This document shows positions 1-64,000 of a DNA stretch of 64,000 nt, one piece after another. The position numbers were made by a program, and so were the translations under genes. The DNA lies in NCBI GenBank assembly GCA_020853525.1, contig JADYYS010000036.1, forward strand, positions 1 to 64,000, given 5' to 3'. Source of the stretch: Ardenticatenales bacterium. GTDB taxonomy: Bacteria > Chloroflexota > Anaerolineae > Epilineales > Epilineaceae. Under the pieces are notes generated by a model. The model did not search any database and was not told where the DNA came from. It worked only from the letters and a program-made list of their open reading frames with translations. Every line of letters starts with the position of its first letter. The stretch's first letter is position 1.

Positions 1-127
1 CGCCCTGGATCCCGGCCAGGCGGCTGGCGTACACCGCCGGCTGCCCGCCCTGGAACATCCCGGCCGCGGCCATCGCCACGCCCGCTACCACACCCACACC
101 GGCCGTCATTACGACGAGCTTCTTCAT
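1..127 (-). CDS. Exported protein, N-terminal fragment (cut by window edge)
   Basis: Only the first 42 codons are in the window. The reading frame starts at an ATG at 127 preceded by AGGAG 9 nt upstream. The peptide begins MKKLVVMTAGVGVVAGVAMA and continues with a small, glycine- and alanine-rich stretch, which is a typical Sec signal peptide (two Lys, then a hydrophobic core). The rest of the protein lies outside the window, so no function can be given. It is on the same strand as the TPR lipoprotein upstream of it, 289 bp away, with a perfect palindrome between them. Confidence 0.6.
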   Translation of the reverse strand, partial: MKKLVVMTAGVGVVAGVAMAAAGMFQGGQPAVYASRLAGIQG

Positions 128-325
128 CTCGGGTCCGCTCCTTGTGGATTCCTGTGAGATCGGGTTCGGCACCTCATCGGCGCCTCTGGGGGGCCTCGAT
201 ACCGGACGCCGATGGAGGGATCCCCCACCGACGGCGCTCAGTGTAAGCGGCCGATCGGCCGCCGACCATGGTCCGTGGGGTGCAGACGGGGCGGGACGGC
301 GTACGACGAAAGTCGTATTGCGGCC

Positions 326-356
326 GTAGGGGCGAAGCAAATTGCTTCGCCCCTAC
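326..356. repeat. Perfect 15-bp palindrome, REP-like, family 1 copy 1
   Basis: GTAGGGGCGAAGCAA is followed by one A and then its exact reverse complement. The element lies between the TPR lipoprotein (ends at 417) and the truncated exported-protein gene (starts at 127), where it could form a hairpin in the transcript. A second, shorter copy of the same family lies at 1504-1530. Confidence 0.85.
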
Positions 357-416
357 GTAACGGCCGCCGCCATCCCGTCCGCCGCGCCGAATCCGACGAC
401 GTTCCCGGCCCGCCTA

Positions 417-1340
417 TCAGGGTGCCGCGATCGTCGCCGTGCCCGTCAATCCGAACGTGTCCGTCAACCCCAGCGTATCCGTGAGCCCCAACGTCGGCGT
501 CATCGGGGACGACGGATCCTCGTATGCGTCCGGCGCCTCGGGCGTGTAGTCCGACAAGTCGTCGTCGGCGCGGTCCGTCGGGCGGCTCTCGAGCAGCTTC
601 ACCTGCGAGTCGGCCATGTAGTACGCGCTGCTGCCGTGATCGGCGATCCGCTGGATCGTCTGGAAGTCCTCGTAGGCGGCGTTGAACCGGCCGAGCGAGT
701 AGTTCAGCATCGCGCGGTTCTGCCACGCGTCGATGTTGTTGTCGATCGCGATCGCCCGATCGAAGTCCGCCATCGCCTTGACGTTGTCGCCCCGGTTCTG
801 GTGCGCGAAGCCGCGGTTTCCGAACGCCTGCGATAGCTGGTCGTTGATCGCCAGCGCTTCGTCCAGCTTCGCGATCGCCGTCGCGTAGTCCCCGTCGTCG
901 ATGTAGAGCCGACCGATGTTCGCGATCGCCTCGGCGTAGTTGGGCTTGAGCTCCAGCGCGGCATCGAGGTCCGCCCGGGCTTCGTCGCGCCGGCGCAGGT
1001 TGATGTAGGCCACGGCCCGGTTGTTCAGCACCTCGTAGCGGTTGTAGCCCTCCGGCGACGACGCCTCGGTGAGCTCGAGGGATTTCGTGCAGTCGCCGAC
1101 GGCCTCGTTGTGCAGCAGGAGCGCGTCATTGGCGATGCAACGGTTGGCGTACGCGAACGGCAGGTCGATCCCGCGCTCGATCGCCTTGTCGAACGCCAGG
1201 AGCGCCCGTTCGTTGTCTCCTTGCGCCAGATAGTTCTGCCCGCTGATGAGCGGGCTGCGAAAGACGGAACAACCGGCCGTCAGCAGGGCGATGAGGACGG
1301 ATGCGGCGCCGGTGGCGCGGCGGATCGAAGGCTGGGTCAA
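417..1340 (-). CDS. TPR-repeat lipoprotein
   Basis: A 307-residue predicted lipoprotein. I place the start at the TTG at 1340 because AGGAG lies 7 nt upstream and the N-terminus then becomes a signal peptide ending in a lipobox (LTAGC); the longer upstream frame is Arg-rich and implausible. About 60-250 are tetratricopeptide repeats with the usual spacing of small and aromatic residues (for example AYANRCIANDALL, AIANIGRLYIDDGDY, AFGNRGFAHQNRGD), a helical scaffold for protein-protein contacts, here presumably outside the membrane. The C-terminal tail contains three tandem copies of a short Gly-Leu-Thr-Asp-Thr-like unit of unknown role. The partner is unknown, and nothing adjacent identifies it. 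Confidence 0.8.
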   Translation of the reverse strand: MTQPSIRRATGAASVLIALLTAGCSVFRSPLISGQNYLAQGDNERALLAFDKAIERGIDLPFAYANRCIANDALLLHNEAVGDCTKSLELTEASSPEGYNRYEVLNNRAVAYINLRRRDEARADLDAALELKPNYAEAIANIGRLYIDDGDYATAIAKLDEALAINDQLSQAFGNRGFAHQNRGDNVKAMADFDRAIAIDNNIDAWQNRAMLNYSLGRFNAAYEDFQTIQRIADHGSSAYYMADSQVKLLESRPTDRADDDLSDYTPEAPDAYEDPSSPMTPTLGLTDTLGLTDTFGLTGTATIAAP

Positions 1341-1503
1341 CTCGGGACTCCTGGGATGGCGCGCGCGGACGAAAGTGCTGGATCGAGCGTGCCGCAGGAG
1401 CGTGCCAAAGGCGTGCGGACGGTGCAATACGCCGAACGGTGTAGATCGGGCGATCGACGTCGATCGGACACGGATGGCCGACGTGGCGAGGGGTCCGATG
1501 GTA

Positions 1504-1530
1504 GTAGGGGCGAAGCAATCGCTTCGCCCT
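1504..1530. repeat. REP-like palindrome, family 1 copy 2
   Basis: GTAGGGGCGAAGC and GCTTCGCCCT flank a 4-nt loop, giving a 9-bp perfect stem (1508-1529) with the same sequence as the palindrome at 326-356. It lies in the gap between the flippase-like gene (ends at 1564) and the TPR lipoprotein (starts at 1340), the same intergenic position relative to transcription as copy 1. Confidence 0.75.
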
Positions 1531-1563
1531 TTCGCCCGCCACGCCAGGATCCACGCGGTCCGA

Positions 1564-2619
1564 TCACGGCGGATTGGCACAATCCCCGTCGTCGTCCGGG
1601 CGGGCGATCCGCAGCCACGCCGTCGCCAGCACGAGCCAGCTGACCTCGACGACGATCATCCACAACCGCCACGCCACGACGAGCCCGAGCGCCACGGCGC
1701 TCGACCCGTACAGGGGCTCGAGGAGGAGGACCATCCCGAGATCCTTCACCAGTCCAGTCAACGGCAGCGGCCCCATCAGGTTGCCGAGCGCCACCGCCAG
1801 CGAGCCGATGCCGATCGCATCCGGCAGGGAAGCCGTGGGGCTCACGGCGCGCATGAACGCATAGAGCGCCACGCCGGAAAACAGGAGCACCCCGACGCCG
1901 CGCGCCAGCCAGAACCGCACGTGGCGGGCGTCGAACGCCGGCAGGGCCGACACGGCCGTCCGGCGCCCGGTCAGGCGGCCGCCTAGCTCGACGAGGCGCC
2001 GGAACACCGCCGGCTGCACCGCCGCAAGGGCGAGCGCCGCCACGACGACGAGCACCCCGACACCCACCGGCGGCGCGGACGCCGCCCAAGGCAGCGTCGC
2101 GCCGTACAGGACGAGGCCGGCGACGCCGAGCACCACCCACTCGATCGTCGTCGCCGCGCCGACGGCCAATGCGTCCGCGCGGCCGTACGCGGCCAGGCGG
2201 CCGAGCGGCGTCCAGATGCCGCCGGGCACGACGTGCGCCAGCGCCGCCAGGGCGTAGCGCTGCGCGTGCTGCGCCGGTCGCGCCCGCACGCCGAACGCCG
2301 CGACGATCCGCCGCCACGTGTCGACCATCAGGATCGCGCCGACCGTCTGGACCGTCCACGTGACGGCGAGCCACCGCGCGTCGAGCCGGAACGCGCGCAC
2401 CAGCGTGCCCTGGACGCTCCGGAGCTCGCCGTACAGCCGCACGCCGACGACGCCGACGACGACCGCCGCCAGAGCGACGCCTGCCGCGAGCCGAAACAGC
2501 CGCCAGCGCCGATCCCGATGGCGCGGGACGGCGATCGGCGCGCCGGCCCCGCTGCGCTCGAACGGCGCGCCCGCGTCGGTGCCGCCCGCCTCGACGCCGG
2601 CCGCCTCGGCGCGCTTCAG
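1564..2619 (-). CDS. Lysylphosphatidylglycerol synthase/flippase-like membrane protein
   Basis: About 350 residues with roughly seven or eight hydrophobic segments, beginning with LAAGVALAAVVVGVVG and ending near WMIVVEVSWLVLATAWL. The spacing and the motif 'GSLAVALGNLMGPLPLTGLVKD' region (positions about 280-310) fit the LPG_synthase_TM/YbhN family, whose members sit beside glycosyltransferases and are thought to move or modify lipid-linked glycans. It ends the glycan cluster and follows the methyltransferase directly. The start is unresolved: no ATG, GTG or TTG occurs before the first membrane segment, and the only upstream candidate is a CTG overlapping the methyltransferase stop (CTGA). 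A GTG at 2442 would delete the first membrane segment. Confidence 0.7.
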   Translation of the reverse strand: MKRAEAAGVEAGGTDAGAPFERSGAGAPIAVPRHRDRRWRLFRLAAGVALAAVVVGVVGVRLYGELRSVQGTLVRAFRLDARWLAVTWTVQTVGAILMVDTWRRIVAAFGVRARPAQHAQRYALAALAHVVPGGIWTPLGRLAAYGRADALAVGAATTIEWVVLGVAGLVLYGATLPWAASAPPVGVGVLVVVAALALAAVQPAVFRRLVELGGRLTGRRTAVSALPAFDARHVRFWLARGVGVLLFSGVALYAFMRAVSPTASLPDAIGIGSLAVALGNLMGPLPLTGLVKDLGMVLLLEPLYGSSAVALGLVVAWRLWMIVVEVSWLVLATAWLRIARPDDDGDCANPP

Positions 2620-3593
2620 TCCAGCACCACCCGCAGCCCGTTGGGCGGCGCCGGGTACATGTGGCGGTGCTCGTACAGCCACTGCGGGTGGGCGACGACG
2701 GCCTCGCCGTATGCGTGCGCGGCGCAGGCGATGAACTCGCGCTTGGCGGCGAGCCACGGCAGGGGCAGCGCGCTGATGCCGTTCAGCACGGCGTTGCCCG
2801 TCCCTTTGACGAGCGAACGCACGTTGCGACCGCGGTACGTCGGCCAGACGTTGGCCGTCGCGAGCTCGGCCACGCGGTAGTGGCTGGCCTCGAGCAGCCG
2901 CCTGACCTCGACGGGCGCGTACTCGCGCTGGTGGCGGCCGTAGATCCCGTAGCCGGAGTACGGGAACTCCGTCGGGCGGTTGAAGAACAGGTTCACGAGC
3001 CGCTTGACGTTGATGAAGTTCGGCACGGTGATGAACATCAGCCCGCCCGGCGACAGGACCCGGTGGCTCTCGGCCAGCGTGTGGCTCGGGTTGTAGCCGA
3101 GGTGCTCGAGCGTCTCCATGAACAGCACGGCGTCGAAGTGGTCGTCCGGGTACGGGAAGGCATCGCGCTCGATGTTGAAGATCCGGACGTCGATCGTCAG
3201 GCGGGACGGCGGGCCGCCGAGGGCCGGCACGTCGAGGACGACGCGGCCCGACGGCTGCCGCGGCGCCTCGCCCGGCCACGACCCGGCCTCGACGCTGACG
3301 GCGTCGATCTCGGCGCCGAACGCGCTGTGGACCAGCGTTGTGAAGAAGTACGGCGCCGCGCCGAGCTCGAGGATCCGCAACGGCCGCCCGACGACGGGCG
3401 GCAGGTGCCGATCGATCATCCGCAGGCTGAGCGCGGCCGACTTGCCGTGCAGCCAGGCGTACCTCTCGAGGTCGGCGCGCGCCCGGACCAACAGATCGCG
3501 GTCGAGCGTGTCCTCGACGATCCGGACCCGGCCGAGCACCGCCGCCAGCGCGGCCGGATCCTTGGCCAGCCGCAGCACCTCAGCGTTCATCAT
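2616..3593 (-). CDS. Class I SAM-dependent methyltransferase
   Basis: 325 residues. Motif I is RILELGAAP (about residue 76), followed by an acidic post-I strand (DAVSVEAG) and the FDAVLFMETLEHL segment typical of class I (Methyltransf_11/23-type) enzymes, which transfer the methyl of S-adenosylmethionine. The substrate is probably a sugar or glycolipid, inferred only from its place between a GT2 and a flippase-like protein. The start is one of two tandem ATGs (3593 or 3590); AAGGG lies about 8 nt upstream, and the gene overlaps the end of the GT2 gene by 14 nt, so translational coupling is likely. C-terminal residues 230-325 show no recognised domain. Confidence 0.85.
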   Translation of the reverse strand: MMNAEVLRLAKDPAALAAVLGRVRIVEDTLDRDLLVRARADLERYAWLHGKSAALSLRMIDRHLPPVVGRPLRILELGAAPYFFTTLVHSAFGAEIDAVSVEAGSWPGEAPRQPSGRVVLDVPALGGPPSRLTIDVRIFNIERDAFPYPDDHFDAVLFMETLEHLGYNPSHTLAESHRVLSPGGLMFITVPNFINVKRLVNLFFNRPTEFPYSGYGIYGRHQREYAPVEVRRLLEASHYRVAELATANVWPTYRGRNVRSLVKGTGNAVLNGISALPLPWLAAKREFIACAAHAYGEAVVAHPQWLYEHRHMYPAPPNGLRVVLD

Positions 3594-4629
3594 CGCCCAT
3601 CCCTTCGGTTGTGCCGCCGGGGCCGGCGACGCCCGCCCCGCCGGCGGACGGCCGGGCCGACATCCGCCGCGACCACACGTCCCGGCAGCCCGCCGCGAGC
3701 CCGCGCACGTAGGCCGCACCGGTTGCCGGGCGGCCGCCGACGAGCGACCGCGCCAGCGTCAGCCCGAGGCTGACGATCCGAACCGCCACGATGACCGCGC
3801 GGTGCGCGCCGCGACTGTGCGCGGTGTAGTACGACACGCTCGATCGCGCCAGCAGGAAGGCCTGCGCCGGTGAGCCGACGCCGGTGGACGCCGCGACGTG
3901 GTGGGCGATGCGGGCGCTCGGCACGTGCGCCAGCCGGAAGCCGGCCGCGCGGGCGCGCAGGCAGAGGTCGTGGTCCTCGTAGTAGACCCGGAAGCGCTCG
4001 TCGAACAGGCCGATCCGCTCCCAGAGGGCCCGCCGGACGAGGATGCAGCAGCCGTTCGCCCAGTCGATGTCGTACGGACGGGGGGAAGGGGGCTCGGCCG
4101 TCGTGTCGTGCGCATCGAGCGTCCAGCTTCCGCGGAATCCGGCCGACGGCCAGACGGCGTGCGGCGGGTCGAAGTACGTGACGGTCGGCGCGACGAGACC
4201 GAGCGGCCCGCGGCGCGGCGCACGGCCGGGCAGCGGCGCAGCGGCAAGCTCGGCCACGGCGGCGCCGGCGTAGAGCTCCGTCAGCAGGGACGGATCGGCG
4301 ACGGTGTCGTTGTTCACCAGCAGCGTCCAGGCCGCGCCTGCGTCCAACGCCCGGCGGATCCCGATGTTCGCGCCGGCCGCAAAGCCGAGATTCTCGGGGA
4401 GCGCCACGAGCCCGACGCGCGGGTACGCCGCGCGCACCGCCTCGGCCGAGCCGTCCGTCGACCCGTTGTCGACGACGACGATGCGGTGGTCGACGCCGGC
4501 CGGGACGGCCATCGCCGCCAGGCTCTCCAAGCACGCGAGCGTCAGATCGCGGCGATTCCAGCTCAACACGACCGACGTCACGACGACGTCGGGCGGCGCG
4601 GCGTGGATGATCGCTCGCCTCACCACCAC
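3580..4629 (-). CDS. Family 2 glycosyltransferase
   Basis: 349 residues. The GT-A fold signatures are present: SVVLSWNRRDLT at the N-terminus, VVVDNGSTDGS at about residue 45, VNNDT in place of the DxD metal site, and EDHDLCLRARAAGF near residue 220. These resemble rhamnosyltransferase-like GT2 enzymes that build cell-surface polysaccharide from nucleotide sugars. A hydrophobic stretch near residue 290 may associate with the membrane. The GTG at 4629 was chosen because it overlaps the stop of the radical SAM gene (TAGTG) and has AAGGG 5 nt upstream; two more GTG codons follow directly. The sugar donor cannot be told from sequence. Confidence 0.85.
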   Translation of the reverse strand: MVVRRAIIHAAPPDVVVTSVVLSWNRRDLTLACLESLAAMAVPAGVDHRIVVVDNGSTDGSAEAVRAAYPRVGLVALPENLGFAAGANIGIRRALDAGAAWTLLVNNDTVADPSLLTELYAGAAVAELAAAPLPGRAPRRGPLGLVAPTVTYFDPPHAVWPSAGFRGSWTLDAHDTTAEPPSPRPYDIDWANGCCILVRRALWERIGLFDERFRVYYEDHDLCLRARAAGFRLAHVPSARIAHHVAASTGVGSPAQAFLLARSSVSYYTAHSRGAHRAVIVAVRIVSLGLTLARSLVGGRPATGAAYVRGLAAGCRDVWSRRMSARPSAGGAGVAGPGGTTEGMGDDER

Positions 4630-5723
4630 TAGAACCCTTGGCGATCGAAGAACAGCTTGAACATCGCCACCTGGTCGCGCAGGCTGCGGCTGCGGTAGCA
4701 GTTCAACAGACACGGCGCCTTGCACGGCTTCATCTTGTCGCGCACGTCCTGGGCGTGGGCCGACTCCCAGATCCGGCGCGGGTGGGTGGTCCGGACGTTG
4801 CCGACGAGGTCGTCGACGGTGTAGCAGAAGTTCACGTCGCCGCGCGGGCCGATGTTGAACGTGCTGTAGCGGACCATGCACTCGTCCGGCCGCGGGTGAC
4901 TGGAGGGCTCGCGGAAGTAGTGCTGCATCGCCACGAGGTGCTCGTCGGGGTTCCAGACGGCCTTGCCGGCGCGCTTGAGCTCGCGGACGGCTTCGAGGGC
5001 GTCGTGGACGGCGTCGGGGTCGCGCGGCCAGTGCGGGTTGCGCTCGAACCACGCCGGGTCCATGCCCTCGTCCGTCGCGAACGTCGGGTAGAGCGGTTGG
5101 AACAGGACGCGGTCGACGCCGAGGCCGAGGGCCCACTCGGCGGTGGCGGCCATGTCGGCGTACGTCTCCTCCATGATGATCGACGCCACGCCGAGGACGA
5201 TGCGGGGGTCGCGGCGCAGGTTCACCACGGCCTCGACGCAGCGGTCGTACAGCGGCACGCCCCGGCAGCGGTCGTGCACCTCGCGGTTGAGCGTGTCGAT
5301 GGAGATCGACAGGAAGTCGGGCCCGACCTCGCGGATGCGGTCGCAGGCCGACGGCGTGAGGTACATCCCGTTCGTCGACATCTTCGTCTTGATGCCGATG
5401 TCGCGGCAGTGCGCCAGGATGTCGAACATCCCGCGCTTCTGGAACGGCTCGCCGCCGGAGATGACGATGAAGAACGGCCCGAGCCAGGCGCGCAGGTCGT
5501 CGAGGACGCGCTTCCATTCGTCCACGTCCAGCTCGTTGTGCGCCTGGAGCTTCCAGATGTCGCACATCGTGCAGCGCGCCGCGCACGCATCGGTGATGAT
5601 CACCGAGACTTTGTCGGGCTTGCCGAGCGGGCGGTCGAGGCTGTAGCTGGCCTTCAGGCGCAGGTGGTTCAAGCCTTGCGTGGCGGCGAACTGCACATCG
5701 GCCAGCTGGATATCTGTGCGCAT
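4629..5723 (-). CDS. Radical SAM protein with C-terminal Cys cluster
   Basis: 364 residues. The radical SAM signature CxxxCxxC is present as CAARCTMC at about residue 48, followed by the GGEP motif (ISGGEPF, about 90), so the protein binds a 4Fe-4S cluster and cleaves S-adenosylmethionine. The C-terminal part has four further Cys (CYTVDD, CKAPCLLNC), suggesting a SPASM-like auxiliary cluster. Such proteins sit in many envelope-glycan clusters, but the substrate is unknown. The gene begins a run of four overlapping genes (radical SAM, GT2, methyltransferase, flippase-like protein), arguing for joint action. The ATG at 5723 has only a weak ribosome-binding site. Confidence 0.85.
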   Translation of the reverse strand: MRTDIQLADVQFAATQGLNHLRLKASYSLDRPLGKPDKVSVIITDACAARCTMCDIWKLQAHNELDVDEWKRVLDDLRAWLGPFFIVISGGEPFQKRGMFDILAHCRDIGIKTKMSTNGMYLTPSACDRIREVGPDFLSISIDTLNREVHDRCRGVPLYDRCVEAVVNLRRDPRIVLGVASIIMEETYADMAATAEWALGLGVDRVLFQPLYPTFATDEGMDPAWFERNPHWPRDPDAVHDALEAVRELKRAGKAVWNPDEHLVAMQHYFREPSSHPRPDECMVRYSTFNIGPRGDVNFCYTVDDLVGNVRTTHPRRIWESAHAQDVRDKMKPCKAPCLLNCYRSRSLRDQVAMFKLFFDRQGF

Positions 5724-5743
5724 GGTGTGACCCCGTCAGCGGC

Positions 5744-5762
5744 GCCGGTTCATCGAACCGGC
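5744..5762 (-). terminator. Short hairpin between GT2 gene and radical SAM gene
   Basis: GCCGGTTC, a 3-nt loop and GAACCGGC form a perfect 8-bp stem in the 164-bp gap separating the upstream GT genes from the radical SAM operon. It has no T-tract, so it may be an attenuating hairpin rather than a true intrinsic terminator. Confidence 0.4.
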
Positions 5763-5887
5763 CGGTCGAACATGGTGGGCGATCATCGTCGCCGCGCTCT
5801 GAGACAGCGGCAACGGCCGCCACGGGTCCGCGCGGCCCGATCCCGGGCGGATCCCGGTCGCCGCGCCGCGGATCGTTCGGGCCCCGA

Positions 5888-6742
5888 TCATAGCGCCGGA
5901 TCGGCCGCGCCGAGGCACCATGCCAGCTTGGTGGCGTACACGGCCGGCCACGTCAACGGGTAGCGCCGGCCCGGGCGACCCGCGCCGTACAGCCGCGCCG
6001 TCGCCACGGCGGCGATGGCGGGCGCCAGCGCGTAGAGCGCCAGTGGGCGGTAGATCCAGGAGACGCCGTCGAACGCCTCCGGATGGCGCCGCCGGACGCC
6101 GACCATCCACTGCCCGCTCTGGTACCAGTGGCGCCACATGTCGGCCGCCGTCGTCCGCGTCGGCCGATGGATGATGCGTGCGGCCGGGTCGAGGAACGGT
6201 TGATGGCCTGCCGCCGCCAGCCGGATCGTCCAGTCGATGTCCTCGCCGCAGCGCAGGCCGGGGTCCATCGCGCCCACATCGTCGACCGCCGCCGCGCGAA
6301 CGCTCAGGTTGAGCGTCGGCAGGAAGCGTCGCGGGCCGGGCGGCAGCTGCGCGTCCACGTTGTGGAACATCGACAGGTTGTCTGCCAGCTGCCAGTACGG
6401 CCGCGGGTCGAACAACACGGCCCCGCCGACGACGGTTTCGCCGGCGGCGTGCCGGGCGAGGTGGGCGGCCAGCCAGCCGGGCTCGGCGACGCAGTCCGCG
6501 TCGAGGAAGACGTACACATCGCCGCCGGCCGCCTGAATCCCGCGGTTGCGCGCCCCGGCCGGCCATTCCGGCCGCTCGGTGTACAGGAAGCGCACGCGCG
6601 GCTCGTCCGCCAGGCGCCCCGGTCCGTCGCGGCCGACGACGATGACCTCGTGCGCCCGCGCGCCCGCCTGCGCGAACACGCTGGCCACGGCGCGGTCGAC
6701 GACGGGCGAGTCCAGGTTCGGGATGATGACCGAGGCCCTCAT
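5888..6742 (-). CDS. Family 2 glycosyltransferase
   Basis: 284 residues. It opens with the GT2 nucleotide-binding strand (SVIIPNLDSP), has a true DxD motif in FLDADC (about residue 95) and the EDIDWTIRLAAAGH segment near residue 170. A C-terminal hydrophobic region (ALYALAPAIAAVATARL) may be a membrane anchor. The family transfers sugars from nucleotide donors to polysaccharide or lipid acceptors. Its ATG overlaps the stop of the GT4 gene (ATGA), so the two are probably translated from one message. It ends the upstream half of the glycan cluster. Confidence 0.85.
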   Translation of the reverse strand: MRASVIIPNLDSPVVDRAVASVFAQAGARAHEVIVVGRDGPGRLADEPRVRFLYTERPEWPAGARNRGIQAAGGDVYVFLDADCVAEPGWLAAHLARHAAGETVVGGAVLFDPRPYWQLADNLSMFHNVDAQLPPGPRRFLPTLNLSVRAAAVDDVGAMDPGLRCGEDIDWTIRLAAAGHQPFLDPAARIIHRPTRTTAADMWRHWYQSGQWMVGVRRRHPEAFDGVSWIYRPLALYALAPAIAAVATARLYGAGRPGRRYPLTWPAVYATKLAWCLGAADPAL

Positions 6743-8031
6743 CGCGCCGTCCCGTGCGCCGGCGCGCGGTCGACGGCTGCGGCGTCGCCGTCGCCCGCGG
6801 CCCCGTCGTCCACGCCCGCGCCGCCGACCAAGCCGACGAGCGCCGCCACGTACGCCGCCCAGCCGATCCGCCCCCGCGCCGCGACGGACCCGGCGCGCAG
6901 CCGCGTCGCCAACCCACGCTCACGACACAGCCGCACGACGGCCGCGGCCAGCGCCCGGGCATCGCCCGGCGGCACGACGAGCCCGGCTTCGCCGTCGACG
7001 ACGACCTCGGGCAGCCCGCCGACGTCCGTCACGATCATCGGCACGCCGTGCTCGATCGCCAACGTCAGGACGCCGCTCGACGTCGCGGCGCGGTAGGGCA
7101 GGACGACGGCGTCGGCGGACGCGAACAACGGGGCCACTTCCTCGTTCTGCACATAGCCGTCCCGGAGCGTCACCGCGTCGCCGAGGCCGAGTCGATCGGC
7201 CTGTGCCCGGAATGCGTCGACCCGCTGCCAGAACTCCCCGGCGACGACGAGCCGCACGCCGGGCACGGTCTCGCGGGCGATGGCGAGCGCGTCGATGAGG
7301 ACGTCCAGCCCCTTGTACGGCCGGACGAGGCCGAAGAAGAGGAGCGTAGGCGCCGGCCCGATCGGACGCGGTCCGACGCCGTCCGGGCCAGCGGCATCCC
7401 CCGTCACGGTGTCGTCGTGCGCGGAGTCATGGGGCGTGACGCCGTCGCCGCCGACAGTGGCCAGGTGGTGGAGCGGCAGCGCCGCGCGCGCCACGGCGCC
7501 CGGCATCCGCGCCCGCTCGCCGACGACGCCCTCGAGGACGGCGACGAGCGGCGTCGCGTGGACCAGCCAGCGGTCGCCGCGGCGGAGCGCGAGCGCGGTC
7601 AGCCAGCCGGCCACCCGGCCGCGCACGCCGTGCGCGTCGTGCGGCAGGACGTTGTGGCAGATCAGCACGATCGGCGGGCGCCGGCCGCGCCGGCCGAGGA
7701 GAGCGCTGAAGCCGACGACGAACGGGGCGAAGAACGGCACCCACCAGACGAGGAGGACGGCATCCGGCCGAGCGGCGCGCACGCGGCGGGCGACGGCGGG
7801 CCAGCCGATCGGCCAAAGCGGCGCGATGATCCGTTCGGCCTGAACGCGCACCGGCTGCTGGGACGGGTCGATGACGGTCCGACCCGGGAAGAGCCAGGCA
7901 GGATAGAGGCTGCGAAAGGTCAGCGTCGTGACCTCGTGGCCCGCGCCGGCGAGCGTCCGCGCCAGCAGAGCGGTGTGCTGGGCAATCCCGCCGCGATACG
8001 GCCACACCGGTCCGATCAGGACCCAACGCAT
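6739..8031 (-). CDS. Family 4 glycosyltransferase
   Basis: 430 residues with the two Rossmann halves of a GT-B enzyme. The N-terminal half opens MRWVLIGPVWPYRGGIAQHT, where the Gly-Gly loop is typical. The C-terminal half has LLFFGLVRPYKGLDVLIDAL and the donor-binding FASADAVVLPYRAATSSGVL segment with the conserved acidic region upstream of GLPEVV. Retaining sugar transfer from a nucleotide sugar is the known family reaction; the acceptor is unknown. A low-complexity Asp/Gly/Ala insertion lies near residues 215-235, and the C-terminus is Ala/Asp-rich. It starts 18 nt after the FHA regulator gene and overlaps the next GT2 gene by 4 nt. Confidence 0.88.
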   Translation of the reverse strand: MRWVLIGPVWPYRGGIAQHTALLARTLAGAGHEVTTLTFRSLYPAWLFPGRTVIDPSQQPVRVQAERIIAPLWPIGWPAVARRVRAARPDAVLLVWWVPFFAPFVVGFSALLGRRGRRPPIVLICHNVLPHDAHGVRGRVAGWLTALALRRGDRWLVHATPLVAVLEGVVGERARMPGAVARAALPLHHLATVGGDGVTPHDSAHDDTVTGDAAGPDGVGPRPIGPAPTLLFFGLVRPYKGLDVLIDALAIARETVPGVRLVVAGEFWQRVDAFRAQADRLGLGDAVTLRDGYVQNEEVAPLFASADAVVLPYRAATSSGVLTLAIEHGVPMIVTDVGGLPEVVVDGEAGLVVPPGDARALAAAVVRLCRERGLATRLRAGSVAARGRIGWAAYVAALVGLVGGAGVDDGAAGDGDAAAVDRAPAHGTAR

Positions 8032-8048
8032 CAGGTGGTCGACGCGGT

Positions 8049-8684
8049 CTAGGGCTGGTCCAGCCGGAAGCCGTAGCCCCGGATGGTCACCACGTAGCTG
8101 TGCCGGGCGTCGTGCTCGGCCAGGCGCTGCCGGCAGCGCTTGACGAGCGCATCGATCGAATCGTCGCTCACGCCGTCCCGCTCGGTCTCGGGCCAGACCG
8201 CGCTGACGATCATCTCGCGCGGGACCGGCCCGCCGTCGGCGTCGAGGAGGACCTTGATCAGCCCGAACTGCTGTGCCGAGAGCGGCGGCGCAAGCACCTG
8301 GCCGTTCACGAAGACGTGCATCGTCTCGGGGTCGATTCGGATGCCGCGACCGGAGAAGGCGAGCGGCGCGGTGGCATCGGCATCCACGTACCAGAGCTTG
8401 TAGCGGGCGGAGATCGAGATGTCGTCGCCGTCCTTCAGCGGTCGCGGTTCGCCGGTCACGGGCTGGCCGTTCAGCCACGTCCCGTTCTTGCTGCCGTTGT
8501 CCACAAGGACGTAGCCGCGGCCGCTGCGGCGCACGGCAGCGTGCTGACGCGACACCGAACGATCCGGCAAGCAGATCGCACACTCGGCGTCCCGGCCGAT
8601 GACGACGACCTCGCGCCCGGCCAGCGGCCAAGTGCGCTCGGCAGCGCCATCGCGGAGCACGATCATCGCCCCTTCTTCTGCCAC
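8049..8684 (-). CDS. FHA domain / winged-helix (OmpR-type) regulator
   Basis: 211 residues. The N-terminal half is an FHA phosphothreonine-binding domain (IGRDAECAICLPDRSVSRQH at about 30-50, then VDNGSKNGTWLNG). The C-terminal half (about 110-211) is a Trans_reg_C winged helix (LSAQQFGLIKVLL through YVVTIRGYGFRL). This joins phospho-Thr recognition to DNA binding, a known but uncommon combination. The gene diverges from a Ser/Thr kinase gene and leads the glycosyltransferase genes, so a kinase-to-transcription link controlling glycan synthesis is a reasonable inference. The start is the GTG at 8684, preceded by GGGAGGG; a TATAGT -10-like box lies at 8702-8707. Confidence 0.88.
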   Translation of the reverse strand: MAEEGAMIVLRDGAAERTWPLAGREVVVIGRDAECAICLPDRSVSRQHAAVRRSGRGYVLVDNGSKNGTWLNGQPVTGEPRPLKDGDDISISARYKLWYVDADATAPLAFSGRGIRIDPETMHVFVNGQVLAPPLSAQQFGLIKVLLDADGGPVPREMIVSAVWPETERDGVSDDSIDALVKRCRQRLAEHDARHSYVVTIRGYGFRLDQP

Positions 8685-8701
8685 GGTGCCCTCCCGCGAC
8701 G

Positions 8702-8707
8702 ACTATA
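8702..8707 (-). promoter_or_regulatory. Candidate -10 box for the FHA regulator operon
   Basis: TATAGT on the minus strand, 18 nt upstream of the GTG start. No convincing -35 is visible 16-18 nt further upstream, so this rests on the -10 alone. Confidence 0.35.
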
Positions 8708-8803
8708 GCACGACCGCGGGGCCACGTCGGCCGCCGCGGAACGCGCCGGGCATCGCGTCGCACGCGCTTGACCGGCCGACCGCCATCGCCCTACCCTGCC
8801 CGC

Positions 8804-9892
8804 ATGCGCAACCTCGAGCCCGACGTCGTGCTTCGCGACCGCTACCGTTTGGTCGAACTCGTCGGTCAAGGCGGCGCCGGTGCGGTCTGGCGTGCGGACG
8901 ACCTGCGTTTGGCCGGCCGCATCACCGCCGTCAAGGCGATCCTGCCGGACGTCGGCTCGGCGGCCGACCGGGCCGATCGCCAGGCCCAGTTCCACCGCGA
9001 GGCCAGCATGTTGGCGCGCCTCGACCATCCGGCCCTGCCCAAGGTCTCGGATTATTTCGAGGACGACGGTACGGACTTCCTGGTCATGGACTACGTCGAC
9101 GGGCCCGATCTTCGCCAGGTCGTCGATGCCGCGCTGGCCGCGGGCGAGCTCCTCGACGTCGAGCGGGTCCTCGGCTGGGCCGATCAGCTCCTCGATGCCG
9201 TCGCCTACCTGCACGCCCAGTCGCCGCCCGTGCTGCACCGCGACATCAAGCCGGCGAACATCAAGCTCGTCGCGGGGGAACGGATCAAGCTCGTCGACTT
9301 CGGCCTCGTCAAGGCGATGGACCCGGCCGACCCCCGTACGCTCACCGTGGCGCGCGGCGTCGGTTCGCTGCCCTACACGCCGCTCGAGCAGTACGCCGGC
9401 GACACCGGCCACACGGATGTCCGGGCCGATCTGTACGCCGTCGGCGCAACGCTGTACCACCTCGTGACCGGCCGGCCGCCGGACACCGCCCAGGACCGCT
9501 TCCTGCTGCCCAATGCGCTCACCCGCCCCCGCCGGCTCAACCCCGACGTGCCGTCGCGCGTCGAGTCCGCCATCCTGACGGCGATGGCGCTCCACCCCGA
9601 GCGCCGGCCGCCGACGGCCCAGGCGCTGCGTGCGCTCCTCGTCGGCGACGCGCCGGTCCTCGGCAACGTCGAGCTCGGAACGGCGGGTCTGGCGTGGCGA
9701 CAGGCGATCTGGGACAACGCCGGGCTGATCGCCCTCGTCTCGCTGCTCGTGCTGCTCACCGTCGTCGCGACCTGGCAGGCGACCGCCGCGAGCGCGCCGG
9801 CCGCGACGCCGACGGCCAGCGCCGGGTCCACCGCCACCGCACCGATCGCCACGCCGACGGGGCCAGCGGCAGCAGCGCCAGCAGGAAACTGA
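8804..9892 (+). CDS. Membrane-anchored Ser/Thr protein kinase (Hanks type)
   Basis: 362 residues. All main kinase motifs are visible: Gly loop GQGGAGAVW (about 22), Lys in AVKAI (about 43), catalytic loop HRDIKPANIK (about 146), DFG (about 167) and an APE-region variant (YTPLEQYA). A single membrane segment (LIALVSLLVLLTVVATW, about 310-327) is followed by a short Ala/Thr/Pro tail, so the kinase domain is cytoplasmic and the tail outside. No PASTA or other sensor domain is present. The ATG at 8804 was chosen over a TTG at 8768. It is divergent from the FHA regulator, which makes that protein a likely phospho-Thr partner. Its 3' end overlaps the convergent gene by 137 nt. Confidence 0.9.
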   Translation: MRNLEPDVVLRDRYRLVELVGQGGAGAVWRADDLRLAGRITAVKAILPDVGSAADRADRQAQFHREASMLARLDHPALPKVSDYFEDDGTDFLVMDYVDGPDLRQVVDAALAAGELLDVERVLGWADQLLDAVAYLHAQSPPVLHRDIKPANIKLVAGERIKLVDFGLVKAMDPADPRTLTVARGVGSLPYTPLEQYAGDTGHTDVRADLYAVGATLYHLVTGRPPDTAQDRFLLPNALTRPRRLNPDVPSRVESAILTAMALHPERRPPTAQALRALLVGDAPVLGNVELGTAGLAWRQAIWDNAGLIALVSLLVLLTVVATWQATAASAPAATPTASAGSTATAPIATPTGPAAAAPAGN

Positions 9893-12524
9893 GCACCGGC
9901 GCCTGATACGCCGGGTTCCAACTGCGCGGCCAGAGCCGGCCGCCGCTCGGCAGCCAGCTGGGCATGCGCAGCCCACCGACGAGGACGAGCAGATAGCCCG
10001 CGAGCCCGCACGCGAGGCTGAGCAGGAAGAGCCGCACCGCGCGCGAAGGCACGCGCGGCCCCTCGCCGGCGCCGAAGACGATCACGCCGGCCAGCAGGAT
10101 CAGCGTCAAGCTGAAGAGCAGGATGCTCCAGTCGGCCGGCAGCCGGCGGATCGCCAGCGGCCCTTGGCCGGCGGTCGGCGTTGGGACGTCGAGCACGCTG
10201 CCGCTGACGTGGACGACGAGGGGTGCGCTGGCCAGCCCGCTGTCCAGCACGGCGGTGATCTCGATATCGCCCTGGCGATCCGCCGGGAGCGTGACGGTCG
10301 CCCGTCCATCGATGGTCTGCCCGACGACGTCGCGCAGGTAGACGTCCTCCGCGGGGTCGTAGCCGCGGACGGTGACCGTCGAGCCGTCGGGCACGGGGTG
10401 GCCGTTGGCGTCCCGGATCTCGCCCGTGCGCACCGTGATCCGGCCGCCGTGGGCGACCGCGGCGTCCGGCCGTCCGCCGACCAGGCTGAGGTCGATCTCC
10501 TGGCCGGGTGCGGGGAGGAGCTGGGTGGCGAGGTCGTAGCCCGCGCCCGGCACCGAGACCGGGCTCGCCCCGACCGCCGCTTCGTCCCCGAACACGGCGC
10601 GCAATGCCACGCGCACGAACGGCCCCCCCGGACTGTAGACGGCATAGTAGGCGGCCAGCCGGGAAATCTCGCTGGCGTCGAGGCCGTACGGCGCGTCGAA
10701 CGCAACTGCCACCAATCGCTGGCCGGCCGACTCGGTCTCTCTGGCCTGCAGGAACAGCCGCGGCGCGTCCGAGCCCGGCGCCTCGGTCGGCCGAACGTCC
10801 CGCATGAAGAAGACGATCCAGTCGGCCTGGGCGACACCGCGTGCCACCTCGTCCTGCCGTGCGGCGCTCAACGGCGGCACGAGCGATGGGTTGTTCTCGG
10901 CGGCGATCCGGCCCGTGGCCCCGAGCCATGCCCGAAGCTCGCGCGCGGTGACGACGCCGACGTCCTCGGCACGGACGATGCGCCGCGTGCCGGAACCCGT
11001 CGGGCCGTACGTCTGGAGGCACGTCGCAAGGACCTCGTCGGGATCGAGCACCCATTGCGGCGGACAGGCGGCGCACTCCTGGCTGTCGCGCGCGTCGACG
11101 ACGAACAGCAGTCGATCGCCGGATTGCGGCGACGGCACCGGCGCACGACCGCCGCCGGCCGTCGGCAGGGCGAACAGCGTGAGCGCGGCACGGGCGACGG
11201 CCTGCGTATCGTCGCCCCCCAATCCGGTGGATGCCGGGGCGGCCTCGGCATCGACGGCGACGCCGTCCGGCGTGGCCGCAGCGTACAGCGCGCGCTTGCG
11301 GGCCAGGACGCGGCGCAGCGCCCGGTCGACGGCCTCGCGCACGTTGTCGTCCTCCTCGTAGGCCGCGGTCAGCCAGGCGAGCGCCTCCTCGATCTCCGCG
11401 GGCGATCGGGTCGGGTCGTCGGGCACGTCGAAGCCGGACAGGTTGAGGACGTCGTTGCCGGCCAGGAGCGCCTCGCGCACGACGCGGCGGACATTGAACG
11501 CCGCTCCCTGTGGATCGGTATAGCGTCGGACGCCGGCCAGGCCGAGGCCGGGGCTGAACAGGAGCCCGCCGCCCTCTCGCCAGGCATCGAGGCTCGGCAG
11601 CTGCCCGCGCAGGTAGGCAAGGCCGCTGCCGTCGAGGGACAGCGGACGATCGATCTGGCGCTGGACACCGCGAAACCGCACGTGGGTCGTCACCAGCGCG
11701 TCGACGACGCTGGAGCGGTTGTCCCGGGGCTCGACGACGGCCACGAACGGCACGAGCTCGGTGCGCCGCAGGTCGTCCAGACTGCTCTCCACGATCGGCA
11801 ACTCGGCGGTCTGGCTCCGATCGGCGCCGCCGACGCCCGGGAAGCTGCCGGCGGCCACCGCCACCCGCCCGTCGCTGCCGCGGTGGATGCCGCCGACGAT
11901 GGCCCGGCCGAGCTTGGCCACCCACGACGGGTTGCCGCCGAGCGCCCGGGCGCCCAGGTCACCGGTGCTGCCCGGCCGTGGTTGGGCGACGACATCCAGA
12001 TTCGGACCGAGCCAAAGGTTGACGCCGACCGCCCGCAGCTCACGTCCGACGACCTCGCCGACGCGTCCGGCCAACGCCGGATCCCATGTGGCGCCGAGCG
12101 CCATCGCGCTCGGTACGTCCGTCATGCCGCCGCGCAGCGGGCTGAGCGGGAACGCCGCCCCGTCGCTGTCGACCGCGATCCACAGCGGGACGTACGCCGC
12201 GTGCCGGGCGGCGCGCGCCTGCAACGCGTTCGCCAGGAGCGCCACCTGGCGCGGCGTGTCGGGTGCGTTGACGAAGTTGCCGGCGCGCGGGTCCAGGATG
12301 ACGCCGCCGACGCCCTGATCCACGAGGCGGGCGATCGCGCGATCGTCGGTCACGGCGTCGCCCCGGAACGGCACGAGAAGGAGCTGGCCGACGCGCTCCG
12401 CGGGGGTCATGTCGGCGATCAGGTCGTCGATCTCGCCGGCGGCCGTTGCTGCGCGCGGCGGCGCGGCCGTCGCGCAGGACGCGGCGAGGGCCGCGGCGAA
12501 GCAGAGGAGTGTTCGGGTGTGCAC
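9756..12524 (-). CDS. GH3-fold envelope protein lacking the catalytic signatures (probable pseudoenzyme)
   Basis: About 922 residues from a GTG at 12524 (a TTG at 12533 is possible). An N-terminal signal peptide ends near Cys 16 (AASC). Residues about 35-390 match the N-terminal barrel of family GH3 (MTPAERVGQLLLVPF, the VPLWIAVDSDGAAFPLSP segment, then VNLWLGPNLDV). The usual KHFPGHG motif reads GSFPGVG, and the region where a GH3 nucleophile Asp is expected reads LLFSPGLGL, so both key acidic/His positions seem lost. A GH3 C-terminal-like domain, an Ig-like region and three hydrophobic segments near the C-terminus follow, suggesting membrane anchoring. The last 45 codons overlap the convergent kinase gene and are Arg/Ser-rich, perhaps a read-through tail. 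Confidence 0.75.
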   Translation of the reverse strand: MHTRTLLCFAAALAASCATAAPPRAATAAGEIDDLIADMTPAERVGQLLLVPFRGDAVTDDRAIARLVDQGVGGVILDPRAGNFVNAPDTPRQVALLANALQARAARHAAYVPLWIAVDSDGAAFPLSPLRGGMTDVPSAMALGATWDPALAGRVGEVVGRELRAVGVNLWLGPNLDVVAQPRPGSTGDLGARALGGNPSWVAKLGRAIVGGIHRGSDGRVAVAAGSFPGVGGADRSQTAELPIVESSLDDLRRTELVPFVAVVEPRDNRSSVVDALVTTHVRFRGVQRQIDRPLSLDGSGLAYLRGQLPSLDAWREGGGLLFSPGLGLAGVRRYTDPQGAAFNVRRVVREALLAGNDVLNLSGFDVPDDPTRSPAEIEEALAWLTAAYEEDDNVREAVDRALRRVLARKRALYAAATPDGVAVDAEAAPASTGLGGDDTQAVARAALTLFALPTAGGGRAPVPSPQSGDRLLFVVDARDSQECAACPPQWVLDPDEVLATCLQTYGPTGSGTRRIVRAEDVGVVTARELRAWLGATGRIAAENNPSLVPPLSAARQDEVARGVAQADWIVFFMRDVRPTEAPGSDAPRLFLQARETESAGQRLVAVAFDAPYGLDASEISRLAAYYAVYSPGGPFVRVALRAVFGDEAAVGASPVSVPGAGYDLATQLLPAPGQEIDLSLVGGRPDAAVAHGGRITVRTGEIRDANGHPVPDGSTVTVRGYDPAEDVYLRDVVGQTIDGRATVTLPADRQGDIEITAVLDSGLASAPLVVHVSGSVLDVPTPTAGQGPLAIRRLPADWSILLFSLTLILLAGVIVFGAGEGPRVPSRAVRLFLLSLACGLAGYLLVLVGGLRMPSWLPSGGRLWPRSWNPAYQAPVLSFLLALLPLAPSAWRSVRWRWTRRWPSASRPARSRRSPARSRRR

Positions 12525-12629
12525 GTTGGGCAAGGATAGGGAATCCGCAGCCGAACGCCAGCACCGGCCGCACCGGGCGATCGGGCGCCGACGCCGTGAC
12601 GGCCCCGAAGACGCGGCCGGGCAGCGTGG

Positions 12630-12659
12630 TTGACAGAATGGCATGCGGCGTGTTAATGT
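12630..12659 (+). promoter_or_regulatory. Candidate sigma-70 promoter for the subtilase/CAP gene
   Basis: TTGACA (12630-12635), an 18-nt spacer and TAATGT (12654-12659). The consensus -35 stands out against the GC-rich background. The next start codon downstream is the subtilase ATG at 13185, implying a 5' leader of about 520 nt. Confidence 0.5.
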
Positions 12660-12843
12660 AGTTGTAACCCGCGTGCACTTGCGGCTGAAGGCAGTTGCAG
12701 CCGGCGGTGGACATGAGGTTGGGGTCACCGCTTCCGGCGGGCGGTGTGCGTGGTCCCAAGGTCCGAAGCGTGGTCGTTTGGCCGTCGAACCGGCAGGACG
12801 ACAGTCTACGGAGGTCATCCGGCCCGTGTGCGCATCAACCGGT

Positions 12844-12942
12844 GTTATGGACGAAGAGAGGCGCCTGGCGACGAAGTCCTGGGTCTGCCCCTGCCCGAGC
12901 TCTGACGGGACCGCGCGCCGGCGCCTCTCGCCCGTGCATAAC
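12844..12942. repeat. Large imperfect inverted repeat in the subtilase leader
   Basis: GTTATGGACGAAGAGAGGCGCC (12844-12865) is mirrored by GGCGCCTCTCGCCCGTGCATAAC (12920-12942) around a 54-nt loop, with about three mismatches or bulges. It could fold as an RNA stem in the leader or be a decayed small mobile element. I found no second copy in the window. Confidence 0.6.
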
Positions 12943-13184
12943 GGTGTTGGGAAATTGGGCGTTACGCACGTTTGTCGAACGCGACTTCATTCCTGGACGA
13001 TCCCCCAATGCGTCGGGTGTGATGCAGCACGGCCGATGGGCACGGACCGCAAAGCGGCCCGTCTTCTCAGTTCGGGACTCCTTGGTGCGACCGCACTGAG
13101 GTGCGACGAGTCCGGCAATGGCGGGCAGTCAGAGATAGCCGTTTCCGCTGCCCCGGACGGCGAACGCGATGCGGAGGATAAGGC

Positions 13185-16100
13185 ATGAGCCATCGACACG
13201 CGGCGGTGTTGCTGACAGCGGGAGCCGCCCTGCTGGTTGTCCTGACCGGCTCGACCCCCACGCGCGGGGCGGCGCCGGGCACCGCCGAACACCCGGCGTC
13301 CCTTCCGGCCCCGTGGTCGGCCGACGGCGGGGCCCTGCCGGGGGTGCTCGGTCCGGACGACGCCGCGCCCGCCGGCGGCGGCCTTGTGTCGCGATCGCAC
13401 GGCGCCGGTGGGCCGGTCGTGGCTGCCGGTGGGCAGGCTGCCGAGCCGCTGCAGTCGGATCTCGACGACGACCCGGGCTACATTCCGAACCGCCTCATCG
13501 TCGGCTTTCGCCCGGAGGCGACCGACGAGTACAAGCGCAAGCTGCACGAGAAGTACGGCGGGCAGGTCATCGACCAGATCCAGAACCTGAACATCCAGGT
13601 GCTCCGGGTCACCGACACGGACCTGCTCACCCAGGTTCGGGCCTATCAGTCCGAAGTGCAGGTGGCCTTTGCCGAGCCGGACTACCTGGCGCACATCCTC
13701 GGCGAACCCGACCCGGTGTCGCCCCGTGCGGACGTTGCGGCCGGGCAGGCCGGCGGACGAAACCCATTGGACCGACTCGGCCTCCAGATCACCCCGAACG
13801 ATCCGATGGTCGGCTCGCAGTGGCACCACACCAAGATCGAGTCGGCGGCCGCGTGGGACCGCCAGCGCGGCGCCGGGATCACGATCGCCATCGTCGACAC
13901 CGGCACGAACTGCAGCCATCCGGACCTGGCCGGCAAGTGCGTCGCGGGTTACGATTATGTCAACCGCGACAACAACCCGGCCGACGACCAGGGCCACGGC
14001 ACGCACGTCGCCGGCATCGCGGCGATGCAGACGAACAACGGGGTCGGCGGCGCCGGCGTCGGTTGGGACAGCCGGATCATGCCGGTCAAGGTGCTCGACC
14101 GAACCGGCAACGGTGGTCACTCCGCGATCGCCAGCGGGATCACGTTCGCGGCCGACAACGGCGCGCAGGTGATCAACATGAGCCTCGGCGGCGCGTTCAC
14201 GTCTTCGACGCTCCGGAATGCGGTCGACTACGCGATTCAGCGCGGCGTCGTCGTCTTGGCGGCGGCGGGCAACGAAAATACGTCGAACCCGAGCTATCCG
14301 GCCGCCTACAACGGCGTCATCGGGATCGCGGCCACCTCGCAGTCGGATCAACGGGCCAGCTTCTCGAACTACGGCAACGCGGTCGATGTCGCCGCGCCCG
14401 GCGTCGCGATCCTCTCGACGGTCATGACGGGCGGCTACCAGCCATGGAGCGGCACGAGCATGGCCTGTCCCGTCGCGGCCGGGCTCGCGGCGCTCCTGGT
14501 GGCCCAGAACCCGAGCCGTACACCGGCGCAGGTCGAACAGATCCTCGAGCAATCGGCCGACGATCTCGGGGATGCCGGCTGGGATCCGTACTTCGGCTGG
14601 GGCCGGATCAACGCCCGCAAGGCGCTGAACCTGGCGCCCGGCACGACGACGCCCGGCACGCCCGCGGGCGGCGGGACGAGTACCGCCCCGCCGCCGACCC
14701 AGGCGACGGCAACGCCGTCCGGCAATTTCGTGCTCCAGGTCGAGGAGCTGATCAATCTGAAGCGCGCCGGCGCCGGCCTCAACCCGCTGGCCTCGAGCCA
14801 GCAGCTGCGCAACGCCTCGACCCGCCACTCGAACGACATGGCGTCCGGCAACTTCTGCGGGCACGACGGCACGGATGGCAGCACCGCCCAGTCGCGGATG
14901 CTGGACGCGGGCTACGGCCAGCCTTACGGCGAGATCGTGGCCTGCGGGCTCGTGTCGCCGGCGGCGGCCGTCGAAGCGTGGTGGAACAGTCCCGCGCACA
15001 AGGCGATCATGTTGTGCACGACGTGCACCGAGCTCGGTGCCGGGTACCGTAACATCGGCACGTACGGCCACTTCTGGACGGTCGATTTCGGCCGCCGGAC
15101 CGTGTCGGGCGCCACGCCGACGCTGGCGAGCACGGTGCCGCCGCCGGTCACCGGCACCGCTGCGCCGTCCGCGACTCCGCCACCGCCGACACCGACGCTC
15201 CACGCGCCGCCGGGTGGCGTGAACGTCGAGATCGCGCCGCGCAACAACAAGGCCGGCTGGGTCGTGAGCAATGTGCCCAACCAGAACTTCTTCACGGATG
15301 AGGAGGACACGTTCACCGGGACGTACGCCAACCGGACCTATCACGGCGCGGCCCAATTCGAACTCGGCGTGATCCCGGCCGGCGCGACGATCAACAGCGC
15401 CCGGCTGGAGATGATCGGCCGGGACGCCTCGTTCCTTGGCGTCGGCGGCACTTGGACGGTGAACCTGCTGCGGACCGACATCGACGCCGGCTTCGCCGGC
15501 CAGGGCTACACCGGGATACACAATGCGGCCATCGACGTCACGTTGATGCCGCTGCTCGGTCGCGACCTGCTGGGCGAATCGCAGAAGAACGCGTTCAACA
15601 TGGACGACGGCGCGCTGAACGTGCTCCGCGCGCGGCATCTCGGCTCGCGCGCCCTTTCGATCCGGATGGACGGTCCGCCCCCCGGCGGCAACGTCACGAA
15701 CCTCTTCACGTGGGACACCGGCTACGGCCAGACGACGCGGTATGCCGGCGTGCGGCTGTTCGTGAACTACAGCACGGCCGGCAGCGGCCCCCCGCCGTCC
15801 GCCACGCCGTCGCCGACCGAACCGCCGGCGCCGAACACGGCGACGCCGACCGTCGGAGCGTCCCCGACCCCGACGGTGACGCTCGTCCCGCCGACCGCGA
15901 CGTTCACCGCGCCGCCGCCGCCGCCGACCGCCACGCCGTCGCCGACGCTCGTGATTCCGCCGACGCGCGAACCGGACGGCAACGAGATCGACATCCTGCC
16001 GGCATGCCTGGACGTGGGCTATGTCCGCTCGTACGAGGCGTTCAACCACTTCTGCGACGACGACATGTTCGCCGGCTACTACCAGGGCCGGATCTACTTC

Positions 16101-16964
16101 GGCGGCGTTCAGTTCGACCTCTCGGCCGTGCCGGCCGGGCGGGCGGTGCGCAGCGCGCGGCTCCTGATGAACGGCCTGTCGACCCGCTACCTTTCCGATG
16201 CGGGCAACGGCGTCTGGGAGGCGAACCTGCTCGAAGCCGCCGTCGACGGCGGCTGGCGCGGCGTGTCGTACGAGTCGCTGCGCAGCGCCAGGATCTCGTC
16301 CAAGCTCCAGCCGCAGCTGCACCAGTACGACCTTGGCGTCGGCGTCCAGAACGTCTTCACGTTCGATGCGACGCAGCTGCGCGAGCTCGAGTTCCGCAAG
16401 GAAGCCACGGGCAAGGTCAGCTTCCGGATGGACGGCCCGCAGATCGGCGTGAGCAACGTCATGGACTGGGACACCGGTTTCGGCGCCGGGCAGCGAAATC
16501 CGCCGATCCTGCGGATCACGCTCGGCCCGCCCGGCAGCGGCGAGCCGGTGCCGACGAAGTCGACGGACGACTTGGCGAAGATCAACGAGATCGTGGCCGA
16601 GATCAACCGGGTGCGCGTGGCGAACGGCCGCGGCACGGTGGCGGTGTCCAGCGAACTGCAGTCCGCGGCCGGGACGCACAACACGGACATGATCCGCAAC
16701 AGCTTCTTCAGCCACACCGGCAGCGACGGCTCGTCGCCCGCCCAGCGCGTCGCACGCACCGGCTACCCCGCCACGGCGGTCGGCGAGCTGCTGGCCGCCG
16801 CCAACGGCACGCCGGCGGTCGTCGTGCAGGCCTGGCTGGATCAGGGGCAGCGGGACACCGTCCTCGACCCGTCGTACACCCAGATCGGCGCCCACTACCA
16901 GTTCGTCCGCGCCGTCGGCTACCAGCACTACTGGACGGTGGTGCTCGCCGCAAGGGCCCCTTGA
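13185..16964 (+). CDS. Secreted multidomain subtilisin-like protease with two CAP domains
   Basis: 1259 residues; the ATG has GGAGG 7 nt upstream. After a signal peptide comes an S8 propeptide-like region (about 95-165) and a subtilase domain (about 205-480). The complete triad is visible: Asp in AIVDTGTN (about 238), His in GHGTHVAG (about 272), Ser in SGTSMACP (about 424). A CAP/SCP domain (about 512-645; HSNDMASGNFCGHDG) follows, then a beta-rich domain of about 180 residues (about 680-862), a Pro/Thr linker, a second copy of that domain (about 935-1115) and a second CAP domain (about 1130-1258; HNTDMIRNSFFSHTG). No anchor is seen, so it is probably released. The two beta-rich domains resemble a DNRLRE-type adhesive domain also present in the 970-residue protein at 22873-25785. 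Confidence 0.92.
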   Translation: MSHRHAAVLLTAGAALLVVLTGSTPTRGAAPGTAEHPASLPAPWSADGGALPGVLGPDDAAPAGGGLVSRSHGAGGPVVAAGGQAAEPLQSDLDDDPGYIPNRLIVGFRPEATDEYKRKLHEKYGGQVIDQIQNLNIQVLRVTDTDLLTQVRAYQSEVQVAFAEPDYLAHILGEPDPVSPRADVAAGQAGGRNPLDRLGLQITPNDPMVGSQWHHTKIESAAAWDRQRGAGITIAIVDTGTNCSHPDLAGKCVAGYDYVNRDNNPADDQGHGTHVAGIAAMQTNNGVGGAGVGWDSRIMPVKVLDRTGNGGHSAIASGITFAADNGAQVINMSLGGAFTSSTLRNAVDYAIQRGVVVLAAAGNENTSNPSYPAAYNGVIGIAATSQSDQRASFSNYGNAVDVAAPGVAILSTVMTGGYQPWSGTSMACPVAAGLAALLVAQNPSRTPAQVEQILEQSADDLGDAGWDPYFGWGRINARKALNLAPGTTTPGTPAGGGTSTAPPPTQATATPSGNFVLQVEELINLKRAGAGLNPLASSQQLRNASTRHSNDMASGNFCGHDGTDGSTAQSRMLDAGYGQPYGEIVACGLVSPAAAVEAWWNSPAHKAIMLCTTCTELGAGYRNIGTYGHFWTVDFGRRTVSGATPTLASTVPPPVTGTAAPSATPPPPTPTLHAPPGGVNVEIAPRNNKAGWVVSNVPNQNFFTDEEDTFTGTYANRTYHGAAQFELGVIPAGATINSARLEMIGRDASFLGVGGTWTVNLLRTDIDAGFAGQGYTGIHNAAIDVTLMPLLGRDLLGESQKNAFNMDDGALNVLRARHLGSRALSIRMDGPPPGGNVTNLFTWDTGYGQTTRYAGVRLFVNYSTAGSGPPPSATPSPTEPPAPNTATPTVGASPTPTVTLVPPTATFTAPPPPPTATPSPTLVIPPTREPDGNEIDILPACLDVGYVRSYEAFNHFCDDDMFAGYYQGRIYFGGVQFDLSAVPAGRAVRSARLLMNGLSTRYLSDAGNGVWEANLLEAAVDGGWRGVSYESLRSARISSKLQPQLHQYDLGVGVQNVFTFDATQLRELEFRKEATGKVSFRMDGPQIGVSNVMDWDTGFGAGQRNPPILRITLGPPGSGEPVPTKSTDDLAKINEIVAEINRVRVANGRGTVAVSSELQSAAGTHNTDMIRNSFFSHTGSDGSSPAQRVARTGYPATAVGELLAAANGTPAVVVQAWLDQGQRDTVLDPSYTQIGAHYQFVRAVGYQHYWTVVLAARAP

Positions 16965-17019
16965 CGGACGGACGAACCGGACGGCGCAAGCCATCTGACC
17001 GACTCGCGGCCGCTTCCTT

Positions 17020-17051
17020 CGTGACGAAAAGACGTCCGTGACGAAAAGACG
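17020..17051 (+). repeat. Two tandem copies of a 15-nt unit
   Basis: CGTGACGAAAAGACG occurs at 17020-17034 and again at 17037-17051, 17 nt apart, immediately before the strong hairpin at 17048-17087. Confidence 0.7.
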
Positions 17052-17087
17052 GCGCCCTGGTTCCCTCGCGGGATCCAGGGCGCCGTC
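17048..17087. terminator. Bidirectional hairpin terminator between convergent genes
   Basis: GACGGCGCCCTGG and CCAGGGCGCCGTC form a perfect 13-bp stem around a 14-nt loop, 84 nt after the subtilase gene and 40 nt before the end of the convergent gene. There is no T-tract, as in other very GC-rich genomes, so termination is inferred from position and stem strength. Confidence 0.6.
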
Positions 17088-17126
17088 GCTCGTGTCGAGC
17101 GCGCCCGTCTAGCGAGCTCGCTGCGG

Positions 17127-19061
17127 TTACGGGACCGGGGTCTCGAAGGCGGACACCGCCGGCCGCGTCCGCGATGCGATCGGCTGGGAGCGCACGAAAC
17201 CGCTCGTGCGCAGCGCCATCGGCAGGAAGATCGTGCCCGTGCTGACGATCGACACGCCCGCGACCGGGGGCTTGCCGACTTCGACGATGTTCGAGTTCGC
17301 CTTGGCCCCATCGGCCTCGACCTCGATGATGACGTCACCGTCGCGACCATCGGACACGATGTAGACACCGGCCAGGTTGGACTGGCTCGGCGGCACGATC
17401 GTCCGACCACGGTCCGTGATGAGGTCGATCGAGGTGCCGGAATTGACGACCTCCGGCTCGTTCTGGCCGGGCACCCGCCGCTCGTACGCCAGGTAGCCGA
17501 CGCTCGGCGGCAGCAGGCGGAGCTTGACGGGCGTCCCGTCGGCCACGTTGTTCCCGTTCAGATCCTTGATCTCAACGGTCACCCCGCCGCGCCGGTCCCG
17601 AATCCGGTGAATCGCCTTGGGGTTGACGATGATCCGCATGTTCACCGCCGGACCGACGACGTTGAACTTGGTTGCCGCCTCGATGTCGCCGGCATCGGCG
17701 CGCAGCGTGACCTGGCCGTGATCGGGCTGCGGCGCAGGGACGGCGCTGCCGGCCGTGTACGTCACCTCGGCCACGCCTTCCACCGGCGTCACCTCGGCCG
17801 AGCTCAGCGTCCCGAACCCGGTCGGATCGAGCGAGAACGCCACCTTGGTCCCCGAAACGGGCAGGCAGTTGCGGTCCGTGACGAACGCGCTGAAGCGCGC
17901 CTGGTGGTTCACGCCGGGTGCGGTCACGCTCGTGGCGAACACGGCCGTGGCGCCGTCGGGATACGTCAGGCGCAGCCCGCCGAGGTTGCCGCGGTCCGTC
18001 TGGTCGGGGCTCGGGAAGATGAGCGCCGGGGCGCCCGGATCACCGACGGTCCAGAGCGCCGTATCGGCCGGCGTCGTTCGCTGCTGCCCGCCGACGACGT
18101 CGAACAGGTCGGTGTTGTACTGCACGCACGCCTGCAGCCGACTGCCCTGGTAGCTGGCGGTGGTGCGTGGGATCGCCCAACCCGTCGTGTCGCTCGGCAC
18201 GGCCGCGAGCCCGCTGGCGATATTGGCCTGCGCGGTGGCGATGAGGGCCGTCGCCTCGCCGACGATCATGCACCCACGCGCCGGGTCCGGCTTGATCGGC
18301 GGCCCTTCGTTGGCCTGCTGCGGCTGGAGAAGGCCGGGCACCTGCTGCAGCTTGACCAGCGCCTGCTCCAGCGCGGTCCTGGCGGCCGACAGGTCCGGTG
18401 CTGCGGCGGCGCCGGCGCGGCCGGGCGCCATGTCCGGCATGCCGAGCATCGCCTGCAGGGTGCGGCTGAGCTCACTCGTCGTCAGGGCCGAGGCGTCCAG
18501 CGGATCGAGGATCGTCGGCAGCCAGCGCTGGTAGGGGTGCGGGGGCGAGGCCGTCGGCGTCGGCTGACCGGGCTGCGGTGTCGGGAGCTGGATCGGCCAC
18601 GTATCGGGCGGGGCCGGGAAGTTCTGGCACTTGGTGCCGACCGAGGCGATCGACTCGGACAGCGCCAGCTGGGTCACGCTGATCGCCGATCGATAGCTCG
18701 ACACGAAGTCGGCGGCCGAGACGGCGATGGAACGCTTGCCGGCACCGGCTCCGAGCGCCGGCAGCGACTGCTTCTTGACCACGACCCCGGAGAGATCGCG
18801 CAGCTGGACCACGAACTGCTCACCGCCGGCGGCATTGTCGTAGGCCACGACGGCGAAGAGGCTGGTGGCGGCTGCACCGAAGTTTCGTCGGGGATCACCG
18901 TCGCGCACGTCGCTCATGTAGAGCTGGGCGTTCACGCGATCGGTCTGTGCGAGGGGCGCGGCCGCGGCCGGGTGGGCCGGGCCGCCGACGACCATCAGGA
19001 CACCGATGGCGACGCCGAGGGTCGAGAGCACGGTGACCAGGACGGCGGACAAACGTGGCAT
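17127..19061 (-). CDS. Exported surface protein with Ig-like/invasin-type domains
   Basis: 644 residues. I take the second ATG (19061), as AAGGAG lies 9 nt before it. A signal peptide precedes an N-terminal beta-rich domain (about 35-120) resembling those of the next three genes. A Pro/Thr stretch and a helical region with many Ala/Gln residues (about 180-270) follow, then two Ig-like domains (about 340-600) with invasin-like motifs (TVEIKDLNGNNVADGTPVKL, GVAEVTYTAG). Near the C-terminus comes IFLPMALR, a short Leu-Pro motif seen in several exported proteins here. Its role is unknown; surface display is inferred. It is the most downstream of four co-directional related genes. Confidence 0.75.
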   Translation of the reverse strand: MPRLSAVLVTVLSTLGVAIGVLMVVGGPAHPAAAAPLAQTDRVNAQLYMSDVRDGDPRRNFGAAATSLFAVVAYDNAAGGEQFVVQLRDLSGVVVKKQSLPALGAGAGKRSIAVSAADFVSSYRSAISVTQLALSESIASVGTKCQNFPAPPDTWPIQLPTPQPGQPTPTASPPHPYQRWLPTILDPLDASALTTSELSRTLQAMLGMPDMAPGRAGAAAAPDLSAARTALEQALVKLQQVPGLLQPQQANEGPPIKPDPARGCMIVGEATALIATAQANIASGLAAVPSDTTGWAIPRTTASYQGSRLQACVQYNTDLFDVVGGQQRTTPADTALWTVGDPGAPALIFPSPDQTDRGNLGGLRLTYPDGATAVFATSVTAPGVNHQARFSAFVTDRNCLPVSGTKVAFSLDPTGFGTLSSAEVTPVEGVAEVTYTAGSAVPAPQPDHGQVTLRADAGDIEAATKFNVVGPAVNMRIIVNPKAIHRIRDRRGGVTVEIKDLNGNNVADGTPVKLRLLPPSVGYLAYERRVPGQNEPEVVNSGTSIDLITDRGRTIVPPSQSNLAGVYIVSDGRDGDVIIEVEADGAKANSNIVEVGKPPVAGVSIVSTGTIFLPMALRTSGFVRSQPIASRTRPAVSAFETPVP

Positions 19062-19254
19062 GTGGGGCATCTCCTTGGGTACGGGTGAAGGCAACCAGCG
19101 AGCCCGACTGCGGACGCAGAGGGTCGCAGGCGCGACGTCCGCGCGGGCATCACATGCCCGCAGCGGCGCCGGAACACACGGTGGTCTTGACGTCATGACG
19201 CACAGGACGCGGCCAAAGTCACGGGGCGCGTCCCGCGCTTTGCGGCTCGGCGCA

Positions 19255-20619
19255 CTATAGCCGGCGGCGGAACCAAAGGGCGAGCCCCACCAACACGGCG
19301 ATGCCGAGACCGAGGACGACGAGGTTCGGACCGCCCCCGCCCGCCGGCGTCGAACCGCCCGATGTTGCGTTGCCCGCCGGCACGGTGAACGTCGGCAGCG
19401 GCACGCTGCCGGATGCCTCGTTCCCAGCGGCCGGCCCGCCCGCGAGCGGCTGCGCTCCGCCGGCGTTCGACGGGTCGATCGCACCGGGCGGCACGGCGGC
19501 GCCCGCGCCGTCCTGCGGCACCGGGAGCCCGAGCGCGACCGACGTGGCCGCCTTGCTCTCGATGAGCGCCGACACCTGGGCGGACTGTGTCGCCGCGACG
19601 GGCTTGCCCACATCGACGGCCGCCGTGCTGCGGCCCGCCTGCGTCCTGTCGGCGGACAGGGCCGTCGTCGGCACGGGCGTGTTCTGTCGCGTGGCCGCGC
19701 CGGAACCGCCGCCACCGCCGCCGGTGAACGTGGCCGGCAGCCGGGGTGTCGCCGACGGCGCCGCCGTGACTTCGGCGGCAGCGTTGTTCGGGCTCTTGTT
19801 CGTCGCCTGGATCACGACCATATCCGCGCTCCCGGCCGCCGTGGAGGCCATGCCGAGCTCGTCGACGGTTACCGAGACGGTGTAGGGCGCGTTATCGGCG
19901 TACAGCGCCGCCATCGTGAACGAGGTGAGCTTGCCGACCTCCTCCTCGAGCTCGCCGGCCGCGGTGGCGAGCTCGTTCGCGGCGGGCGCGAGCTGCTCCA
20001 AGCGGGCGCGCGTGGCCGCGACATCGGTCATACCGATCCCAAGGATGTCTCCCACCGCCTCCTGTACCTCAGGATAGAGGCGGTCGATCGTCTGCTTGGC
20101 CGCGAGCGCGGCGCCGGTCAATCCGGCGCGGTCCATCGGCACGAGCACGCGCCCGAGGGAACGCAGATCGCGCTCGAGGCTTGTCCGCGCGTTGACGATC
20201 TCGCCGTCGACGCGGCGCGTGTCGGCGCCCATCTCCGCCAGCTCGCGGATGTCGTCGCAATAGAGCTCGACCAGGCCGGCGGCGCCGTGGACGAGATCGG
20301 TGGCCGAAAGTTCCACACGGGCTGTGCCGGCACCGCTGTAGCGCTCGGCCTCGAGATCGAGCAGCGGCTCGCCGCTGTTGTCGAAGACATCGACCTTGAT
20401 CCGCGTCTTGTTCGCGTCCGTGTAGTCGAACAGCGCCCAAGCGCTCGTCGCGTCCGTCGACACGTTGCCGGACTCGACGGCGTCACCGCCGGCCTCGGTC
20501 GTCGAGATCCGGACATTCGAGACCTTCGTGATCGCCTGCGCCGATGGCGCCCACAGCGGGGTGAGAAGCAGCGCCGCGGCAAGGCCGGCGCCTGCGAGCA
20601 TGCGTCGCATTGGGTACAT
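19255..20619 (-). CDS. Cell-surface protein with C-terminal membrane anchor
   Basis: About 454 residues from the ATG at 20619 (an ATG at 20649 would add ten residues). A signal peptide is followed by a beta-rich domain (about 30-110; AWALFDYTDANKTRIKV, RYSGAGTARVEL) clearly similar to the N-terminal domain of the gene at 21699-22604. Next come a helical region with acidic residues (about 115-225) and a long Ala/Thr/Gly/Pro-rich stretch. The end is GGGGPN, one hydrophobic segment (LVVLGLGIAVLVGLALWF) and RRRL, the arrangement of a C-terminal sorting or anchor signal. There is no sortase in the window, so plain membrane anchoring is equally possible. Function unknown. Confidence 0.75.
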   Translation of the reverse strand: MYPMRRMLAGAGLAAALLLTPLWAPSAQAITKVSNVRISTTEAGGDAVESGNVSTDATSAWALFDYTDANKTRIKVDVFDNSGEPLLDLEAERYSGAGTARVELSATDLVHGAAGLVELYCDDIRELAEMGADTRRVDGEIVNARTSLERDLRSLGRVLVPMDRAGLTGAALAAKQTIDRLYPEVQEAVGDILGIGMTDVAATRARLEQLAPAANELATAAGELEEEVGKLTSFTMAALYADNAPYTVSVTVDELGMASTAAGSADMVVIQATNKSPNNAAAEVTAAPSATPRLPATFTGGGGGGSGAATRQNTPVPTTALSADRTQAGRSTAAVDVGKPVAATQSAQVSALIESKAATSVALGLPVPQDGAGAAVPPGAIDPSNAGGAQPLAGGPAAGNEASGSVPLPTFTVPAGNATSGGSTPAGGGGPNLVVLGLGIAVLVGLALWFRRRL

Positions 20620-20694
20620 CGTCCACACGTCCTTGTCTGTTTCTTTCATTGCGGCCCGGTCGGCGCGGCGCGCCGCGAGCCGGGGTCGGGGCGA

Positions 20695-21411
20695 TCAGCG
20701 CTGCTTGAGCGCCGACATTCCAGCCCACACCACGATGGCCAACAACACGATGACGCCAAGGCCGCTCCCGAGGAGCAGGAGCTGGCTCGGCTCGCCCGCC
20801 TGCGGCGCCGTGGCCCCGTTGCCGCCGGGGGGCGGATTGACTTGGGGCGCCGCCGGATTCACGCCGCCCGAGTCCTCGTCGACCGGCACGTTCTGGACGT
20901 TGCTCGCCGGAATCACCTCGGCACTGCCGACGAGGAGCGTCAGGCCGTCGGCGGGGCTCTCCCGTCCGTCGACCTCGACGTAGGCGTTCACGAGGTACTC
21001 GGCATCGGCGAGGGGCTCCTCGAAGGTGAACTCGACCGAGTTCGTGCCCGGTACCGAGAGCTCCGTCTCCTGCATGCCGGCGATGACCCCCTGCGGTGCG
21101 ATGACCTTGATCACCGCGCGCCGGGCGGCCGTGCCGTCGTACTCGAACCACACCTTGAACTGCTTCGTGCCGGCGGGCGCCTTGAAGAGCTTCTCGCCGG
21201 CCGGTGCCGGCTGCTCCCAGACCGTCTGCCCGGCGTCGTCGCCGATACGGATGTTGCCGACGGTGGCGCGGCCGGACTGCGCGAAGGCCGGCACGGCGAG
21301 CGTGCCGGCAGCGGCGACGGCGCACAGCAGCGCACCGATGCGGCCAAGCCGCGCACCCAGGACGGCGCCTTGGTCCGCACCCAGCACGGCACGATGGCGG
21401 GGGATGCTCAT
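20695..21411 (-). CDS. Small cell-surface protein with C-terminal membrane anchor
   Basis: 238 residues; the ATG at 21411 has GAGGAG 7 nt upstream. A signal peptide ends at AFAQ (about residue 45). The single folded domain (about 48-165) is rich in beta strands and again resembles the N-terminal domain of its neighbours (NIRIGDDAGQTVWEQ, FKVWFEYDG, AVIKVIAPQG). A Pro/Asn/Gly linker leads to a hydrophobic segment (LLLLGSGLGVIVLLAIVVW) and a short basic tail (ALKQR). No function can be assigned. It lies 75 nt upstream of the 454-residue surface protein gene, and the order suggests one transcript. Confidence 0.72.
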   Translation of the reverse strand: MSIPRHRAVLGADQGAVLGARLGRIGALLCAVAAAGTLAVPAFAQSGRATVGNIRIGDDAGQTVWEQPAPAGEKLFKAPAGTKQFKVWFEYDGTAARRAVIKVIAPQGVIAGMQETELSVPGTNSVEFTFEEPLADAEYLVNAYVEVDGRESPADGLTLLVGSAEVIPASNVQNVPVDEDSGGVNPAAPQVNPPPGGNGATAPQAGEPSQLLLLGSGLGVIVLLAIVVWAGMSALKQR

Positions 21412-21698
21412 GCGTTTCTCCTCGCGCCGGCGCTGATGCGCGGCGCATGATTCTGGCGATGTCGAGATGGACGTCACCGAGCGCCCAGTGTCGGGGCACG
21501 GCGTAAGCCTCGGCTGAAGCCCGGGTAAGCGCCGCCTGAGCGGACTGCCGCACCGGAATTGCACGCCGCAGCAACCGTCGCCCCTGCGGAACGGCCGAGG
21601 GCGAGGGATGGCGATCATATCACCCGGCGTCTCCGGCGACAAAGACGGACACCCTTGATGCGTCCGCCCTGCCGCGTCGGCCTCCGCCCAACCGCCGC

Positions 21699-22604
21699 TC
21701 AGCGCGAGCGGAGGGTTGCGCCCTTGCTCAACACCGGCAGCTGGATGCGGGCCGGACCCCACACCCAGAACTCGGCGGTGACGGCAATGTCGCCGGCCAC
21801 CTCCACTTGGACGACGAAGGTGTCCGTGGCGTGGTGCCCGGTCGACGGGAGCGGCAGGTCGCGCAGCTGAGCCGCCTGCGCGCTCAGATCCGTGGACGCC
21901 CGTACGACCTCGCCGAGCATCGTATCCACCTGCGCCGCCCGACGCTGCTTGCCGGCGACATCATCCGGCGGAAGCTCGATCGCGCGCGCGAGGATGAGGA
22001 TGGCGTCACGCAGAGACCCGTCGATCTCGGCGACCTCGGCGGCGGGCGCCGGCGGGAGATCGACGTTGCCCAACAACTCCGCCGTCCACACCAGGCGCAG
22101 GACGGCCGCCTCCGCCGACCGGAGGTACTCCTGCACGCCGACGCTGCGCTCAGCTGCCTGCTTGGCGCTCTGCTTGGCGTCGCGCGCATCGGCGCTCAAG
22201 GCGCCCGCGAGGACGCCGTACACCGCCGTGCCATCGATGTCGATCGTCGCGGTGCCGTCGCCGTTGTAGCGCGCGCCATGGCCGAACACCGTCACGCCGC
22301 CGCGGCCCTTGACGACGACGCGGATCTCCTGGTCGGCCGCCTGCTCGTACGCGAAGCGGGCGTACACATGGCGCGTGCCTTCGTCGAAGAGCACCGCCTC
22401 CGCCGTGGCGGGGGATGTCGGAACCGGCGGAGGACCGGCGTCGGGCCTGGCGGCCACGTAGAGCGACTTCACGCGCACGGCGGTGGTGTCCGCCTCGACC
22501 GGCCGGCCGCCCGCGAATCCGGCGAGGACGGCGAGGACGGCGATGCCGAGTGCGGCGGGGCACGCGCGGCGCAGCAGGCGGCCGGCTGGGGTCGGTCCGG
22601 TCAT
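21699..22604 (-). CDS. Exported surface protein, beta-rich N-terminus plus helical region
   Basis: 301 residues; the ATG at 22604 has GGAGG 7 nt upstream. After the signal peptide (about 1-38) a beta-rich domain (about 40-130; VYARFAYEQAADQEIRVVV, RYNGDGTATIDI) aligns by eye with the gene at 19255-20619. A mainly helical segment follows (about 135-250). Near the C-terminus stands RIQLPVLSKG, a variant of the Leu-Pro motif of other exported proteins here. There is no membrane anchor. It is the first of the four related genes; a candidate promoter (TTGCTC, 18 nt, TACCAT at 22693-22722, minus) lies about 90 nt upstream. Function unknown. Confidence 0.72.
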   Translation of the reverse strand: MTGPTPAGRLLRRACPAALGIAVLAVLAGFAGGRPVEADTTAVRVKSLYVAARPDAGPPPVPTSPATAEAVLFDEGTRHVYARFAYEQAADQEIRVVVKGRGGVTVFGHGARYNGDGTATIDIDGTAVYGVLAGALSADARDAKQSAKQAAERSVGVQEYLRSAEAAVLRLVWTAELLGNVDLPPAPAAEVAEIDGSLRDAILILARAIELPPDDVAGKQRRAAQVDTMLGEVVRASTDLSAQAAQLRDLPLPSTGHHATDTFVVQVEVAGDIAVTAEFWVWGPARIQLPVLSKGATLRSR

Positions 22605-22692
22605 CGGGATCCTCCGTCTGGGGTCGCGTGGCGGGCGGGTCGGACAAGACACACGCCGGGGCGGAGCGCGTCGCACGTTCGAGAGTTCGGTG

Positions 22693-22722
22693 ATGGTAGT
22701 GTGTCGGACGCGGCGGGAGCAA
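22693..22722 (-). promoter_or_regulatory. Candidate promoter for the four-gene surface-protein cluster
   Basis: On the minus strand TTGCTC (22717-22722), an 18-nt spacer and TACCAT (22693-22698) precede the first gene of the cluster by 89 nt. Each box has four of six consensus bases. Confidence 0.35.
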
Positions 22723-22797
22723 GGTCGGTGGCGCCGCGGATGTGATCGGGGGCGGGCGGCCGCGGATCGCCGCTCGAGGTCGGCGTCGCCCCGGCCG

Positions 22798-22876
22798 CTA
22801 GCACTCTGTCACTGGACACGCGTCGGGGATCCGACAGAGGCAGGCTTCCGCAGACTCTGCAGTGACAGAGTACTAG
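22798..22876. repeat. 79-bp inverted-repeat element, copy A
   Basis: Seventeen-base arms CTAGCACTCTGTCACTG and CAGTGACAGAGTACTAG pair with one mismatch and enclose 45 nt. Copies of the same 79-bp length are at 28566-28644 and 59575-59653. The shared core is CACTGGACRCG near the left arm. The right arm contains the stop codon (TAG) of the 970-residue protein gene on the minus strand. Confidence 0.8.
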
Positions 22877-25785
22877 CGCAGTCGGGGGGGCCGGCGCAGG
22901 GTGAACGCGCGCATGACGAGCGGCAGGTAGACCCGCGGCCCGCGCTCGGGCGACAGCCCGAACAGGACGGTCGTCGTCGTCCCGTCCGTTACGAAGGCGC
23001 CCTGTTCGGATGGACCGGTCGTCACCCAGCCGGAGGGCGGCGCGACGCTCACGAAGAAGACGCCGGTCGGGAGCGTCGCACAGACGGGACGGTCCTGGCG
23101 GCTGCGCAGCTGACGGTAGGACGTATGGCGGTCCGTCAGCACGTCGATGAGGACATCGCCCTGCGCCGCCTCGCCGGCGTCGCGGAAGCCGTCGTGATTG
23201 CGGTCGTCGAACACGTCAACGCAGACCGTCCCGTGCGGGCCGTTCACGGTGGGCTCGGGCGTCGGTGAAAGAGTGGGGGCGCGCGTCGGAGGGACCGTCG
23301 GGCCGCGGGTGGGCGTGGCGGTCGGACGCGGCGGGCTCGGCGTCGGGCTTGGGGTCGTCGGCGCGCGGGCACCGAAGGCGAACGTCACGGACGCGTCGGC
23401 CATCGGCGCGCTGAAGTCGTACGCCCGCGTTCCGGAGGCCACGAGGTTGCGCGGCAGCTCGACGATCTCGAGGCGGTAGGCACCGTCCGCCAAGCCGCTC
23501 CAGCAGTGATCGGGGTCGTTCGCGCCGTGAGTCGTCCAGGTGATGAAGACGCCCGAGAGCTGGTGCGTCAGCCGGAGCGTCGCCCCGGCCAGGAACCGCT
23601 CGCCGGCGTCGCGCCGGCCGTCGCCGTTGCGGTCGTCGAAGGCGATGATGCACGCCTGGCGGCCGGTGAACGTCGAGGGGTCGCGGGTCGGGGTCGGCGG
23701 GCCGCTCGGCGTGTTCGTCGGCGTCACGCCCGGTGAAGTCGGCGTGGCCGAGGCGACGCGCGGGTCGGCGGTCGGGCCGTCCGTCGGCCCGGGCGGGAAC
23801 GTCGGCGTCGCGCTCGGCGTGGCGGTCGGCGTGCGGGCCAGGGCGGTCAGGGCGAGCCACGTCGCCGTGGCGCCGGGCCCGGCCGACGCCGTGACGCCCG
23901 GCGCCGCCGTCATCGTTGCCACCCAGGCCGCGGTGGCGGTCGCCGCGGCCGCCGTGACGGTCGGACCGGCGATAACCGTCGCGGCGACCTCGGTGCGGAT
24001 CGCGGCGCTCGTGGCCGTGGCCCCGGCGATCGCGGTGGCCGTCTGGGCGACCGGCGGGACGGTGGCCGACGGCGTCGGGGAGACGGACGGGGTCGGCGAG
24101 AGCGTCGGCACGGCAGAGATCGTCACGATCGGCGTCGGAGGCGGTGTGCCGGTGGTCGACGCCGTCGCGCTCGGACCACCGCCCGGCGTCGGCGACGTCG
24201 GCGACGGCGATGCGGTCGGAATCGGCGTCAGCGTGGCGGCAAGGCCGATCGCGTAGCTGACGACGAGCGCCGGCCCGCTCGCCGGATCGGGCGGTGACGG
24301 TTCACGGTTGTAGACATCCACGCCGGAGTGCCACGCCGCCAGGTTGTTCTCGTCGGGCAGCGGGCCGTCGACGCGGAACGAGGCGCGGCCGGAGCCGTCG
24401 ACGCGCGCTTCCAGGAGAGGGAGTTGCGCCGGGGCGAAGCCGAACGTGTTCTTGCGCCCCGGGAGGAGGTCGATCTCCTCCAGCGACGGGCCGATCTGGG
24501 CGGCGACGGCGGCGCTGCTCACCGTCAGGAACGTCGCATCCCGCCACCCGGCGTCGATCGCGCCGTCCAGCAGGACGACCTTCCACTCGCCGGTCTTCAG
24601 GAACTCGTTCGTCTGGCCGATGAGCTCGACGCGGGCGTCGAGGATGTTCGCCTCGGGCGGGATCTCGGACAGATCGAACTGGATCATCCCGTAGTGCGGG
24701 TTGTCGCCGCGGCCCCACATGCCGGCGTAGATCGAGGCGTAGCCGAGGTGGTTCTTCCGGTCGCGCTGCGCCGAGACCTTGGGCACGTAGCCGACGTCCG
24801 CCGGCGCGGGCCGAAGCGTGATCGTGTCGAACGACTGGGCGGGCGGCGGCGTCGGCGTCACCGTCGGCGGCGGGCCGGCGTACGTCGGCAGCGGCGTCGG
24901 GGTGACGGTGGCGTTGCCGGCCAGCCACTGGGCGGCGTCGGCATACTCCGTCTTGCAGTCGCGCGGGCAGTACTTCACGGTCACCGTCGCGCGGTCGACG
25001 ACCTTGATGATCCCTTGCGCCTGGTTCGATTCCTGCGTCGAGAACCGCAGCGGCTGGACCGCCCGGAACAGCGGGAACGATGCGGCGTCCTCGACGAGCT
25101 CGACGAGGATACCGACCGGATCGGCATCGCTGACGACGCGAACGGTGATCCGGTCCTTCTTGGACGCGTCGAGGTTCGCCGCCGGGTCGCGCGCCGTGAT
25201 GTCCGCCTGCGCCGCCGCGCCGTAGTAGACGTCGGCGTCGAAGGCGACATAGAGCCCGACGTACCACTCGATGCCGGCGCCGATGCCCGAGAACGGACCC
25301 TCGGGCCAAACCGCCGACGTGTAGTACGGGCTGCCGCCGGGCGGAATGCCGTTCTTCTTCTCGAACGTGATCGTCTCACAACCCTGGCCACTGTACACGA
25401 TGCCGTCGGGGTGGTTGACGAACTGCCGGCCGCCGCCCGAGTCCTTGACGAACACGCGCACGAGGTCCTCGAACGAGTGGCAGTAGATGATGTGGACGGT
25501 GTCCGTGCCCGCCGGGAACTCGGTGACGCCGGGGCCCTGCATGCAGTGGTTGTCGTCCAGCTGGGCCTGGTAGGTCTCGTCGCACATGTGGAGGTGCCAG
25601 GCCGGCGTGATGACCGGTGTCGCACAGTACGGCGGGCAGGCCTGCGCGGCGGCGCGCGGCGGCGCGGCCGTGGACACGACGTCCAGCACGAACAGCAGCG
25701 CCGACACCGCAATGCACAGGCCGAGCGGCCCGATGCGGCGTGCGGCGCTCCGCGGGGGGGCGGGGGGCTGCGGGAGGGTTGCCAT
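22873..25785 (-). CDS. Secreted multidomain adhesin-like protein with SdrD-B-type domains
   Basis: 970 residues with an N-terminal signal peptide. Residues about 50-280 form a Cys-containing domain not recognised (CPPYCATP, CHSFEDLVRVFVKDSGG). About 325-510 is the beta-rich DNRLRE-like domain also found twice in the subtilase/CAP protein (GMIQFDLSEIPPEANI, SFRVDGPLP, WHSGVD). A long Thr/Pro/Ala linker (about 515-690) follows. Two SdrD-B-like domains come next (DDRNGDGRRDAGE and DDRNHDGFRDAGE, each an Asp/Asn calcium-type loop). The end is RVYLPLVMRAF plus a basic tail. These features fit a secreted, calcium-stabilised adhesin; the ligand is unknown. The start has only a weak ribosome-binding site. 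Confidence 0.8.
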   Translation of the reverse strand: MATLPQPPAPPRSAARRIGPLGLCIAVSALLFVLDVVSTAAPPRAAAQACPPYCATPVITPAWHLHMCDETYQAQLDDNHCMQGPGVTEFPAGTDTVHIIYCHSFEDLVRVFVKDSGGGRQFVNHPDGIVYSGQGCETITFEKKNGIPPGGSPYYTSAVWPEGPFSGIGAGIEWYVGLYVAFDADVYYGAAAQADITARDPAANLDASKKDRITVRVVSDADPVGILVELVEDAASFPLFRAVQPLRFSTQESNQAQGIIKVVDRATVTVKYCPRDCKTEYADAAQWLAGNATVTPTPLPTYAGPPPTVTPTPPPAQSFDTITLRPAPADVGYVPKVSAQRDRKNHLGYASIYAGMWGRGDNPHYGMIQFDLSEIPPEANILDARVELIGQTNEFLKTGEWKVVLLDGAIDAGWRDATFLTVSSAAVAAQIGPSLEEIDLLPGRKNTFGFAPAQLPLLEARVDGSGRASFRVDGPLPDENNLAAWHSGVDVYNREPSPPDPASGPALVVSYAIGLAATLTPIPTASPSPTSPTPGGGPSATASTTGTPPPTPIVTISAVPTLSPTPSVSPTPSATVPPVAQTATAIAGATATSAAIRTEVAATVIAGPTVTAAAATATAAWVATMTAAPGVTASAGPGATATWLALTALARTPTATPSATPTFPPGPTDGPTADPRVASATPTSPGVTPTNTPSGPPTPTRDPSTFTGRQACIIAFDDRNGDGRRDAGERFLAGATLRLTHQLSGVFITWTTHGANDPDHCWSGLADGAYRLEIVELPRNLVASGTRAYDFSAPMADASVTFAFGARAPTTPSPTPSPPRPTATPTRGPTVPPTRAPTLSPTPEPTVNGPHGTVCVDVFDDRNHDGFRDAGEAAQGDVLIDVLTDRHTSYRQLRSRQDRPVCATLPTGVFFVSVAPPSGWVTTGPSEQGAFVTDGTTTTVLFGLSPERGPRVYLPLVMRAFTLRRPPRLR

Positions 25786-25942
25786 GGCTCGTGGGTTGAG
25801 ACGTGCCGAGAGCCGCCGGCGTTACGGCGGGTCGGCCCGCGCATGGTGGACGTCCAATGTCCGGCAGCTGAAGCTGGCCGGTGCGTTCTGTTCGCGCCCC
25901 TCGAATCTATCGCGTCTCTGATACGGCGCGGCGACGTCTTCA

Positions 25943-25980
25943 TTGGCGGGCCGTCTGGCCGCCGCTTATACTTGCGGCCA
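25943..25980 (+). promoter_or_regulatory. clpC promoter with overlapping inverted repeat
   Basis: TTGGCG (25943-25948), an 18-nt spacer and TATACT (25967-25972) form a good sigma-70-type promoter 37 nt before the start codon. TGGCCGC (25956-25962) and GCGGCCA (25974-25980) make a 7-bp inverted repeat around the -10, placed like an operator. It does not match CIRCE or a CtsR box. Confidence 0.55.
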
Positions 25981-26008
25981 GTGCGATCAAGTGAGGAGAC
26001 GCCCGACC

Positions 26009-28501
<2,493 letters not shown>

Positions 28502-28565
28502 GCCCGAAGGGTCGGCCGGGGCGCGCCGGCGACTTGTGATCAGTGGGGCGTGTTGTGGCGGGTTA

Positions 28566-28644
28566 CCGGTTCACCGCCACTGGACACGCTCGGGGTTGCC
28601 ACCAGAGCGCGGAACCCGGAGATTCTGCAGAGGTGGTGTGCTTA
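28566..28644. repeat. 79-bp inverted-repeat element, copy B (degenerate)
   Basis: This has the same length and core (CACTGGACACG) as copies A and C, with arms matching at about 10 of 17 positions. Its right end coincides exactly with the TAA stop codon (28642-28644, minus strand) of the cohesin-domain protein gene. It lies 64 nt after the clpC stop. Confidence 0.65.
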
Positions 28645-29793
28645 GCGCCGCTCGCGGATCTCGTCGACGACCTCGTGCTCGATGTCCACCCCCCCCCGCC
28701 GCCGCCCCCGCAAGCCGCGCGCGATCCGCGGGCCGGCAGGCTCCGGCGCGCGGCCGAGGAAGTAGCCGAGGGTGGTGACCACCGCGGCGCCGGCGACGAC
28801 GGCGAGCCAGGCGAAGAGCGGCGTGCGGTCGCTGCCACCCAGCCCGCCGAGTGCCGCCGTGAGGCGGTTCACCACGTCGCGCGCCATTCCCCCGACGTCG
28901 CCGCCGCTGCCGCTGCCGCCGCCGATCTCCGAGGCAGGCGCGGACGCGGCGACAAGGCGATCGGATTGGGCGATGACCCCAGCCGCCGTCGCTTCGAGCG
29001 GTCCGTCGTTGACGATCACGTTGACCGGGGCGTCGAGCACGACGTCGTGCGCCACCCCATCGGCCGTGGTCACGGACGACGCGCCCGCGTTCAGCGTCAG
29101 CTCGGCGCTGCCGGCGGTCAGGGCCGCGAACGTGACGGTGGCGATATTGGGCGAACCGGTGGACAGCTGCGATGGGTCGGCGGCGGTCAGCACCAGCGAG
29201 AGGCGCAGACGGCCCGGCTCGAGGCGATGCTTGAAGTCCGCTTGCGCGCCGCTCATGGACAGCAACGGGTCCATGGTGATCGCGGTCACGGCGACGCGGT
29301 CGGCGTCGAAATGGAGGTCGAGCGTGACGCGCTGCACCGGCGCATCCGGCGACTGCAGCGCGACCGACACGGCTCGACCGCCCTCGGCTGCCAGCATGAG
29401 CATCGTCGGCGAGAGCGCGACGCGAACGGCGGCCGCGTCGCCGGCCGAGGCATCGTCCGCTGCGGCATCCTCGGCGGCGCCGGCCTGCCCCGTGATCGGG
29501 GCTCCACCGCTGGTTGACGGGTCGGTCGTCGGCACTCCGAACGGCATGCCGCCGAACGAGGGCGTCGGCACGCCGTACGGTGCCCCGCCGGCGCCGAGTC
29601 CGTTCGACGCCCCATCGCCGGACGGCGGCGGGTAGCTGCTGCCGGGCAGGTTCAACGGCGTCTGCGCCACCGCCGTCGCGCGCGTGCCGACGGCGACGAG
29701 CACGGCGAGGCACGCCGCGGCGAGCGGGAACGGCCGCCCGGCAGCCCGCCGCGCGTCGGGCGCAAGCGCCGGCCTAACGGGATCGGAGCGCAT
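28642..29793 (-). CDS. Membrane-anchored cohesin-domain protein
   Basis: 383 residues. A signal peptide (about 22-45) is followed by a Gly/Pro-rich and Ala/Asp-rich region (about 46-125), a cohesin-type beta domain (about 125-260; VTLDLHFDADRVAVTAI, NIATVTFAALTAGSAELTL) and near residue 330 one membrane segment (LFAWLAVVAGAAVVTTLGYFLG), then a basic tail (RGLRGRRRGG). Cohesins normally bind dockerins, yet I see no dockerin here, so its partner is unknown. The ATG overlaps the end of the second cohesin gene by 20 nt, so translational coupling is probable. The stop codon is formed by the end of a 79-bp repeat. Confidence 0.8.
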   Translation of the reverse strand: MRSDPVRPALAPDARRAAGRPFPLAAACLAVLVAVGTRATAVAQTPLNLPGSSYPPPSGDGASNGLGAGGAPYGVPTPSFGGMPFGVPTTDPSTSGGAPITGQAGAAEDAAADDASAGDAAAVRVALSPTMLMLAAEGGRAVSVALQSPDAPVQRVTLDLHFDADRVAVTAITMDPLLSMSGAQADFKHRLEPGRLRLSLVLTAADPSQLSTGSPNIATVTFAALTAGSAELTLNAGASSVTTADGVAHDVVLDAPVNVIVNDGPLEATAAGVIAQSDRLVAASAPASEIGGGSGSGGDVGGMARDVVNRLTAALGGLGGSDRTPLFAWLAVVAGAAVVTTLGYFLGRAPEPAGPRIARGLRGRRRGGVDIEHEVVDEIRERR

Positions 29794-30376
29794 ACGGCAG
29801 GTAGATGTGCGGCTGGGGCACCGGCGTCGGCTCGATGATCGCGAACTCGGCTGCCTCGAGATCGGCTGCGATCGGCTCGTTGGCGGTGTTCGTCAGGAGG
29901 AGTTGCCGGAGTACGATGACCGCCTGACCGGGTGCGCGCGTCCGGAAGCGGAGCGTGGCCAGATCGCCGCTGCCGCCGACGCCGGGGACGGATGCGCCCG
30001 GCGGCTGCGGCAGCGTGTACACCAGGAAGTCGATCGAGTGGTCCGTCACGCGCGCGGGGATCGTCTCGATCTGGCGCCCCGTGGTGCCGAGCCAGTCCGT
30101 CGGCTCGACAGCCTCGAGCTCGACGAGCGTATCGTCCCAGTCGATGCCGGCCTGGTAGCCGGCCAGGTCGGTCACCCCGCTCACCCCGAGCGTCAGCGTG
30201 ACCAAGCCGCCCGGGGCGATGCTCTGCACCGAAGGGGTCAGCCGTGCCGTCGCAACCTGCGCCATCGCCACCGGCACGAGGCGCAGCACGAGGGCGAGCG
30301 CCACGCCAACGACGCCGAGGCACGCGGCGTGCGCGGCCCGGATCGAAGCGCGAGAGGCGGGGGTCTGTGGCTCCAT
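29774..30376 (-). CDS. Secreted cohesin-domain protein
   Basis: 200 residues. A signal peptide (about 1-40) leads to one cohesin-type domain (about 42-180; VTLTLGVSGVTDLAGYQAGIDWDDTLVELEAV, then LATLRFRTRAPGQAVIVL). It ends with HIYLPYALRSR, the Leu-Pro motif shared with other exported proteins here, and has no membrane anchor. It precedes and overlaps the anchored cohesin gene, so the two products may act together, for example as a soluble and an anchored partner; that is inference. The ATG at 30376 lacks a clear ribosome-binding site. Confidence 0.8.
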   Translation of the reverse strand: MEPQTPASRASIRAAHAACLGVVGVALALVLRLVPVAMAQVATARLTPSVQSIAPGGLVTLTLGVSGVTDLAGYQAGIDWDDTLVELEAVEPTDWLGTTGRQIETIPARVTDHSIDFLVYTLPQPPGASVPGVGGSGDLATLRFRTRAPGQAVIVLRQLLLTNTANEPIAADLEAAEFAIIEPTPVPQPHIYLPYALRSR

Positions 30377-30517
30377 CGGCGCCGGCGATTGTAGTGGGGC
30401 GGCGGAGACAGGGGCAAGCGCCGATCGGGTTGCGCGCCGGCGCGCCGCTTCTTCGTCGCCCCTCAGTGCGCTATGCTCCGGCGCGCTGCGCGACACCCAC
30501 AGCCGGAGAATCGCCCG

Positions 30518-31297
30518 ATGCGGATCCTCTTCACCCTGATCACCACCACGGCCATCGCGGCGCTCGCGACGGCGACGGCGGCCTGCAAGTCCGGCGGCGC
30601 GAACGGCGACGGTGCGCATGACATCGCCGTCCCGGTCGGCGACCGGGCGACGGCGGGGGTGCCCACGGACGGGATCGACGGCACCCACGGCATCGTCGAC
30701 GACGGCGGATCCCCTTCCGCCGCGCAGCCGGAGGCGGCGGCCGCGGTAAACGACTTCGCGGCGGCCGAGGGCATCGAGCCGGGGTCGGTGACGGTGGTGG
30801 CGGTCACGCCGGTCACGTGGCCCGACAGTGCGCTCGGCTGTCCGTCGCCCGGCGAGATGTACACGCAAGCGCTCGTGCCCGGCTACGAGATCCGGCTCAG
30901 CGCCGGAAACCGAACGGCGGTCTACCACACGAACCGCGGCAAGAGCGGCGCGATCGCCATCCGCCGCTGCGGCGCCGCGACGATCGCATCGAGCGACGAC
31001 CCCAATGTGCTCGCTCGGATCCGCGCCGACCTCGCCGACCGGATTCCGCCGGGCACCCCCGTGGTCCTCGAGCGCAGCGGGCCGGTGGCGGCGACGAGCC
31101 TCGTCTGCCCGGGCACGCCGGATGCGCCGGCGGATCCGCGCGCCTCGACCGTGCAGCTGGCCGTGTCGGAAGCGGTGTTCCGCGTCGGGTCGGATCGACA
31201 CGGCTACCGGGTGTGGAACGGGCAGTTCATCTACTGCGGGATCGCGCCGCCCGTCGAGCCCGTCGGCATCGGGACGCCGACGGTGGCGACGTCGTAG
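30518..31297 (+). CDS. Lipoprotein with a Chloroflexota-type conserved domain
   Basis: 259 residues; the ATG has GGAG 9 nt upstream. The signal peptide ends at a Cys at about residue 23 (TATAAC), so lipidation is likely although the lipobox is not strict. A Gly/Ala/Asp linker precedes a domain (about 75-140) with a WPDSALGCPSPGEMYTQ signature and a conserved YEIRLSAGNRTAVYHTN segment. I know similar sequences only as uncharacterised lipoprotein domains, so no function is given. The remaining C-terminal part has three Cys. The gene diverges from the cohesin pair. Confidence 0.7.
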   Translation: MRILFTLITTTAIAALATATAACKSGGANGDGAHDIAVPVGDRATAGVPTDGIDGTHGIVDDGGSPSAAQPEAAAAVNDFAAAEGIEPGSVTVVAVTPVTWPDSALGCPSPGEMYTQALVPGYEIRLSAGNRTAVYHTNRGKSGAIAIRRCGAATIASSDDPNVLARIRADLADRIPPGTPVVLERSGPVAATSLVCPGTPDAPADPRASTVQLAVSEAVFRVGSDRHGYRVWNGQFIYCGIAPPVEPVGIGTPTVATS

Positions 31298-31336
31298 GCC
31301 GGCCGGAGCTTCCCCCGGTCGGCGGCAGCGGCCCGT

Positions 31337-31987
31337 TCAACCGTCGAGATCGATCAGGCCGCGCCGGATCGCGACGCGCACGAGGTCGACGAGGTTGTGG
31401 ACGTCGAGCTTGGCCATGAGCTGCGTGCGGTGGCGCTCGACGGTCTTGATGCTGATCGAGAGCGCGTCCGCGATCGCGCGGTTGGTGTGCCCGTGTCCGA
31501 TCAGGCGCAGCACTTCCTGCTCCCGCGGCGTGAGCGACGCCGGGACGGCGTCCGCCGCCGCGCCGGCGGACGGGTACGGCGCGGTCAGGAGCGCGGCCGA
31601 GACCGCCGGGCTGAGGTAGGTCCCGCCCCGGCGGGCGGCGCGGATCGCCAGGAGCAGCTCGTCCGTGACGGAGTCCTTCAGCACGTAGCCGCGCGCCCCG
31701 TTGGCCAGCGCACGGCGGGCCAGCGCTTCCTCGGCGTGCATCGTCAGGACGACGACGGCGGTCGGGATGCCCAGCGCCGTGACCTGGGCCGCGGCCTCGA
31801 GACCCGACAGCCCGGGCATGCTGATGTCCGTCACCAGGACGTCGGGCGACAGCTCCTTGACCATGGCCAGCGCCGACGCCCCGTCACCGGCCTCGCCGAC
31901 GACCTCGATGTCGTCCGACTTGTCGAGCAGCGCGTGGATGCCTTCGCGCACCAGCCGATGGTCGTCGGCGATCACCACTCGGATCAT
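31337..31987 (-). CDS. NarL/FixJ-family response regulator
   Basis: 216 residues. The receiver domain (1-120) has acidic pocket DD at 9-10, the phosphoacceptor Asp in LVTDISMPG (about 54), the Thr of VVLTMHA (about 82) and Lys in YVLKDSV. The C-terminal half is a LuxR helix-turn-helix (LTPREQEVLRLIGHGHTNRAIADAL, about 150-175). It overlaps the sensor kinase stop (ATGA), so the two form one expression unit. The target genes are not in evidence. Confidence 0.92.
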   Translation of the reverse strand: MIRVVIADDHRLVREGIHALLDKSDDIEVVGEAGDGASALAMVKELSPDVLVTDISMPGLSGLEAAAQVTALGIPTAVVVLTMHAEEALARRALANGARGYVLKDSVTDELLLAIRAARRGGTYLSPAVSAALLTAPYPSAGAAADAVPASLTPREQEVLRLIGHGHTNRAIADALSISIKTVERHRTQLMAKLDVHNLVDLVRVAIRRGLIDLDG

Positions 31988-33138
31988 CCGCTCACCTCTT
32001 CCATCGGCGCGATCGGCGGGCTGCAGGGCAGCGTTGCCACCAGCCGTGCGCCGGCGGCGACGCTGCGGTCGATCGTCAGGTCGCCGCCGAGCAGCTCGAG
32101 CCGCTCGCGCATCCCGACCAGCCCAAGCCCGTCGCCGCTGCGTGCGCCGCTCGCGTCGGGCGCAAAGCCGACGCCGTCGTCCGCTACGGACACTCGGACG
32201 CGGTCGTGCGAATGGCCGAACGTCACCGTGACGTCGGCAGCCTGGGCGTGGCGCGCGACGTTGGTGAGCGCTTCCTGGACGAAGCGGTAGAGGCTGATGC
32301 CGGCCGCGTCCTGCAACGGCACGCGGTCGGCGTCCGGCGCGGCGCGGAACTCGATCCGCAGGCCCGTCCGCTGGGCGAACGTCCGGCAGTGGTCTTCGAT
32401 CGTGGCCACGACGCCGAGCGCGTCCATGGCCGGCGGCCGGAGCCCGTGGGCCAGCGCACGGAGTGACTCACGCGTGGCGTCGACGAGGCCGATCACGTCG
32501 TCGATCTCCCGCGCCACGCGCGTCAGGCGCGCCGGCAGGTCGTCCCGGATCAGCTGCAGGCTGATCTTGAGCGCGGTGAGCGCCTGCCCGGCCTCGTCGT
32601 GCAGCTCCCGGCTGACCCGATGCCGCTCCTCTTCCTGGGCCATCACGACCTGACGGGCCAACGTCTGGATGGCCGCCTCGGCCCGGCGGCGAGCGGTGAC
32701 GTCGTGGGCGTAGACGCGCACGACCATTCGCTCGCCTTCCTGGGTGCGGGTGATCTGCTGTTCGAAGATCGCCGTGCCCGTGTCGACCTCGCGCCAGACC
32801 TTGTCCGTGGCGCCGCGCTCGAGCTGCGCGATGACGTCATCGATACCGACGAGGAACGGGTGCCGCTTGCCGCGCTCGCCAAGCTCGGGCAACAGTGCGC
32901 TCGCCACCGGGTTGCAGTACGTCACGCGGCCGTCGCGATCCGTTTCGATGACCAGGTTGGGGTTCTGCTCCGGGAACGTCGCCAGACGCTCGAGCTTCGC
33001 GCGCTCGTAAGCGTGCGTTGCCACGGCCTCCTCGAGCGCCGCGAGCCGCTCGAGGAGCGCGCCGACGTCGACGTCGGCGCCCCTGTCGGTCCCGATCGTC
33101 GCCGCCATCACCCTCTGTTCTGCGTTCATCCGGTGCAT
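31984..33138 (-). CDS. Sensor histidine kinase, PAS + HisKA_3 type
   Basis: 384 residues without membrane segments, so it is cytoplasmic. A PAS domain (about 45-150; NPNLVIETDRDGRVTYCNPVA) is followed by a HisKA_3 dimerisation domain whose phospho-His sits in ERHRVSRELHDEAGQAL (about 178) and a HATPase_c domain with N box (FVQEALTNVARHA), G1 (VADDGVGFAP) and G2 (GDGLGLVGMRERL). It partners the overlapping NarL regulator. The start at 33138 overlaps the stop of the upstream membrane-protein gene (TAATG); an ATG at 33129 is an alternative. The PAS ligand is unknown. Confidence 0.9.
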   Translation of the reverse strand: MHRMNAEQRVMAATIGTDRGADVDVGALLERLAALEEAVATHAYERAKLERLATFPEQNPNLVIETDRDGRVTYCNPVASALLPELGERGKRHPFLVGIDDVIAQLERGATDKVWREVDTGTAIFEQQITRTQEGERMVVRVYAHDVTARRRAEAAIQTLARQVVMAQEEERHRVSRELHDEAGQALTALKISLQLIRDDLPARLTRVAREIDDVIGLVDATRESLRALAHGLRPPAMDALGVVATIEDHCRTFAQRTGLRIEFRAAPDADRVPLQDAAGISLYRFVQEALTNVARHAQAADVTVTFGHSHDRVRVSVADDGVGFAPDASGARSGDGLGLVGMRERLELLGGDLTIDRSVAAGARLVATLPCSPPIAPMEEVSG

Positions 33139-34301
33139 TATGGAGCATCGCTGCCCGGGGGCCGATACCCGGCGGCCGAATCGGGTCCGAGCGGCACGAA
33201 GCCCTCGCCGAGCACCTGGGCCACCGGCATGACGATGACGAACGCTTTCGGGTCGGCCGCCTCGACGCACGTGCGCAACTGCGCGACCTCGGTCACGGTC
33301 AGCGCGCACAGGAGCACGGAGCGGTCGGCGCCCGAGTACATGCCGGTGGCAGCCATGCCCGTCACGCCGCGGTGCATCTCGGTCATGATCCGCTGGCTGA
33401 CCTCGTTCGGCCGGTCGGTGATGATCAACGTCGTCAGTTCGGCGCGGCGGCGGCTGGGGCGGTACCACGCGCCGCGGTCGCTCATCGGGCCGGTCAGCTT
33501 GGACGATCCGGCGCCCTGGCCGCCCTTGCGCGCCGCGGTGCGCGCCCGGCCGAGCAACTGGCGCTCGACGAACCGCGGCAGCACCTCGCCGGCCGAGTCC
33601 TGCAGTTGCACGGTCCACAACCCGACCGCTCCGACGACGACGTAGAACGCCACGCCGAGGGCAATCACGAACTCGCCCGCCAGCGGTCCGAGGCGGGCGT
33701 TCCCGACGAACATGCGCCACGTCGTCGCCGGCTCGGGATGGAGCGAGACGCTCACAGCCCAGGCCATCGCCAGAAGGACGTAGATGAGCATGTAGTTGCG
33801 CCGAAAGCGCCGGCCGATGGCCTCCCAGTTCGAGATCGGGAACGACGGGTGGAGGAGGTTCTCCGCCAGGCTCTCGGCCCAGTCGGGGGCGGGCCGGAAG
33901 GGTGGGACGAGCATCGCCGCGAAGAAATCCGTCTCGAGCAGCCGAACGCGGTACGCCCACATCTCGTAGTACCGGTAGCGGCGGGCTTCGATGAGCAGAA
34001 AGATCGTGATGAGCACGGTGTTCAGGATGATCACGCCGTGGTCCTGGGGGCCGCGCGAGCTGAACGCGAACGAGATCGCCGCCCCGGTGGCGATCACGGC
34101 CCAGTTCGTCGTCGTGTCGAGACGCGTCCGCCACGTGTTCGAGCGCTGCACCTCGGCGCGGAAGAAGTGGACCATGGCCGTGTTGAACTCGGCCGAGCGC
34201 ATCTCGTAGCCGCGGTACGTCCAGACGGCGTTCTCGGAGGTCCGGCGGGCCGCTGCCTCCGCTGTGTCCGGCGTCGGATCGGATGGTTCGTCTGTCGCCA
34301 T
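33138..34301 (-). CDS. DUF2270/DUF2179-like membrane protein
   Basis: 387 residues. The N-terminal two thirds (about 15-250) has four hydrophobic segments (for example NWAVIATGAAISFAF, NYMLIYVLLAMAWAVSV, GEFVIALGVAFYVVVGAVGL) and resembles DUF2270, a family of uncharacterised membrane proteins. The C-terminal part (about 290-370; LTTLIITDRPNEVSQRIMTEM) resembles the cytoplasmic DUF2179 domain of YitT-type proteins. It is the first gene of an operon with the sensor kinase and response regulator, suggesting that it delivers or senses the signal; that is inference. The gene begins at an ATG (34301) about 14 nt after a G-rich ribosome-binding region. Confidence 0.75.
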   Translation of the reverse strand: MATDEPSDPTPDTAEAAARRTSENAVWTYRGYEMRSAEFNTAMVHFFRAEVQRSNTWRTRLDTTTNWAVIATGAAISFAFSSRGPQDHGVIILNTVLITIFLLIEARRYRYYEMWAYRVRLLETDFFAAMLVPPFRPAPDWAESLAENLLHPSFPISNWEAIGRRFRRNYMLIYVLLAMAWAVSVSLHPEPATTWRMFVGNARLGPLAGEFVIALGVAFYVVVGAVGLWTVQLQDSAGEVLPRFVERQLLGRARTAARKGGQGAGSSKLTGPMSDRGAWYRPSRRRAELTTLIITDRPNEVSQRIMTEMHRGVTGMAATGMYSGADRSVLLCALTVTEVAQLRTCVEAADPKAFVIVMPVAQVLGEGFVPLGPDSAAGYRPPGSDAP

Positions 34302-34522
34302 TTGCTGGTCGTTCCCCCTCACACGCGGCACCGATGGGCGTGGTCGCCGGTCCGCACGCGCGACGGTAGCGTAAGGCGGGCGGTGGGGCAACCCCTCCGA
34401 CGGACATCTGCAGGGCGCCCGCCGCGTCTGCGGAAACGCACAGCTTCCCCCAATCCGCCCCGAGCCGCTACGATGCCTCCATCCACTGCCATCCGCTCGC
34501 CGTCCCAACTGCGAGAACCCCC

Positions 34523-36340
34523 TTGCCCACCCCCGCCGTGCTCGCCGTCGCGATCATCGCCGTCGCCATCGCCGTGCTGCTCACCTCCCGCGCCCGACCG
34601 GACGTCGTCGGTCTGACGGCGGCGCTGGCGCTCGGCGTCGTCGGCGTGCTCACGGCGGACGAGGTGTTCGCCGGGTTCAGCCGATCGTCCGTGGTCACGA
34701 TCATGGCGGTCTTCGTGCTGGCGGACGGACTGCGGCGGGCCGGCGTGACGGATGCGCTGGCGGCGCTGCTCCTCCGGTTCGGCGGCCGCCGCGAACCGCG
34801 CCTCGTGGCGACGCTCATGCTCACGGGCGCCGCGCTGAGCTTGTTCATGAACAACATCGCCGCCGCGAGCGTCGTGCTGCCGATCGTGCCGAGCGCGGCG
34901 CGGCGGACGGGCGTTCGGCCGTCCCGCCTGCTCATGCCGCTGGCCTTCGGCACGACGCTCGGCGGGATGGCGACGCTTCTGACGACGACGAACATCGTCG
35001 TGAGCGGCGCGCTGCGCGACCGCGGGCTCGCCGCGTTCGGGCTGCTGGACTTCGCGCCCGTCGGCGGCGCGCTGGCGTTGTGCGGCATCGCCTACATGAC
35101 GCTCTTCGGGCGCCGCCGGCTGCCGGCCCATGACCTCGGCGGACCCGACGGACCGGACGCGCAGGCGCTGCTGGAACTGTACGGCATCCCGGAGCGGCTC
35201 CTCCGGCTGCGCGTGCCCGACGGAACGTTTCTGCACGGGCGCACGCTGACCGAGAGCACGATCCGCGAGCGCTTCGACGCCCATGTCATCGCCGTCGAGC
35301 GCGACGGCGACGTGACACACGCACCGTCGCCGGACTTCGTCCTGCGCGCAGGCGACGTGCTCGTCGTGCAGGGGCGGCTCGAGGACCTCGTGGCGCGCGA
35401 TGTCGCGCCGTACTTCGAAGTGCTGCCGGTGGGCGGATGGGCCAAGGGCGCGCTGGCCGAAGGCGACGCCGTCGTGCTCGAGGCCGTCCTCGCGCCGCGG
35501 TCGGCGCTGATCGGCCAGACCCTGCGCACCGCCCACTTCCGCGCCAAGTACGGCTTCAACACGCTCTCGATCTGGCGCCGCGGCGCCCCGCTCGCCGCCG
35601 GGCTGGCGGATCAGCCGCTCCGCTTCGGGGACGCGCTGCTGCTGCGCGGACCCGCCGCGAACATCGCCGCGCTGCGCACCGAGCCCGGCCTCATCCTGCT
35701 GGCCGAGCCCGACGTGCTGGCCGCCGAGCCGCCGCTCGTGGCGTGGCGCGGCCGGCTGGCCCTTGGGGTGTTCGTCGGCACGGTCCTCCTCGCCGCCCTC
35801 GACATCCGCCCGGTCTCCGAGGTCATGTTCGCCGGGGCTCTGCTCATGGTCATGCTCGGCATGCTCTCGATGGACCAGGCGTATCAGGCGATCGAGTGGA
35901 AGACCGTGTTCGTGGTGGCGGGGATGCTGCCGCTCGGCATCGCGCTCACCAAGACCGGCGCGGCGACGGCGGCGGCCGATGCCGTCGTCGGCGCACTCGG
36001 TGCGCTCGGGCCGCGAGCGGTGCTCGCCGGCCTCGTCGTCGTCACCGTCCTCCTGGCGCAGGTCATGCACGGCGCTGCGGTGGCGACGATCATGGCCCCG
36101 ATCGCGCTGGATGCCGCCGCGGTCGTGCACGCCGACCCGCGCGCGATGGCCCTCGGCGTCGCCATCGCCACCTCGATGGCGTTCATCACGCCGCTCGGCC
36201 ACCCCGTCAACCTGCTCGTCATGAGCGCCGGCGGCTACCGCGGCCGCGACTTCGCCGTCGTCGGCGCACCGCTGGTGGCGCTGCTCGTGCCGTTGCTGCT
36301 TGTCCTGTTGCCGTGGTGGATGCCGTTAATCCAACCGTGA
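34523..36340 (+). CDS. SLC13/DASS-family transporter with two TrkA-C domains
   Basis: 605 residues from a TTG at 34523. The N- and C-terminal membrane halves (about 1-175 and 410-605; TMs such as VLAVAIIAVAIAVLLTS and LVALLVPLLLVLLPWWM) enclose a cytoplasmic insert of about 230 residues with two RCK_C/TrkA_C-like repeats (LRLRVPDGTFLHGRTLTEST and LEAVLAPRSALIGQTLRTAH). The terminal signature AFITPLGHPVNLLVMSAGGY matches the sodium-coupled anion symporter family. Substrates in the family include sulfate and dicarboxylates; this one cannot be specified. It is transcribed away from the two-component operon. Confidence 0.85.
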   Translation: MPTPAVLAVAIIAVAIAVLLTSRARPDVVGLTAALALGVVGVLTADEVFAGFSRSSVVTIMAVFVLADGLRRAGVTDALAALLLRFGGRREPRLVATLMLTGAALSLFMNNIAAASVVLPIVPSAARRTGVRPSRLLMPLAFGTTLGGMATLLTTTNIVVSGALRDRGLAAFGLLDFAPVGGALALCGIAYMTLFGRRRLPAHDLGGPDGPDAQALLELYGIPERLLRLRVPDGTFLHGRTLTESTIRERFDAHVIAVERDGDVTHAPSPDFVLRAGDVLVVQGRLEDLVARDVAPYFEVLPVGGWAKGALAEGDAVVLEAVLAPRSALIGQTLRTAHFRAKYGFNTLSIWRRGAPLAAGLADQPLRFGDALLLRGPAANIAALRTEPGLILLAEPDVLAAEPPLVAWRGRLALGVFVGTVLLAALDIRPVSEVMFAGALLMVMLGMLSMDQAYQAIEWKTVFVVAGMLPLGIALTKTGAATAAADAVVGALGALGPRAVLAGLVVVTVLLAQVMHGAAVATIMAPIALDAAAVVHADPRAMALGVAIATSMAFITPLGHPVNLLVMSAGGYRGRDFAVVGAPLVALLVPLLLVLLPWWMPLIQP

Positions 36341-36425
36341 ATCAAGTCGACGATCGGGCCGACCCCGAATCGTGTAGAATCGCCCGCCCGCCCACATCCC
36401 ATCGCCGCCCGAAAGGCCACCGCAC

Positions 36426-37949
36426 GTGTCCATCGAAGCCGACCTCGCAGAACTCAAGACCCGGCTGCAGGAGATCGACGACCTGCAGAGCACGAGCGCG
36501 GTGCTGGGCTGGGACCAGGCGGTTTACATGCCGCCGGGCGGCGCGGCGGCGCGTGGCCGGCAGTCGGCGCTCCTGAGCCGGCTGTCCCACGAGCGCATGA
36601 CGGACCCGGCGATCGGCCAACTGCTCGACGCGCTCACCCCTTGGGCCGCGGCGCTGGACCCGGACAGCGACGAAGCGTCGCTCATCCGCGTCACGCGCCG
36701 CGACCACGACCGCGCGACGCGCGTGCCCTCCGCGTTCGTCCAGCGCGTCAGCGCCCATCTGGCGGCCAGCTACCACGCCTGGGAACGCGCGCGCCCGGCG
36801 AACGACTTCGCGAGCGTCCGGCCGTTCCTCGAGACGACGGTGGCGCTCAGCCGCGCGTACGCGGGCTACTACGAAGGCTTCAACCCGGCATACACGCACC
36901 CGTTCGATGCCCTGATCGATCTGGCCGAGGAAGGGATGACGGTGGCCGGCGTGCGGGCATTGTTCGACGAGCTGCGAGCCGGCCTCGTGCCGCTGCTCGC
37001 GCAGATCCGCACCCGGCCCGAGATCGATGACGGCTGTCTGAAGGGCGACTTCCCCGAAGAAGCGCAGCGCGCCTTCGGCGAGGCCGTCATCCGGGCATAC
37101 GGCTACGACTTCACGCGCGGCCGCCAGGACAAGACCGCTCACCCGTTCATGACCAAGCTCGGCCTCGGCGACGTCCGGATCACGACGCGCTTCAAGACGG
37201 ACGATCTGTCCGAGGGGCTGTTCTCGACCCTTCACGAGGCCGGCCACGCCATGTACGAGCAGGGCATCGCCGACGAACTGGACGGCACGCCCCTCTTCAG
37301 CGGCGCGACATCGGGCGTCCACGAGAGCCAGTCGCGGCTCTGGGAGAACCTCGTCGGCCGGAGCCGGCCGTTCTGGCGGCACTACTACGGCGCGCTGCAG
37401 TCGGCCTTCCCGGCGCAGCTGAACGGCGTGGACGACGAGACATTCTATCGTGCCGTCAACCGGGTTTCGCCGTCTCTCATCCGCACGGATGCCGACGAAG
37501 TGACCTACAACCTCCACATCATGCTGCGCTTCGATCTCGAGCTGGCGCTCCTGGACGGGTCGTTGGCCGTCGCCGACCTGCCCGAGGCATGGCGCGAGCG
37601 GATGCGCTCCGACCTCGGCGTCGTTCCGCCGGACGACACCGACGGGGCACTGCAGGACGTCCACTGGTTCGGCGGGTTGGTCGGCGGCGCGTTCCAGAGC
37701 TACACGCTCGGGAACATCATGAGCGCGCAGTTCTTCGCGGCGGCGCGGCGCGATCTGCCCGACCTCGACGGTTCGACCGCCTCCGGCTCGTTCGGCGACC
37801 TCAAAGGCTGGCTGACGGCGCACGTCTACCGGCACGGCCGGAAGTTCACGGCGCCGGAAATCGTGATGCGCGCATGCGGCGAGCCGATGTCGATCGCGCC
37901 GTACATGGCCTATCTGCGCGCCAAGTACGGGGCGCTCTACGGCCTTTGA
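36426..37949 (+). CDS. M32-family metallocarboxypeptidase
   Basis: 507 residues from a GTG with GAAAGG upstream. The zinc-binding HEAGH (about residue 270) lies in STLHEAGHAMYEQG, and the family signature HESQSRLWENLVGR follows (about 297), supplying the third ligand region. Length agrees with thermostable carboxypeptidase Taq-type enzymes (about 500). It removes C-terminal residues from peptides in the cytoplasm; no signal peptide is visible. It stands alone; TAGAAT at 36375-36380 could be a -10 box, though a -35 is not apparent. Confidence 0.93.
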   Translation: MSIEADLAELKTRLQEIDDLQSTSAVLGWDQAVYMPPGGAAARGRQSALLSRLSHERMTDPAIGQLLDALTPWAAALDPDSDEASLIRVTRRDHDRATRVPSAFVQRVSAHLAASYHAWERARPANDFASVRPFLETTVALSRAYAGYYEGFNPAYTHPFDALIDLAEEGMTVAGVRALFDELRAGLVPLLAQIRTRPEIDDGCLKGDFPEEAQRAFGEAVIRAYGYDFTRGRQDKTAHPFMTKLGLGDVRITTRFKTDDLSEGLFSTLHEAGHAMYEQGIADELDGTPLFSGATSGVHESQSRLWENLVGRSRPFWRHYYGALQSAFPAQLNGVDDETFYRAVNRVSPSLIRTDADEVTYNLHIMLRFDLELALLDGSLAVADLPEAWRERMRSDLGVVPPDDTDGALQDVHWFGGLVGGAFQSYTLGNIMSAQFFAAARRDLPDLDGSTASGSFGDLKGWLTAHVYRHGRKFTAPEIVMRACGEPMSIAPYMAYLRAKYGALYGL

Positions 37950-38023
37950 CGGCCGGCCTGCCGTTCGGACCAGAATCGGACGTGCCTCGACGCCGATTCG
38001 GGCCTTCGGCGGCGTGCCGCTGG

Positions 38024-38053
38024 TTGACCGTTGCTCCCCGCCAACCTTAGAAT
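38024..38053 (+). promoter_or_regulatory. Promoter of the cytochrome oxidase operon
   Basis: TTGACC (38024-38029), an 18-nt spacer and TAGAAT (38048-38053), five of six consensus bases in each box. It lies about 110 nt upstream of the subunit II start and is the only good match in this gap. Confidence 0.6.
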
Positions 38054-38161
38054 CCCCCGCCGCGCACTGGGGCCCGGCCCGATGCCCGCACGGGTGCCGC
38101 ACCGAGCCGCCCCGTGCGCACAGACCCGATGCGCGGCCTGCCGCTTCTCGCAAGACGTCGA

Positions 38162-39589
38162 ATGGGAAACGTGATGCCCAGCAACAGCCCGACCCGAGAC
38201 AGCTCGACCGGTGGCGGCCCGTCCGGCCACCACGCACCGGACGCCGGTCGGACCACCAGCCGGATCGTCATGGTCGCGCTCGGCGCGGCGCTGGTCGTCG
38301 GCCTGGCGCTCGTCGGCCTGCTGGCCTTCGCCGCCACGCCGTCCAGCGCCCTCTTCGGGACAGCGCGAACACCGTCGCTGTCCCGGACGGCGTCCGACGT
38401 GGCGGCGGATCTGAACACGCTCTACAACCGGGTCACGTGGATCGCGATCGTGATCTTCGTCCTCGTTCAAGGTGCGATCCTGTATGCCGCGCTCGGGTTC
38501 CGCCGCAAGTCGGAGGACGATCCCGAGCCGGTCCAGACGCACGGCAACAACACCCTCGAGGTGATCTGGACGGTGATCCCGTCGCTGATCGTCCTCGGGC
38601 TGGCTTTCCTGAGCTACCGCGAGATGCGCGCGGAGTATGTGACCGAGGTGCCCGACGACCTCGTCATCACCGCCACCGGCTATCGCTGGTACTGGGCCTT
38701 CGATTACGCCGACAAGACGCTCGGCGCGCCGTCTGCACCGTTGACGCTGACGACCGCCACCGAGCTCGTGATCCCGGTGAATCGACCGGTCAAGGTCCTG
38801 ATCGACAGCCAAGACGTCATCCACAGCTTCTGGGTGCCGCAGCTAGCGGGCAAGCGCGATGCGGTGCCCGGGGCGCGCGACGGCGGTTACGGGATGAACT
38901 CGGTGTGGTTCGAGGCCGACACGCCCGGCCGCTACGAGGGTCAGTGTGCCGAGCTGTGCGGAACGTGGCACTCCGGGATGCGGTTCTCGGTCGTCGCGCT
39001 GCCGGAGGCGGAGTACGCGGCGTGGGCCCGCGCGATGGCCGTGGTGCCGAAGGCGCCGACGGATGCGGCCTCGCCCGAATTCGCCGGCTTCACGACTGCC
39101 AAGGCCGTGTGTGGCGCCTGCCACATGCTCGACCTGGTCGGTCCCGGCGGGGGCGTCGTGACGGAGACGCTGCAGGCCGGCGGCTCGCAAACGCGCGGCC
39201 CCAACCTGACCCGCGTCGCGTCGCGGAGCCACTTCGCCGGCGGCATGTTCGAGACGACCGACGCGAACCTGCACAGCTGGCTCGCGGACCCGCAGGCGCT
39301 CAAGCCGGGCACGCTGATGAGCGTCAACCTCCCCGACCCCAAGGCCGCCGCGGACGTCATCGCGTTCCTGAAGAGCCTCGCGATCGACGCGGCGGTGCTG
39401 GCGCCGGTGCGCGCCGCCGGCCCGCAGATCGTGCCGAACGACCTCGACGGACTCGGCGAGATCGGCGGCGGCGCAGCGGATGAGCACGGCGGCGACGGCG
39501 CGCACGAGGACGAAGCAGAAGGCGAGCACGACGCCCGTGCACCACGGGACGACACGCACCTGGCAAGCACGTTGGAGAGAACACGATGA
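38162..39589 (+). CDS. coxB: Cytochrome c oxidase subunit II with fused cytochrome c (caa3 type)
   Basis: About 475 residues (ATG at 38162; a second ATG at 38174 is possible). Three hydrophobic segments lie near 35-60, 85-105 and 125-150. The CuA site is complete: His in HSFWVPQL (about 222), then CAELCGTWHSGM (about 263-274). A cytochrome c domain follows with heme motif CGACH (about 318) and the distal Met in PGTLM (about 380). The last 40 residues are rich in His, Asp and Glu (DEHGGDGAHEDEAEGEH), possibly a metal-binding tail. It accepts electrons from c-type cytochromes. It overlaps subunit I by 4 nt. Confidence 0.95.
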   Translation: MGNVMPSNSPTRDSSTGGGPSGHHAPDAGRTTSRIVMVALGAALVVGLALVGLLAFAATPSSALFGTARTPSLSRTASDVAADLNTLYNRVTWIAIVIFVLVQGAILYAALGFRRKSEDDPEPVQTHGNNTLEVIWTVIPSLIVLGLAFLSYREMRAEYVTEVPDDLVITATGYRWYWAFDYADKTLGAPSAPLTLTTATELVIPVNRPVKVLIDSQDVIHSFWVPQLAGKRDAVPGARDGGYGMNSVWFEADTPGRYEGQCAELCGTWHSGMRFSVVALPEAEYAAWARAMAVVPKAPTDAASPEFAGFTTAKAVCGACHMLDLVGPGGGVVTETLQAGGSQTRGPNLTRVASRSHFAGGMFETTDANLHSWLADPQALKPGTLMSVNLPDPKAAADVIAFLKSLAIDAAVLAPVRAAGPQIVPNDLDGLGEIGGGAADEHGGDGAHEDEAEGEHDARAPRDDTHLASTLERTR

Positions 39590-41244
39590 CGACGATCAGC
39601 GGGGACGTGGCCGTCCTGCGCAAGCCGGGCGTCTGGGACAAGGGCATCGCCTCGTGGCTCGCGACGGTCGACCACAAGCGGATCGGCCTGATGTACATCG
39701 TGACGTCCGGCATCTTCTTCGTCGCCGGCGCCTACCTGGCGCTGCTCGTACGCCTCGAGCTGGCGCTGCCCGGGCGGCAGCTCATCGGCCCGGACACGTA
39801 CAACCAAGCGTTCACGATGCACGCCACGACGATGATCTTCCTCTTCGTCATCCCGATGTGGGTCGGCATCGGCAACTACCTTGTGCCGCTGATGATCGGC
39901 GCGATCGACATGGCCTTTCCGCGCCTGAACGCGCTCTCGTACTGGGTCTTCCTTTTCGGCGGGCTGTTCATGTACTCCAGCTTCCTCGTCGGCACGCCGG
40001 CGGCCGCGGGCTGGACGAGCTACCCGCCGCTGGCCAACAACGTCTACTCGCCCGGCGTCGGCGTGGACTTCTGGATCGCCGGCGTGCTGATCATCGGCAC
40101 GGCGTCGATGCTCGGGGCGGTGAACTTCCTGGTGACGATCTGGAATCTCCGCGCCCCCGGCATGACGTGGATGCGCATGCCGATGTTCGCCTGGGCTCAG
40201 TTCGTCACGTCCCAGCTCGTGCTCTTCGCGACGCCGATGCTGACCGGCGGCCTGATCCTGCTGCTGTTCGATCGGACGCTCGGCACGCACTTCTTCACCA
40301 CCGACGGCTACCCGGTCCTCTTCCAGCACATCTTCTGGTTCTACTCCCACCCGGCGGTCTACATCATGATCCTGCCGGCCTTCGGCGTCGTCTCGGAGAT
40401 CCTGCCGGTCTTCAGCCGCAAGCCGCTCTTCGGATACAAGGCGCTCGTGTTCGCCACGGCCGGCATCGGCATCCTCGGCTTCCTGGTCTGGGCGCACCAC
40501 ATGTTCACCGTCGGCCTCAACCCGAACGCCCAGCTGGTGTTCATGACCGCCACGATGTTCATCGCCGTTCCGACCGGCGTGAAGTTCTTCAACTGGATCT
40601 TCACGATGTGGGGCGGTTCGGTCCGGCTGGCCACGCCGATGCTCTTCACGGTGGCCTTCCTGAGCATGTTCCTCATCGGCGGCATCTCCGGCGTCTACCT
40701 GGGCAACGTACCGATCGACTGGCAGCTGCACGACACGTACTACGTCGTCGGCCACCTGCACTACGTCCTCTTCGGCGGCTCGGTGTTCGGGATGGCGGCC
40801 GCGTTCTACTACTGGTGGCCCAAGCTGTTCGGCAAGATGCTCGACGAGGGCATCGGCAAGGTGCACTTCTGGCTGCAGCTCATCGGCTTCAACCTGACGT
40901 TCTTCCCGATGCACATTCTGGGCGTCCGCGGCATGCCGCGCCGGATCTACGACTACGCCCCTGACCGCGGCTGGGTGTTCTGGAACTTCGTGGAGACCGT
41001 CGGCACGCTGATCCTCGGCGTCGCCTTCCTCGTCTTCCTCTACAACGTCTGGATCACGCGCAAGCGGAACGTGCCCGCACCGTCCGACCCGTGGGACGGC
41101 TACACGCTCGAGTGGGCCACGACGTCGCCGCCGCCGGCCCACAACTTCGATCGCCTCCCGCCCATCCTCAGCGAGCGCCCGCTGCGCGACCTGCGCTTGG
41201 CGCGAGCGGCGCGCGTGGCCGCACCGCAGTCTGGAGAACGATGA
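39586..41244 (+). CDS. coxA: Cytochrome c oxidase subunit I (A2-type)
   Basis: 552 residues with 12 or more membrane segments. Heme- and copper-binding signatures are intact: His in TMHATTMIF (about 78), the covalent His-Tyr region in FWFYSHPAVYIMILPAFG (about 250), HH at WAHHMFTVG (about 307) and HDTYYVVGHLHYV (about 385). The YSHPxV sequence in place of GHPEVY places it in the A2 class of heme-copper oxidases, where the D channel ends without the usual Glu. It reduces oxygen and pumps protons. The ATG overlaps the subunit II stop. Confidence 0.96.
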   Translation: MTTISGDVAVLRKPGVWDKGIASWLATVDHKRIGLMYIVTSGIFFVAGAYLALLVRLELALPGRQLIGPDTYNQAFTMHATTMIFLFVIPMWVGIGNYLVPLMIGAIDMAFPRLNALSYWVFLFGGLFMYSSFLVGTPAAAGWTSYPPLANNVYSPGVGVDFWIAGVLIIGTASMLGAVNFLVTIWNLRAPGMTWMRMPMFAWAQFVTSQLVLFATPMLTGGLILLLFDRTLGTHFFTTDGYPVLFQHIFWFYSHPAVYIMILPAFGVVSEILPVFSRKPLFGYKALVFATAGIGILGFLVWAHHMFTVGLNPNAQLVFMTATMFIAVPTGVKFFNWIFTMWGGSVRLATPMLFTVAFLSMFLIGGISGVYLGNVPIDWQLHDTYYVVGHLHYVLFGGSVFGMAAAFYYWWPKLFGKMLDEGIGKVHFWLQLIGFNLTFFPMHILGVRGMPRRIYDYAPDRGWVFWNFVETVGTLILGVAFLVFLYNVWITRKRNVPAPSDPWDGYTLEWATTSPPPAHNFDRLPPILSERPLRDLRLARAARVAAPQSGER

Positions 41245-41483
41245 TGGAAGACTTCGAGGGCGAGGAACTGCACGTCCATCTGCCGCCGCCGACGCCGTGG
41301 CCGCTCGTGTTCGGCCTCGGCATCGCGCTGATGATGGCCGGCTTGGTGGTGTTCGCCCGCGAGCCGAAAGAGCTGGGCGAGCTGGCGTTTCCGTTGTTCG
41401 GCGCCTTCATCTTCTTCCTCGCGCTGATCATGATGCTGCGCGACGACGTCAAGGCGAGCGGGCATGGCGACCCGCATCACTAG
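41241..41483 (+). CDS. Small two-TM oxidase subunit (CtaF/subunit IV-like)
   Basis: 80 residues. Two hydrophobic segments (PWPLVFGLGIALMMAGLVVF and LAFPLFGAFIFFLALIMML) with an acidic, His-containing N-terminus. Its place between subunits I and III and its overlap with coxA (ATGA) point to a small structural oxidase subunit, like the short subunit IV of actinobacterial or Chloroflexota oxidases. No catalytic residues are expected. GGAG precedes the first ATG. Confidence 0.75.
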   Translation: MMEDFEGEELHVHLPPPTPWPLVFGLGIALMMAGLVVFAREPKELGELAFPLFGAFIFFLALIMMLRDDVKASGHGDPHH

Positions 41484-42114
41484 CCCCGGCCCGCTCGGCC
41501 ACCTGCCGCGGCGGCCCGTACCGCCGCCCGGCCTCGAGCCCGAGGCGCTGGCGGAGGCCTACCGCGCCGCCGGCCCGCGCAACCGGCGGCTGGCGATGCG
41601 CCTGGCGATCGTGGCCGAGGCGCTGTTCTTCGCCGGGCTGGTCGCGGCCGTGTGGCAGATCCGCCGCGATGCGACGGTGTGGCCGCCGGCCGGAGTGATG
41701 CTGCCGGATCGAACGCTTCTCCTGGCCAACACGGCGGTCCTCCTGGCCTCGGCCGTCACGGTCTGGCTCGGCCTGCGCTCGTTCGAGCGGGGCCGCGCCA
41801 GCGCCGGCCTCGCATGGACCGGGACGACGACCGCGCTCGGCGTCGGGTTCCTGTACGGCCAATGGCGCGAGTTCGTCCACATGGGCGGTTGGCAGGCCGG
41901 CGAGGACCTCTTCTCGCCGCTGTTCAACATCCTGTCCGGCTTCCACGCCGCCCACGTCTTTGCCGGCCTCGTGCTGCTGCTCGTGACGCTCGCGTTCGGA
42001 TTCGGTGGCCGGATCCGCACCAACGATCACCTCGTCGCCCGACTGAGCGCCTGGTTCTGGTGGCTCGTCGCCGCCGTTTGGCTGGTGCTGCTCTTGTCCT
42101 TGTTGTCGTTCTGA
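41464..42114 (+). CDS. Heme-copper oxidase subunit III-like protein (short paralogue)
   Basis: 216 residues with about five membrane segments (first: RLAIVAEALFFAGLVAAVW; last: AWFWWLVAAVWLVLLLSLL). The FNILSGFHAAHVFAGLVLLL segment matches the subunit III family. It overlaps the small-subunit gene by 20 nt. A second subunit III gene follows 90 nt later, so the operon encodes two related proteins. Possibly one is structural and the other replaces it under some condition; this cannot be told from sequence. Confidence 0.85.
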   Translation: MATRITSPGPLGHLPRRPVPPPGLEPEALAEAYRAAGPRNRRLAMRLAIVAEALFFAGLVAAVWQIRRDATVWPPAGVMLPDRTLLLANTAVLLASAVTVWLGLRSFERGRASAGLAWTGTTTALGVGFLYGQWREFVHMGGWQAGEDLFSPLFNILSGFHAAHVFAGLVLLLVTLAFGFGGRIRTNDHLVARLSAWFWWLVAAVWLVLLLSLLSF

Positions 42115-42204
42115 GCCGAGGATGTCGCCGCCTGCGGTCGGCTTCGCGGTCGCGGTTCGAATCGTCCACGACGTTCTCGTCATCCTTCCGGGAGGGTCTT
42201 GCCC

Positions 42205-42885
42205 ATGAGCGCTCATGTCGATGCCCCGGCACTGGCCGCACCGGCGGCCACCGCCACCGGGCTGCCATCGCGCAAGCTGGCCGTCTGGCTGTTCCTGGGC
42301 AGCGAGATCCTGTTCTTCTCCGCCCTGATCTTCAGCTACATCGTCCTGCGCATGACGTCGCCGCTGCCGACGCCCGCCGACCCGAATCCGGTCGGCATGT
42401 GGCCGACGCCGCACGAGATCCAGCACATCCTGAACATCCCGCTCACGGCGCTGAACACGTTCCTGCTGATCGTCTCGAGCGTGAGCGTTGTCATGGCGCT
42501 GGATGCGGTCCAGAAGGGCAACAAGAAGGCGCTGACGCGCTGGCTGGGCGTCACGCTCGTGCTCGGGATCACCTTCCTGTCCATCCAGGGCTACGAGTAC
42601 GTCAAGCTGGAGGACCACGGGCTTTGGTTCAACCTCCTTCCGGACGAGCTGGGTCCCCAGCACCTCAACCGCAACGTGCTGATGGCGACGACGTTCTTCG
42701 CGATGACCGGCTTCCACGGCATGCACGTCCTCGCCGGCGTGATCATGCTCCTCATCTTCTTCGTCAAGGCGAAGCTTGGCCTGTACACCCAGAGCGACCA
42801 CGAGGGCATCGAGCTGTTCGGCTTGTACTGGCACTTCGTCGACCTCGTCTGGATCATCCTCTTCACGATCGTCTACCTCTTGTAG
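42205..42885 (+). CDS. coxC: Cytochrome c oxidase subunit III
   Basis: 226 residues; the ATG has GGAGG 9 nt upstream. About five membrane segments; LGSEILFFSALIFSYIVLR, AMTGFHGMHVLAGVIMLL and LYWHFVDLVWIILFTIVYLL are characteristic of subunit III, including the WHFVD motif. It stabilises proton uptake in subunit I but has no redox cofactor. It is the second of two subunit III-type genes here and the closer to canonical. Confidence 0.93.
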   Translation: MSAHVDAPALAAPAATATGLPSRKLAVWLFLGSEILFFSALIFSYIVLRMTSPLPTPADPNPVGMWPTPHEIQHILNIPLTALNTFLLIVSSVSVVMALDAVQKGNKKALTRWLGVTLVLGITFLSIQGYEYVKLEDHGLWFNLLPDELGPQHLNRNVLMATTFFAMTGFHGMHVLAGVIMLLIFFVKAKLGLYTQSDHEGIELFGLYWHFVDLVWIILFTIVYLL

Positions 42886-42911
42886 CCGTCGATCCCATCG
42901 GAGTACGAACC

Positions 42912-43325
42912 GTGTCCGAACATGCCCCGGCCGCCGATGCCAGCGCACCCGATGCCCACCCCAATGCGCACGCCTCCACGCACCACGGCCCGACCGTGAA
43001 GGCCTACTGGATCGTCTTCGTGCTCCTAGCGGTGCTGACGCTCGTCGAGATCCAGATACCGACGATGATCGACGCGGGCGACCGGGCAAGGCCGAGCGGC
43101 ATGCTCGTCATCGGGCTCATGGTCACCGCCCTGATCAAGGCCGGCCTCGTGGCGGCGTTCTACATGCACCTGAAGTACGACAGCCGCACCTACACCTACA
43201 TGATGATCGTCGCCACGATCGTCATCATGTTCTTCCTTTGGCTTCTGACCTGGGGCACGGTCGGACCGTTGGACTTCGATCTGTTCAGCAGCGGGATGAC
43301 GGCGATCGCCTCGCGCTCGGCCTGA
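42912..43325 (+). CDS. coxD: Cytochrome c oxidase subunit IV (prokaryotic type)
   Basis: 137 residues from a GTG with GGAG 9 nt upstream. The N-terminus is rich in His, Ala and Asp; three hydrophobic segments follow (AYWIVFVLLAVLTLVEI, LVIGLMVTALIKAGLVAAFYMH, MIVATIVIMFFLWLLTW). The KAGLVAAFYMHLKYD signature is that of the prokaryotic COX4 family. It ends the oxidase operon. Confidence 0.9.
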   Translation: MSEHAPAADASAPDAHPNAHASTHHGPTVKAYWIVFVLLAVLTLVEIQIPTMIDAGDRARPSGMLVIGLMVTALIKAGLVAAFYMHLKYDSRTYTYMMIVATIVIMFFLWLLTWGTVGPLDFDLFSSGMTAIASRSA

Positions 43326-43370
43326 CCTGCCCGCGATGCCCTGCACCCCACGTCACGGACGCCGAGGTCA

Positions 43371-43399
43371 TTGACAAGGGTTGCCGCCCTCGCTATAGT
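43371..43399 (+). promoter_or_regulatory. Strong sigma-70-type promoter of the peptide ABC transporter operon
   Basis: TTGACA (43371-43376), a 17-nt spacer and TATAGT (43394-43399), the best promoter in the window. The binding-protein ATG is about 100 nt downstream, after the oxidase operon. Confidence 0.8.
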
Positions 43400-43500
43400 C
43401 GCCGGTCACTCTGGGCCGCCTCCCAAGCGGCGCCGATCGCACCCGCGATCGCGCATCCGCGGCACGCGATGCTGCCCGCACCACCCTGAGGAGATCACGC

Positions 43501-45207
43501 ATGTCGCGCACCACCCTGCGGGCCGTGCGGGCGCTGGCCGCCGGCGTCCTGTTCGTCGGCGTAGCCGCCTGCGGCGAGCCGCCAGCACCGCTGCCCGAGT
43601 CCACGCCCATGACGGCGTCCTCCGCGCCCACCGAAGGACCCGAGGTCGGCAAGACGCCGGCCGACACGCTCGTCTTCGGCCACGCCGACGATGCCACCAA
43701 GCTCGACCCGGCCGACGTGACGGACGGCGAATCCCTCCTGGCCACGTGGCAGATCTTCGAGGGGCTCACGCGCTACAAGGCCGGCGGCACCGAGGTCGAG
43801 CCGGCGCTGGCCACGGAGTGGTCGGCCAGCGACGACGGCCTCACGTGGACGTTCAAGCTTCGGACGGGCGTGAAGTTCCACGACGGGACGGACTTCAACG
43901 CCGATGCCGTGGTCTGGAACTTCAACCGCTGGTTCGATCCCACCCATCCCCAGCACTTCGCCGACTGGGAGTTCGAGTACTGGAAGTCGATGTTCCAGGG
44001 GCTGAAGGACGAGACAAACGAGGACGGCACCCCCAAGTCCGTCTTCGCGGGGGCCGAGGCCGTCGATGCCTCGACCGTCAAGCTGACGCTCAACCGACCG
44101 AGCGCGCCGCTCCTGCAGAACCTGGCGATGGGCAACTTCGCGTTCTCGAGTCCGGCGGCCGTCGAAGCCGCCGGCAGTGCGTACGGCACACCGAACGGCA
44201 GCCCGATCGCCATCGGCACCGGGCCGTACAAGGTGGCGGAGTGGATGAAGGACGATCGGCTGTTGCTCGAGACGAACGCCGACTATTGGGGCACCCCGCC
44301 GGCCACGCCGAACCTCGAGCTCCGCTCGATCCCCGACAACACGTCGCGCTTCCTCGCCCTCCAGAACGGCGAAATCGACGGCATGACCCAGCTCAACCCC
44401 GACAACATCACCACGGCCCAGGAGGACACGAACCTGACCGTGACGTTCGAGCCGCCGAACAACGTCGGCTACATTGGCTTCAACCAGGCCAAAGCGCCGT
44501 GGGACAACATCGACTGCCGCAAGGCCGTGGCGCAGGCCATCGACAAGTCGGCGATCGTCGACACGATGTACGCCGGCGATGCGGAGCCGGCGACGCAGAT
44601 GATGCCGCCCAGCCTCTGGGGCTACAACAAGGCGCTCACCGACCATTCGTTCGACATGACCGGCGCCAAGACATCGCTCGAGGCATGCCTTGCCAAGTCC
44701 ACGCTGCCGGAGAAGGTCCAGTTCTACGTGATGCCGGTGGCCCGCTTCTACTTCCCGCAGCCCAAGGAGCTGGGCGAGTACATCCAGGCCCAGCTCCAGG
44801 AGCTGGGCGTCACGACCGAGATCCAGTCGCCCGACTGGGGCACGCAGTACCTGCCGGACGTTCGGGACGGCAAGGCCGAGCTGTTCATGCTCGGCTGGGG
44901 CGGCGACAACGGCGATCCCGACAACTTCCTGTGCCAGTTCTTCTGCGGCGCCGAGTCGTCGTTCTTCAGCAAGGACGGCCAGGCGGCACCGCCGGACGAG
45001 GCGCTCGCCACCCTCCTCAAGGAGGCCTCGGCGACGACCGATCCGGCCAAGCGAACGCAGATGTACGAGCAGGCGAACCAGATCGTGCACGACCTCGTCC
45101 TGGCCGTGCCGCTCGTCCATCGATCGCCGCCGATCGTCTTCCGCGCCACCGTAACCGGCTACACGGCCAGCCCGCTCCAGCACGTGCTGGTAGGGGTCAC
45201 GAAGTAA
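43501..45207 (+). CDS. Peptide-type ABC transporter substrate-binding lipoprotein (family 5)
   Basis: 568 residues; GAGGAG 7 nt before the ATG. The signal peptide ends in a lipobox (VAAC, Cys about 24), so it is tethered outside the cell. The fold of DppA/OppA-type binding proteins is recognised by LVFGHADDATKLDPADV, WTFKLRTGVKFHDGTDFNADAV (the SBP_bac_5 signature) and GTGPYKVAEW. Peptides or nickel are typical ligands; none can be assigned. It heads an operon with two permease genes; no ATP-binding gene follows. Confidence 0.92.
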   Translation: MSRTTLRAVRALAAGVLFVGVAACGEPPAPLPESTPMTASSAPTEGPEVGKTPADTLVFGHADDATKLDPADVTDGESLLATWQIFEGLTRYKAGGTEVEPALATEWSASDDGLTWTFKLRTGVKFHDGTDFNADAVVWNFNRWFDPTHPQHFADWEFEYWKSMFQGLKDETNEDGTPKSVFAGAEAVDASTVKLTLNRPSAPLLQNLAMGNFAFSSPAAVEAAGSAYGTPNGSPIAIGTGPYKVAEWMKDDRLLLETNADYWGTPPATPNLELRSIPDNTSRFLALQNGEIDGMTQLNPDNITTAQEDTNLTVTFEPPNNVGYIGFNQAKAPWDNIDCRKAVAQAIDKSAIVDTMYAGDAEPATQMMPPSLWGYNKALTDHSFDMTGAKTSLEACLAKSTLPEKVQFYVMPVARFYFPQPKELGEYIQAQLQELGVTTEIQSPDWGTQYLPDVRDGKAELFMLGWGGDNGDPDNFLCQFFCGAESSFFSKDGQAAPPDEALATLLKEASATTDPAKRTQMYEQANQIVHDLVLAVPLVHRSPPIVFRATVTGYTASPLQHVLVGVTK

Positions 45208-45269
45208 CGTACGCGACCGGTCCCGGCTGGTCGGCACCTGCGCCGGCCAGCCGTGCCAGCGCCTGACCC

Positions 45270-46271
45270 ATGCTGTCCTACATCGTTCGCCGCGTCCTCG
45301 CCGTCGTCCCGGTACTCATCGGGATCTCGTTCCTGACGTTCGCGCTCCTGCACGTGATCGGCAACCCCTGTGTCGCGCTCCTCGGCGATCACTTCACGCC
45401 GGACGCATGCGTGGAGATCCGGCTGCGCTATCGCCTCGACGATCCGCTGCCCGTCCGCTATGCCCATTTCGTCGGACGGATGCTGCACGGCGACCTCGGC
45501 AACTCGATCACGACGAAACGACCCGTCGTCGCCGAGCTGGCCGAGAAGCTGCCGGCGACGTTCGAGCTTGCGCTTGCGGCCATCGTGCTGGCCGTGCTCG
45601 CCGGAATTCCGCTCGGCATCGTGGCCGCCGCGCGCCACAACTCGGCCGTCGACGTCGGCGCGATGGTCTGGGCGATGCTCGGCGTCTCCATGCCGGTCTT
45701 CTGGCTCGGCCTCATGCTGATCTACGTCTTCGCCTTCCAGCTCGGCTGGTTCCCGAGCCTCGGCCGGCTGCCGTCGGGGCTCACGATCCCGCGCTGGAGC
45801 GGGATGTACACGCTCGACGCGCTGCGCGCCGGCGACATGCAGGCGTTCAAGATCGTGCTCCAGCATCTCGCCCTCCCCGCGTTCGCCCTCTCCACGATCC
45901 CGGCGGCATTCATCGCCCGCATCACGCGCTCGAGCATGCTCGAGGTGCTCGGTCAGGATTACATCCGCACGGCACGGGCCAAAGGCGTAACGGAGCGGGC
46001 GGTTGTGGCCCGCCATGCGCTGAAGAATGCGCTCCTGCCGCTCGTCACCGTCATCGGCCTCCAGACCGGTGCGCTGCTCTCGGGCGCCGTCCTGACCGAG
46101 ACGATCTTCGCCTGGAACGGCGTCGGCCGCTGGACGGTCGATGCGATCACCGGCAGCGACTACCCGGTCGTCCAAGCCGGTGTGCTCGTGTTCGCCGTAA
46201 CGTTCGTGTTCATCAACCTCATCGTCGACCTGTCCTACGTTTGGCTCGACCCGCGCATTCGCTACGAATGA
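45270..46271 (+). CDS. Peptide ABC transporter permease, DppB-type
   Basis: 333 residues with six hydrophobic segments and the N-terminal VVPVLIGISFLTFALLHV of DppB/OppB permeases. The EAA loop is visible as QDYIRTARAKGVTERAVVARHALKNALLPL (about 225-255), which docks the ATPase. It lies 62 nt after the binding-protein gene and overlaps the next permease gene (ATGA). The ribosome-binding site is weak. Confidence 0.94.
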   Translation: MLSYIVRRVLAVVPVLIGISFLTFALLHVIGNPCVALLGDHFTPDACVEIRLRYRLDDPLPVRYAHFVGRMLHGDLGNSITTKRPVVAELAEKLPATFELALAAIVLAVLAGIPLGIVAAARHNSAVDVGAMVWAMLGVSMPVFWLGLMLIYVFAFQLGWFPSLGRLPSGLTIPRWSGMYTLDALRAGDMQAFKIVLQHLALPAFALSTIPAAFIARITRSSMLEVLGQDYIRTARAKGVTERAVVARHALKNALLPLVTVIGLQTGALLSGAVLTETIFAWNGVGRWTVDAITGSDYPVVQAGVLVFAVTFVFINLIVDLSYVWLDPRIRYE

Positions 46272-47176
46272 GCGCCCTCGACCTGGCGCTGCAGCCGCGC
46301 CCAGCAGCCGCCCGTTCCCCGCAGGGCGACGCCATGCGCCGCGTCCGGGCCAGCCGCCTTGCGATGGCCGGCCTTGGCATCATCGGCTTCCTGACCTTCT
46401 GCGCCATCGCCGCACCATGGATCTCGATCCAGCACCCGGATGCCGACGGCATCTGGTCGGCCTTCATGCGCGATGCCAAGCAGCCGCCGTCGCTCCGCCA
46501 CTGGATGGGGACGGACAAGCTGGGACGCGATCTGGCCAGCCGCATCGTCTACGGCGCCCGCACGTCGCTGCTCATCGGCGTGACGAGCGTCTCGCTTGCC
46601 ATCGCAGTCGGTGCGGCGCTCGGCGCGGTGGCAGGCTTCTTCGGTCGTTGGGTGGATGCGGTGATCATGCGCCTGATGGACATCATGCTCGCCTTCCCGA
46701 GCCTCTTGCTGGCGCTCGGGATCGTTGCGCTGACCGGGCCGCGCCTGCTGAACGCCATGCTGGCCGTGGGCATCGTCTCGATCCCGACGTACGCGCGGAT
46801 CGTCCGGGCCAGCGTGCTGGCTGAGGTCGGCAAGGACTACGTGACGGCCAGCCGGGCGCTGGGCGCGAGCCCGATGCGCCTCCTGCTCCGCCACGTCATG
46901 CCCAACGCGCTTGCGCCGCTCATCGTCGCCGCCAGCCTCGGCATCGGCACCGCCATTCTCGAGGCAGCCGGCCTTGGGTTCCTCGGCCTCGGCGCCCAAC
47001 CGCCCCTGGCGGAGTGGGGGCTGATGCTCGCGGACAACCGCCAGAGCATGACCAGCTTCTGGTGGCTCGTCACATGCCCCGGCGTCGCGATCATGCTGAC
47101 CGTCCTCGGATTCAACCTCTTGGGCGACGGCCTGCGCGACGTCCTCGACCCACGCCTGCGCGGCGGGCGAAGGTAA
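46268..47176 (+). CDS. Peptide ABC transporter permease, DppC-type
   Basis: 302 residues. The N-terminal LGIIGFLTFCAIAAPWI and the periplasmic HWMGTDKLGRDLASRIVYGARTSL signature are those of DppC/OppC permeases. The EAA loop is KDYVTASRALGASPMRLLLRHVMPNALAPL (about 195-225). It forms a heterodimer with the preceding permease. The OppD/OppF ATPases that should energise it are missing from the window. Confidence 0.94.
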   Translation: MSALDLALQPRPAAARSPQGDAMRRVRASRLAMAGLGIIGFLTFCAIAAPWISIQHPDADGIWSAFMRDAKQPPSLRHWMGTDKLGRDLASRIVYGARTSLLIGVTSVSLAIAVGAALGAVAGFFGRWVDAVIMRLMDIMLAFPSLLLALGIVALTGPRLLNAMLAVGIVSIPTYARIVRASVLAEVGKDYVTASRALGASPMRLLLRHVMPNALAPLIVAASLGIGTAILEAAGLGFLGLGAQPPLAEWGLMLADNRQSMTSFWWLVTCPGVAIMLTVLGFNLLGDGLRDVLDPRLRGGRR

Positions 47177-47223
47177 CCGCGCAGCCCCCCCAGCCGACAC
47201 AAACACGACCAAGGAGCGATCTC

Positions 47224-47952
47224 GTGAACCCAGCCCTTTGCCCGACAACCGAACGACGACATTCCGGCATGCGCATCGCCGCGCTGCTTGCCCTGTGCGC
47301 CGCACCGATGCTCGTCGCCGCCTGCCGCCCGGCGCCGTCCGGCGACGACGCGGGCAACGAGGTAGGCGACGGTGCGACCTCCGGCATCACCGCCACGGTC
47401 GGGGCGGACGGATCCGACAACATCGCTCCCGCCCCGCCGGTCGGCGCCGCCGCGACGGGTGCTTTGACCTCGACGGCAGCCGCCATGCCGACGACGGCCG
47501 AACACCTGACCGCCGAAGACGAGGCGGCCATGGTCGCCCTGATCCGCACCCTGTTCGGCCCGGTGACCGGCTCTGCCGAGCCCGACATGCAGGACACGAT
47601 CGTCCGCCAGGTCTCGACCGTTCAGTTGCGGGCGCTGCGCGGCGAGGAAGGTCCGACCGCAGGCGTGTACGGCTATTCGGCCGGGCTCGTCTGGATCGTC
47701 GGCTTCAAGACGTCAGCGCCGCTGACGCTTTCGACGTTCGCGGCCGACGAGTCGACGCTGATCGACCTGAAGGACATCGGCCCGACGGGGTCGCTGGCGG
47801 GGCCGGATGGAAGGACCAGCGTCTACTACATCGTCTCGACACAAAGCGTCGAGGGTGACCGACGATTCGTGCCGATGAGCCAGGGCGTGCTGGTGGAGGG
47901 CAAGTCGAAGTGGTCGCTGGACGACCTGGCCAAGCTGCCGGCTACGCCGTGA
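47224..47952 (+). CDS. Hypothetical lipoprotein
   Basis: 242 residues from a GTG with AAGGAG 6 nt upstream; an ATG at 47269 gives a shorter but also plausible signal peptide. The lipobox is LVAAC (Cys about 34). A Gly/Ala/Asp/Thr-rich linker precedes a soluble domain (about 95-240) with no recognised motif (VALIRTLFGPVTG, VYGYSAGLVWIVGFKTSAP). It follows the permease gene by 47 nt and may be co-transcribed. Function unknown. Confidence 0.7.
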   Translation: MNPALCPTTERRHSGMRIAALLALCAAPMLVAACRPAPSGDDAGNEVGDGATSGITATVGADGSDNIAPAPPVGAAATGALTSTAAAMPTTAEHLTAEDEAAMVALIRTLFGPVTGSAEPDMQDTIVRQVSTVQLRALRGEEGPTAGVYGYSAGLVWIVGFKTSAPLTLSTFAADESTLIDLKDIGPTGSLAGPDGRTSVYYIVSTQSVEGDRRFVPMSQGVLVEGKSKWSLDDLAKLPATP

Positions 47953-47979
47953 GCGTCGGTGGGTGCGGCGCCCGCATCC

Positions 47980-50484
47980 TCAATCCTCTCCGTCCGGCGC
48001 CGGCGGACCTGGCCGCTTTGGCCGGCTCCGCCGCGACGGATGGGGGCTGGCCGGCTCGTCGCCGGACTCCCGCCGCCGCGCGCTGAACGCGGCCAGCCGG
48101 GCCTCGACCGCCGCGTTGGCGCTGCCGTCCGGGTATCGGCCGTCGGCCGCGCGTTCGCCGGCCGGCAGCCCGGACAGGAGCGACAGGCCGGAGTCGACGT
48201 GATCGACGGTCCAAACGTGGAACTTCCCGGCCGCCACGGCCGCCACCACGTCGGGGCGCAGCATGAGATGCTGCGCGTTGGCGGCGGGTATGGCCACCCC
48301 TTGCGTACCGGTCAGGCCATGCAGACGGCAGACGTCGAAGAAGCCTTCGATCTTCTCGTTCACCCCGCCGATCGCCTGCACCTCCCCCGACTGGCTGATC
48401 GCACCTGTGACCGCCACGTCCTGCCGGAGCGAAATGCCCGCAAGCGCCGACAACAGCGCGTACGCCTCAGCGGATGAAGCGCTGTCGCCGTCCACCTGGC
48501 CGTATGACTGCTCGAACGTCAGGCTCGCCGCGATGGCCAGCTGGTCCTCCGGCAGGTAGCGACCGGCAAGGAAGCCGGACAGGATCAGCATGCCCTTGCT
48601 GTGCAACGACCCGCCAAGCTCGACCTCCCGCTCGATATCGACGACCTCGCCGCCACCCTGTCGCACACGGGCCGTGACCCGCATCGGCAGCCCGAACTCG
48701 AACTGGCCGCGGCTGACGACGGTCAACGCGTTCACCTGTCCGACCGCGACACCATGCGTCGCCAGGTTGATCAGCCCGCGGCTGTAGTGGGTGAGGATCT
48801 GCTCGCGCGCCAGATCGGCACGCCGCTCGGCAGCGGCCAGTGCCTGCGCCACGTGCTCGCGTACGACAAGCGTGTGCCCGGCCTCGCGCGCCCAGTGGTC
48901 GGCCTCGCGCAACACGTCGGCGATCGCCACGAAATCGGTCGTCAACCGCTTCTGGTCCTCGACGAGCCGTGAACCGTACTCGATGACGCTCGCCACGGCG
49001 TCGGCATCGAACCCCAGCAACCGCTCGCGCGATGCCAGCGACGCGACGAAGCGGGCATAGTGGCGGCAGCCGACCTCGTCGCGCACCATCTCGTCCGAGA
49101 ACTCGGCACCTACCTTGAACAGATCGACGAAGTCCGGGTCGTAGTCATGCAACAGGAAGTACGTTGCCGCGTCGCCGATCAGGATGACCTTGCACGTCAG
49201 CGGGATCGGCTCCGGATCCAGGATGACGGTTGTCATCGTCGATGCCGGCTCAACGGGCGGACTGATATCGATGCGACCCGTCTTCAGCGCCCGCTTGAGG
49301 GCCTCCCAGCTGGCCGGGTGCTGGGCAAGCTCGTCCATCTCGAGAACAAGATAGCCCCCGTTGGCCCGGTGCAGTGCGCCGGCACGGATCAACGTGAAGT
49401 CCGTGAACAGCGCCCCCATGACCTGCTGCTGCTCGATCCGGCCCACCAGGTTCGGCAAAGACGGCAGCGTCTCGAAGACCACCGGCGTGCCGGCCGACAG
49501 CGACGCATCGACGATCACATTCACCCGGTAGCGTCGAAACCGCATGTCGTCGCGCACATAGGACGGCGGCGGCGTCGGCCGCGGTCCCTCTCCCTCGCCA
49601 TCCTGCGACGGCACGAACAAATCGAGGTGGTCGAGCAGGTCGTCGGACATCGCCGTGAGCCAGCCGATGACGCCTTCCACGGACTTGAAGCGTTCCCGCA
49701 CCGGCACGATGCGCGCCGCGATCTCGGCCGCCGCCGCGTCCCGCTCGAGCTGCTTGATCTGCCGCACGCCTTCGACATCGACGGCCCGCACCTGCCGCAA
49801 CGTGGCCTCGAGCTCGTCCTCGAGCGCCTCGAGCTGTTCCCGAAGGGCTTCCTGATCCTTCTCGGACAGCTTCGCGAACTCGTCGGGCGGCATGACGTTG
49901 CCGGACGGGTCGAGCGGCATGACCGACAACCCCGCCGGTCCCTGCACAAGGGCAAGGCCGCGCGTCTTGGCGTGCACCGACACCTCGCGCAGGAGCTTGT
50001 CCTTGCGCCCATCGAGCTCCGTGACCAGCCGATCGCGGCGGCCGACGTAGACCTCGCTATCGAACGCCTGGGGCAACACCGTCAGCAGGTCGATGAGCAG
50101 CGCATCCATCGCGGCGGCCAGAATCGGCGCCCATCCTGTCGGCAACCGAAGCGCGCACGGCCTGTGGGGCTGCGCGAAGTTGGCGACGTAGCACCAGTCG
50201 TCCACCTCCGGCCGCTCGCGCGCGACCTCGCTCAGGAGATGCTGCACCGTCGTTCGCTTGCCCGTGCCGGGTGGCCCGTACACGAAGATGTTGTAGCCCG
50301 GCCGGCGTACGGCGATCCCGAATGCGATCGATTCGACCGCCCGCGGCTGACCGATGATCCCCTCGAAAGGGGCGAGCTCGGACGACGACGTGAACCCGAG
50401 CATCGCAGGGTCGCACGCCGCGAACAGTCCGCTTACCGTGACGGGCGTGGCAGCGTCCAGCGTCAACCTCCAGGCACAGGGCAC
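47980..50484 (-). CDS. ATP-dependent Lon-like protease (COG1067 type)
   Basis: 834 residues from a GTG at 50484. An AAA+ domain with Walker A GPPGTGKRT (about 57) is split by a long helical insert (about 150-290) containing coiled-coil-like Glu/Leu/Arg stretches. The Walker B-like LVLEMDEL follows (about 380). The proteolytic domain (about 590-780) has the Ser-Lys dyad of Lon proteases: Ser in GDSASSAEAYALLS (about 673) and Lys in GVNEKIEGFFD (about 720). This is the Lon-related subfamily, not canonical LonA. The C-terminus is basic and disordered. It degrades unfolded or specific cytoplasmic proteins. Confidence 0.93.
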   Translation of the reverse strand: MPCAWRLTLDAATPVTVSGLFAACDPAMLGFTSSSELAPFEGIIGQPRAVESIAFGIAVRRPGYNIFVYGPPGTGKRTTVQHLLSEVARERPEVDDWCYVANFAQPHRPCALRLPTGWAPILAAAMDALLIDLLTVLPQAFDSEVYVGRRDRLVTELDGRKDKLLREVSVHAKTRGLALVQGPAGLSVMPLDPSGNVMPPDEFAKLSEKDQEALREQLEALEDELEATLRQVRAVDVEGVRQIKQLERDAAAAEIAARIVPVRERFKSVEGVIGWLTAMSDDLLDHLDLFVPSQDGEGEGPRPTPPPSYVRDDMRFRRYRVNVIVDASLSAGTPVVFETLPSLPNLVGRIEQQQVMGALFTDFTLIRAGALHRANGGYLVLEMDELAQHPASWEALKRALKTGRIDISPPVEPASTMTTVILDPEPIPLTCKVILIGDAATYFLLHDYDPDFVDLFKVGAEFSDEMVRDEVGCRHYARFVASLASRERLLGFDADAVASVIEYGSRLVEDQKRLTTDFVAIADVLREADHWAREAGHTLVVREHVAQALAAAERRADLAREQILTHYSRGLINLATHGVAVGQVNALTVVSRGQFEFGLPMRVTARVRQGGGEVVDIEREVELGGSLHSKGMLILSGFLAGRYLPEDQLAIAASLTFEQSYGQVDGDSASSAEAYALLSALAGISLRQDVAVTGAISQSGEVQAIGGVNEKIEGFFDVCRLHGLTGTQGVAIPAANAQHLMLRPDVVAAVAAGKFHVWTVDHVDSGLSLLSGLPAGERAADGRYPDGSANAAVEARLAAFSARRRESGDEPASPHPSRRSRPKRPGPPAPDGED

Positions 50485-50600
50485 GGTTCCAAACGCCGTT
50501 CCGTTCGGCGCCGGTCGAAGCGGCGATTGTACACCACGCGCTCCGCCTTCCGATCCGCACGTCGCCGCACCCGACGGCGCAGTGTCCTCCGCCGGTCATG

Positions 50601-50637
50601 CACGACGCCGCGACCCGTTGCCGGTCGCGGCGTCGTG
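50601..50637. terminator. Strong hairpin, terminator of the transglycosylase gene
   Basis: CACGACGCCGCGACC and GGTCGCGGCGTCGTG form a perfect 15-bp stem around a 7-nt loop, 26 nt past the transglycosylase stop on the minus strand. It has no T-tract, as at 17048-17087. Confidence 0.6.
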
Positions 50638-50662
50638 AACCGAAGGGAACCCGGTAGGTAGG

Positions 50663-51796
50663 CTAGGGTGTGAGGGCCGCGGCCAGAACGATCCTGTCGG
50701 ATGCGGCGTCGACGAGGCGCTGTCCGCCGGCGGCGAGCCACGATCGGTAGGTTGCGCTCTCGGCGTCCCGCCGCTCGCGCCACATGCCGCCGACCCAGCG
50801 CTGGTAGCTGGCGGTCTCCGCGAACAACGGCTGGCCTGTGGTCAGGTGCTGGCCGACGTGGCCCGGACCCCCGTTGTAGGCCGCGGCCGCAAGCTCGACG
50901 GACCGCTGCCAGTCCGGATCATCCGCCCGTCCGAACGCTCCGAGCATCGAGGCGATGTAGGCCGTGCCGAGCGTCAGGTTCGTGTCCGCGTCCGCCAGCG
51001 CGGCGAGTTCGAAATCGTGCATCCCCGCCCGGTTCGCCATCTCGAGCGCGGTGCCCGGCATGAGCTGCATCAGCCCCCGCGCGCCGGCGGAGCTCGTCGC
51101 ATCCGGGTTGCCGCCCGACTCGACGAGCACCAGGATGGCGACGAGGTCGGGATCGACGTGCGCCGCGGACGCGACGGCGGCGATCCGATTGCGGTGGGCG
51201 AGCACCGAGTCCGGCAGCCACGCGATCGTCACCGCCCGGGCATCGGCAGCCGACGCGACGCTCACCTCCGCGGCTCCGCCCGGTTCCGCCGGCACCGCGC
51301 TCGATGGGCCTGTAGGGGCCAGCCACTCGGCCGGAGCCGCGGCATCGTAGCGCAGCTCGGGAACGCGCCCTGCGGTGATGATCACGGCATCGACCGGCAG
51401 GAAGCCGAAGGCGCTGGCACCGGCCGGCGTGACGACTTCCACCCAGTACGCGCCGTTGCCCTCCAGCCCCGTGCCCTCCAGCCCCGTGCCCGCCATCGAG
51501 CCGCCGACGGCGACGATCTCGCCGACGCCCAGCAAGCGACCGGGCGCGCCGCCGGGCGCGTCGGCGAGGGCGGCGCGTTCGCGCAGCGTGCCGGTGGCCT
51601 GCGGGAAGAAGACGGCGGCCGTCGTCGGTCCGGCGCCGGACGGCGCATCCGCGTTCAGGACGCGCGCTCCGGCGCTCAGGACGAGGCACGCCGCAACGAA
51701 GGCGACGAACTTGAGATGCCCGACCGCTACCCCGACGAGCGGCGGCAAGGCGACATCTGCACCGTGGATCGGGTGGGCGGCGGAGTGTGTGGTCAT
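50663..51796 (-). CDS. Lytic transglycosylase (SLT domain) with N-terminal membrane segment
   Basis: 377 residues; AGGAGG 6 nt before the ATG at 51796. One hydrophobic segment (about 28-44; FVAFVAACLVLSAGARV) serves as signal or anchor. A short (EGTGL)-type repeat near 105-115 is encoded by tandem DNA repeats. A probable SH3b-like region precedes the SLT domain (about 230-345) with catalytic Glu in LVLVESGGNP (about 245), then SSAGARGLMQLMPGTA and AAAYNGGPG. It cleaves the glycan backbone of peptidoglycan. The promoter carries two LexA-type operators and a DnaA box, so expression is probably tied to DNA damage and perhaps replication. Confidence 0.92.
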   Translation of the reverse strand: MTTHSAAHPIHGADVALPPLVGVAVGHLKFVAFVAACLVLSAGARVLNADAPSGAGPTTAAVFFPQATGTLRERAALADAPGGAPGRLLGVGEIVAVGGSMAGTGLEGTGLEGNGAYWVEVVTPAGASAFGFLPVDAVIITAGRVPELRYDAAAPAEWLAPTGPSSAVPAEPGGAAEVSVASAADARAVTIAWLPDSVLAHRNRIAAVASAAHVDPDLVAILVLVESGGNPDATSSAGARGLMQLMPGTALEMANRAGMHDFELAALADADTNLTLGTAYIASMLGAFGRADDPDWQRSVELAAAAYNGGPGHVGQHLTTGQPLFAETASYQRWVGGMWRERRDAESATYRSWLAAGGQRLVDAASDRIVLAAALTP

Positions 51797-51874
51797 GTCG
51801 ACCTCCTGTGGCCGGTCGGGCCGGCGGCTGCGCGTCGCAACGACGGCGGCGAAAGGGGTGCCGTGCACGAACTA

Positions 51875-51886
51875 GCACGGATGTTC
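51875..51886. promoter_or_regulatory. Second LexA-like operator, just downstream of the TSS
   Basis: On the minus strand GAACATCCGTGC, one mismatch from GAACNNNNGTTC. It spans about +9 to +20 relative to the predicted start of the transglycosylase message, 36 bp from the operator in the promoter spacer. Confidence 0.5.
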
Positions 51887-51900
51887 TATGGAATGCGACC

Positions 51901-51930
51901 AGTGTATCAGGAACGTTTGTTCTAAGTCAA
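51901..51930 (-). promoter_or_regulatory. Promoter of the transglycosylase gene
   Basis: On the minus strand TTGACT (51925-51930), an 18-nt spacer and TACACT (51901-51906), with TGA just upstream of TACACT making it an extended -10 (TGnTACACT). The predicted start is near 51894, giving a leader of about 97 nt. The stretch is unusually AT-rich for this window. Confidence 0.7.
51911..51922. promoter_or_regulatory. LexA (Cheo-type) operator within the transglycosylase promoter spacer
   Basis: GAACGTTTGTTC exactly matches the Gram-positive type SOS box GAACNNNNGTTC. It lies between the -35 and -10 boxes, where bound LexA would block RNA polymerase. Confidence 0.6.
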
Positions 51931-51935
51931 GAGGG

Positions 51936-51944
51936 TGTGGATAA
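51936..51944. promoter_or_regulatory. DnaA box upstream of the transglycosylase -35
   Basis: TTATCCACA on the minus strand is a perfect match to the consensus DnaA box, centred about 10 bp upstream of the -35. No further DnaA boxes cluster here, so it is not an origin. Confidence 0.55.
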
Positions 51945-51964
51945 CTCGGCGGAGACCCGAGGGC

Positions 51965-52989
51965 CTATGCCCGCCCTGCCTCGTCCGGTCGCTCGATCCG
52001 ATCGCTCGCCTGGGACCCCTCTGACCACGGCTCGGACTCGGCGGTCGGCTTGATCTTCTGCGGGTGATCGAGGGCTTTCAGCACGTCGCCCAGCACGCCG
52101 AGCCAAACCCTGACCTCCGTCGTCGTCAGCACCTGGCGGCTCAGGCTGGCGCGGATGAGCCCGAAATAGCGCCGCGGGTTCTGCCGCGGCAGGGCCCGCG
52201 TCCGGTCCAGCGTCGACCACAGGCGCGCCCAGAGCCGATCGAGCTGCGCCGCCGTCGCCGCATCGCCCGTGCCCGGAGCCGCGGCGGCGGTGGGCGAACG
52301 CCGATGGGCATACACGTGGTGCGCCGCCAGGAGGACGGCCTGCGCCAGGTTGAGGCTCGGCAGCTCGGGCGACGTCATGAGCCGCGCCCGCGCACTGCAC
52401 TGTCGCAGGTCGTCGTTCGACAACCCGTCGACCTCGTTGCCGAACACGAGCGCGACGTCGCCCTGCGCGGTGAGCGCCGTCAGGTCGTCGAGCAGCCCCT
52501 CGAACGACACCGGGCGCGCTTCGCTGCGGGCCGAGCCCGTGGTGAACGCGATGCTGTAGATCGTATCGGACAGGGCCGTGCCGAGGTCGCCCACGGTGTC
52601 GGCGTGCTTGATGATCTCCCAGGCGTGCATGTCGCCCGCCGCCGCGCCTCTGCGCCGTGCGACATGCACGCCGGCGCGACGAGCGTCAGGCGCGTCAGCC
52701 CCATGTTCAGCATCGCGCGCGCCGTCTGGCCGAGATTGCCGGCCTCGCGCGTGCCGACGAGGACGATCCGCACGCGGCTCAGCTGCACGCCCTCCGCGGC
52801 CGATTCCGCCCCGATCGCCCGCCGCCGCGGCTTCACGATGCCCCGCTCGCGCGCCAGGCGCTGCTGTCCGAGGCGCGGCCCACCGAGCCGGGGCTCGCCG
52901 AGCGGGGGCGAGTCGTGCCGGGGCCGGTCGGGCTGGGGCCTGCTTGTGTGCGAGGGTGGCTGCGTCGCGTCATCGGCGCCGGTCGTCAT
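51965..52989 (-). pseudogene. TrmJ-like SpoU-family RNA methyltransferase, interrupted by a frameshift
   Basis: Two overlapping frames together give one SpoU/TrmJ-type tRNA methyltransferase. The upstream frame carries VRIVLVGTREAGNLGQTARAMLNMGLTRLTLVAP. The downstream frame continues with GDMHAWEIIKHADTVGDLGTAL, then VALVFGNEVDGLSNDDL and SLNLAQAVLLAAHHVY, the trefoil-knot SAM-binding motifs. Joining them needs a -1 shift, best placed in the GC-rich GCGCGGCGGCGGGCG run near 52641-52655, so one base appears missing. That site lies in the loop of a 10-bp inverted repeat (52625-52669), so sequencing error, natural deletion or a programmed shift are all possible. The N-terminal 60 residues from the ATG at 52989 are Pro/Arg-rich. 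Confidence 0.75.
52625..52669. repeat. Inverted repeat bracketing the frameshift in the methyltransferase gene
   Basis: GTGCATGTCG (52625-52634) and CGACATGCAC (52660-52669) are perfectly complementary, with a 25-nt loop that contains the (CGG)n run where the reading frame shifts. Confidence 0.7.
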
Positions 52990-53037
52990 GGCGGGCGATG
53001 GTATCACGTTGCCGAGCGCCGGCGCGGCCCGGATCCA

Positions 53038-53066
53038 TGGACGGCACCGCCTCCCCGGGCTAGAAT
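53038..53066 (+). promoter_or_regulatory. Promoter of the GH38-like gene, giving a nearly leaderless message
   Basis: TGGACG (53038-53043), a 17-nt spacer and TAGAAT (53061-53066). Transcription would begin about 5 nt before the ATG at 53078, and no ribosome-binding site is present. Confidence 0.5.
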
Positions 53067-53077
53067 CCGACCCGCCG

Positions 53078-55834
53078 ATGTCCCACCCGATGTCCCGTCG
53101 CACGCTGCTGTCGCGCCTGCTCGCCCTCGCGACGGTCGGCGCCGTACCGTCCGTCCGTCCCGGCGCCAGGTCGGAGCGCGCCGCCCTCGCCGCGGCGGCA
53201 CGGATCTACGTCGCCCCCGACGATCACACGGACTATTTCTGGACGGCCGACGACGAGACCTACGCCCGGGTGTTCGTCGAGACGCTCGACTTCTACCTGG
53301 ACCGGATCGACGCCTCCGAGGCGGCCGGACTGCCGTCGGCGCAGCACGCCCGCTGGAACTGCGACGGCTGGCTGTGGGTCCGAGAGTATGAACAGGCCAA
53401 GGACGCGGCGTCGTTCGATCGCCTGATGGACCGGATCAAGGACGGCCACATCAGCGTGCCGTTGAACGCGCTCGTCCTCGTGCAGGGCGGCGCGCCGCTC
53501 GAGTCGGTGCTGCGCGGGATGTTCTACCCGGGCCGGTTGGAGCGCCGCCACGGCGTGCGCTTGCCGTTGGCCGTGGCGATGGAGAACCAGACGCTGCCGT
53601 ACGGCCTCGGCAGCCTGTGGGCGGGCAGCGGCGCGCGGTACAGCTGGAAGGGCATCTGCGGCTGCTCGTCGCGCGTGCCGACGGCCGGCGACCGACCGCA
53701 CGACATCTACTGGTGGGTCGGCCCGGACGGACAGCGGATCCTCATGAAGTGGCACAGCATGCTCGGCGGCAACGACGGCTCGGGCGGCTACGCCGAGATC
53801 CGCCGGGTGGCGGATGCGATCGAGTACGTCACACCCGGCACCGGCGATGCCGCTTTCCGCGAACGCTACCCGTTCGATGTCATCGGCCTCTTCGGCCAGG
53901 GCTGGGACGATCTGGCGACACGGTCCGATGCCGCCACCGAGGCGGCACGCACCCTGTCCGACGCCCGGCGCGAGGTGCGGGTGTCCAACGAGGTCGACTT
54001 CTTCCTCGACTTCGAGGCGCGCTACGGCAACGGCATCCCCGAGCACGGCGCGGCCTTCGGCAACGAGTGGGACGTCCTCGTCGCGTCGATGAACGAGACG
54101 ACCGCCCGCGTCCGCCGCGCCGTCGAGCGCCTGCGCTCCGCCGAAGCACTGGCGGCCGTCGTGGGCCTCCACACGCCCGACGCGTTCGACGACCTCGTCG
54201 CCGCCCGCGACCGCTGCTTCGGGAACCTCGGACTGTACTACGAGCACGATTGGACGGCCGACGGCCAGTTCCCGCGCGAGGTGCGCGCCGCCTGGCAGGT
54301 CCGACTGGCCGACGAGATCGACGGTTATGTCGATCAACTGCACGACCACGGGACCGCGCACCTCGGCCGCCAGATCGGCGCCGGCGGCCCGTTGCCCGCG
54401 ACGGTCGAGCCGTCCGCGGCGGTCGAACGCTGGTTCGTCTTCAACGCCCTCGGCTGGGCGCGCACGGACGTCGTCGACCTGGCCGTCGCCGGCGGACCGC
54501 GCCCGGTCCGCGTAGTCGACGTTCAGCGCGGCCGCGACGTGCCGCACCAGTGGTGGAACGACCCGTTCGATGCCGCGGCGCCGCCCGTCCTGCGCGTGCT
54601 CGCAACCGACGTGCCGTCCGTCGGCTACCGCGTGCTTGCGGTCGTCGATGCCGACGCCGGCTCGGACGCCGCAATGCCCGACGGGCGCGTGGCCCTCGAC
54701 GGCGACGCGCTCGTGAACGACCACTTCCAGGTCGATGTCGGCGCCGACGGCCGGCTAGTGCGCGTGATCGATCGAGCGAGGGCGAACCGCAACGTCGGCC
54801 CGCGCGACGGCGACCGCTGCAATGCGCTCGTCGGGCGCGACGGCGGTGACGGCGGCGACGGAGGGGGCGCTGCGACGGCGACGCGGCGCGAAGCCGCGAC
54901 CGGACCGGTGACCGCCGCGTTCGCGGCCGCGGTCGATCGTCCCCGCCGCCACACGACGGCGGTCAGCCTGCACGCCGGCATGGCGCGGATCGACATCGAC
55001 AGTCGGATCGAAGAGAACTTCGACGAGGTCCTGGCGTGGTCGTTCGGCTTCGGCATCGATGATCCGCTCGTGTGGCACGAGGAGGTCGGCGCCGTCATCG
55101 CAGCCCGGCTCTCGGGCGACGGCGGCCACTACAGCCCGCGCGCGGCGCGCTACGACTGGCTCACGTTCAACCACTTCGCGGCGATCGGACCACGCACCGG
55201 CGACGGCCCGTGGGTCGTGCTGGCGAACCGCGACTGCTCGTTTTTCCGCCTCGGCGCCAGCACACCCCAACGCCTCGTGACGGACGAGCCGCGCCTGTTC
55301 GCGCTGGCCGGCGGCCAAGTGGACGGCCCGATCCTCGGCATTCCGGCCCAAGGCGGCGCCACGGAGCACCGCTATCGGTTCAGCGTGACGACGTTGGACC
55401 GCTTCGACACCGCCGCCGCCATGCGCTTCGCACTGGCGGCCACGAACCCGCTCGTCGCCGGCCGCGTCACGTCGTCCATCGGCGGCCGGCCGTCCGACAT
55501 ATGGGGGCTGTTGACCGTCAGCGACCCGGACGTGCTCCTGTGGGCGCTCAAGCCCAGTGAGGACGCCGGTCCCGGCCACCTGAGCGTGCGGCTGTGGAAC
55601 CTGGCCGATCGCCCCGCCACGCCCCTCGTCCGCCTGCGACCACCGCACGCGCTGACGGGCGCACTCCGCACGACGCACATCGAAACCCCGATCGCTCCCG
55701 AGGGGCTGCGCGGCGGCGCGCTGCCGGCCGAGCTGGGCAAGGCCGAGATCGGCACGTGGCAGTTGTCCGTGGGCCGACCGTCGGCGACGGGCGGGCAGGT
55801 GATCTGGCTGCCGGACCTGCGCAACGACACGTGA
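53078..55834 (+). CDS. GH38-like glycoside hydrolase, Tat-exported
   Basis: About 918 residues (ATG at 53078, or 53090). A twin-arginine signal (MSRRTLLSRLLALATVG) indicates export of the folded protein. The N-terminal domain (about 45-330) opens with DDHTDYFWTADDETYARVF, which recalls the HxHxDxxW metal site of GH38 alpha-mannosidases but has Asp in place of the first His. WNCDGWLWVREYE and ENQTLPYGLGSLWAGSG follow. The C-terminal half (about 450-918) is beta-rich, as in GH38 enzymes. Alpha-mannosidase activity is a family inference only; the changed metal ligand leaves substrate uncertain. A Gly/Asp repeat (GGDGGDGGG) sits near residue 595. Confidence 0.7.
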   Translation: MSHPMSRRTLLSRLLALATVGAVPSVRPGARSERAALAAAARIYVAPDDHTDYFWTADDETYARVFVETLDFYLDRIDASEAAGLPSAQHARWNCDGWLWVREYEQAKDAASFDRLMDRIKDGHISVPLNALVLVQGGAPLESVLRGMFYPGRLERRHGVRLPLAVAMENQTLPYGLGSLWAGSGARYSWKGICGCSSRVPTAGDRPHDIYWWVGPDGQRILMKWHSMLGGNDGSGGYAEIRRVADAIEYVTPGTGDAAFRERYPFDVIGLFGQGWDDLATRSDAATEAARTLSDARREVRVSNEVDFFLDFEARYGNGIPEHGAAFGNEWDVLVASMNETTARVRRAVERLRSAEALAAVVGLHTPDAFDDLVAARDRCFGNLGLYYEHDWTADGQFPREVRAAWQVRLADEIDGYVDQLHDHGTAHLGRQIGAGGPLPATVEPSAAVERWFVFNALGWARTDVVDLAVAGGPRPVRVVDVQRGRDVPHQWWNDPFDAAAPPVLRVLATDVPSVGYRVLAVVDADAGSDAAMPDGRVALDGDALVNDHFQVDVGADGRLVRVIDRARANRNVGPRDGDRCNALVGRDGGDGGDGGGAATATRREAATGPVTAAFAAAVDRPRRHTTAVSLHAGMARIDIDSRIEENFDEVLAWSFGFGIDDPLVWHEEVGAVIAARLSGDGGHYSPRAARYDWLTFNHFAAIGPRTGDGPWVVLANRDCSFFRLGASTPQRLVTDEPRLFALAGGQVDGPILGIPAQGGATEHRYRFSVTTLDRFDTAAAMRFALAATNPLVAGRVTSSIGGRPSDIWGLLTVSDPDVLLWALKPSEDAGPGHLSVRLWNLADRPATPLVRLRPPHALTGALRTTHIETPIAPEGLRGGALPAELGKAEIGTWQLSVGRPSATGGQVIWLPDLRNDT

Positions 55835-55893
55835 GGCGAGAACGGCATCGTCCACCGGACGCCGCGAGTCGAGCGCGCCGGCACGTGGCGTAG

Positions 55894-55913
55894 GGGCACG
55901 GCATGCCGTGCCC
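55894..55913. repeat. REP-like palindrome, family 2 copy 1
   Basis: GGGCACGGCATGCCGTGCCC is a perfect 20-bp palindrome preceded by GTAG, as in family 1 (GTAGGGGC). It lies in the 202-bp gap between two convergent glycosidase genes. Confidence 0.85.
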
Positions 55914-55943
55914 ATCCCACGGCAATGCGATGGCCCGTGGTGA

Positions 55944-55963
55944 GGGCACGGCATGCCGTGCCC
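55944..55963. repeat. REP-like palindrome, family 2 copy 2
   Basis: The identical 20-bp palindrome, exactly 50 bp after copy 1 and followed by CTAC, so the pair is in opposite flank orientation. Together they could act as a bidirectional terminator between the convergent genes at 55834 and 56037. Confidence 0.85.
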
Positions 55964-56036
55964 CTACACGCTCCGTGGACAGGAACCATTGGGTCGTCGA
56001 GTGGCGCGCGGCCTGCCTGCGCACGGCCACTGGGGC

Positions 56037-57779
56037 TCACGGCCGCTGCACGATCCGCACGAAGTTCGCTCGCCCCCCCACCGGCACCCGCCACATCCCG
56101 CCAGCGGCCGTCAACCGGACCTGCGGGCAGCACGTTCCGCTGCGCAGCGCATCGTCCGGGAATGTCGTCAACGTCGCCGTCTCGCCCGGGAAGGCGGGTA
56201 CGCTGAACGTGCCGGCCGTGCCGTCGGGGCGGCGGGCGATGATCGTGCGGACGCCGCTGCGCGCCGGGCGGAACTCGTGGGCCAGCGTACCGCCCGAGGA
56301 GATGTCGCGCCCGTTGCCGTCCGTGTGTTGGATCGTGTGGCGCAGGATCGGGAAGGCCAGCTTGGGGACGTGATCGCTGCGGACGAGGCCGCGCTGGGGC
56401 TTGCCGGCTTCCTGGCCGGCGAAGTCCGTCCAGGCGAACCAGTAGACGCGCGCCACGGGACAGCACGCCAGCACCTCGGGCAGCTCCTCGGTGAGGAAGC
56501 GAACCTGCCCGAGCTCGCTCGTTGGGTCGCCCTGCACGGTACGGCGATAGGTCTCGGTGATCCAGATCGGTTTGCGCAGGCCACGCCGCGCCAGGCGGTC
56601 GGCGATCATCGTGTACTTCTCGGGGCCGGTCGGCTCGGCCGGGAAGGCCTCCCGGAGCTCGGGGAACCAGTGGTAGCCGACGTAGTCGAACCACCTGCCG
56701 CTGTCGAGGGCGAGGAAGCGGTCGAGGAAGTCGCGGTGGAAGATGTCCGTCGTGGCGTACGCCAGGTTGCCGAACGACACCGGGATGTCCGGGTCGACCG
56801 CCTTGACGGCACCGTACGCCGGCCTCAAGAACGCCAGGTACGCCGCCGGCCGATCGCCCCAGCAGCCGATCTGCGGCGGCATCGGCTCGTCCTTGCCCCA
56901 CTCCGGCGGCCGCGCCCGGTCGGCCTCGGTGACGACCGACTTGCCGTCGACCTCGTTGCCGATCTCCCACGCCGCCACGCGGTACGGCGCTTTCCCGTAC
57001 CGCTCGGCCGCCGCGCCGACGAACGCCGCCCAGTCCGCCGCACGCTCCGGCGACCGGTAGTCGAAGCCGCAGCGGTAGACCATCGCCCAAGCCGGGTAGT
57101 CCACGATGCTGACGACGACGTCGAACCCGGCCCGCGAGTACGCGCCGATCAGCCGGTCCGGCGTCGACCAGTCGTACGCCGGCGGCGTGCGCCGCTCGGG
57201 CTCGACGATCTGCCAGCGCAAGTGCATCCGAATGCTCCGCGCACCCGCCTCCTTCAGCCGCGGCAGCTCGGTGGCGATGTCGGCCGCGCTCAGACCCTCG
57301 TCCTCCTCGAACGTGAACTGCGCGCCCCAGACGACGGACGCCCGCGGGCTGGCCGGCACGGCGTTGCGCGTGACCAGCGGCAGCTGGATGCTGGCGGGCG
57401 ACCCGACGGTCGGCGTCGGGGCGTGCGTCGGCGCGATGTCGGGCGTGCCGGAGACGCGTGGCGTCGGGCCGGTCGTCGATGTCATGGCCGGCGTCGCGGT
57501 GACCGCCGGCGTCGACGTCACCGCGGCGGTGGCGGTGACCATCGGCGTCGGCGCCAAGGTGGCGCTCACGCCTGGGGTGGCGGTCGCGACTACGGTGGCC
57601 GCCAGCGCCGCCGTTGCCGTTGCCGTAACCGGTGCGCCGGGCGGCGGGTCGTCGGCTCCGCGGCGCGCGTCCGGTCGGGGCTGTCCCAGCGGCAAGCATG
57701 CCGCGCTGAGACCAAGCGCCGTGCAGGCGACGGCGAGGGCAAGCCAGCGCGGCCATCGGCGAACGAAGCGGACCGACAT
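56037..57779 (-). CDS. Clan GH-A glycosidase lipoprotein (GH39/GH5-like)
   Basis: 580 residues from the ATG at 57779 (AGGA 8 nt upstream; an ATG at 57788 is possible). The signal peptide ends in a lipobox (LSAAC, Cys about 28). A long Thr/Ala/Pro linker (about 45-125) runs into SIQLPLVTR, a variant of the Leu-Pro motif of other exported proteins. The barrel (about 145-480) has the acid/base Glu in AAWEIGNEVDGK (about 245) and the nucleophile Glu in KPIWITETYRR (about 370), the clan GH-A pattern. It acts outside the membrane on a glycan I cannot name. A small beta domain ends the protein. Confidence 0.85.
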   Translation of the reverse strand: MSVRFVRRWPRWLALAVACTALGLSAACLPLGQPRPDARRGADDPPPGAPVTATATAALAATVVATATPGVSATLAPTPMVTATAAVTSTPAVTATPAMTSTTGPTPRVSGTPDIAPTHAPTPTVGSPASIQLPLVTRNAVPASPRASVVWGAQFTFEEDEGLSAADIATELPRLKEAGARSIRMHLRWQIVEPERRTPPAYDWSTPDRLIGAYSRAGFDVVVSIVDYPAWAMVYRCGFDYRSPERAADWAAFVGAAAERYGKAPYRVAAWEIGNEVDGKSVVTEADRARPPEWGKDEPMPPQIGCWGDRPAAYLAFLRPAYGAVKAVDPDIPVSFGNLAYATTDIFHRDFLDRFLALDSGRWFDYVGYHWFPELREAFPAEPTGPEKYTMIADRLARRGLRKPIWITETYRRTVQGDPTSELGQVRFLTEELPEVLACCPVARVYWFAWTDFAGQEAGKPQRGLVRSDHVPKLAFPILRHTIQHTDGNGRDISSGGTLAHEFRPARSGVRTIIARRPDGTAGTFSVPAFPGETATLTTFPDDALRSGTCCPQVRLTAAGGMWRVPVGGRANFVRIVQRP

Positions 57780-57895
57780 CAGCACCATCCTGTCAGGTAG
57801 CGACGAATGCCCAGGCGCCGCGGGCTGGGCGTGGGATCGACCAATGGACACCCGCGGAACCGCCGGCGGTTCCGACGCACGACGCGGCGGGGCGG

Positions 57896-59569
57896 TTACG
57901 CCCCGCCGACGCGAACGACGAGCGGGGGCCGCCCGAGCGCCGCGAGCGCCGCGGCGTCGCCGGCCGCCTGGGCGGCGATCAGGCGGCCGAACGAGATGCC
58001 GGCGTCCGGAATCGGCACGTCGCCGTCCGACGTTTGGCCGCGGTCGCCGTCGACGAGCTGCAGGCAGTGGATATGCGCTGGCCCGCCCTTGTGCAGCTGG
58101 CCCGTCGAGTGGAGGTAGCGCGGCCCGTAGCCCCACGCGACGGCCGCACCCGTCGCTTCGTCGAGCGCCCGCGCGAGGCCGTCGAGCGCGGCGTCGTTCG
58201 CCGCCGTCGGCGGCAGGAAGGCCTGCACGGCGATCGCCCCATCCGGCGGGATCGCGGCGAGCCACGGCCGGGCGATGCGGAGGACGTCGGCGATGTCGGT
58301 GGCCCACAGTTCCGCCGCCGCGGCCGCGCCTTCGGGCCGCGGCGATCCCTGCCCGGCGGCCGCCGCCGCGCGGGCGAAACGCTTGGCTGCCTCGACGTCC
58401 GGCTGGTCAAACGGCTGGACGCCCATCGCGAGCGCGGCCGTCGCCGTCGCGACCTCCCAGGCGAACAGGGCGGCGCCCAGGTCCTCCGGCGATCCGATCC
58501 GGACGAGGACGCTCGGCGCCTCAGGCTTGTCGCCCGCCGCCCCGCCGGTGTGCGCCGCACCGACTTCGACCGTCACACGATGCAAGCGACGGCCCGCCTT
58601 GTCGCCCCACGGCCGCGCCGGGAACAGCCCGCGCCCGTGCTTGCCCAAACTCTCGCCGAGCAGCTGTTCCAGCCAGCCCGTCATCGCCTCGAACGGCGGC
58701 CCGGCGTCGATGACCAGCTTGTCCAACCCGGCCGCGGCCCACGCGCCAAGGGCGGCGCCGAGCGCCAGGCCAGACGTTCGCTCGGCCGAGGCCGACGGTC
58801 CAGACGCGTCGTCCTGAGCGACGAGATCCCCTTCGGCGCGGCGGGCCGCTGCTGACAGCGCCGCACGCGCCGCCGCCGCCCCGTCCAGCACCGGCGCGAC
58901 ATCGACGCCGGCGAGCATCGCCGGCAGCAGGCCGAACGGCCCGAGGACGCTGAACCGCCCGCCGACGTCGCCGGGCGCGACGACGCACGCGCGGAAGCCG
59001 CGCTCGGCCGCGAGCGCCGCCAGCGGCGAGCCGGCGTCCGTGATCGCGATGCAGTGCGCGGCCGGATCGTGGACGTCGGCGCGGAGGCGCGCCCACCAAT
59101 GTGCGAAGTGCGCCGTGGTCTCGACGGTCGTGCCGGACTTGCTGGCGGCGACGACGAGCGCGCGGGAAGGGTCGACCACCGCATCGACGGCGCGGACGAA
59201 GGCCGGGTGCGTGCTGTCGCACACGACGAGTTCCGGCGCGCCGGCGGCACGCGGCAGACTGCGGGCCAGGACCTCGGCGCCGAGACTCGAGCCGCCCATC
59301 CCGAGCAGGACGATGTGGCGGATGCCGTCGGCCCGCGCCTGATCGGCCAACCGCCGCCAAACCGGGAGCGATGCGGGCGAGGTGACGGGCAGGTCGAGCC
59401 AGCCCAGCCGCTCGGCGATCGGGTCACCGGGCGTGTCGGCGATACCGGCGTCCGTCCAAAGGGCGGCGTCGTGCGCGAGCAGGCGGGCGGCGACGTCGGC
59501 GGCGCGCCAGGCGGCGAGGCGGGTGGCGACGGCGGGCGCGACGAGACCGGGTTGGAGGTGGATCGGCAT
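57896..59569 (-). CDS. Glucose-6-phosphate isomerase-type enzyme
   Basis: 557 residues from the ATG at 59569. Two SIS sugar-isomerase domains: HIVLLGMGGSSLGAEV (about 85), the phosphate-binding VAASKSGTTVETT (about 140) and, near the C-terminus, LHSTGQLHKGGPAHIHCLQLV (about 500). This resembles the isomerase half of bifunctional transaldolase/phosphoglucose isomerase proteins rather than classical Pgi; no transaldolase gene is seen next to it. It interconverts glucose-6-phosphate and fructose-6-phosphate. A 79-bp repeat ends 5 nt upstream of the start codon and may have displaced the normal ribosome-binding site. Confidence 0.85.
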   Translation of the reverse strand: MPIHLQPGLVAPAVATRLAAWRAADVAARLLAHDAALWTDAGIADTPGDPIAERLGWLDLPVTSPASLPVWRRLADQARADGIRHIVLLGMGGSSLGAEVLARSLPRAAGAPELVVCDSTHPAFVRAVDAVVDPSRALVVAASKSGTTVETTAHFAHWWARLRADVHDPAAHCIAITDAGSPLAALAAERGFRACVVAPGDVGGRFSVLGPFGLLPAMLAGVDVAPVLDGAAAARAALSAAARRAEGDLVAQDDASGPSASAERTSGLALGAALGAWAAAGLDKLVIDAGPPFEAMTGWLEQLLGESLGKHGRGLFPARPWGDKAGRRLHRVTVEVGAAHTGGAAGDKPEAPSVLVRIGSPEDLGAALFAWEVATATAALAMGVQPFDQPDVEAAKRFARAAAAAGQGSPRPEGAAAAAELWATDIADVLRIARPWLAAIPPDGAIAVQAFLPPTAANDAALDGLARALDEATGAAVAWGYGPRYLHSTGQLHKGGPAHIHCLQLVDGDRGQTSDGDVPIPDAGISFGRLIAAQAAGDAAALAALGRPPLVVRVGGA

Positions 59570-59574
59570 GGCGA

Positions 59575-59653
59575 CTCGTACCCCGTCACTGCTGAATCTC
59601 CGGATTCCGAACTCTGGTGGCTGCTCCGAGCGCGTCCAGTGGCGGGGTACGAG
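59575..59653. repeat. 79-bp inverted-repeat element, copy C
   Basis: Arms CTCGTACCCCGTCACTG (59575-59591) and CAGTGGCGGGGTACGAG (59637-59653) pair at 16 of 17 positions. Read on the minus strand it aligns with copy A over 79 bases with shared CACTGGACRCG and CAGTGAC. It sits immediately upstream of the isomerase start codon. Confidence 0.8.
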
Positions 59654-59714
59654 TATAGGTTCGCCGCCCGAAGATCGATCATCCTCCCGGGCGCATCCAC
59701 GTCGGCGTCGCCGA

Positions 59715-59748
59715 CACAGTGGCGCCCCGGCCACAGTGGTGCCCCGGC
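59715..59748 (+). repeat. Tandem 17-nt repeat, two copies
   Basis: CACAGTGGYGCCCCGGC occurs twice without spacing in the 149-bp gap upstream of the isomerase gene, with one difference. No function is apparent. Confidence 0.7.
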
Positions 59749-59802
59749 CGCTGCGATCGCGGTCGTCGTCGCCGCCGGCAGGGCGTGCGGCCGCCGCACC
59801 GC

Positions 59803-62800
59803 TCATCGCCCGCCGCCGAGCCGCAGTGCTGTCGGGAAGAACGCTTCGAACGGCACGTCCGTCCCGACGTGCAGGCGCGGCCCGGTGTGTGACGCGGCGA
59901 AGTCGACGCGCAGCCAGCCGCCCTCGTGGCCCAGTTCGCGCACGCCGTCGAACGCCCACGGCCGGCCGGAGCCGATGAGGGGCGGCATGCCGAGCGGCGC
60001 GGACACCGTCGCCCCGCCGACCGCCGACACGCTCAGCCGGTGCGCGCCGGCCCAGCCGCCGACCCGCCGCTCCGCCCGCACCGCGAACCCGGTGGCTCCT
60101 GTACCCGACGCGGGCGCAAGCCCATGCCAGTCGAGGTCAAGTGTCGCTGCGCCGAACGCTGCCACCGGACCGTCGAGCAGCGCACCGTCCCGGTAGATGC
60201 GGACGTTCCACGCGGCCGGCGGGCGCGAGCCCAGCGCCGTCACGTGCGAACGCCACGGATCCGCCGCCCAGAGCGTGCTGTCCGCCCCGAAGGCAAGCCC
60301 GGCGGCGCGCACAATGCCCGTGCCGGGCGGACCGTCGCCGCCCCAGGCGCCCAGGAACCGACCGTCCCGCGACACGGCGACGATGCGGGCCGTGATCCCA
60401 TCGGCGATCCGGAGCGAGCCGTCCGGCGCGACCGCGATCCCGACGGGTTCCTTCAGCCCGGCTCCCGGCGTCGTCGTGTGGTCGACGGCGCCCAGCACGT
60501 TGCCCTCCTGGTCGTAGTGGACCGCGCGCAGGTTGCCCGTGTCCGCCACCCAGAGCGTGCCGTCCGGCGCGGCGGCGAGGTGGCGCGGCTTGTACAACCG
60601 CACATCGCCCGGCCCGACGCGCCACTCCGCCTCGAACGTGCCGTCCCACGCAAAGCGCACGATGCGGTGGCCCACGGCATCGGCGACGAAGAGCCGCGTT
60701 CGACCGTCCGGTCCGGCCGCGACGGCGACCCCCGACGGCGACGTGACGTGGCCGGGCGCGTCGGAGAGGCGACGCCAGACCCGGCCGATGCCGCCGTCCG
60801 GCCGGAGGCGGTAAACGGCCGGTCGGAAGCCGGCGCTGGCGATCCAGAGGCCGCCATCTTCCGCCGCCGCGACATCATATGGGCGCGGGTTGGGCGTCCC
60901 GTCCGCCGTGTCCGTCTCCGGCACGCTCCAACCGCGCCGAATGACGGTCCGCTCGTCCGTCTCGAGTACGACCAGCTGAGCATCGTAGAACGCGAACAGG
61001 TACGTGCCGTCCGGCCGAAAGTCGATCGAGTTCGCGGACGTATGAATGATCGGGAACGGGATCGACTCGAGCAGCGTCCCGTCCGATGCGAACGTGATCA
61101 CCCGGCCCTGGTCGGCCCCCGCGGGCCTCCTGGTAACCACGACGACGACGCCGTCCGGTCGGACACCGATCCCCTCCGGCTGGCCAACCTTCGGCACGCC
61201 GAACACGTCCGCGCCGAACGCCCCGAGCGTCCCCCCGTCCCGCGCCAAGCGCACGACGCGCGCGGGCGCGATGTCGATCACGAGCAGCGTCCCGTCCTGC
61301 GCCACGGCGAGACCGCGCGGCTCGGCGATGCTCGGATCCAGCGCGAGCGTCTCGATCACCGTCCCGTCGCGCCGCAGCCGGACGATGCGCCGTGCCGGCA
61401 CCTCGAGCACCAGGACGTCCGCTCCGTCCGCGACGAGCTCGAGGCGGTGCGACCACTCGAACCGAAATTGGTAGGAGCCGATCTGCTGCGGCGCGAAGAT
61501 CCCCGCGGCCCACACTTCGGCCGCCGTGCCGTCCTCCCGCAGCCGCACGATCCTGCCCCGCTCGTTGTCCGCCACGAGGCACGTGCCGTCCCCGAGCGGG
61601 AGGAGCGACACCGGCCGAAGGAGGTCGTCGTCCTTCGCCCGAGGCACGCCCCAACTCCGCCCAAGCCCCCCGTCCGCCTCGACGAGCCGCGCGAGCCCCG
61701 TGCCCGCGTCGGCGACCACGACCCCGCCACCCGGCGCCGGCTCAAGGGCCACCGGGCGCACGAGCCCGTCGCCTCCCGATGCGGGCACCGGACCAGTGCG
61801 CAGCGGCCCGCCGTGGCGGTCGAACCACGCGAGGCGCCCGCGGCCGGCCTCGGCCACGACGACGCCCCCGTCGACGGTCGATGCGACCGCGACCGGCTCG
61901 TCGAGGCCCCCGCCGCCCGGCTGCGCCAGCGCGTCCGCCGTCCAGGTGCCGAGCCAGCGCCCATCCGGTGCGAGGACGGTCACGCCGGGCCCGTCGCCGG
62001 CCACGATCAACCGTCCGTCCTGCGCGACGGCGATGCGTCGGAAGTGGATCATCGACCCACCGGACGCTGCGGGGCCGCCGAAGCCATGGATCGGCAGTAG
62101 GGAAGCTGTGCCGTCGGTCGCGTAGCGATGGATGTACCCACCGATCCCACCGTTGTCGCTGTCCACGGCGTAGATCTCGCCGTTCGGCCCGCCGGCGATG
62201 CCCGTCGGCTGACATCGGTCGTCGTACTTGAGCCCGCCGAACGGCACCCCACCGGAGAAGCACAGGCCGAACTCGCCGGGCTTCTGTGTACCCGGGGCAA
62301 CAGACTTGCCGAGCGTGCGCACCACCGCGCCGAGGCCGTCGAGCACCGCGGCGCGCCCAAGGGTGGGCTGGGCGGCGACGAGCCCGTCGCCGAATGGCGC
62401 GAGGTCGCCGGCCGGGCCGGGCCAGTCGGCCAGCCGAGCTCCCGCGCCGTCGAAGATCCGGATCGGCTCGGTCGCGAGCGAGACCGCAACTCTGCCATCC
62501 GCCAGCACCGCGAGGCCCCATGCATACCCCTTGGCCGGGTCGTCGCCCGGCGCGCCCGCCGCGGCGCCGGGCGTCGTCGGTGATAGCACGCAGATCCGGT
62601 CGACGAACGCCCCCCAAGCCGTGAAGCGCTGCACCCGTCCGTTCGCCGGGTCCGCGACATATACGTCGCCGTTCGCGCCGACCGCCAGCGCCGTGGGACC
62701 ACAGAGCGTTTCGCCGTCGGCGTCTCTCCTGCACCCGGCCCCGAACTCGCCCGGCTGCCACCCCGGCCCACCCCACACGCCGATCACCTCGCCGGACGCG

Positions 62801-63105
62801 GCGAAGCGGACGATCCGCCAGCGGTCCTGGTCGACGACGTAGGCCGTGCCGTCCCGCCCGAAGGCGACGGCGCCCGGCCGGGTGAGCGGTGCGGTTGGAC
62901 TCTCGGCGCCGATGTGGCGCACGTAGTGCTGTTCCAGTCCGCTGCCGTCCGCCACAGGCCCTGCCGCGGGCTGCGCCGCGACAGGGCGGGCCCCGGACGC
63001 GACGAGCGCCGCGAACGCCACGGCGGCGGCCACGGCTGCGGCGCGTGCGGCGCCGGCGCGGCGGAGGAAGGTGCTCACAGGGCGGGCGACGGAGTGGCGA
63101 TGCAT
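59803..63105 (-). CDS. Secreted NHL-repeat beta-propeller protein
   Basis: 1100 residues from the ATG at 63105 (AAGGAA 7 nt upstream; an ATG at 63126 adds seven residues). A signal peptide (about 20-45) is followed by many NHL-type repeats (about 65-960), each ending in patterns such as VYVADPANGRVQRF, LRIADGITARIVAV and LFVADAVGHRIVRF; about three propellers' worth of blades are present. The C-terminal part (about 980-1100) is beta-rich and ends AFFPTALRLGGGR, a variant of the Leu-Pro motif. Such propellers bind ligands or proteins, but no active site can be named. It is followed by the isomerase gene. Confidence 0.85.
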   Translation of the reverse strand: MHRHSVARPVSTFLRRAGAARAAAVAAAVAFAALVASGARPVAAQPAAGPVADGSGLEQHYVRHIGAESPTAPLTRPGAVAFGRDGTAYVVDQDRWRIVRFAASGEVIGVWGGPGWQPGEFGAGCRRDADGETLCGPTALAVGANGDVYVADPANGRVQRFTAWGAFVDRICVLSPTTPGAAAGAPGDDPAKGYAWGLAVLADGRVAVSLATEPIRIFDGAGARLADWPGPAGDLAPFGDGLVAAQPTLGRAAVLDGLGAVVRTLGKSVAPGTQKPGEFGLCFSGGVPFGGLKYDDRCQPTGIAGGPNGEIYAVDSDNGGIGGYIHRYATDGTASLLPIHGFGGPAASGGSMIHFRRIAVAQDGRLIVAGDGPGVTVLAPDGRWLGTWTADALAQPGGGGLDEPVAVASTVDGGVVVAEAGRGRLAWFDRHGGPLRTGPVPASGGDGLVRPVALEPAPGGGVVVADAGTGLARLVEADGGLGRSWGVPRAKDDDLLRPVSLLPLGDGTCLVADNERGRIVRLREDGTAAEVWAAGIFAPQQIGSYQFRFEWSHRLELVADGADVLVLEVPARRIVRLRRDGTVIETLALDPSIAEPRGLAVAQDGTLLVIDIAPARVVRLARDGGTLGAFGADVFGVPKVGQPEGIGVRPDGVVVVVTRRPAGADQGRVITFASDGTLLESIPFPIIHTSANSIDFRPDGTYLFAFYDAQLVVLETDERTVIRRGWSVPETDTADGTPNPRPYDVAAAEDGGLWIASAGFRPAVYRLRPDGGIGRVWRRLSDAPGHVTSPSGVAVAAGPDGRTRLFVADAVGHRIVRFAWDGTFEAEWRVGPGDVRLYKPRHLAAAPDGTLWVADTGNLRAVHYDQEGNVLGAVDHTTTPGAGLKEPVGIAVAPDGSLRIADGITARIVAVSRDGRFLGAWGGDGPPGTGIVRAAGLAFGADSTLWAADPWRSHVTALGSRPPAAWNVRIYRDGALLDGPVAAFGAATLDLDWHGLAPASGTGATGFAVRAERRVGGWAGAHRLSVSAVGGATVSAPLGMPPLIGSGRPWAFDGVRELGHEGGWLRVDFAASHTGPRLHVGTDVPFEAFFPTALRLGGGR

Positions 63106-63193
63106 GGCGTCTTCCTTGCGGGACATATGTGGGCGATGCGGTTCGGAGGTGGCGGTCCGCCGATCGATTCCGCCGCCTCCGCACTGGACACGG

Positions 63194-63209
63194 CGAAACG
63201 ATCGTTTCG
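63194..63209. terminator. 16-bp palindrome after the AhpD-like gene
   Basis: CGAAACGATCGTTTCG is a perfect palindrome 26 nt past the stop codon of the AhpD-like gene on the minus strand. It lacks a T-tract. A weaker inverted repeat (CGGAGGTGGCGG/CCGCCGCCTCCG, 63134-63181) lies beyond it, before the propeller gene. Confidence 0.35.
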
Positions 63210-63234
63210 TTCCATCGAGACGCGCGCCGATCGC

Positions 63235-63852
63235 TCAGGTGCTCGACGGCGGCGCCTGCAGCGGCGCCCCGACGATCTCCCACGCCCGCACGAAGTCCTC
63301 CGGCTCGATCCCGAGCCCATCCGCGATCCGGTTGATGTAGTTGAAGTAGCCGATCACCTGCGCCGCGTCGTGCACGCCCGCGTCGCCGAACCCCGCGGCC
63401 CGCAGCGCTGCCACGTCATCCGCCGTCATCGCCCCCGGCGTGCGCGTGAGCTTGTCCGCGTAGGCGCACAGCGCGGCGTCCGGCGTGGCCAGCGGCGCGG
63501 TCCGCCAGTCCATGGCGACGGCGTTCACGTAGGCGTCGGCGTCGGCGGCCGACAGCCCGAGGTCCGCTTCGACCTCGGCACGGAGGTCGTGGGCGTGGGC
63601 CCGCGTTCAGTAGAGGCACTGGTTCAGGCGCGAGACGACGCACGCCAGCATCTCGCGCTGCGAGCGCGTGAGGGGCGATGGGCCGAACATGATGGCCCCG
63701 TAGAAGCGCATCGAGGCCTGCAGCGCGCGCGCGTTCTGGCTCATCAGGCTGACGATGTGCCAGATCCGCCCAGCCCGCGACATCGCCGCGTCGTACTCGG
63801 CCTTGAGCAGCCCTTCGGCCTCGTCGTGGCCGATGACCTCGATCCACGGCAT
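63235..63852 (-). CDS. AhpD-like peroxidase-related selenoprotein (CxxU)
   Basis: 205 residues if the in-frame UGA at 63607-63609 is read as selenocysteine. The family motif E-x11-C-x2-C-x3-H is present as E67, C79, Sec82, H86 (SQREMLACVVSRLNQC, then LY, Sec, TRAHAHDL), so only the second redox Cys is replaced. Both halves share one frame with no other stop. The C-terminal half (KLTRTPGAMTADDVAALRAAGFGDAG) fits the carboxymuconolactone decarboxylase/'peroxidase-related enzyme' family. These reduce peroxides or disulfides through the CxxC pair; Sec would raise reactivity. A hairpin fitting a bacterial SECIS begins 17 nt after the UGA. The alternative is a TGC-to-TGA nonsense mutation. It follows a probable MarR regulator by 18 nt. 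Confidence 0.8.
63570..63589 (-). promoter_or_regulatory. Candidate bacterial SECIS hairpin
   Basis: On the minus strand CGACCTC, loop CGTGCC and GAGGTCG form a perfect 7-bp stem. The UGA ends 17 nt before the stem and 24 nt before the loop, within the usual 16-37 nt window, and the loop has G at position two, as bacterial SelB-binding hairpins require. Confidence 0.65.
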
Positions 63853-63870
63853 CGACGGCGTGCCGAACGA

Positions 63871-64000
63871 TCAGGCGTGGCGTGCGTTGACGGCGTTCGC
63901 CGTCGCGCGGTCGAGGGCCGTCGTCAGGCGCGCGGCGTCGTGTTCGGTCAGCGCGCTGCCGAACAGGTCGGCGACGCTCGCCGCATACACCGGCCATGCG
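63871..64000 (-). CDS. C-terminal fragment of a probable MarR-family regulator
   Basis: The last 43 codons of a reading frame that runs off the window (stop TGA at 63871-63873). The fragment contains AWPVYAASVADLFGSALTEH and LTTALDRATANAV, resembling the dimerisation helices at the end of MarR regulators, which often control neighbouring redox genes. With only the C-terminus, the call is tentative. It lies 18 nt upstream of the AhpD-like selenoprotein gene, consistent with an operon. Confidence 0.4.
   Translation of the reverse strand, partial: AWPVYAASVADLFGSALTEHDAARLTTALDRATANAVNARHA

Follow-up and report, generated by a model that had tools for sequence, protein, structure and literature searches.

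A new family of 79-bp MITEs, very probably of the IS630 kind, bounded by CTAG, in a draft bacterial genome

The 79-bp inverted repeats described here form a new MITE family, and one of an ordinary, known kind: the IS630 type. Three copies lie in the 64,000-nucleotide stretch of DNA that was analysed (the window), and ∼65–67 occur in the genome from which it comes (G000; 4.27 Mb, a draft of 76 contigs, 97% complete). Very probably, the repeats are non-autonomous elements of the IS630 (Tc1/mariner) kind that were formerly mobilised by an IS630 transposase not found in the assembly. Their two arms change together, which an earlier note on this DNA took to indicate selection for a folded DNA or RNA. 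When the two ends of a transposon match, they can mimic covariation of the RNA type; the two are told apart by comparing, on the terminal branches of a tree of copies, the changes at paired sites with those at unpaired ones.

ANATOMY AND DISTRIBUTION OF THE FAMILY

A two-part pattern gave 13 exact matches in the whole of G000, and its reversed control gave none. A covariance model, the check that the earlier note had proposed, was built from 14 copies and recovered 67 distinct places at E ≤ 0.01 (best 1.7e-19). Fifty-one of these are exactly 79 bp long, with 48 distinct sequences among them. Four copies are identical and a fifth is one base off, all at unrelated sites, which indicates that the family moved recently. 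The copies have the properties by which MITEs are known: they are short, non-coding, dispersed and near-identical, and they carry terminal inverted repeats, the arms being paired at 87% of cells in the 14 copies. The consensus reads CTAG-TACnCYRYCACTG, a 45-bp core (GGACACGCT...AGAYTCTGC), then CAGTGRYRGnGTA-CTAG, such that the ends of the element are CTAGTAC...GTACTAG.

Bases beyond the CTAG are unconserved, and TA is present on both sides in most copies. Where two copies are adjacent, a single CTAG is common to both (C26:65306/65381 and C50:19987/20063), and 11 copies adjoin a second repeat, X, across the same shared dinucleotide. The TA inside CTAG thus behaves as a target duplication, since neighbours share one CTAG and an element-owned CTAG would give two. 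Because CTAG is palindromic, duplication of TA and duplication of CTAG look alike, and no empty site is available for comparison; that TA rather than CTAG is the exact duplication, and that IS630 mobilised the family in this lineage, we infer.

Repeat X is ∼250 bp long, has tips GTAGCCCGTCAC...GTGACGGGCTAC next to TA, and its core consists of nested hairpins (CCGGCAGCTGAAGCTGGCCGGCTG...GCCCGCCTTCGCGGGC...). It is present in contigs C6, C9, C14, C17, C26, C33, C35, C39, C47, C55, C72 and C73 (e.g. L061, L045, L048 and L057), often adjoins a 79-bp copy, and many contigs end inside it. The hairpin core also occurs on both sides (L096, about 2587–2730 and 3777–3922) of a gene for a 148-aa IS200-like Y1 transposase (L096:3233–3679, minus strand, contig C9). 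The core may be the substrate of this same enzyme, with an IS630-type MITE enclosing it.

The 79-bp family was not found in 59 relatives, nor in 395 other genomes of the class, a larger search run with strict filters; the genomes covered included just two others of the same taxonomic family. Plasmids gave no match to the 79-bp consensus or to a sister element. Viral contigs contained no 79-bp element, and their 10 matches to the bare 16-base tip all stood without a paired end.

THE THREE COPIES IN THE WINDOW

The three copies reported earlier in the window are at the positions given for them, and are laid out as follows:

22798..22876, plus strand: copy A, CTAG to CTAG, of the CTCTGTCACTG-arm subfamily (covariance model E 8.4e-17)
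22798..22801, unstranded: left CTAG of copy A; the TA at 22799–22800 is read as the target duplication, one CTAG being common to neighbouring elements
22801..22814, plus strand: left terminal inverted repeat of copy A (GCACTCTGTCACTG), from the sequence; IS630 tips are CTAGTACTCTGTCAAG
22860..22873, minus strand: right terminal inverted repeat of copy A (CAGTGACAGAGTAC), from the sequence
22873..22876, unstranded: right CTAG of copy A, which, read on the minus strand, gives the ORF at 22873–25785 its TAG stop codon
28566..28644, plus strand: copy B, decayed; arms paired at 10/17; right edge TTA (TAA on the minus strand)
59575..59653, minus strand: copy C, with arms CTCGTACCCCGYCACTG (covariance model E 6.5e-16)

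Copy C is opposite in orientation to A and B, and its 'CACTGGACGCG' core is on the minus strand. Once co-oriented, the three copies align without gaps through the core. The shared ending CAGTGAC that the earlier note described does not extend to copy B, which ends in CAGAGGTG. Read directly, the arms of copies A and C do pair at 16 of 17 positions; those of copy B, about which the note was silent, pair at just 10. Folding as DNA, A and C are far better than their shuffles (z −4.3 and −4.8), and B is not (z −0.8). The core 11-mer alone is near chance in the window (8 matches versus 6.7 expected), unlike the whole 79-bp element, which is far above it.

Two of the copies end ORFs. Copy A supplies the TAG stop of the ORF at 22873–25785, which encodes 970 aa with an SdrD_B domain. 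The right edge of copy B is the TAA stop of a minus-strand ORF at 28642–29793, and on its opposite side lies a clpC-like ORF that ends at 28501. The 383-aa product of the ORF at 28642–29793, and that of another minus-strand ORF at 12987–16994 (1335 aa), have no Pfam match.

IS630 ELEMENTS WITH CTAGTAC TIPS

Tips of the CTAGTACnCnGTCA type occur both on the 79-bp element and on IS630 elements from other genomes of its phylum. A search with NF033545 identified three complete elements of the IS630 family (Tc1/mariner) in the phylum with CTAGTAC-type tips, which are 25/30 identical between the two ends:

L245 and L262: 1412 bp, CTAGTAC at both ends
L238: 1247 bp, CTAGTAC at one end and CTAGTGC at the other

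Five partial CTAGTAC ends in the phylum (L230, L234, L232, L229 and L227) also carry pieces of IS630 transposases. A search of the phylum with CTAGTACTCNGTCAMG found six places in five other genomes; the bare count of this sequence in 400 genomes is not above that of the reversed-pattern control, and the information lies only in the sequence next to the matches. The 14-base tip CTAGTACTCTGTCA, which one 79-bp subfamily shares base for base, is found in L230, L234, L232 and L229. In the first three of these it lies at the 3′ end of frames resembling the IS630 C-terminus (tblastn against L238: 6e-14 and 3e-14), and another part of L232 fits the IS630 family model (2.5e-12); L229 has the same arrangement, on a short match only (E 0.002). 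In L227, from genome G169, the tip CTAGTACTTGACCACACTGG is ∼170 bp before an IS630 N-terminus, and the genome contains short elements bearing this tip, too. Beyond GTCA, the tips of the 79-bp element (CTG) are unlike those of the IS630 elements found (AAG).

CTAGTAC-tipped short elements occur in other genomes of the class, too. The pattern CTAGTACN(52-82)GTACTAG matched 12 of 396 genomes, two of which proved to hold families: a 131-bp MITE family in G294, with tips CTAGTACTCAGTCAAG and CTAGTAGTCAGTCAAG (L217–L226), and a 90–98-bp family in G025, with tips CTAGTACnnnACCAA (L209–L216 and L228). Both are possible relatives of the 79-bp family. The elements in G025 enclose a REP hairpin of the GTAGGGGC type; that is, a REP nested in a MITE.

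PROPOSED ORIGIN AND MOBILISATION

The matched terminal repeats, GTACNCYRYCACTG...CAGTGRYRGNGTAC, would serve as recognition sites for a transposase acting in trans. This enzyme would excise the element and insert it at the TA within a CTAG, with duplication of the TA, to give C-TA-[element]-TA-G. The element starts with G, so a C-TAG stop at the target would be retained and the gene left intact. The long imperfect hairpin would arise from two matched terminal repeats facing one another across the 45-bp core, and the coordinated arm differences would distinguish subfamilies whose two ends changed together, the copies decaying freely thereafter.

G000 itself, as a 76-contig draft, contains no IS630 transposase detectable with PF13358 or NF033545, which is the chief gap in this account. 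The mobiliser may have been lost, may be missing from the 76-contig assembly, in which many contigs visibly end in repeat X, or may have been of another kind. MITEs can outlive their autonomous partner; the lack of an IS630 gene in the genome therefore lowers the claim that the family is mobile at present, but not the claim about its kind.

INSERTION AT STOP CODONS

By approximate gene calls (a crude, GC3-based method), 50 of the 56 copies with enough flanking sequence are between ORFs, and six are inside one. When a coding-like frame enters the element, it is usually the frame that ends in the terminal TAG (31 times, versus 2 and 4 for the other two frames). Twenty-six of 56 testable copies adjoin a coding-like frame whose stop codon is precisely the terminal one of the element, nearly always TAG; among other sampled CTAG sites, 8 of 41 are at the ends of coding frames (odds ratio 3.6, p 0.009).

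This placement is likely explained by the regenerated stop, which makes the insertion harmless, and the enrichment may be due to survival of such insertions and not to targeting. It would account for the dozens of hairpin insertions that are tolerated in a compact, GC-rich genome. A further proposal goes beyond this, and we hold it to be rather unlikely: that the family exploits C-TAG stops, keeping the frame and placing directly after the stop a strong hairpin that the host may use as an mRNA 3′ end, and that the arm changes could stem from one arm being corrected by the other through the hairpin.

ARM COVARIATION AND ALTERNATIVE EXPLANATIONS

The arms do change in a coordinated fashion, as first noticed in copies A and C: 11 matched double changes are found on the tree, versus a mean of 1.7 and a maximum of 6 in shuffles. 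These are confined to columns 8, 10, 11 and 12 of the terminal repeat and set subfamilies apart, and the same columns vary also among the IS630 tips of other genomes. Such matching at the subfamily level is as expected if both ends have to suit one transposase; it may also be that one arm corrects the other when the DNA is replicated. Together with the strong hairpin, and with the 26 of 56 testable copies that start at or adjoin the stop of a coding frame, the coordinated changes are also what one might look for in a structured RNA, or an mRNA 3′-end element, kept by selection on its fold. The changes that followed insertion speak against this. In a tree of 60 copies, the terminal branches carry 136 single changes by which an arm pair is broken, against 7 matched doubles (∼20 to 1); 6 other single changes restore a pair. 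Changes per site are alike in paired arm columns 5–17 (4.46), in the inner stem (4.39), and in the unpaired parts (4.33 and 4.40). Breaking changes dominate and site rates are alike; inserted copies thus decay regardless of pairing, and nothing that followed insertion points to the suggested selection for a folded DNA or RNA. Random arm mutations without compensation, named in the earlier note as the outcome that would contradict it, are largely what individual copies show, while subfamily-level matching is real. The inner stem, moreover, covaries little, Rfam has no match in the window, and the family is in one species only among the genomes searched. We regard conservation of the fold as highly improbable.

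The suggestion that these are REP or MITE elements held for the second and probably not for the first, the repeats having IS630-like ends and no GTAG tag. A REP-like element would move as single-stranded hairpin DNA, by means of a RAYT or another Y1 HUH enzyme, and the 79-bp element is indeed palindromic and mostly between genes. Two Y1 genes are present in G000, the IS200-like gene described above and a RAYT-like one, the REP-associated tyrosine transposase that it had been proposed to look for:

L095:3074–3574, contig C59, plus strand: RAYT-like gene, 166 aa (NCBIfam REP_Tyr_transpos 65 bits; cut-off 80)

One 79-bp copy lies 279 bp downstream of this gene and none upstream; it is the only one of the 67 nearby. 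Relatives of the RAYT, in many phyla, have GTAG-type repeats, GTAGGGGC...GCCCCTAC, on one or both sides, which differ from the 79-bp element, and RAYT was rejected as the mobiliser on this ground. The RAYT gene itself has a TACGGGGCAGG...CCTGCCCCTAC palindrome upstream. The 79-bp element has neither a GTAG nor a CGTC tag and ends in CTAGTAC...GTACTAG; its CTAG is common to neighbours, and identical tips bound DDE-type IS630 elements. Neither Y1 gene fits the element better than IS630 does, and a REP-like origin is improbable. That the element is a MITE of some other DDE family targeting CTAG or YTAR (e.g. IS701) is highly improbable. CTAG would also suit a 4-bp YTAR duplication, and some genomes that have CTAGTAC elements also have DDE_5 genes. 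But G000 has no DDE_5, the CTAGTAC ends that were found belong to IS630 genes, and none of the DDE_5 loci inspected has such ends, for which reason IS701/DDE_5 was rejected as the mobiliser. A search of the literature on IS701 and YTAR was without result.

COMPARISON WITH KNOWN SYSTEMS

The IS630 kind, our preferred assignment, can be set against three known systems. REP/BIME elements, and REPINs with RAYT (PMC3733652), are likewise palindromic, repeated, mostly intergenic and hairpin-forming. The 79-bp element differs in having no GTAG/CGTC tag, in sharing CTAG in the manner of a target duplication, and in ends that match DDE-type transposons. RUP of pneumococcus, a 107-bp MITE for which IS630-Spn1 has been proposed as the mover (PMC2229807), is similarly short and gene-less, has ∼100 copies that are mostly intergenic, and has IS630-like terminal repeats; its TA target is probably that of the 79-bp element too. 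Its sequence and length are different. Unlike RUP, the 79-bp element has 14-bp ends in a longer hairpin and a strong preference for CTAG, often lies at stop codons, and has no IS630 partner that could be found in its genome. From IS630 and ISY100 themselves (PMC2170065), the 79-bp element differs in having no transposase gene and in its length, 79 bp versus ∼1.2–1.4 kb. The target preference of IS630 is given as TA in 5′-CTAG-3′ in the title of Tenzen and Ohtsubo (1991), as cited in PMC2170065, and ISY100 duplicates TA (PMC2170065). The 79-bp element probably shares with them the TA-in-CTAG target, and has the CTAGTACnCnGTCA tips that are on IS630 elements of its own phylum.

Follow-up and report, generated by a model that had tools for sequence, protein, structure and literature searches.

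A study of 2005 described AhpD-like selenoproteins with a C-x-x-U motif from the Sargasso Sea, 27 sequences assigned to COG2128 (PMC1088965), and in a table from the GOS survey the group 'AhpD-like 1' stands fourth in number with 299 sequences (PMC2398784). A catalogue published in 2026 lists an AhpD-like selenoprotein under TIGR01926, with the CxxU motif and the entry MCB9421940.1, and identifies the related family AhpD_rel_CFYUT (NF041238) with hypothetical protein 1 of the Sargasso Sea metagenome (PMC13188914). For the catalogued AhpD-like selenoproteins, bacterial SECIS-like structures are reported downstream, as is the case for the gene described here. The kind of protein is therefore already known, having been catalogued since 2005, and the statement in the initial annotation of this DNA that AhpD-like selenoproteins were familiar from surveys is borne out by what these three sources report. 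A search of the literature on selenoproteins together with Anaerolineae returned no paper on the AhpD-like family as judged by title or opening abstract, and among papers naming TIGR01926 the sole one on selenoproteins was the 2026 catalogue (PMC13188914).

The window analysed here is a stretch of 64,000 nucleotides at the start of a contig of Ardenticatenales bacterium. On its minus strand, positions 63852 to 63235 form a reading frame of 205 residues that begins with ATG at 63852, contains a single internal TGA at 63607–63609 and ends in a further TGA at 63235–63237. Translation confirmed the earlier reading of this frame as open but for one TGA. Profile comparison likewise upheld its assignment to the AhpD-like proteins: the product scores 130.3 bits over residues 2–186 against TIGR01926 (peroxidase-related enzyme), for which the curated cut-off stands at 81.8 bits, making it a member of that family, and it matches the Pfam CMD model with 35 bits (cut-off 23). 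By model and motif it can be likened to the catalogued COG2128/TIGR01926 selenoprotein, with which it shares the family model and the CxxU, the host in the present case being a Chloroflexota draft genome. It also has a related domain and the CxxU in common with AhpD_rel_CFYUT, yet its score of 80.6 bits against NF041238, over model positions 152–339 of 357, falls below the cut-off of 175 and it is not a member of that family.

The internal TGA lies at the second cysteine of the motif E-x11-C-x2-C-x3-H, as had been claimed; the frame reads C79-L-Y-U82 there and retains both E67 and H86, so that the active site E-x11-C-x2-C/U-x3-H is present in full. In an alignment of 26 rows, this catalytic column 82 is Sec or Cys throughout, Cys79 (codon 63616–63618) and His86 (63595–63597) are invariant, and Glu67 (63652–63654) is at least 90% conserved; Glu67 and His86 are putative proton-relay residues. 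The five relay residues described for Pseudomonas aeruginosa PA0269, namely Glu36, Cys48, Tyr50, Cys51 and His55 (PMC3141380), map onto E67, C79, Y81, U82 and H86 at a constant offset of 31. Following the same source, Glu67 is the counterpart of PA0269 Glu36 and of Glu118 in Mycobacterium tuberculosis AhpD, and, going by the family C-x-x-C described there, Sec82 would stand where structures of the 6k40 type have their second Cys (PMC3141380).

An AlphaFold2 model calculated from 29 sequences, with Sec entered as Cys, is all helical and has a mean pLDDT of 95.3. Foldseek comparison of the model with the PDB placed 6k40 from Deinococcus radiodurans first, with TM scores of 0.80/0.88, followed by 3c1l, 2oyo, 2pfx and 2prr, and a profile search put the same five structures on top. 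They have the same fold as the window protein, at 24–33% sequence identity over 182–192 columns. We take 6k40 to be the AhpD-like protein of the D. radiodurans mutant study that is considered below.

The TGA is not peculiar to this genome. In 400 genomes of the phylum, searched at E ≤ 1e-20, there are 33 matches in 30 genomes, 23 of them with an in-frame TGA and 10 without a stop; the ten stop-free matches were fetched and have Cys at that codon, and seven of them are included in the 26-row alignment. A set of 396 genomes of the class, which overlaps the phylum sample, gave 104 matches in 81 genomes, 97 with the TGA and 7 without a stop. Ten of these 97 have further stops inside the matched span, one of them having five stops in all. 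In the TGA loci that were read, 20 from the phylum sample, 27 further ones from the class sample and another 19 fetched together with the Cys form L180, C-x-[Y/F]-U always has the TGA as its fourth codon. A scan of public contigs found 238 relatives, of which the best 80 were kept, and every one of the 80 has its TGA at this position; by their record titles these 80 include Chloroflexi/Anaerolineae, Gemmatimonadetes, Latescibacterota, Calditrichia, Deltaproteobacteria and SAR324. Some genes are counted from both sources, as with loci L050 and L079, which are 100% identical over 3582 bases; L050 comes from a genome (G426) of the same family as that of the window. A relative search with the single window protein as query returned no relative. 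The initial annotation had thought that a CxxU form in this lineage would be of interest; the CxxU form is real, but it is the usual state among the relatives found and not special to this genome. Its further argument, that conservation of the downstream half speaks against a dead gene, holds and can be widened, both halves being conserved in the 26-row alignment.

Downstream of the UGA, positions 63589 to 63570 of the minus strand can form a hairpin in which a perfect stem of 7 bp, with arms CGACCUC and GAGGUCG, closes the 6-nt loop CGUGCC (63577–63582), whose second nucleotide is G and whose third is U. The hairpin starts 17 nt and the loop 24 nt after the UGA, and folded alone it has an energy of −10.5 kcal/mol with a z-score of −3.45. 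The constraints given for bacterial SECIS elements in the legend to Fig. 2A of the 2026 catalogue are a loop of 3–9 nt, an upper stem of 4–16 bp, a G among the first two nucleotides of the loop, a distance of 16–37 nt from UGA to loop and a minimum free energy of −7.5 kcal/mol or below (PMC13188914). The window hairpin, with its loop of 6 nt, stem of 7 bp, G at position 2, distance of 24 nt and energy of −10.5 kcal/mol, lies within all of these limits.

Taken by itself, nevertheless, this hairpin is weak evidence for a SECIS element. In the GC-rich setting of the window, a hairpin of at least 7 bp with a loop G follows 119 of 1160 TGAs (10.3%), counting all frames on both strands. A 53-nt fold of the window RNA contains the SECIS hairpin with a z-score of only −1.81, and a competing hairpin (63555–63580, minus strand) reaches −16.5 kcal/mol alone as against −10.5 kcal/mol for the SECIS; in folds that extend further in the 3′ direction this stronger hairpin captures the SECIS 3′ arm. 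When 54-nt segments are folded, the SECIS stem is part of the minimum-energy structure in 27 of 32 relatives, the window's own locus being among the five in which it is absent (the others are L051, L052, L054 and L062). An Rfam search of 63400–63750 gave no SECIS match, returning one weak and irrelevant hit (E 2.2) away from the hairpin. Single-sequence folding was thus rejected as insufficient proof of a SECIS, on account of the z-score, the chance rate and the competing hairpin. The earlier description of a 7-bp, 6-nt hairpin that fits a SECIS 17 nt downstream is correct as to geometry, but as an argument from one sequence it is weaker than was stated. What places the hairpin beyond chance is that the TGA is found in 80 of the 80 relatives kept and that the stem is conserved far past what codon usage would give.

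Selection on the hairpin was assessed in the group to which the window gene belongs, with 32 loci from the genome searches and 80 from public contigs, 112 in all. One was dropped because it contained N, and de-duplication left 94 distinct 60-nt sequences; these are mutually related, so that counts among them are not counts of independent events. The 6-bp core of the stem is fully paired in 91 of the 94 (the exceptions are L073, L108 and L127). By comparison, when synonymous codons were drawn 2000 times from the remainder of each gene, 10.5 sequences were paired on average and never more than 21, and sliding the 3′ arm by 1–3 nt in either direction left none of the 94 paired. RNAalifold applied to the relatives returned the SECIS hairpin and no other.

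The codons of the hairpin are restricted in a corresponding manner. Leu90 is CTC (background 30%) and Glu93 is GAG (background 49%) in every one of the 94 sequences, and Arg91 is CGT in 50 and CGG in 44 and never CGC, which has a background of 51%; with codon 91 confined to CGT and CGG, the G of the loop has U or G as its 3′ neighbour in 94 of 94. Codons 89 and 94, moreover, covary: the four distinct sequences with ATC at codon 94 (L057/L110, L063, L065 and L118) all have GAT at codon 89, a compensatory change from the GAC–GTC pair of the rest that goes with Val → Ile, and two sequences combine GAT with GTC through a wobble pair. The search pattern HAHDLRAE overlaps the hairpin stretch and could favour its amino acids in the 80 contig loci; among the 32 loci found without this pattern, 31 are paired and all 32 have CTC and GAG. 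We conclude from these comparisons of related sequences that the hairpin is under selection.

The initial annotation held that the host must encode the Sec machinery, and the absence of this machinery, named there as evidence that would tell against a selenoprotein, is not what we find. The host genome, a draft of 4.27 Mb that is 96.85% complete, carries selA (537.5 bits, contig C31), selB (325.5 bits, C44), selD (361.9 bits, C30) and tRNA-Sec (68.3 bits, C26; called SeC by ARAGORN). The selD gene (C30:144400–145326, minus strand) is itself of the Sec type, with an in-frame TGA in C-A-G-U. A Pfam CMD search of the host genome gave two loci with one TGA each, the window gene and C53:34418–34669. 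The latter belongs to a second AhpD-like gene (minus strand; 1273–1812 of locus L158) that has its in-frame TGA in N-C-F-F-U and scores 87.2 bits against TIGR01926. With the window gene, the C53 gene and selD each containing a TGA, the apparent Sec genes of the host number three or more. Across genomes with the TGA form, selA was found in 19 of 20 from the phylum sample (the exception is G188) and in 63 of 71 further genomes from the class sample; the nine of 91 that gave no selA match are all drafts, 67–91% complete. This co-occurrence is only weakly informative, because 322 of the 400 phylum genomes carry selA.

These observations bear on how the TGA is read. Were it an ordinary stop, the locus would be a dead gene or would encode two pieces, of 81 residues and of 97 residues from an internal GTG at 63528. 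Both pieces do exist as open reading frames, and a comparable hairpin follows 10.3% of the window TGAs by chance, but the conservation of both halves, a TGA placed identically in all 80 relatives kept as the best of 238, the selection on the hairpin and a host with Sec machinery make this very improbable. A change of TGC or TGT to TGA in sequencing or assembly might be imagined in a draft of 76 contigs; the identical TGA, however, recurs in numerous further assemblies whose titles name several phyla, and we regard such an error as the least probable of all the readings, with a negligible chance of being right. Decoding of the UGA as some other residue, either Trp as in code 4 or through near-cognate readthrough, would account for a frame that is open on either side of the TGA. 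Against it, TGA also terminates this gene and the adjacent MarR gene, the position aligns with a catalytic Cys and not with Trp, and tRNA-Sec, selA and selB are present, so that it ranks below even the ordinary stop in probability. On the comparative evidence of the conserved TGA and the selected hairpin we rejected a pseudogene, an ordinary stop, a sequencing error and a changed code, and the first three can be considered practically excluded by the sequences compared.

A different question is what the selenoprotein does. Sec could be inserted as proposed, with the AhpD/CMD fold serving a different redox function, such as that of a reductase of a specific partner. This fold also houses the debrominase Bmp8 and the sestrins, and the gene neighbourhood is not conserved. 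The closest solved relative, on the other hand, is 6k40, and a D. radiodurans mutant in an AhpD-like protein is reported to be more sensitive to H2O2, with C-x-x-C variants restoring much less (PMC8945050); for PA0269 the reduction of H2O2 is described as weak (PMC3141380). Another redox role is in our estimation unlikely, while deserving far more weight than any of the readings without Sec. Overall, we are highly confident that the locus encodes one 205-residue AhpD-like selenoprotein, with Sec inserted at the UGA at 63607–63609 by the host machinery and the hairpin, and with a likely part in peroxide and thiol redox defence, a role assigned by analogy. Sec insertion is what we infer from the presence of the machinery genes, together with a UGA that is conserved and a hairpin that is under selection.

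By this mechanism, SelD would make the selenophosphate with which SelA turns seryl-tRNA-Sec into selenocysteyl-tRNA-Sec. The charged tRNA would be delivered to the ribosome at the UGA by SelB, itself bound to the hairpin at 63589–63570. Sec82 would then replace the second Cys of the C-x-x-C in the predicted all-helical protein, where Glu67, Tyr81 and His86 would form the proton relay. In work on M. tuberculosis AhpD the second Cys is reportedly the attacking one. By analogy, we propose Sec82 as the attacking selenolate and Cys79 as the resolving thiol. Most likely the target is a peroxide or an oxidised partner and a Sec82–Cys79 selenenylsulfide forms, which a cellular thiol system would then reduce.

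The adjacent upstream gene, which shares the frame of the AhpD-like gene, codes for a MarR-family regulator (63871–64332 on the contig, minus strand), and the window includes its 3′ part, 63871–64000. Its terminal TGA lies 18 nt before the AhpD-like gene. The two genes may be co-transcribed, and one might speculate that the regulator controls its neighbour. A tblastn search with the MarR protein at 1e-4 did not find it in the 111 other loci, some of which have short flanks; the protein matched the window's own locus alone among the 112 and the notion of a conserved MarR–ahpD unit was rejected. Just downstream of the AhpD-like gene, a protein of 1107 residues with NHL repeats (Pfam NHL) is encoded at 59803–63126 on the minus strand.

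More distant AhpD-like Sec genes differ in the placing of the hairpin. Counting the UGA as nucleotides 1–3, so that the window hairpin starts at 21, their best simple hairpin begins at position 14 or 15 in 9 of 15 and 13 of 19 loci and at 13 or 16–27 in the remainder, and it often resembles ACGGAG-GGN-CUCCGU. The usual position in these groups is thus about 7 nt closer to the UGA. A quick tree built from 63 proteins puts the window protein in a set of 27 rows, all with Sec, and within its clade Sec looks near-obligate as judged from these sequences. The tree calls for four Sec/Cys changes, its long branches making deep placements unsure. One Cys form, L180 (G479:C153:8975–9684), is the sister of a Sec form, L170 (G497:C56:33566–34279), with an SH-aLRT value of 99. 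The L180 codon is TGT and the 21 nt across the hairpin are identical to those of L170, in a pair of genes with 72% identity across 536 columns. A recent change from Sec to Cys seems to have left a remnant SECIS here, and the TGT could alternatively be a one-base assembly error. In genome G479, which is 87% complete, there is no selA match and tRNA-Sec is found with 70.3 bits; given this tRNA and the incomplete genome, loss of Sec decoding in G479 was dropped as an explanation.

Standard gene calling would split Sec genes of this type or label them broken, so that a Sec redox enzyme is easily missed in drafts of Chloroflexota, Gemmatimonadota and similar groups. The clade-wide pattern of TGA and SECIS may be undescribed so far as our literature search, which was not exhaustive, extends. 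For the clade as a whole, spread over Chloroflexota, Gemmatimonadota, Latescibacterota and others, we put forward a broader proposal whose chances we judge to be evenly poised: that Sec is effectively obligate, that a near-invariant SECIS has frozen the sequence HAHDLRAEV, with pairing accompanied by Val → Ile in 4 of 94 sequences, and that related groups use a hairpin some 7 nt nearer the UGA. The clade offers an unusually clean data set on how a bacterial SECIS constrains its codons and on whether Sec can be lost again. If the proposal is true, the AhpD-like family would be a natural record of the trade-off between RNA and protein constraint in one run of codons.
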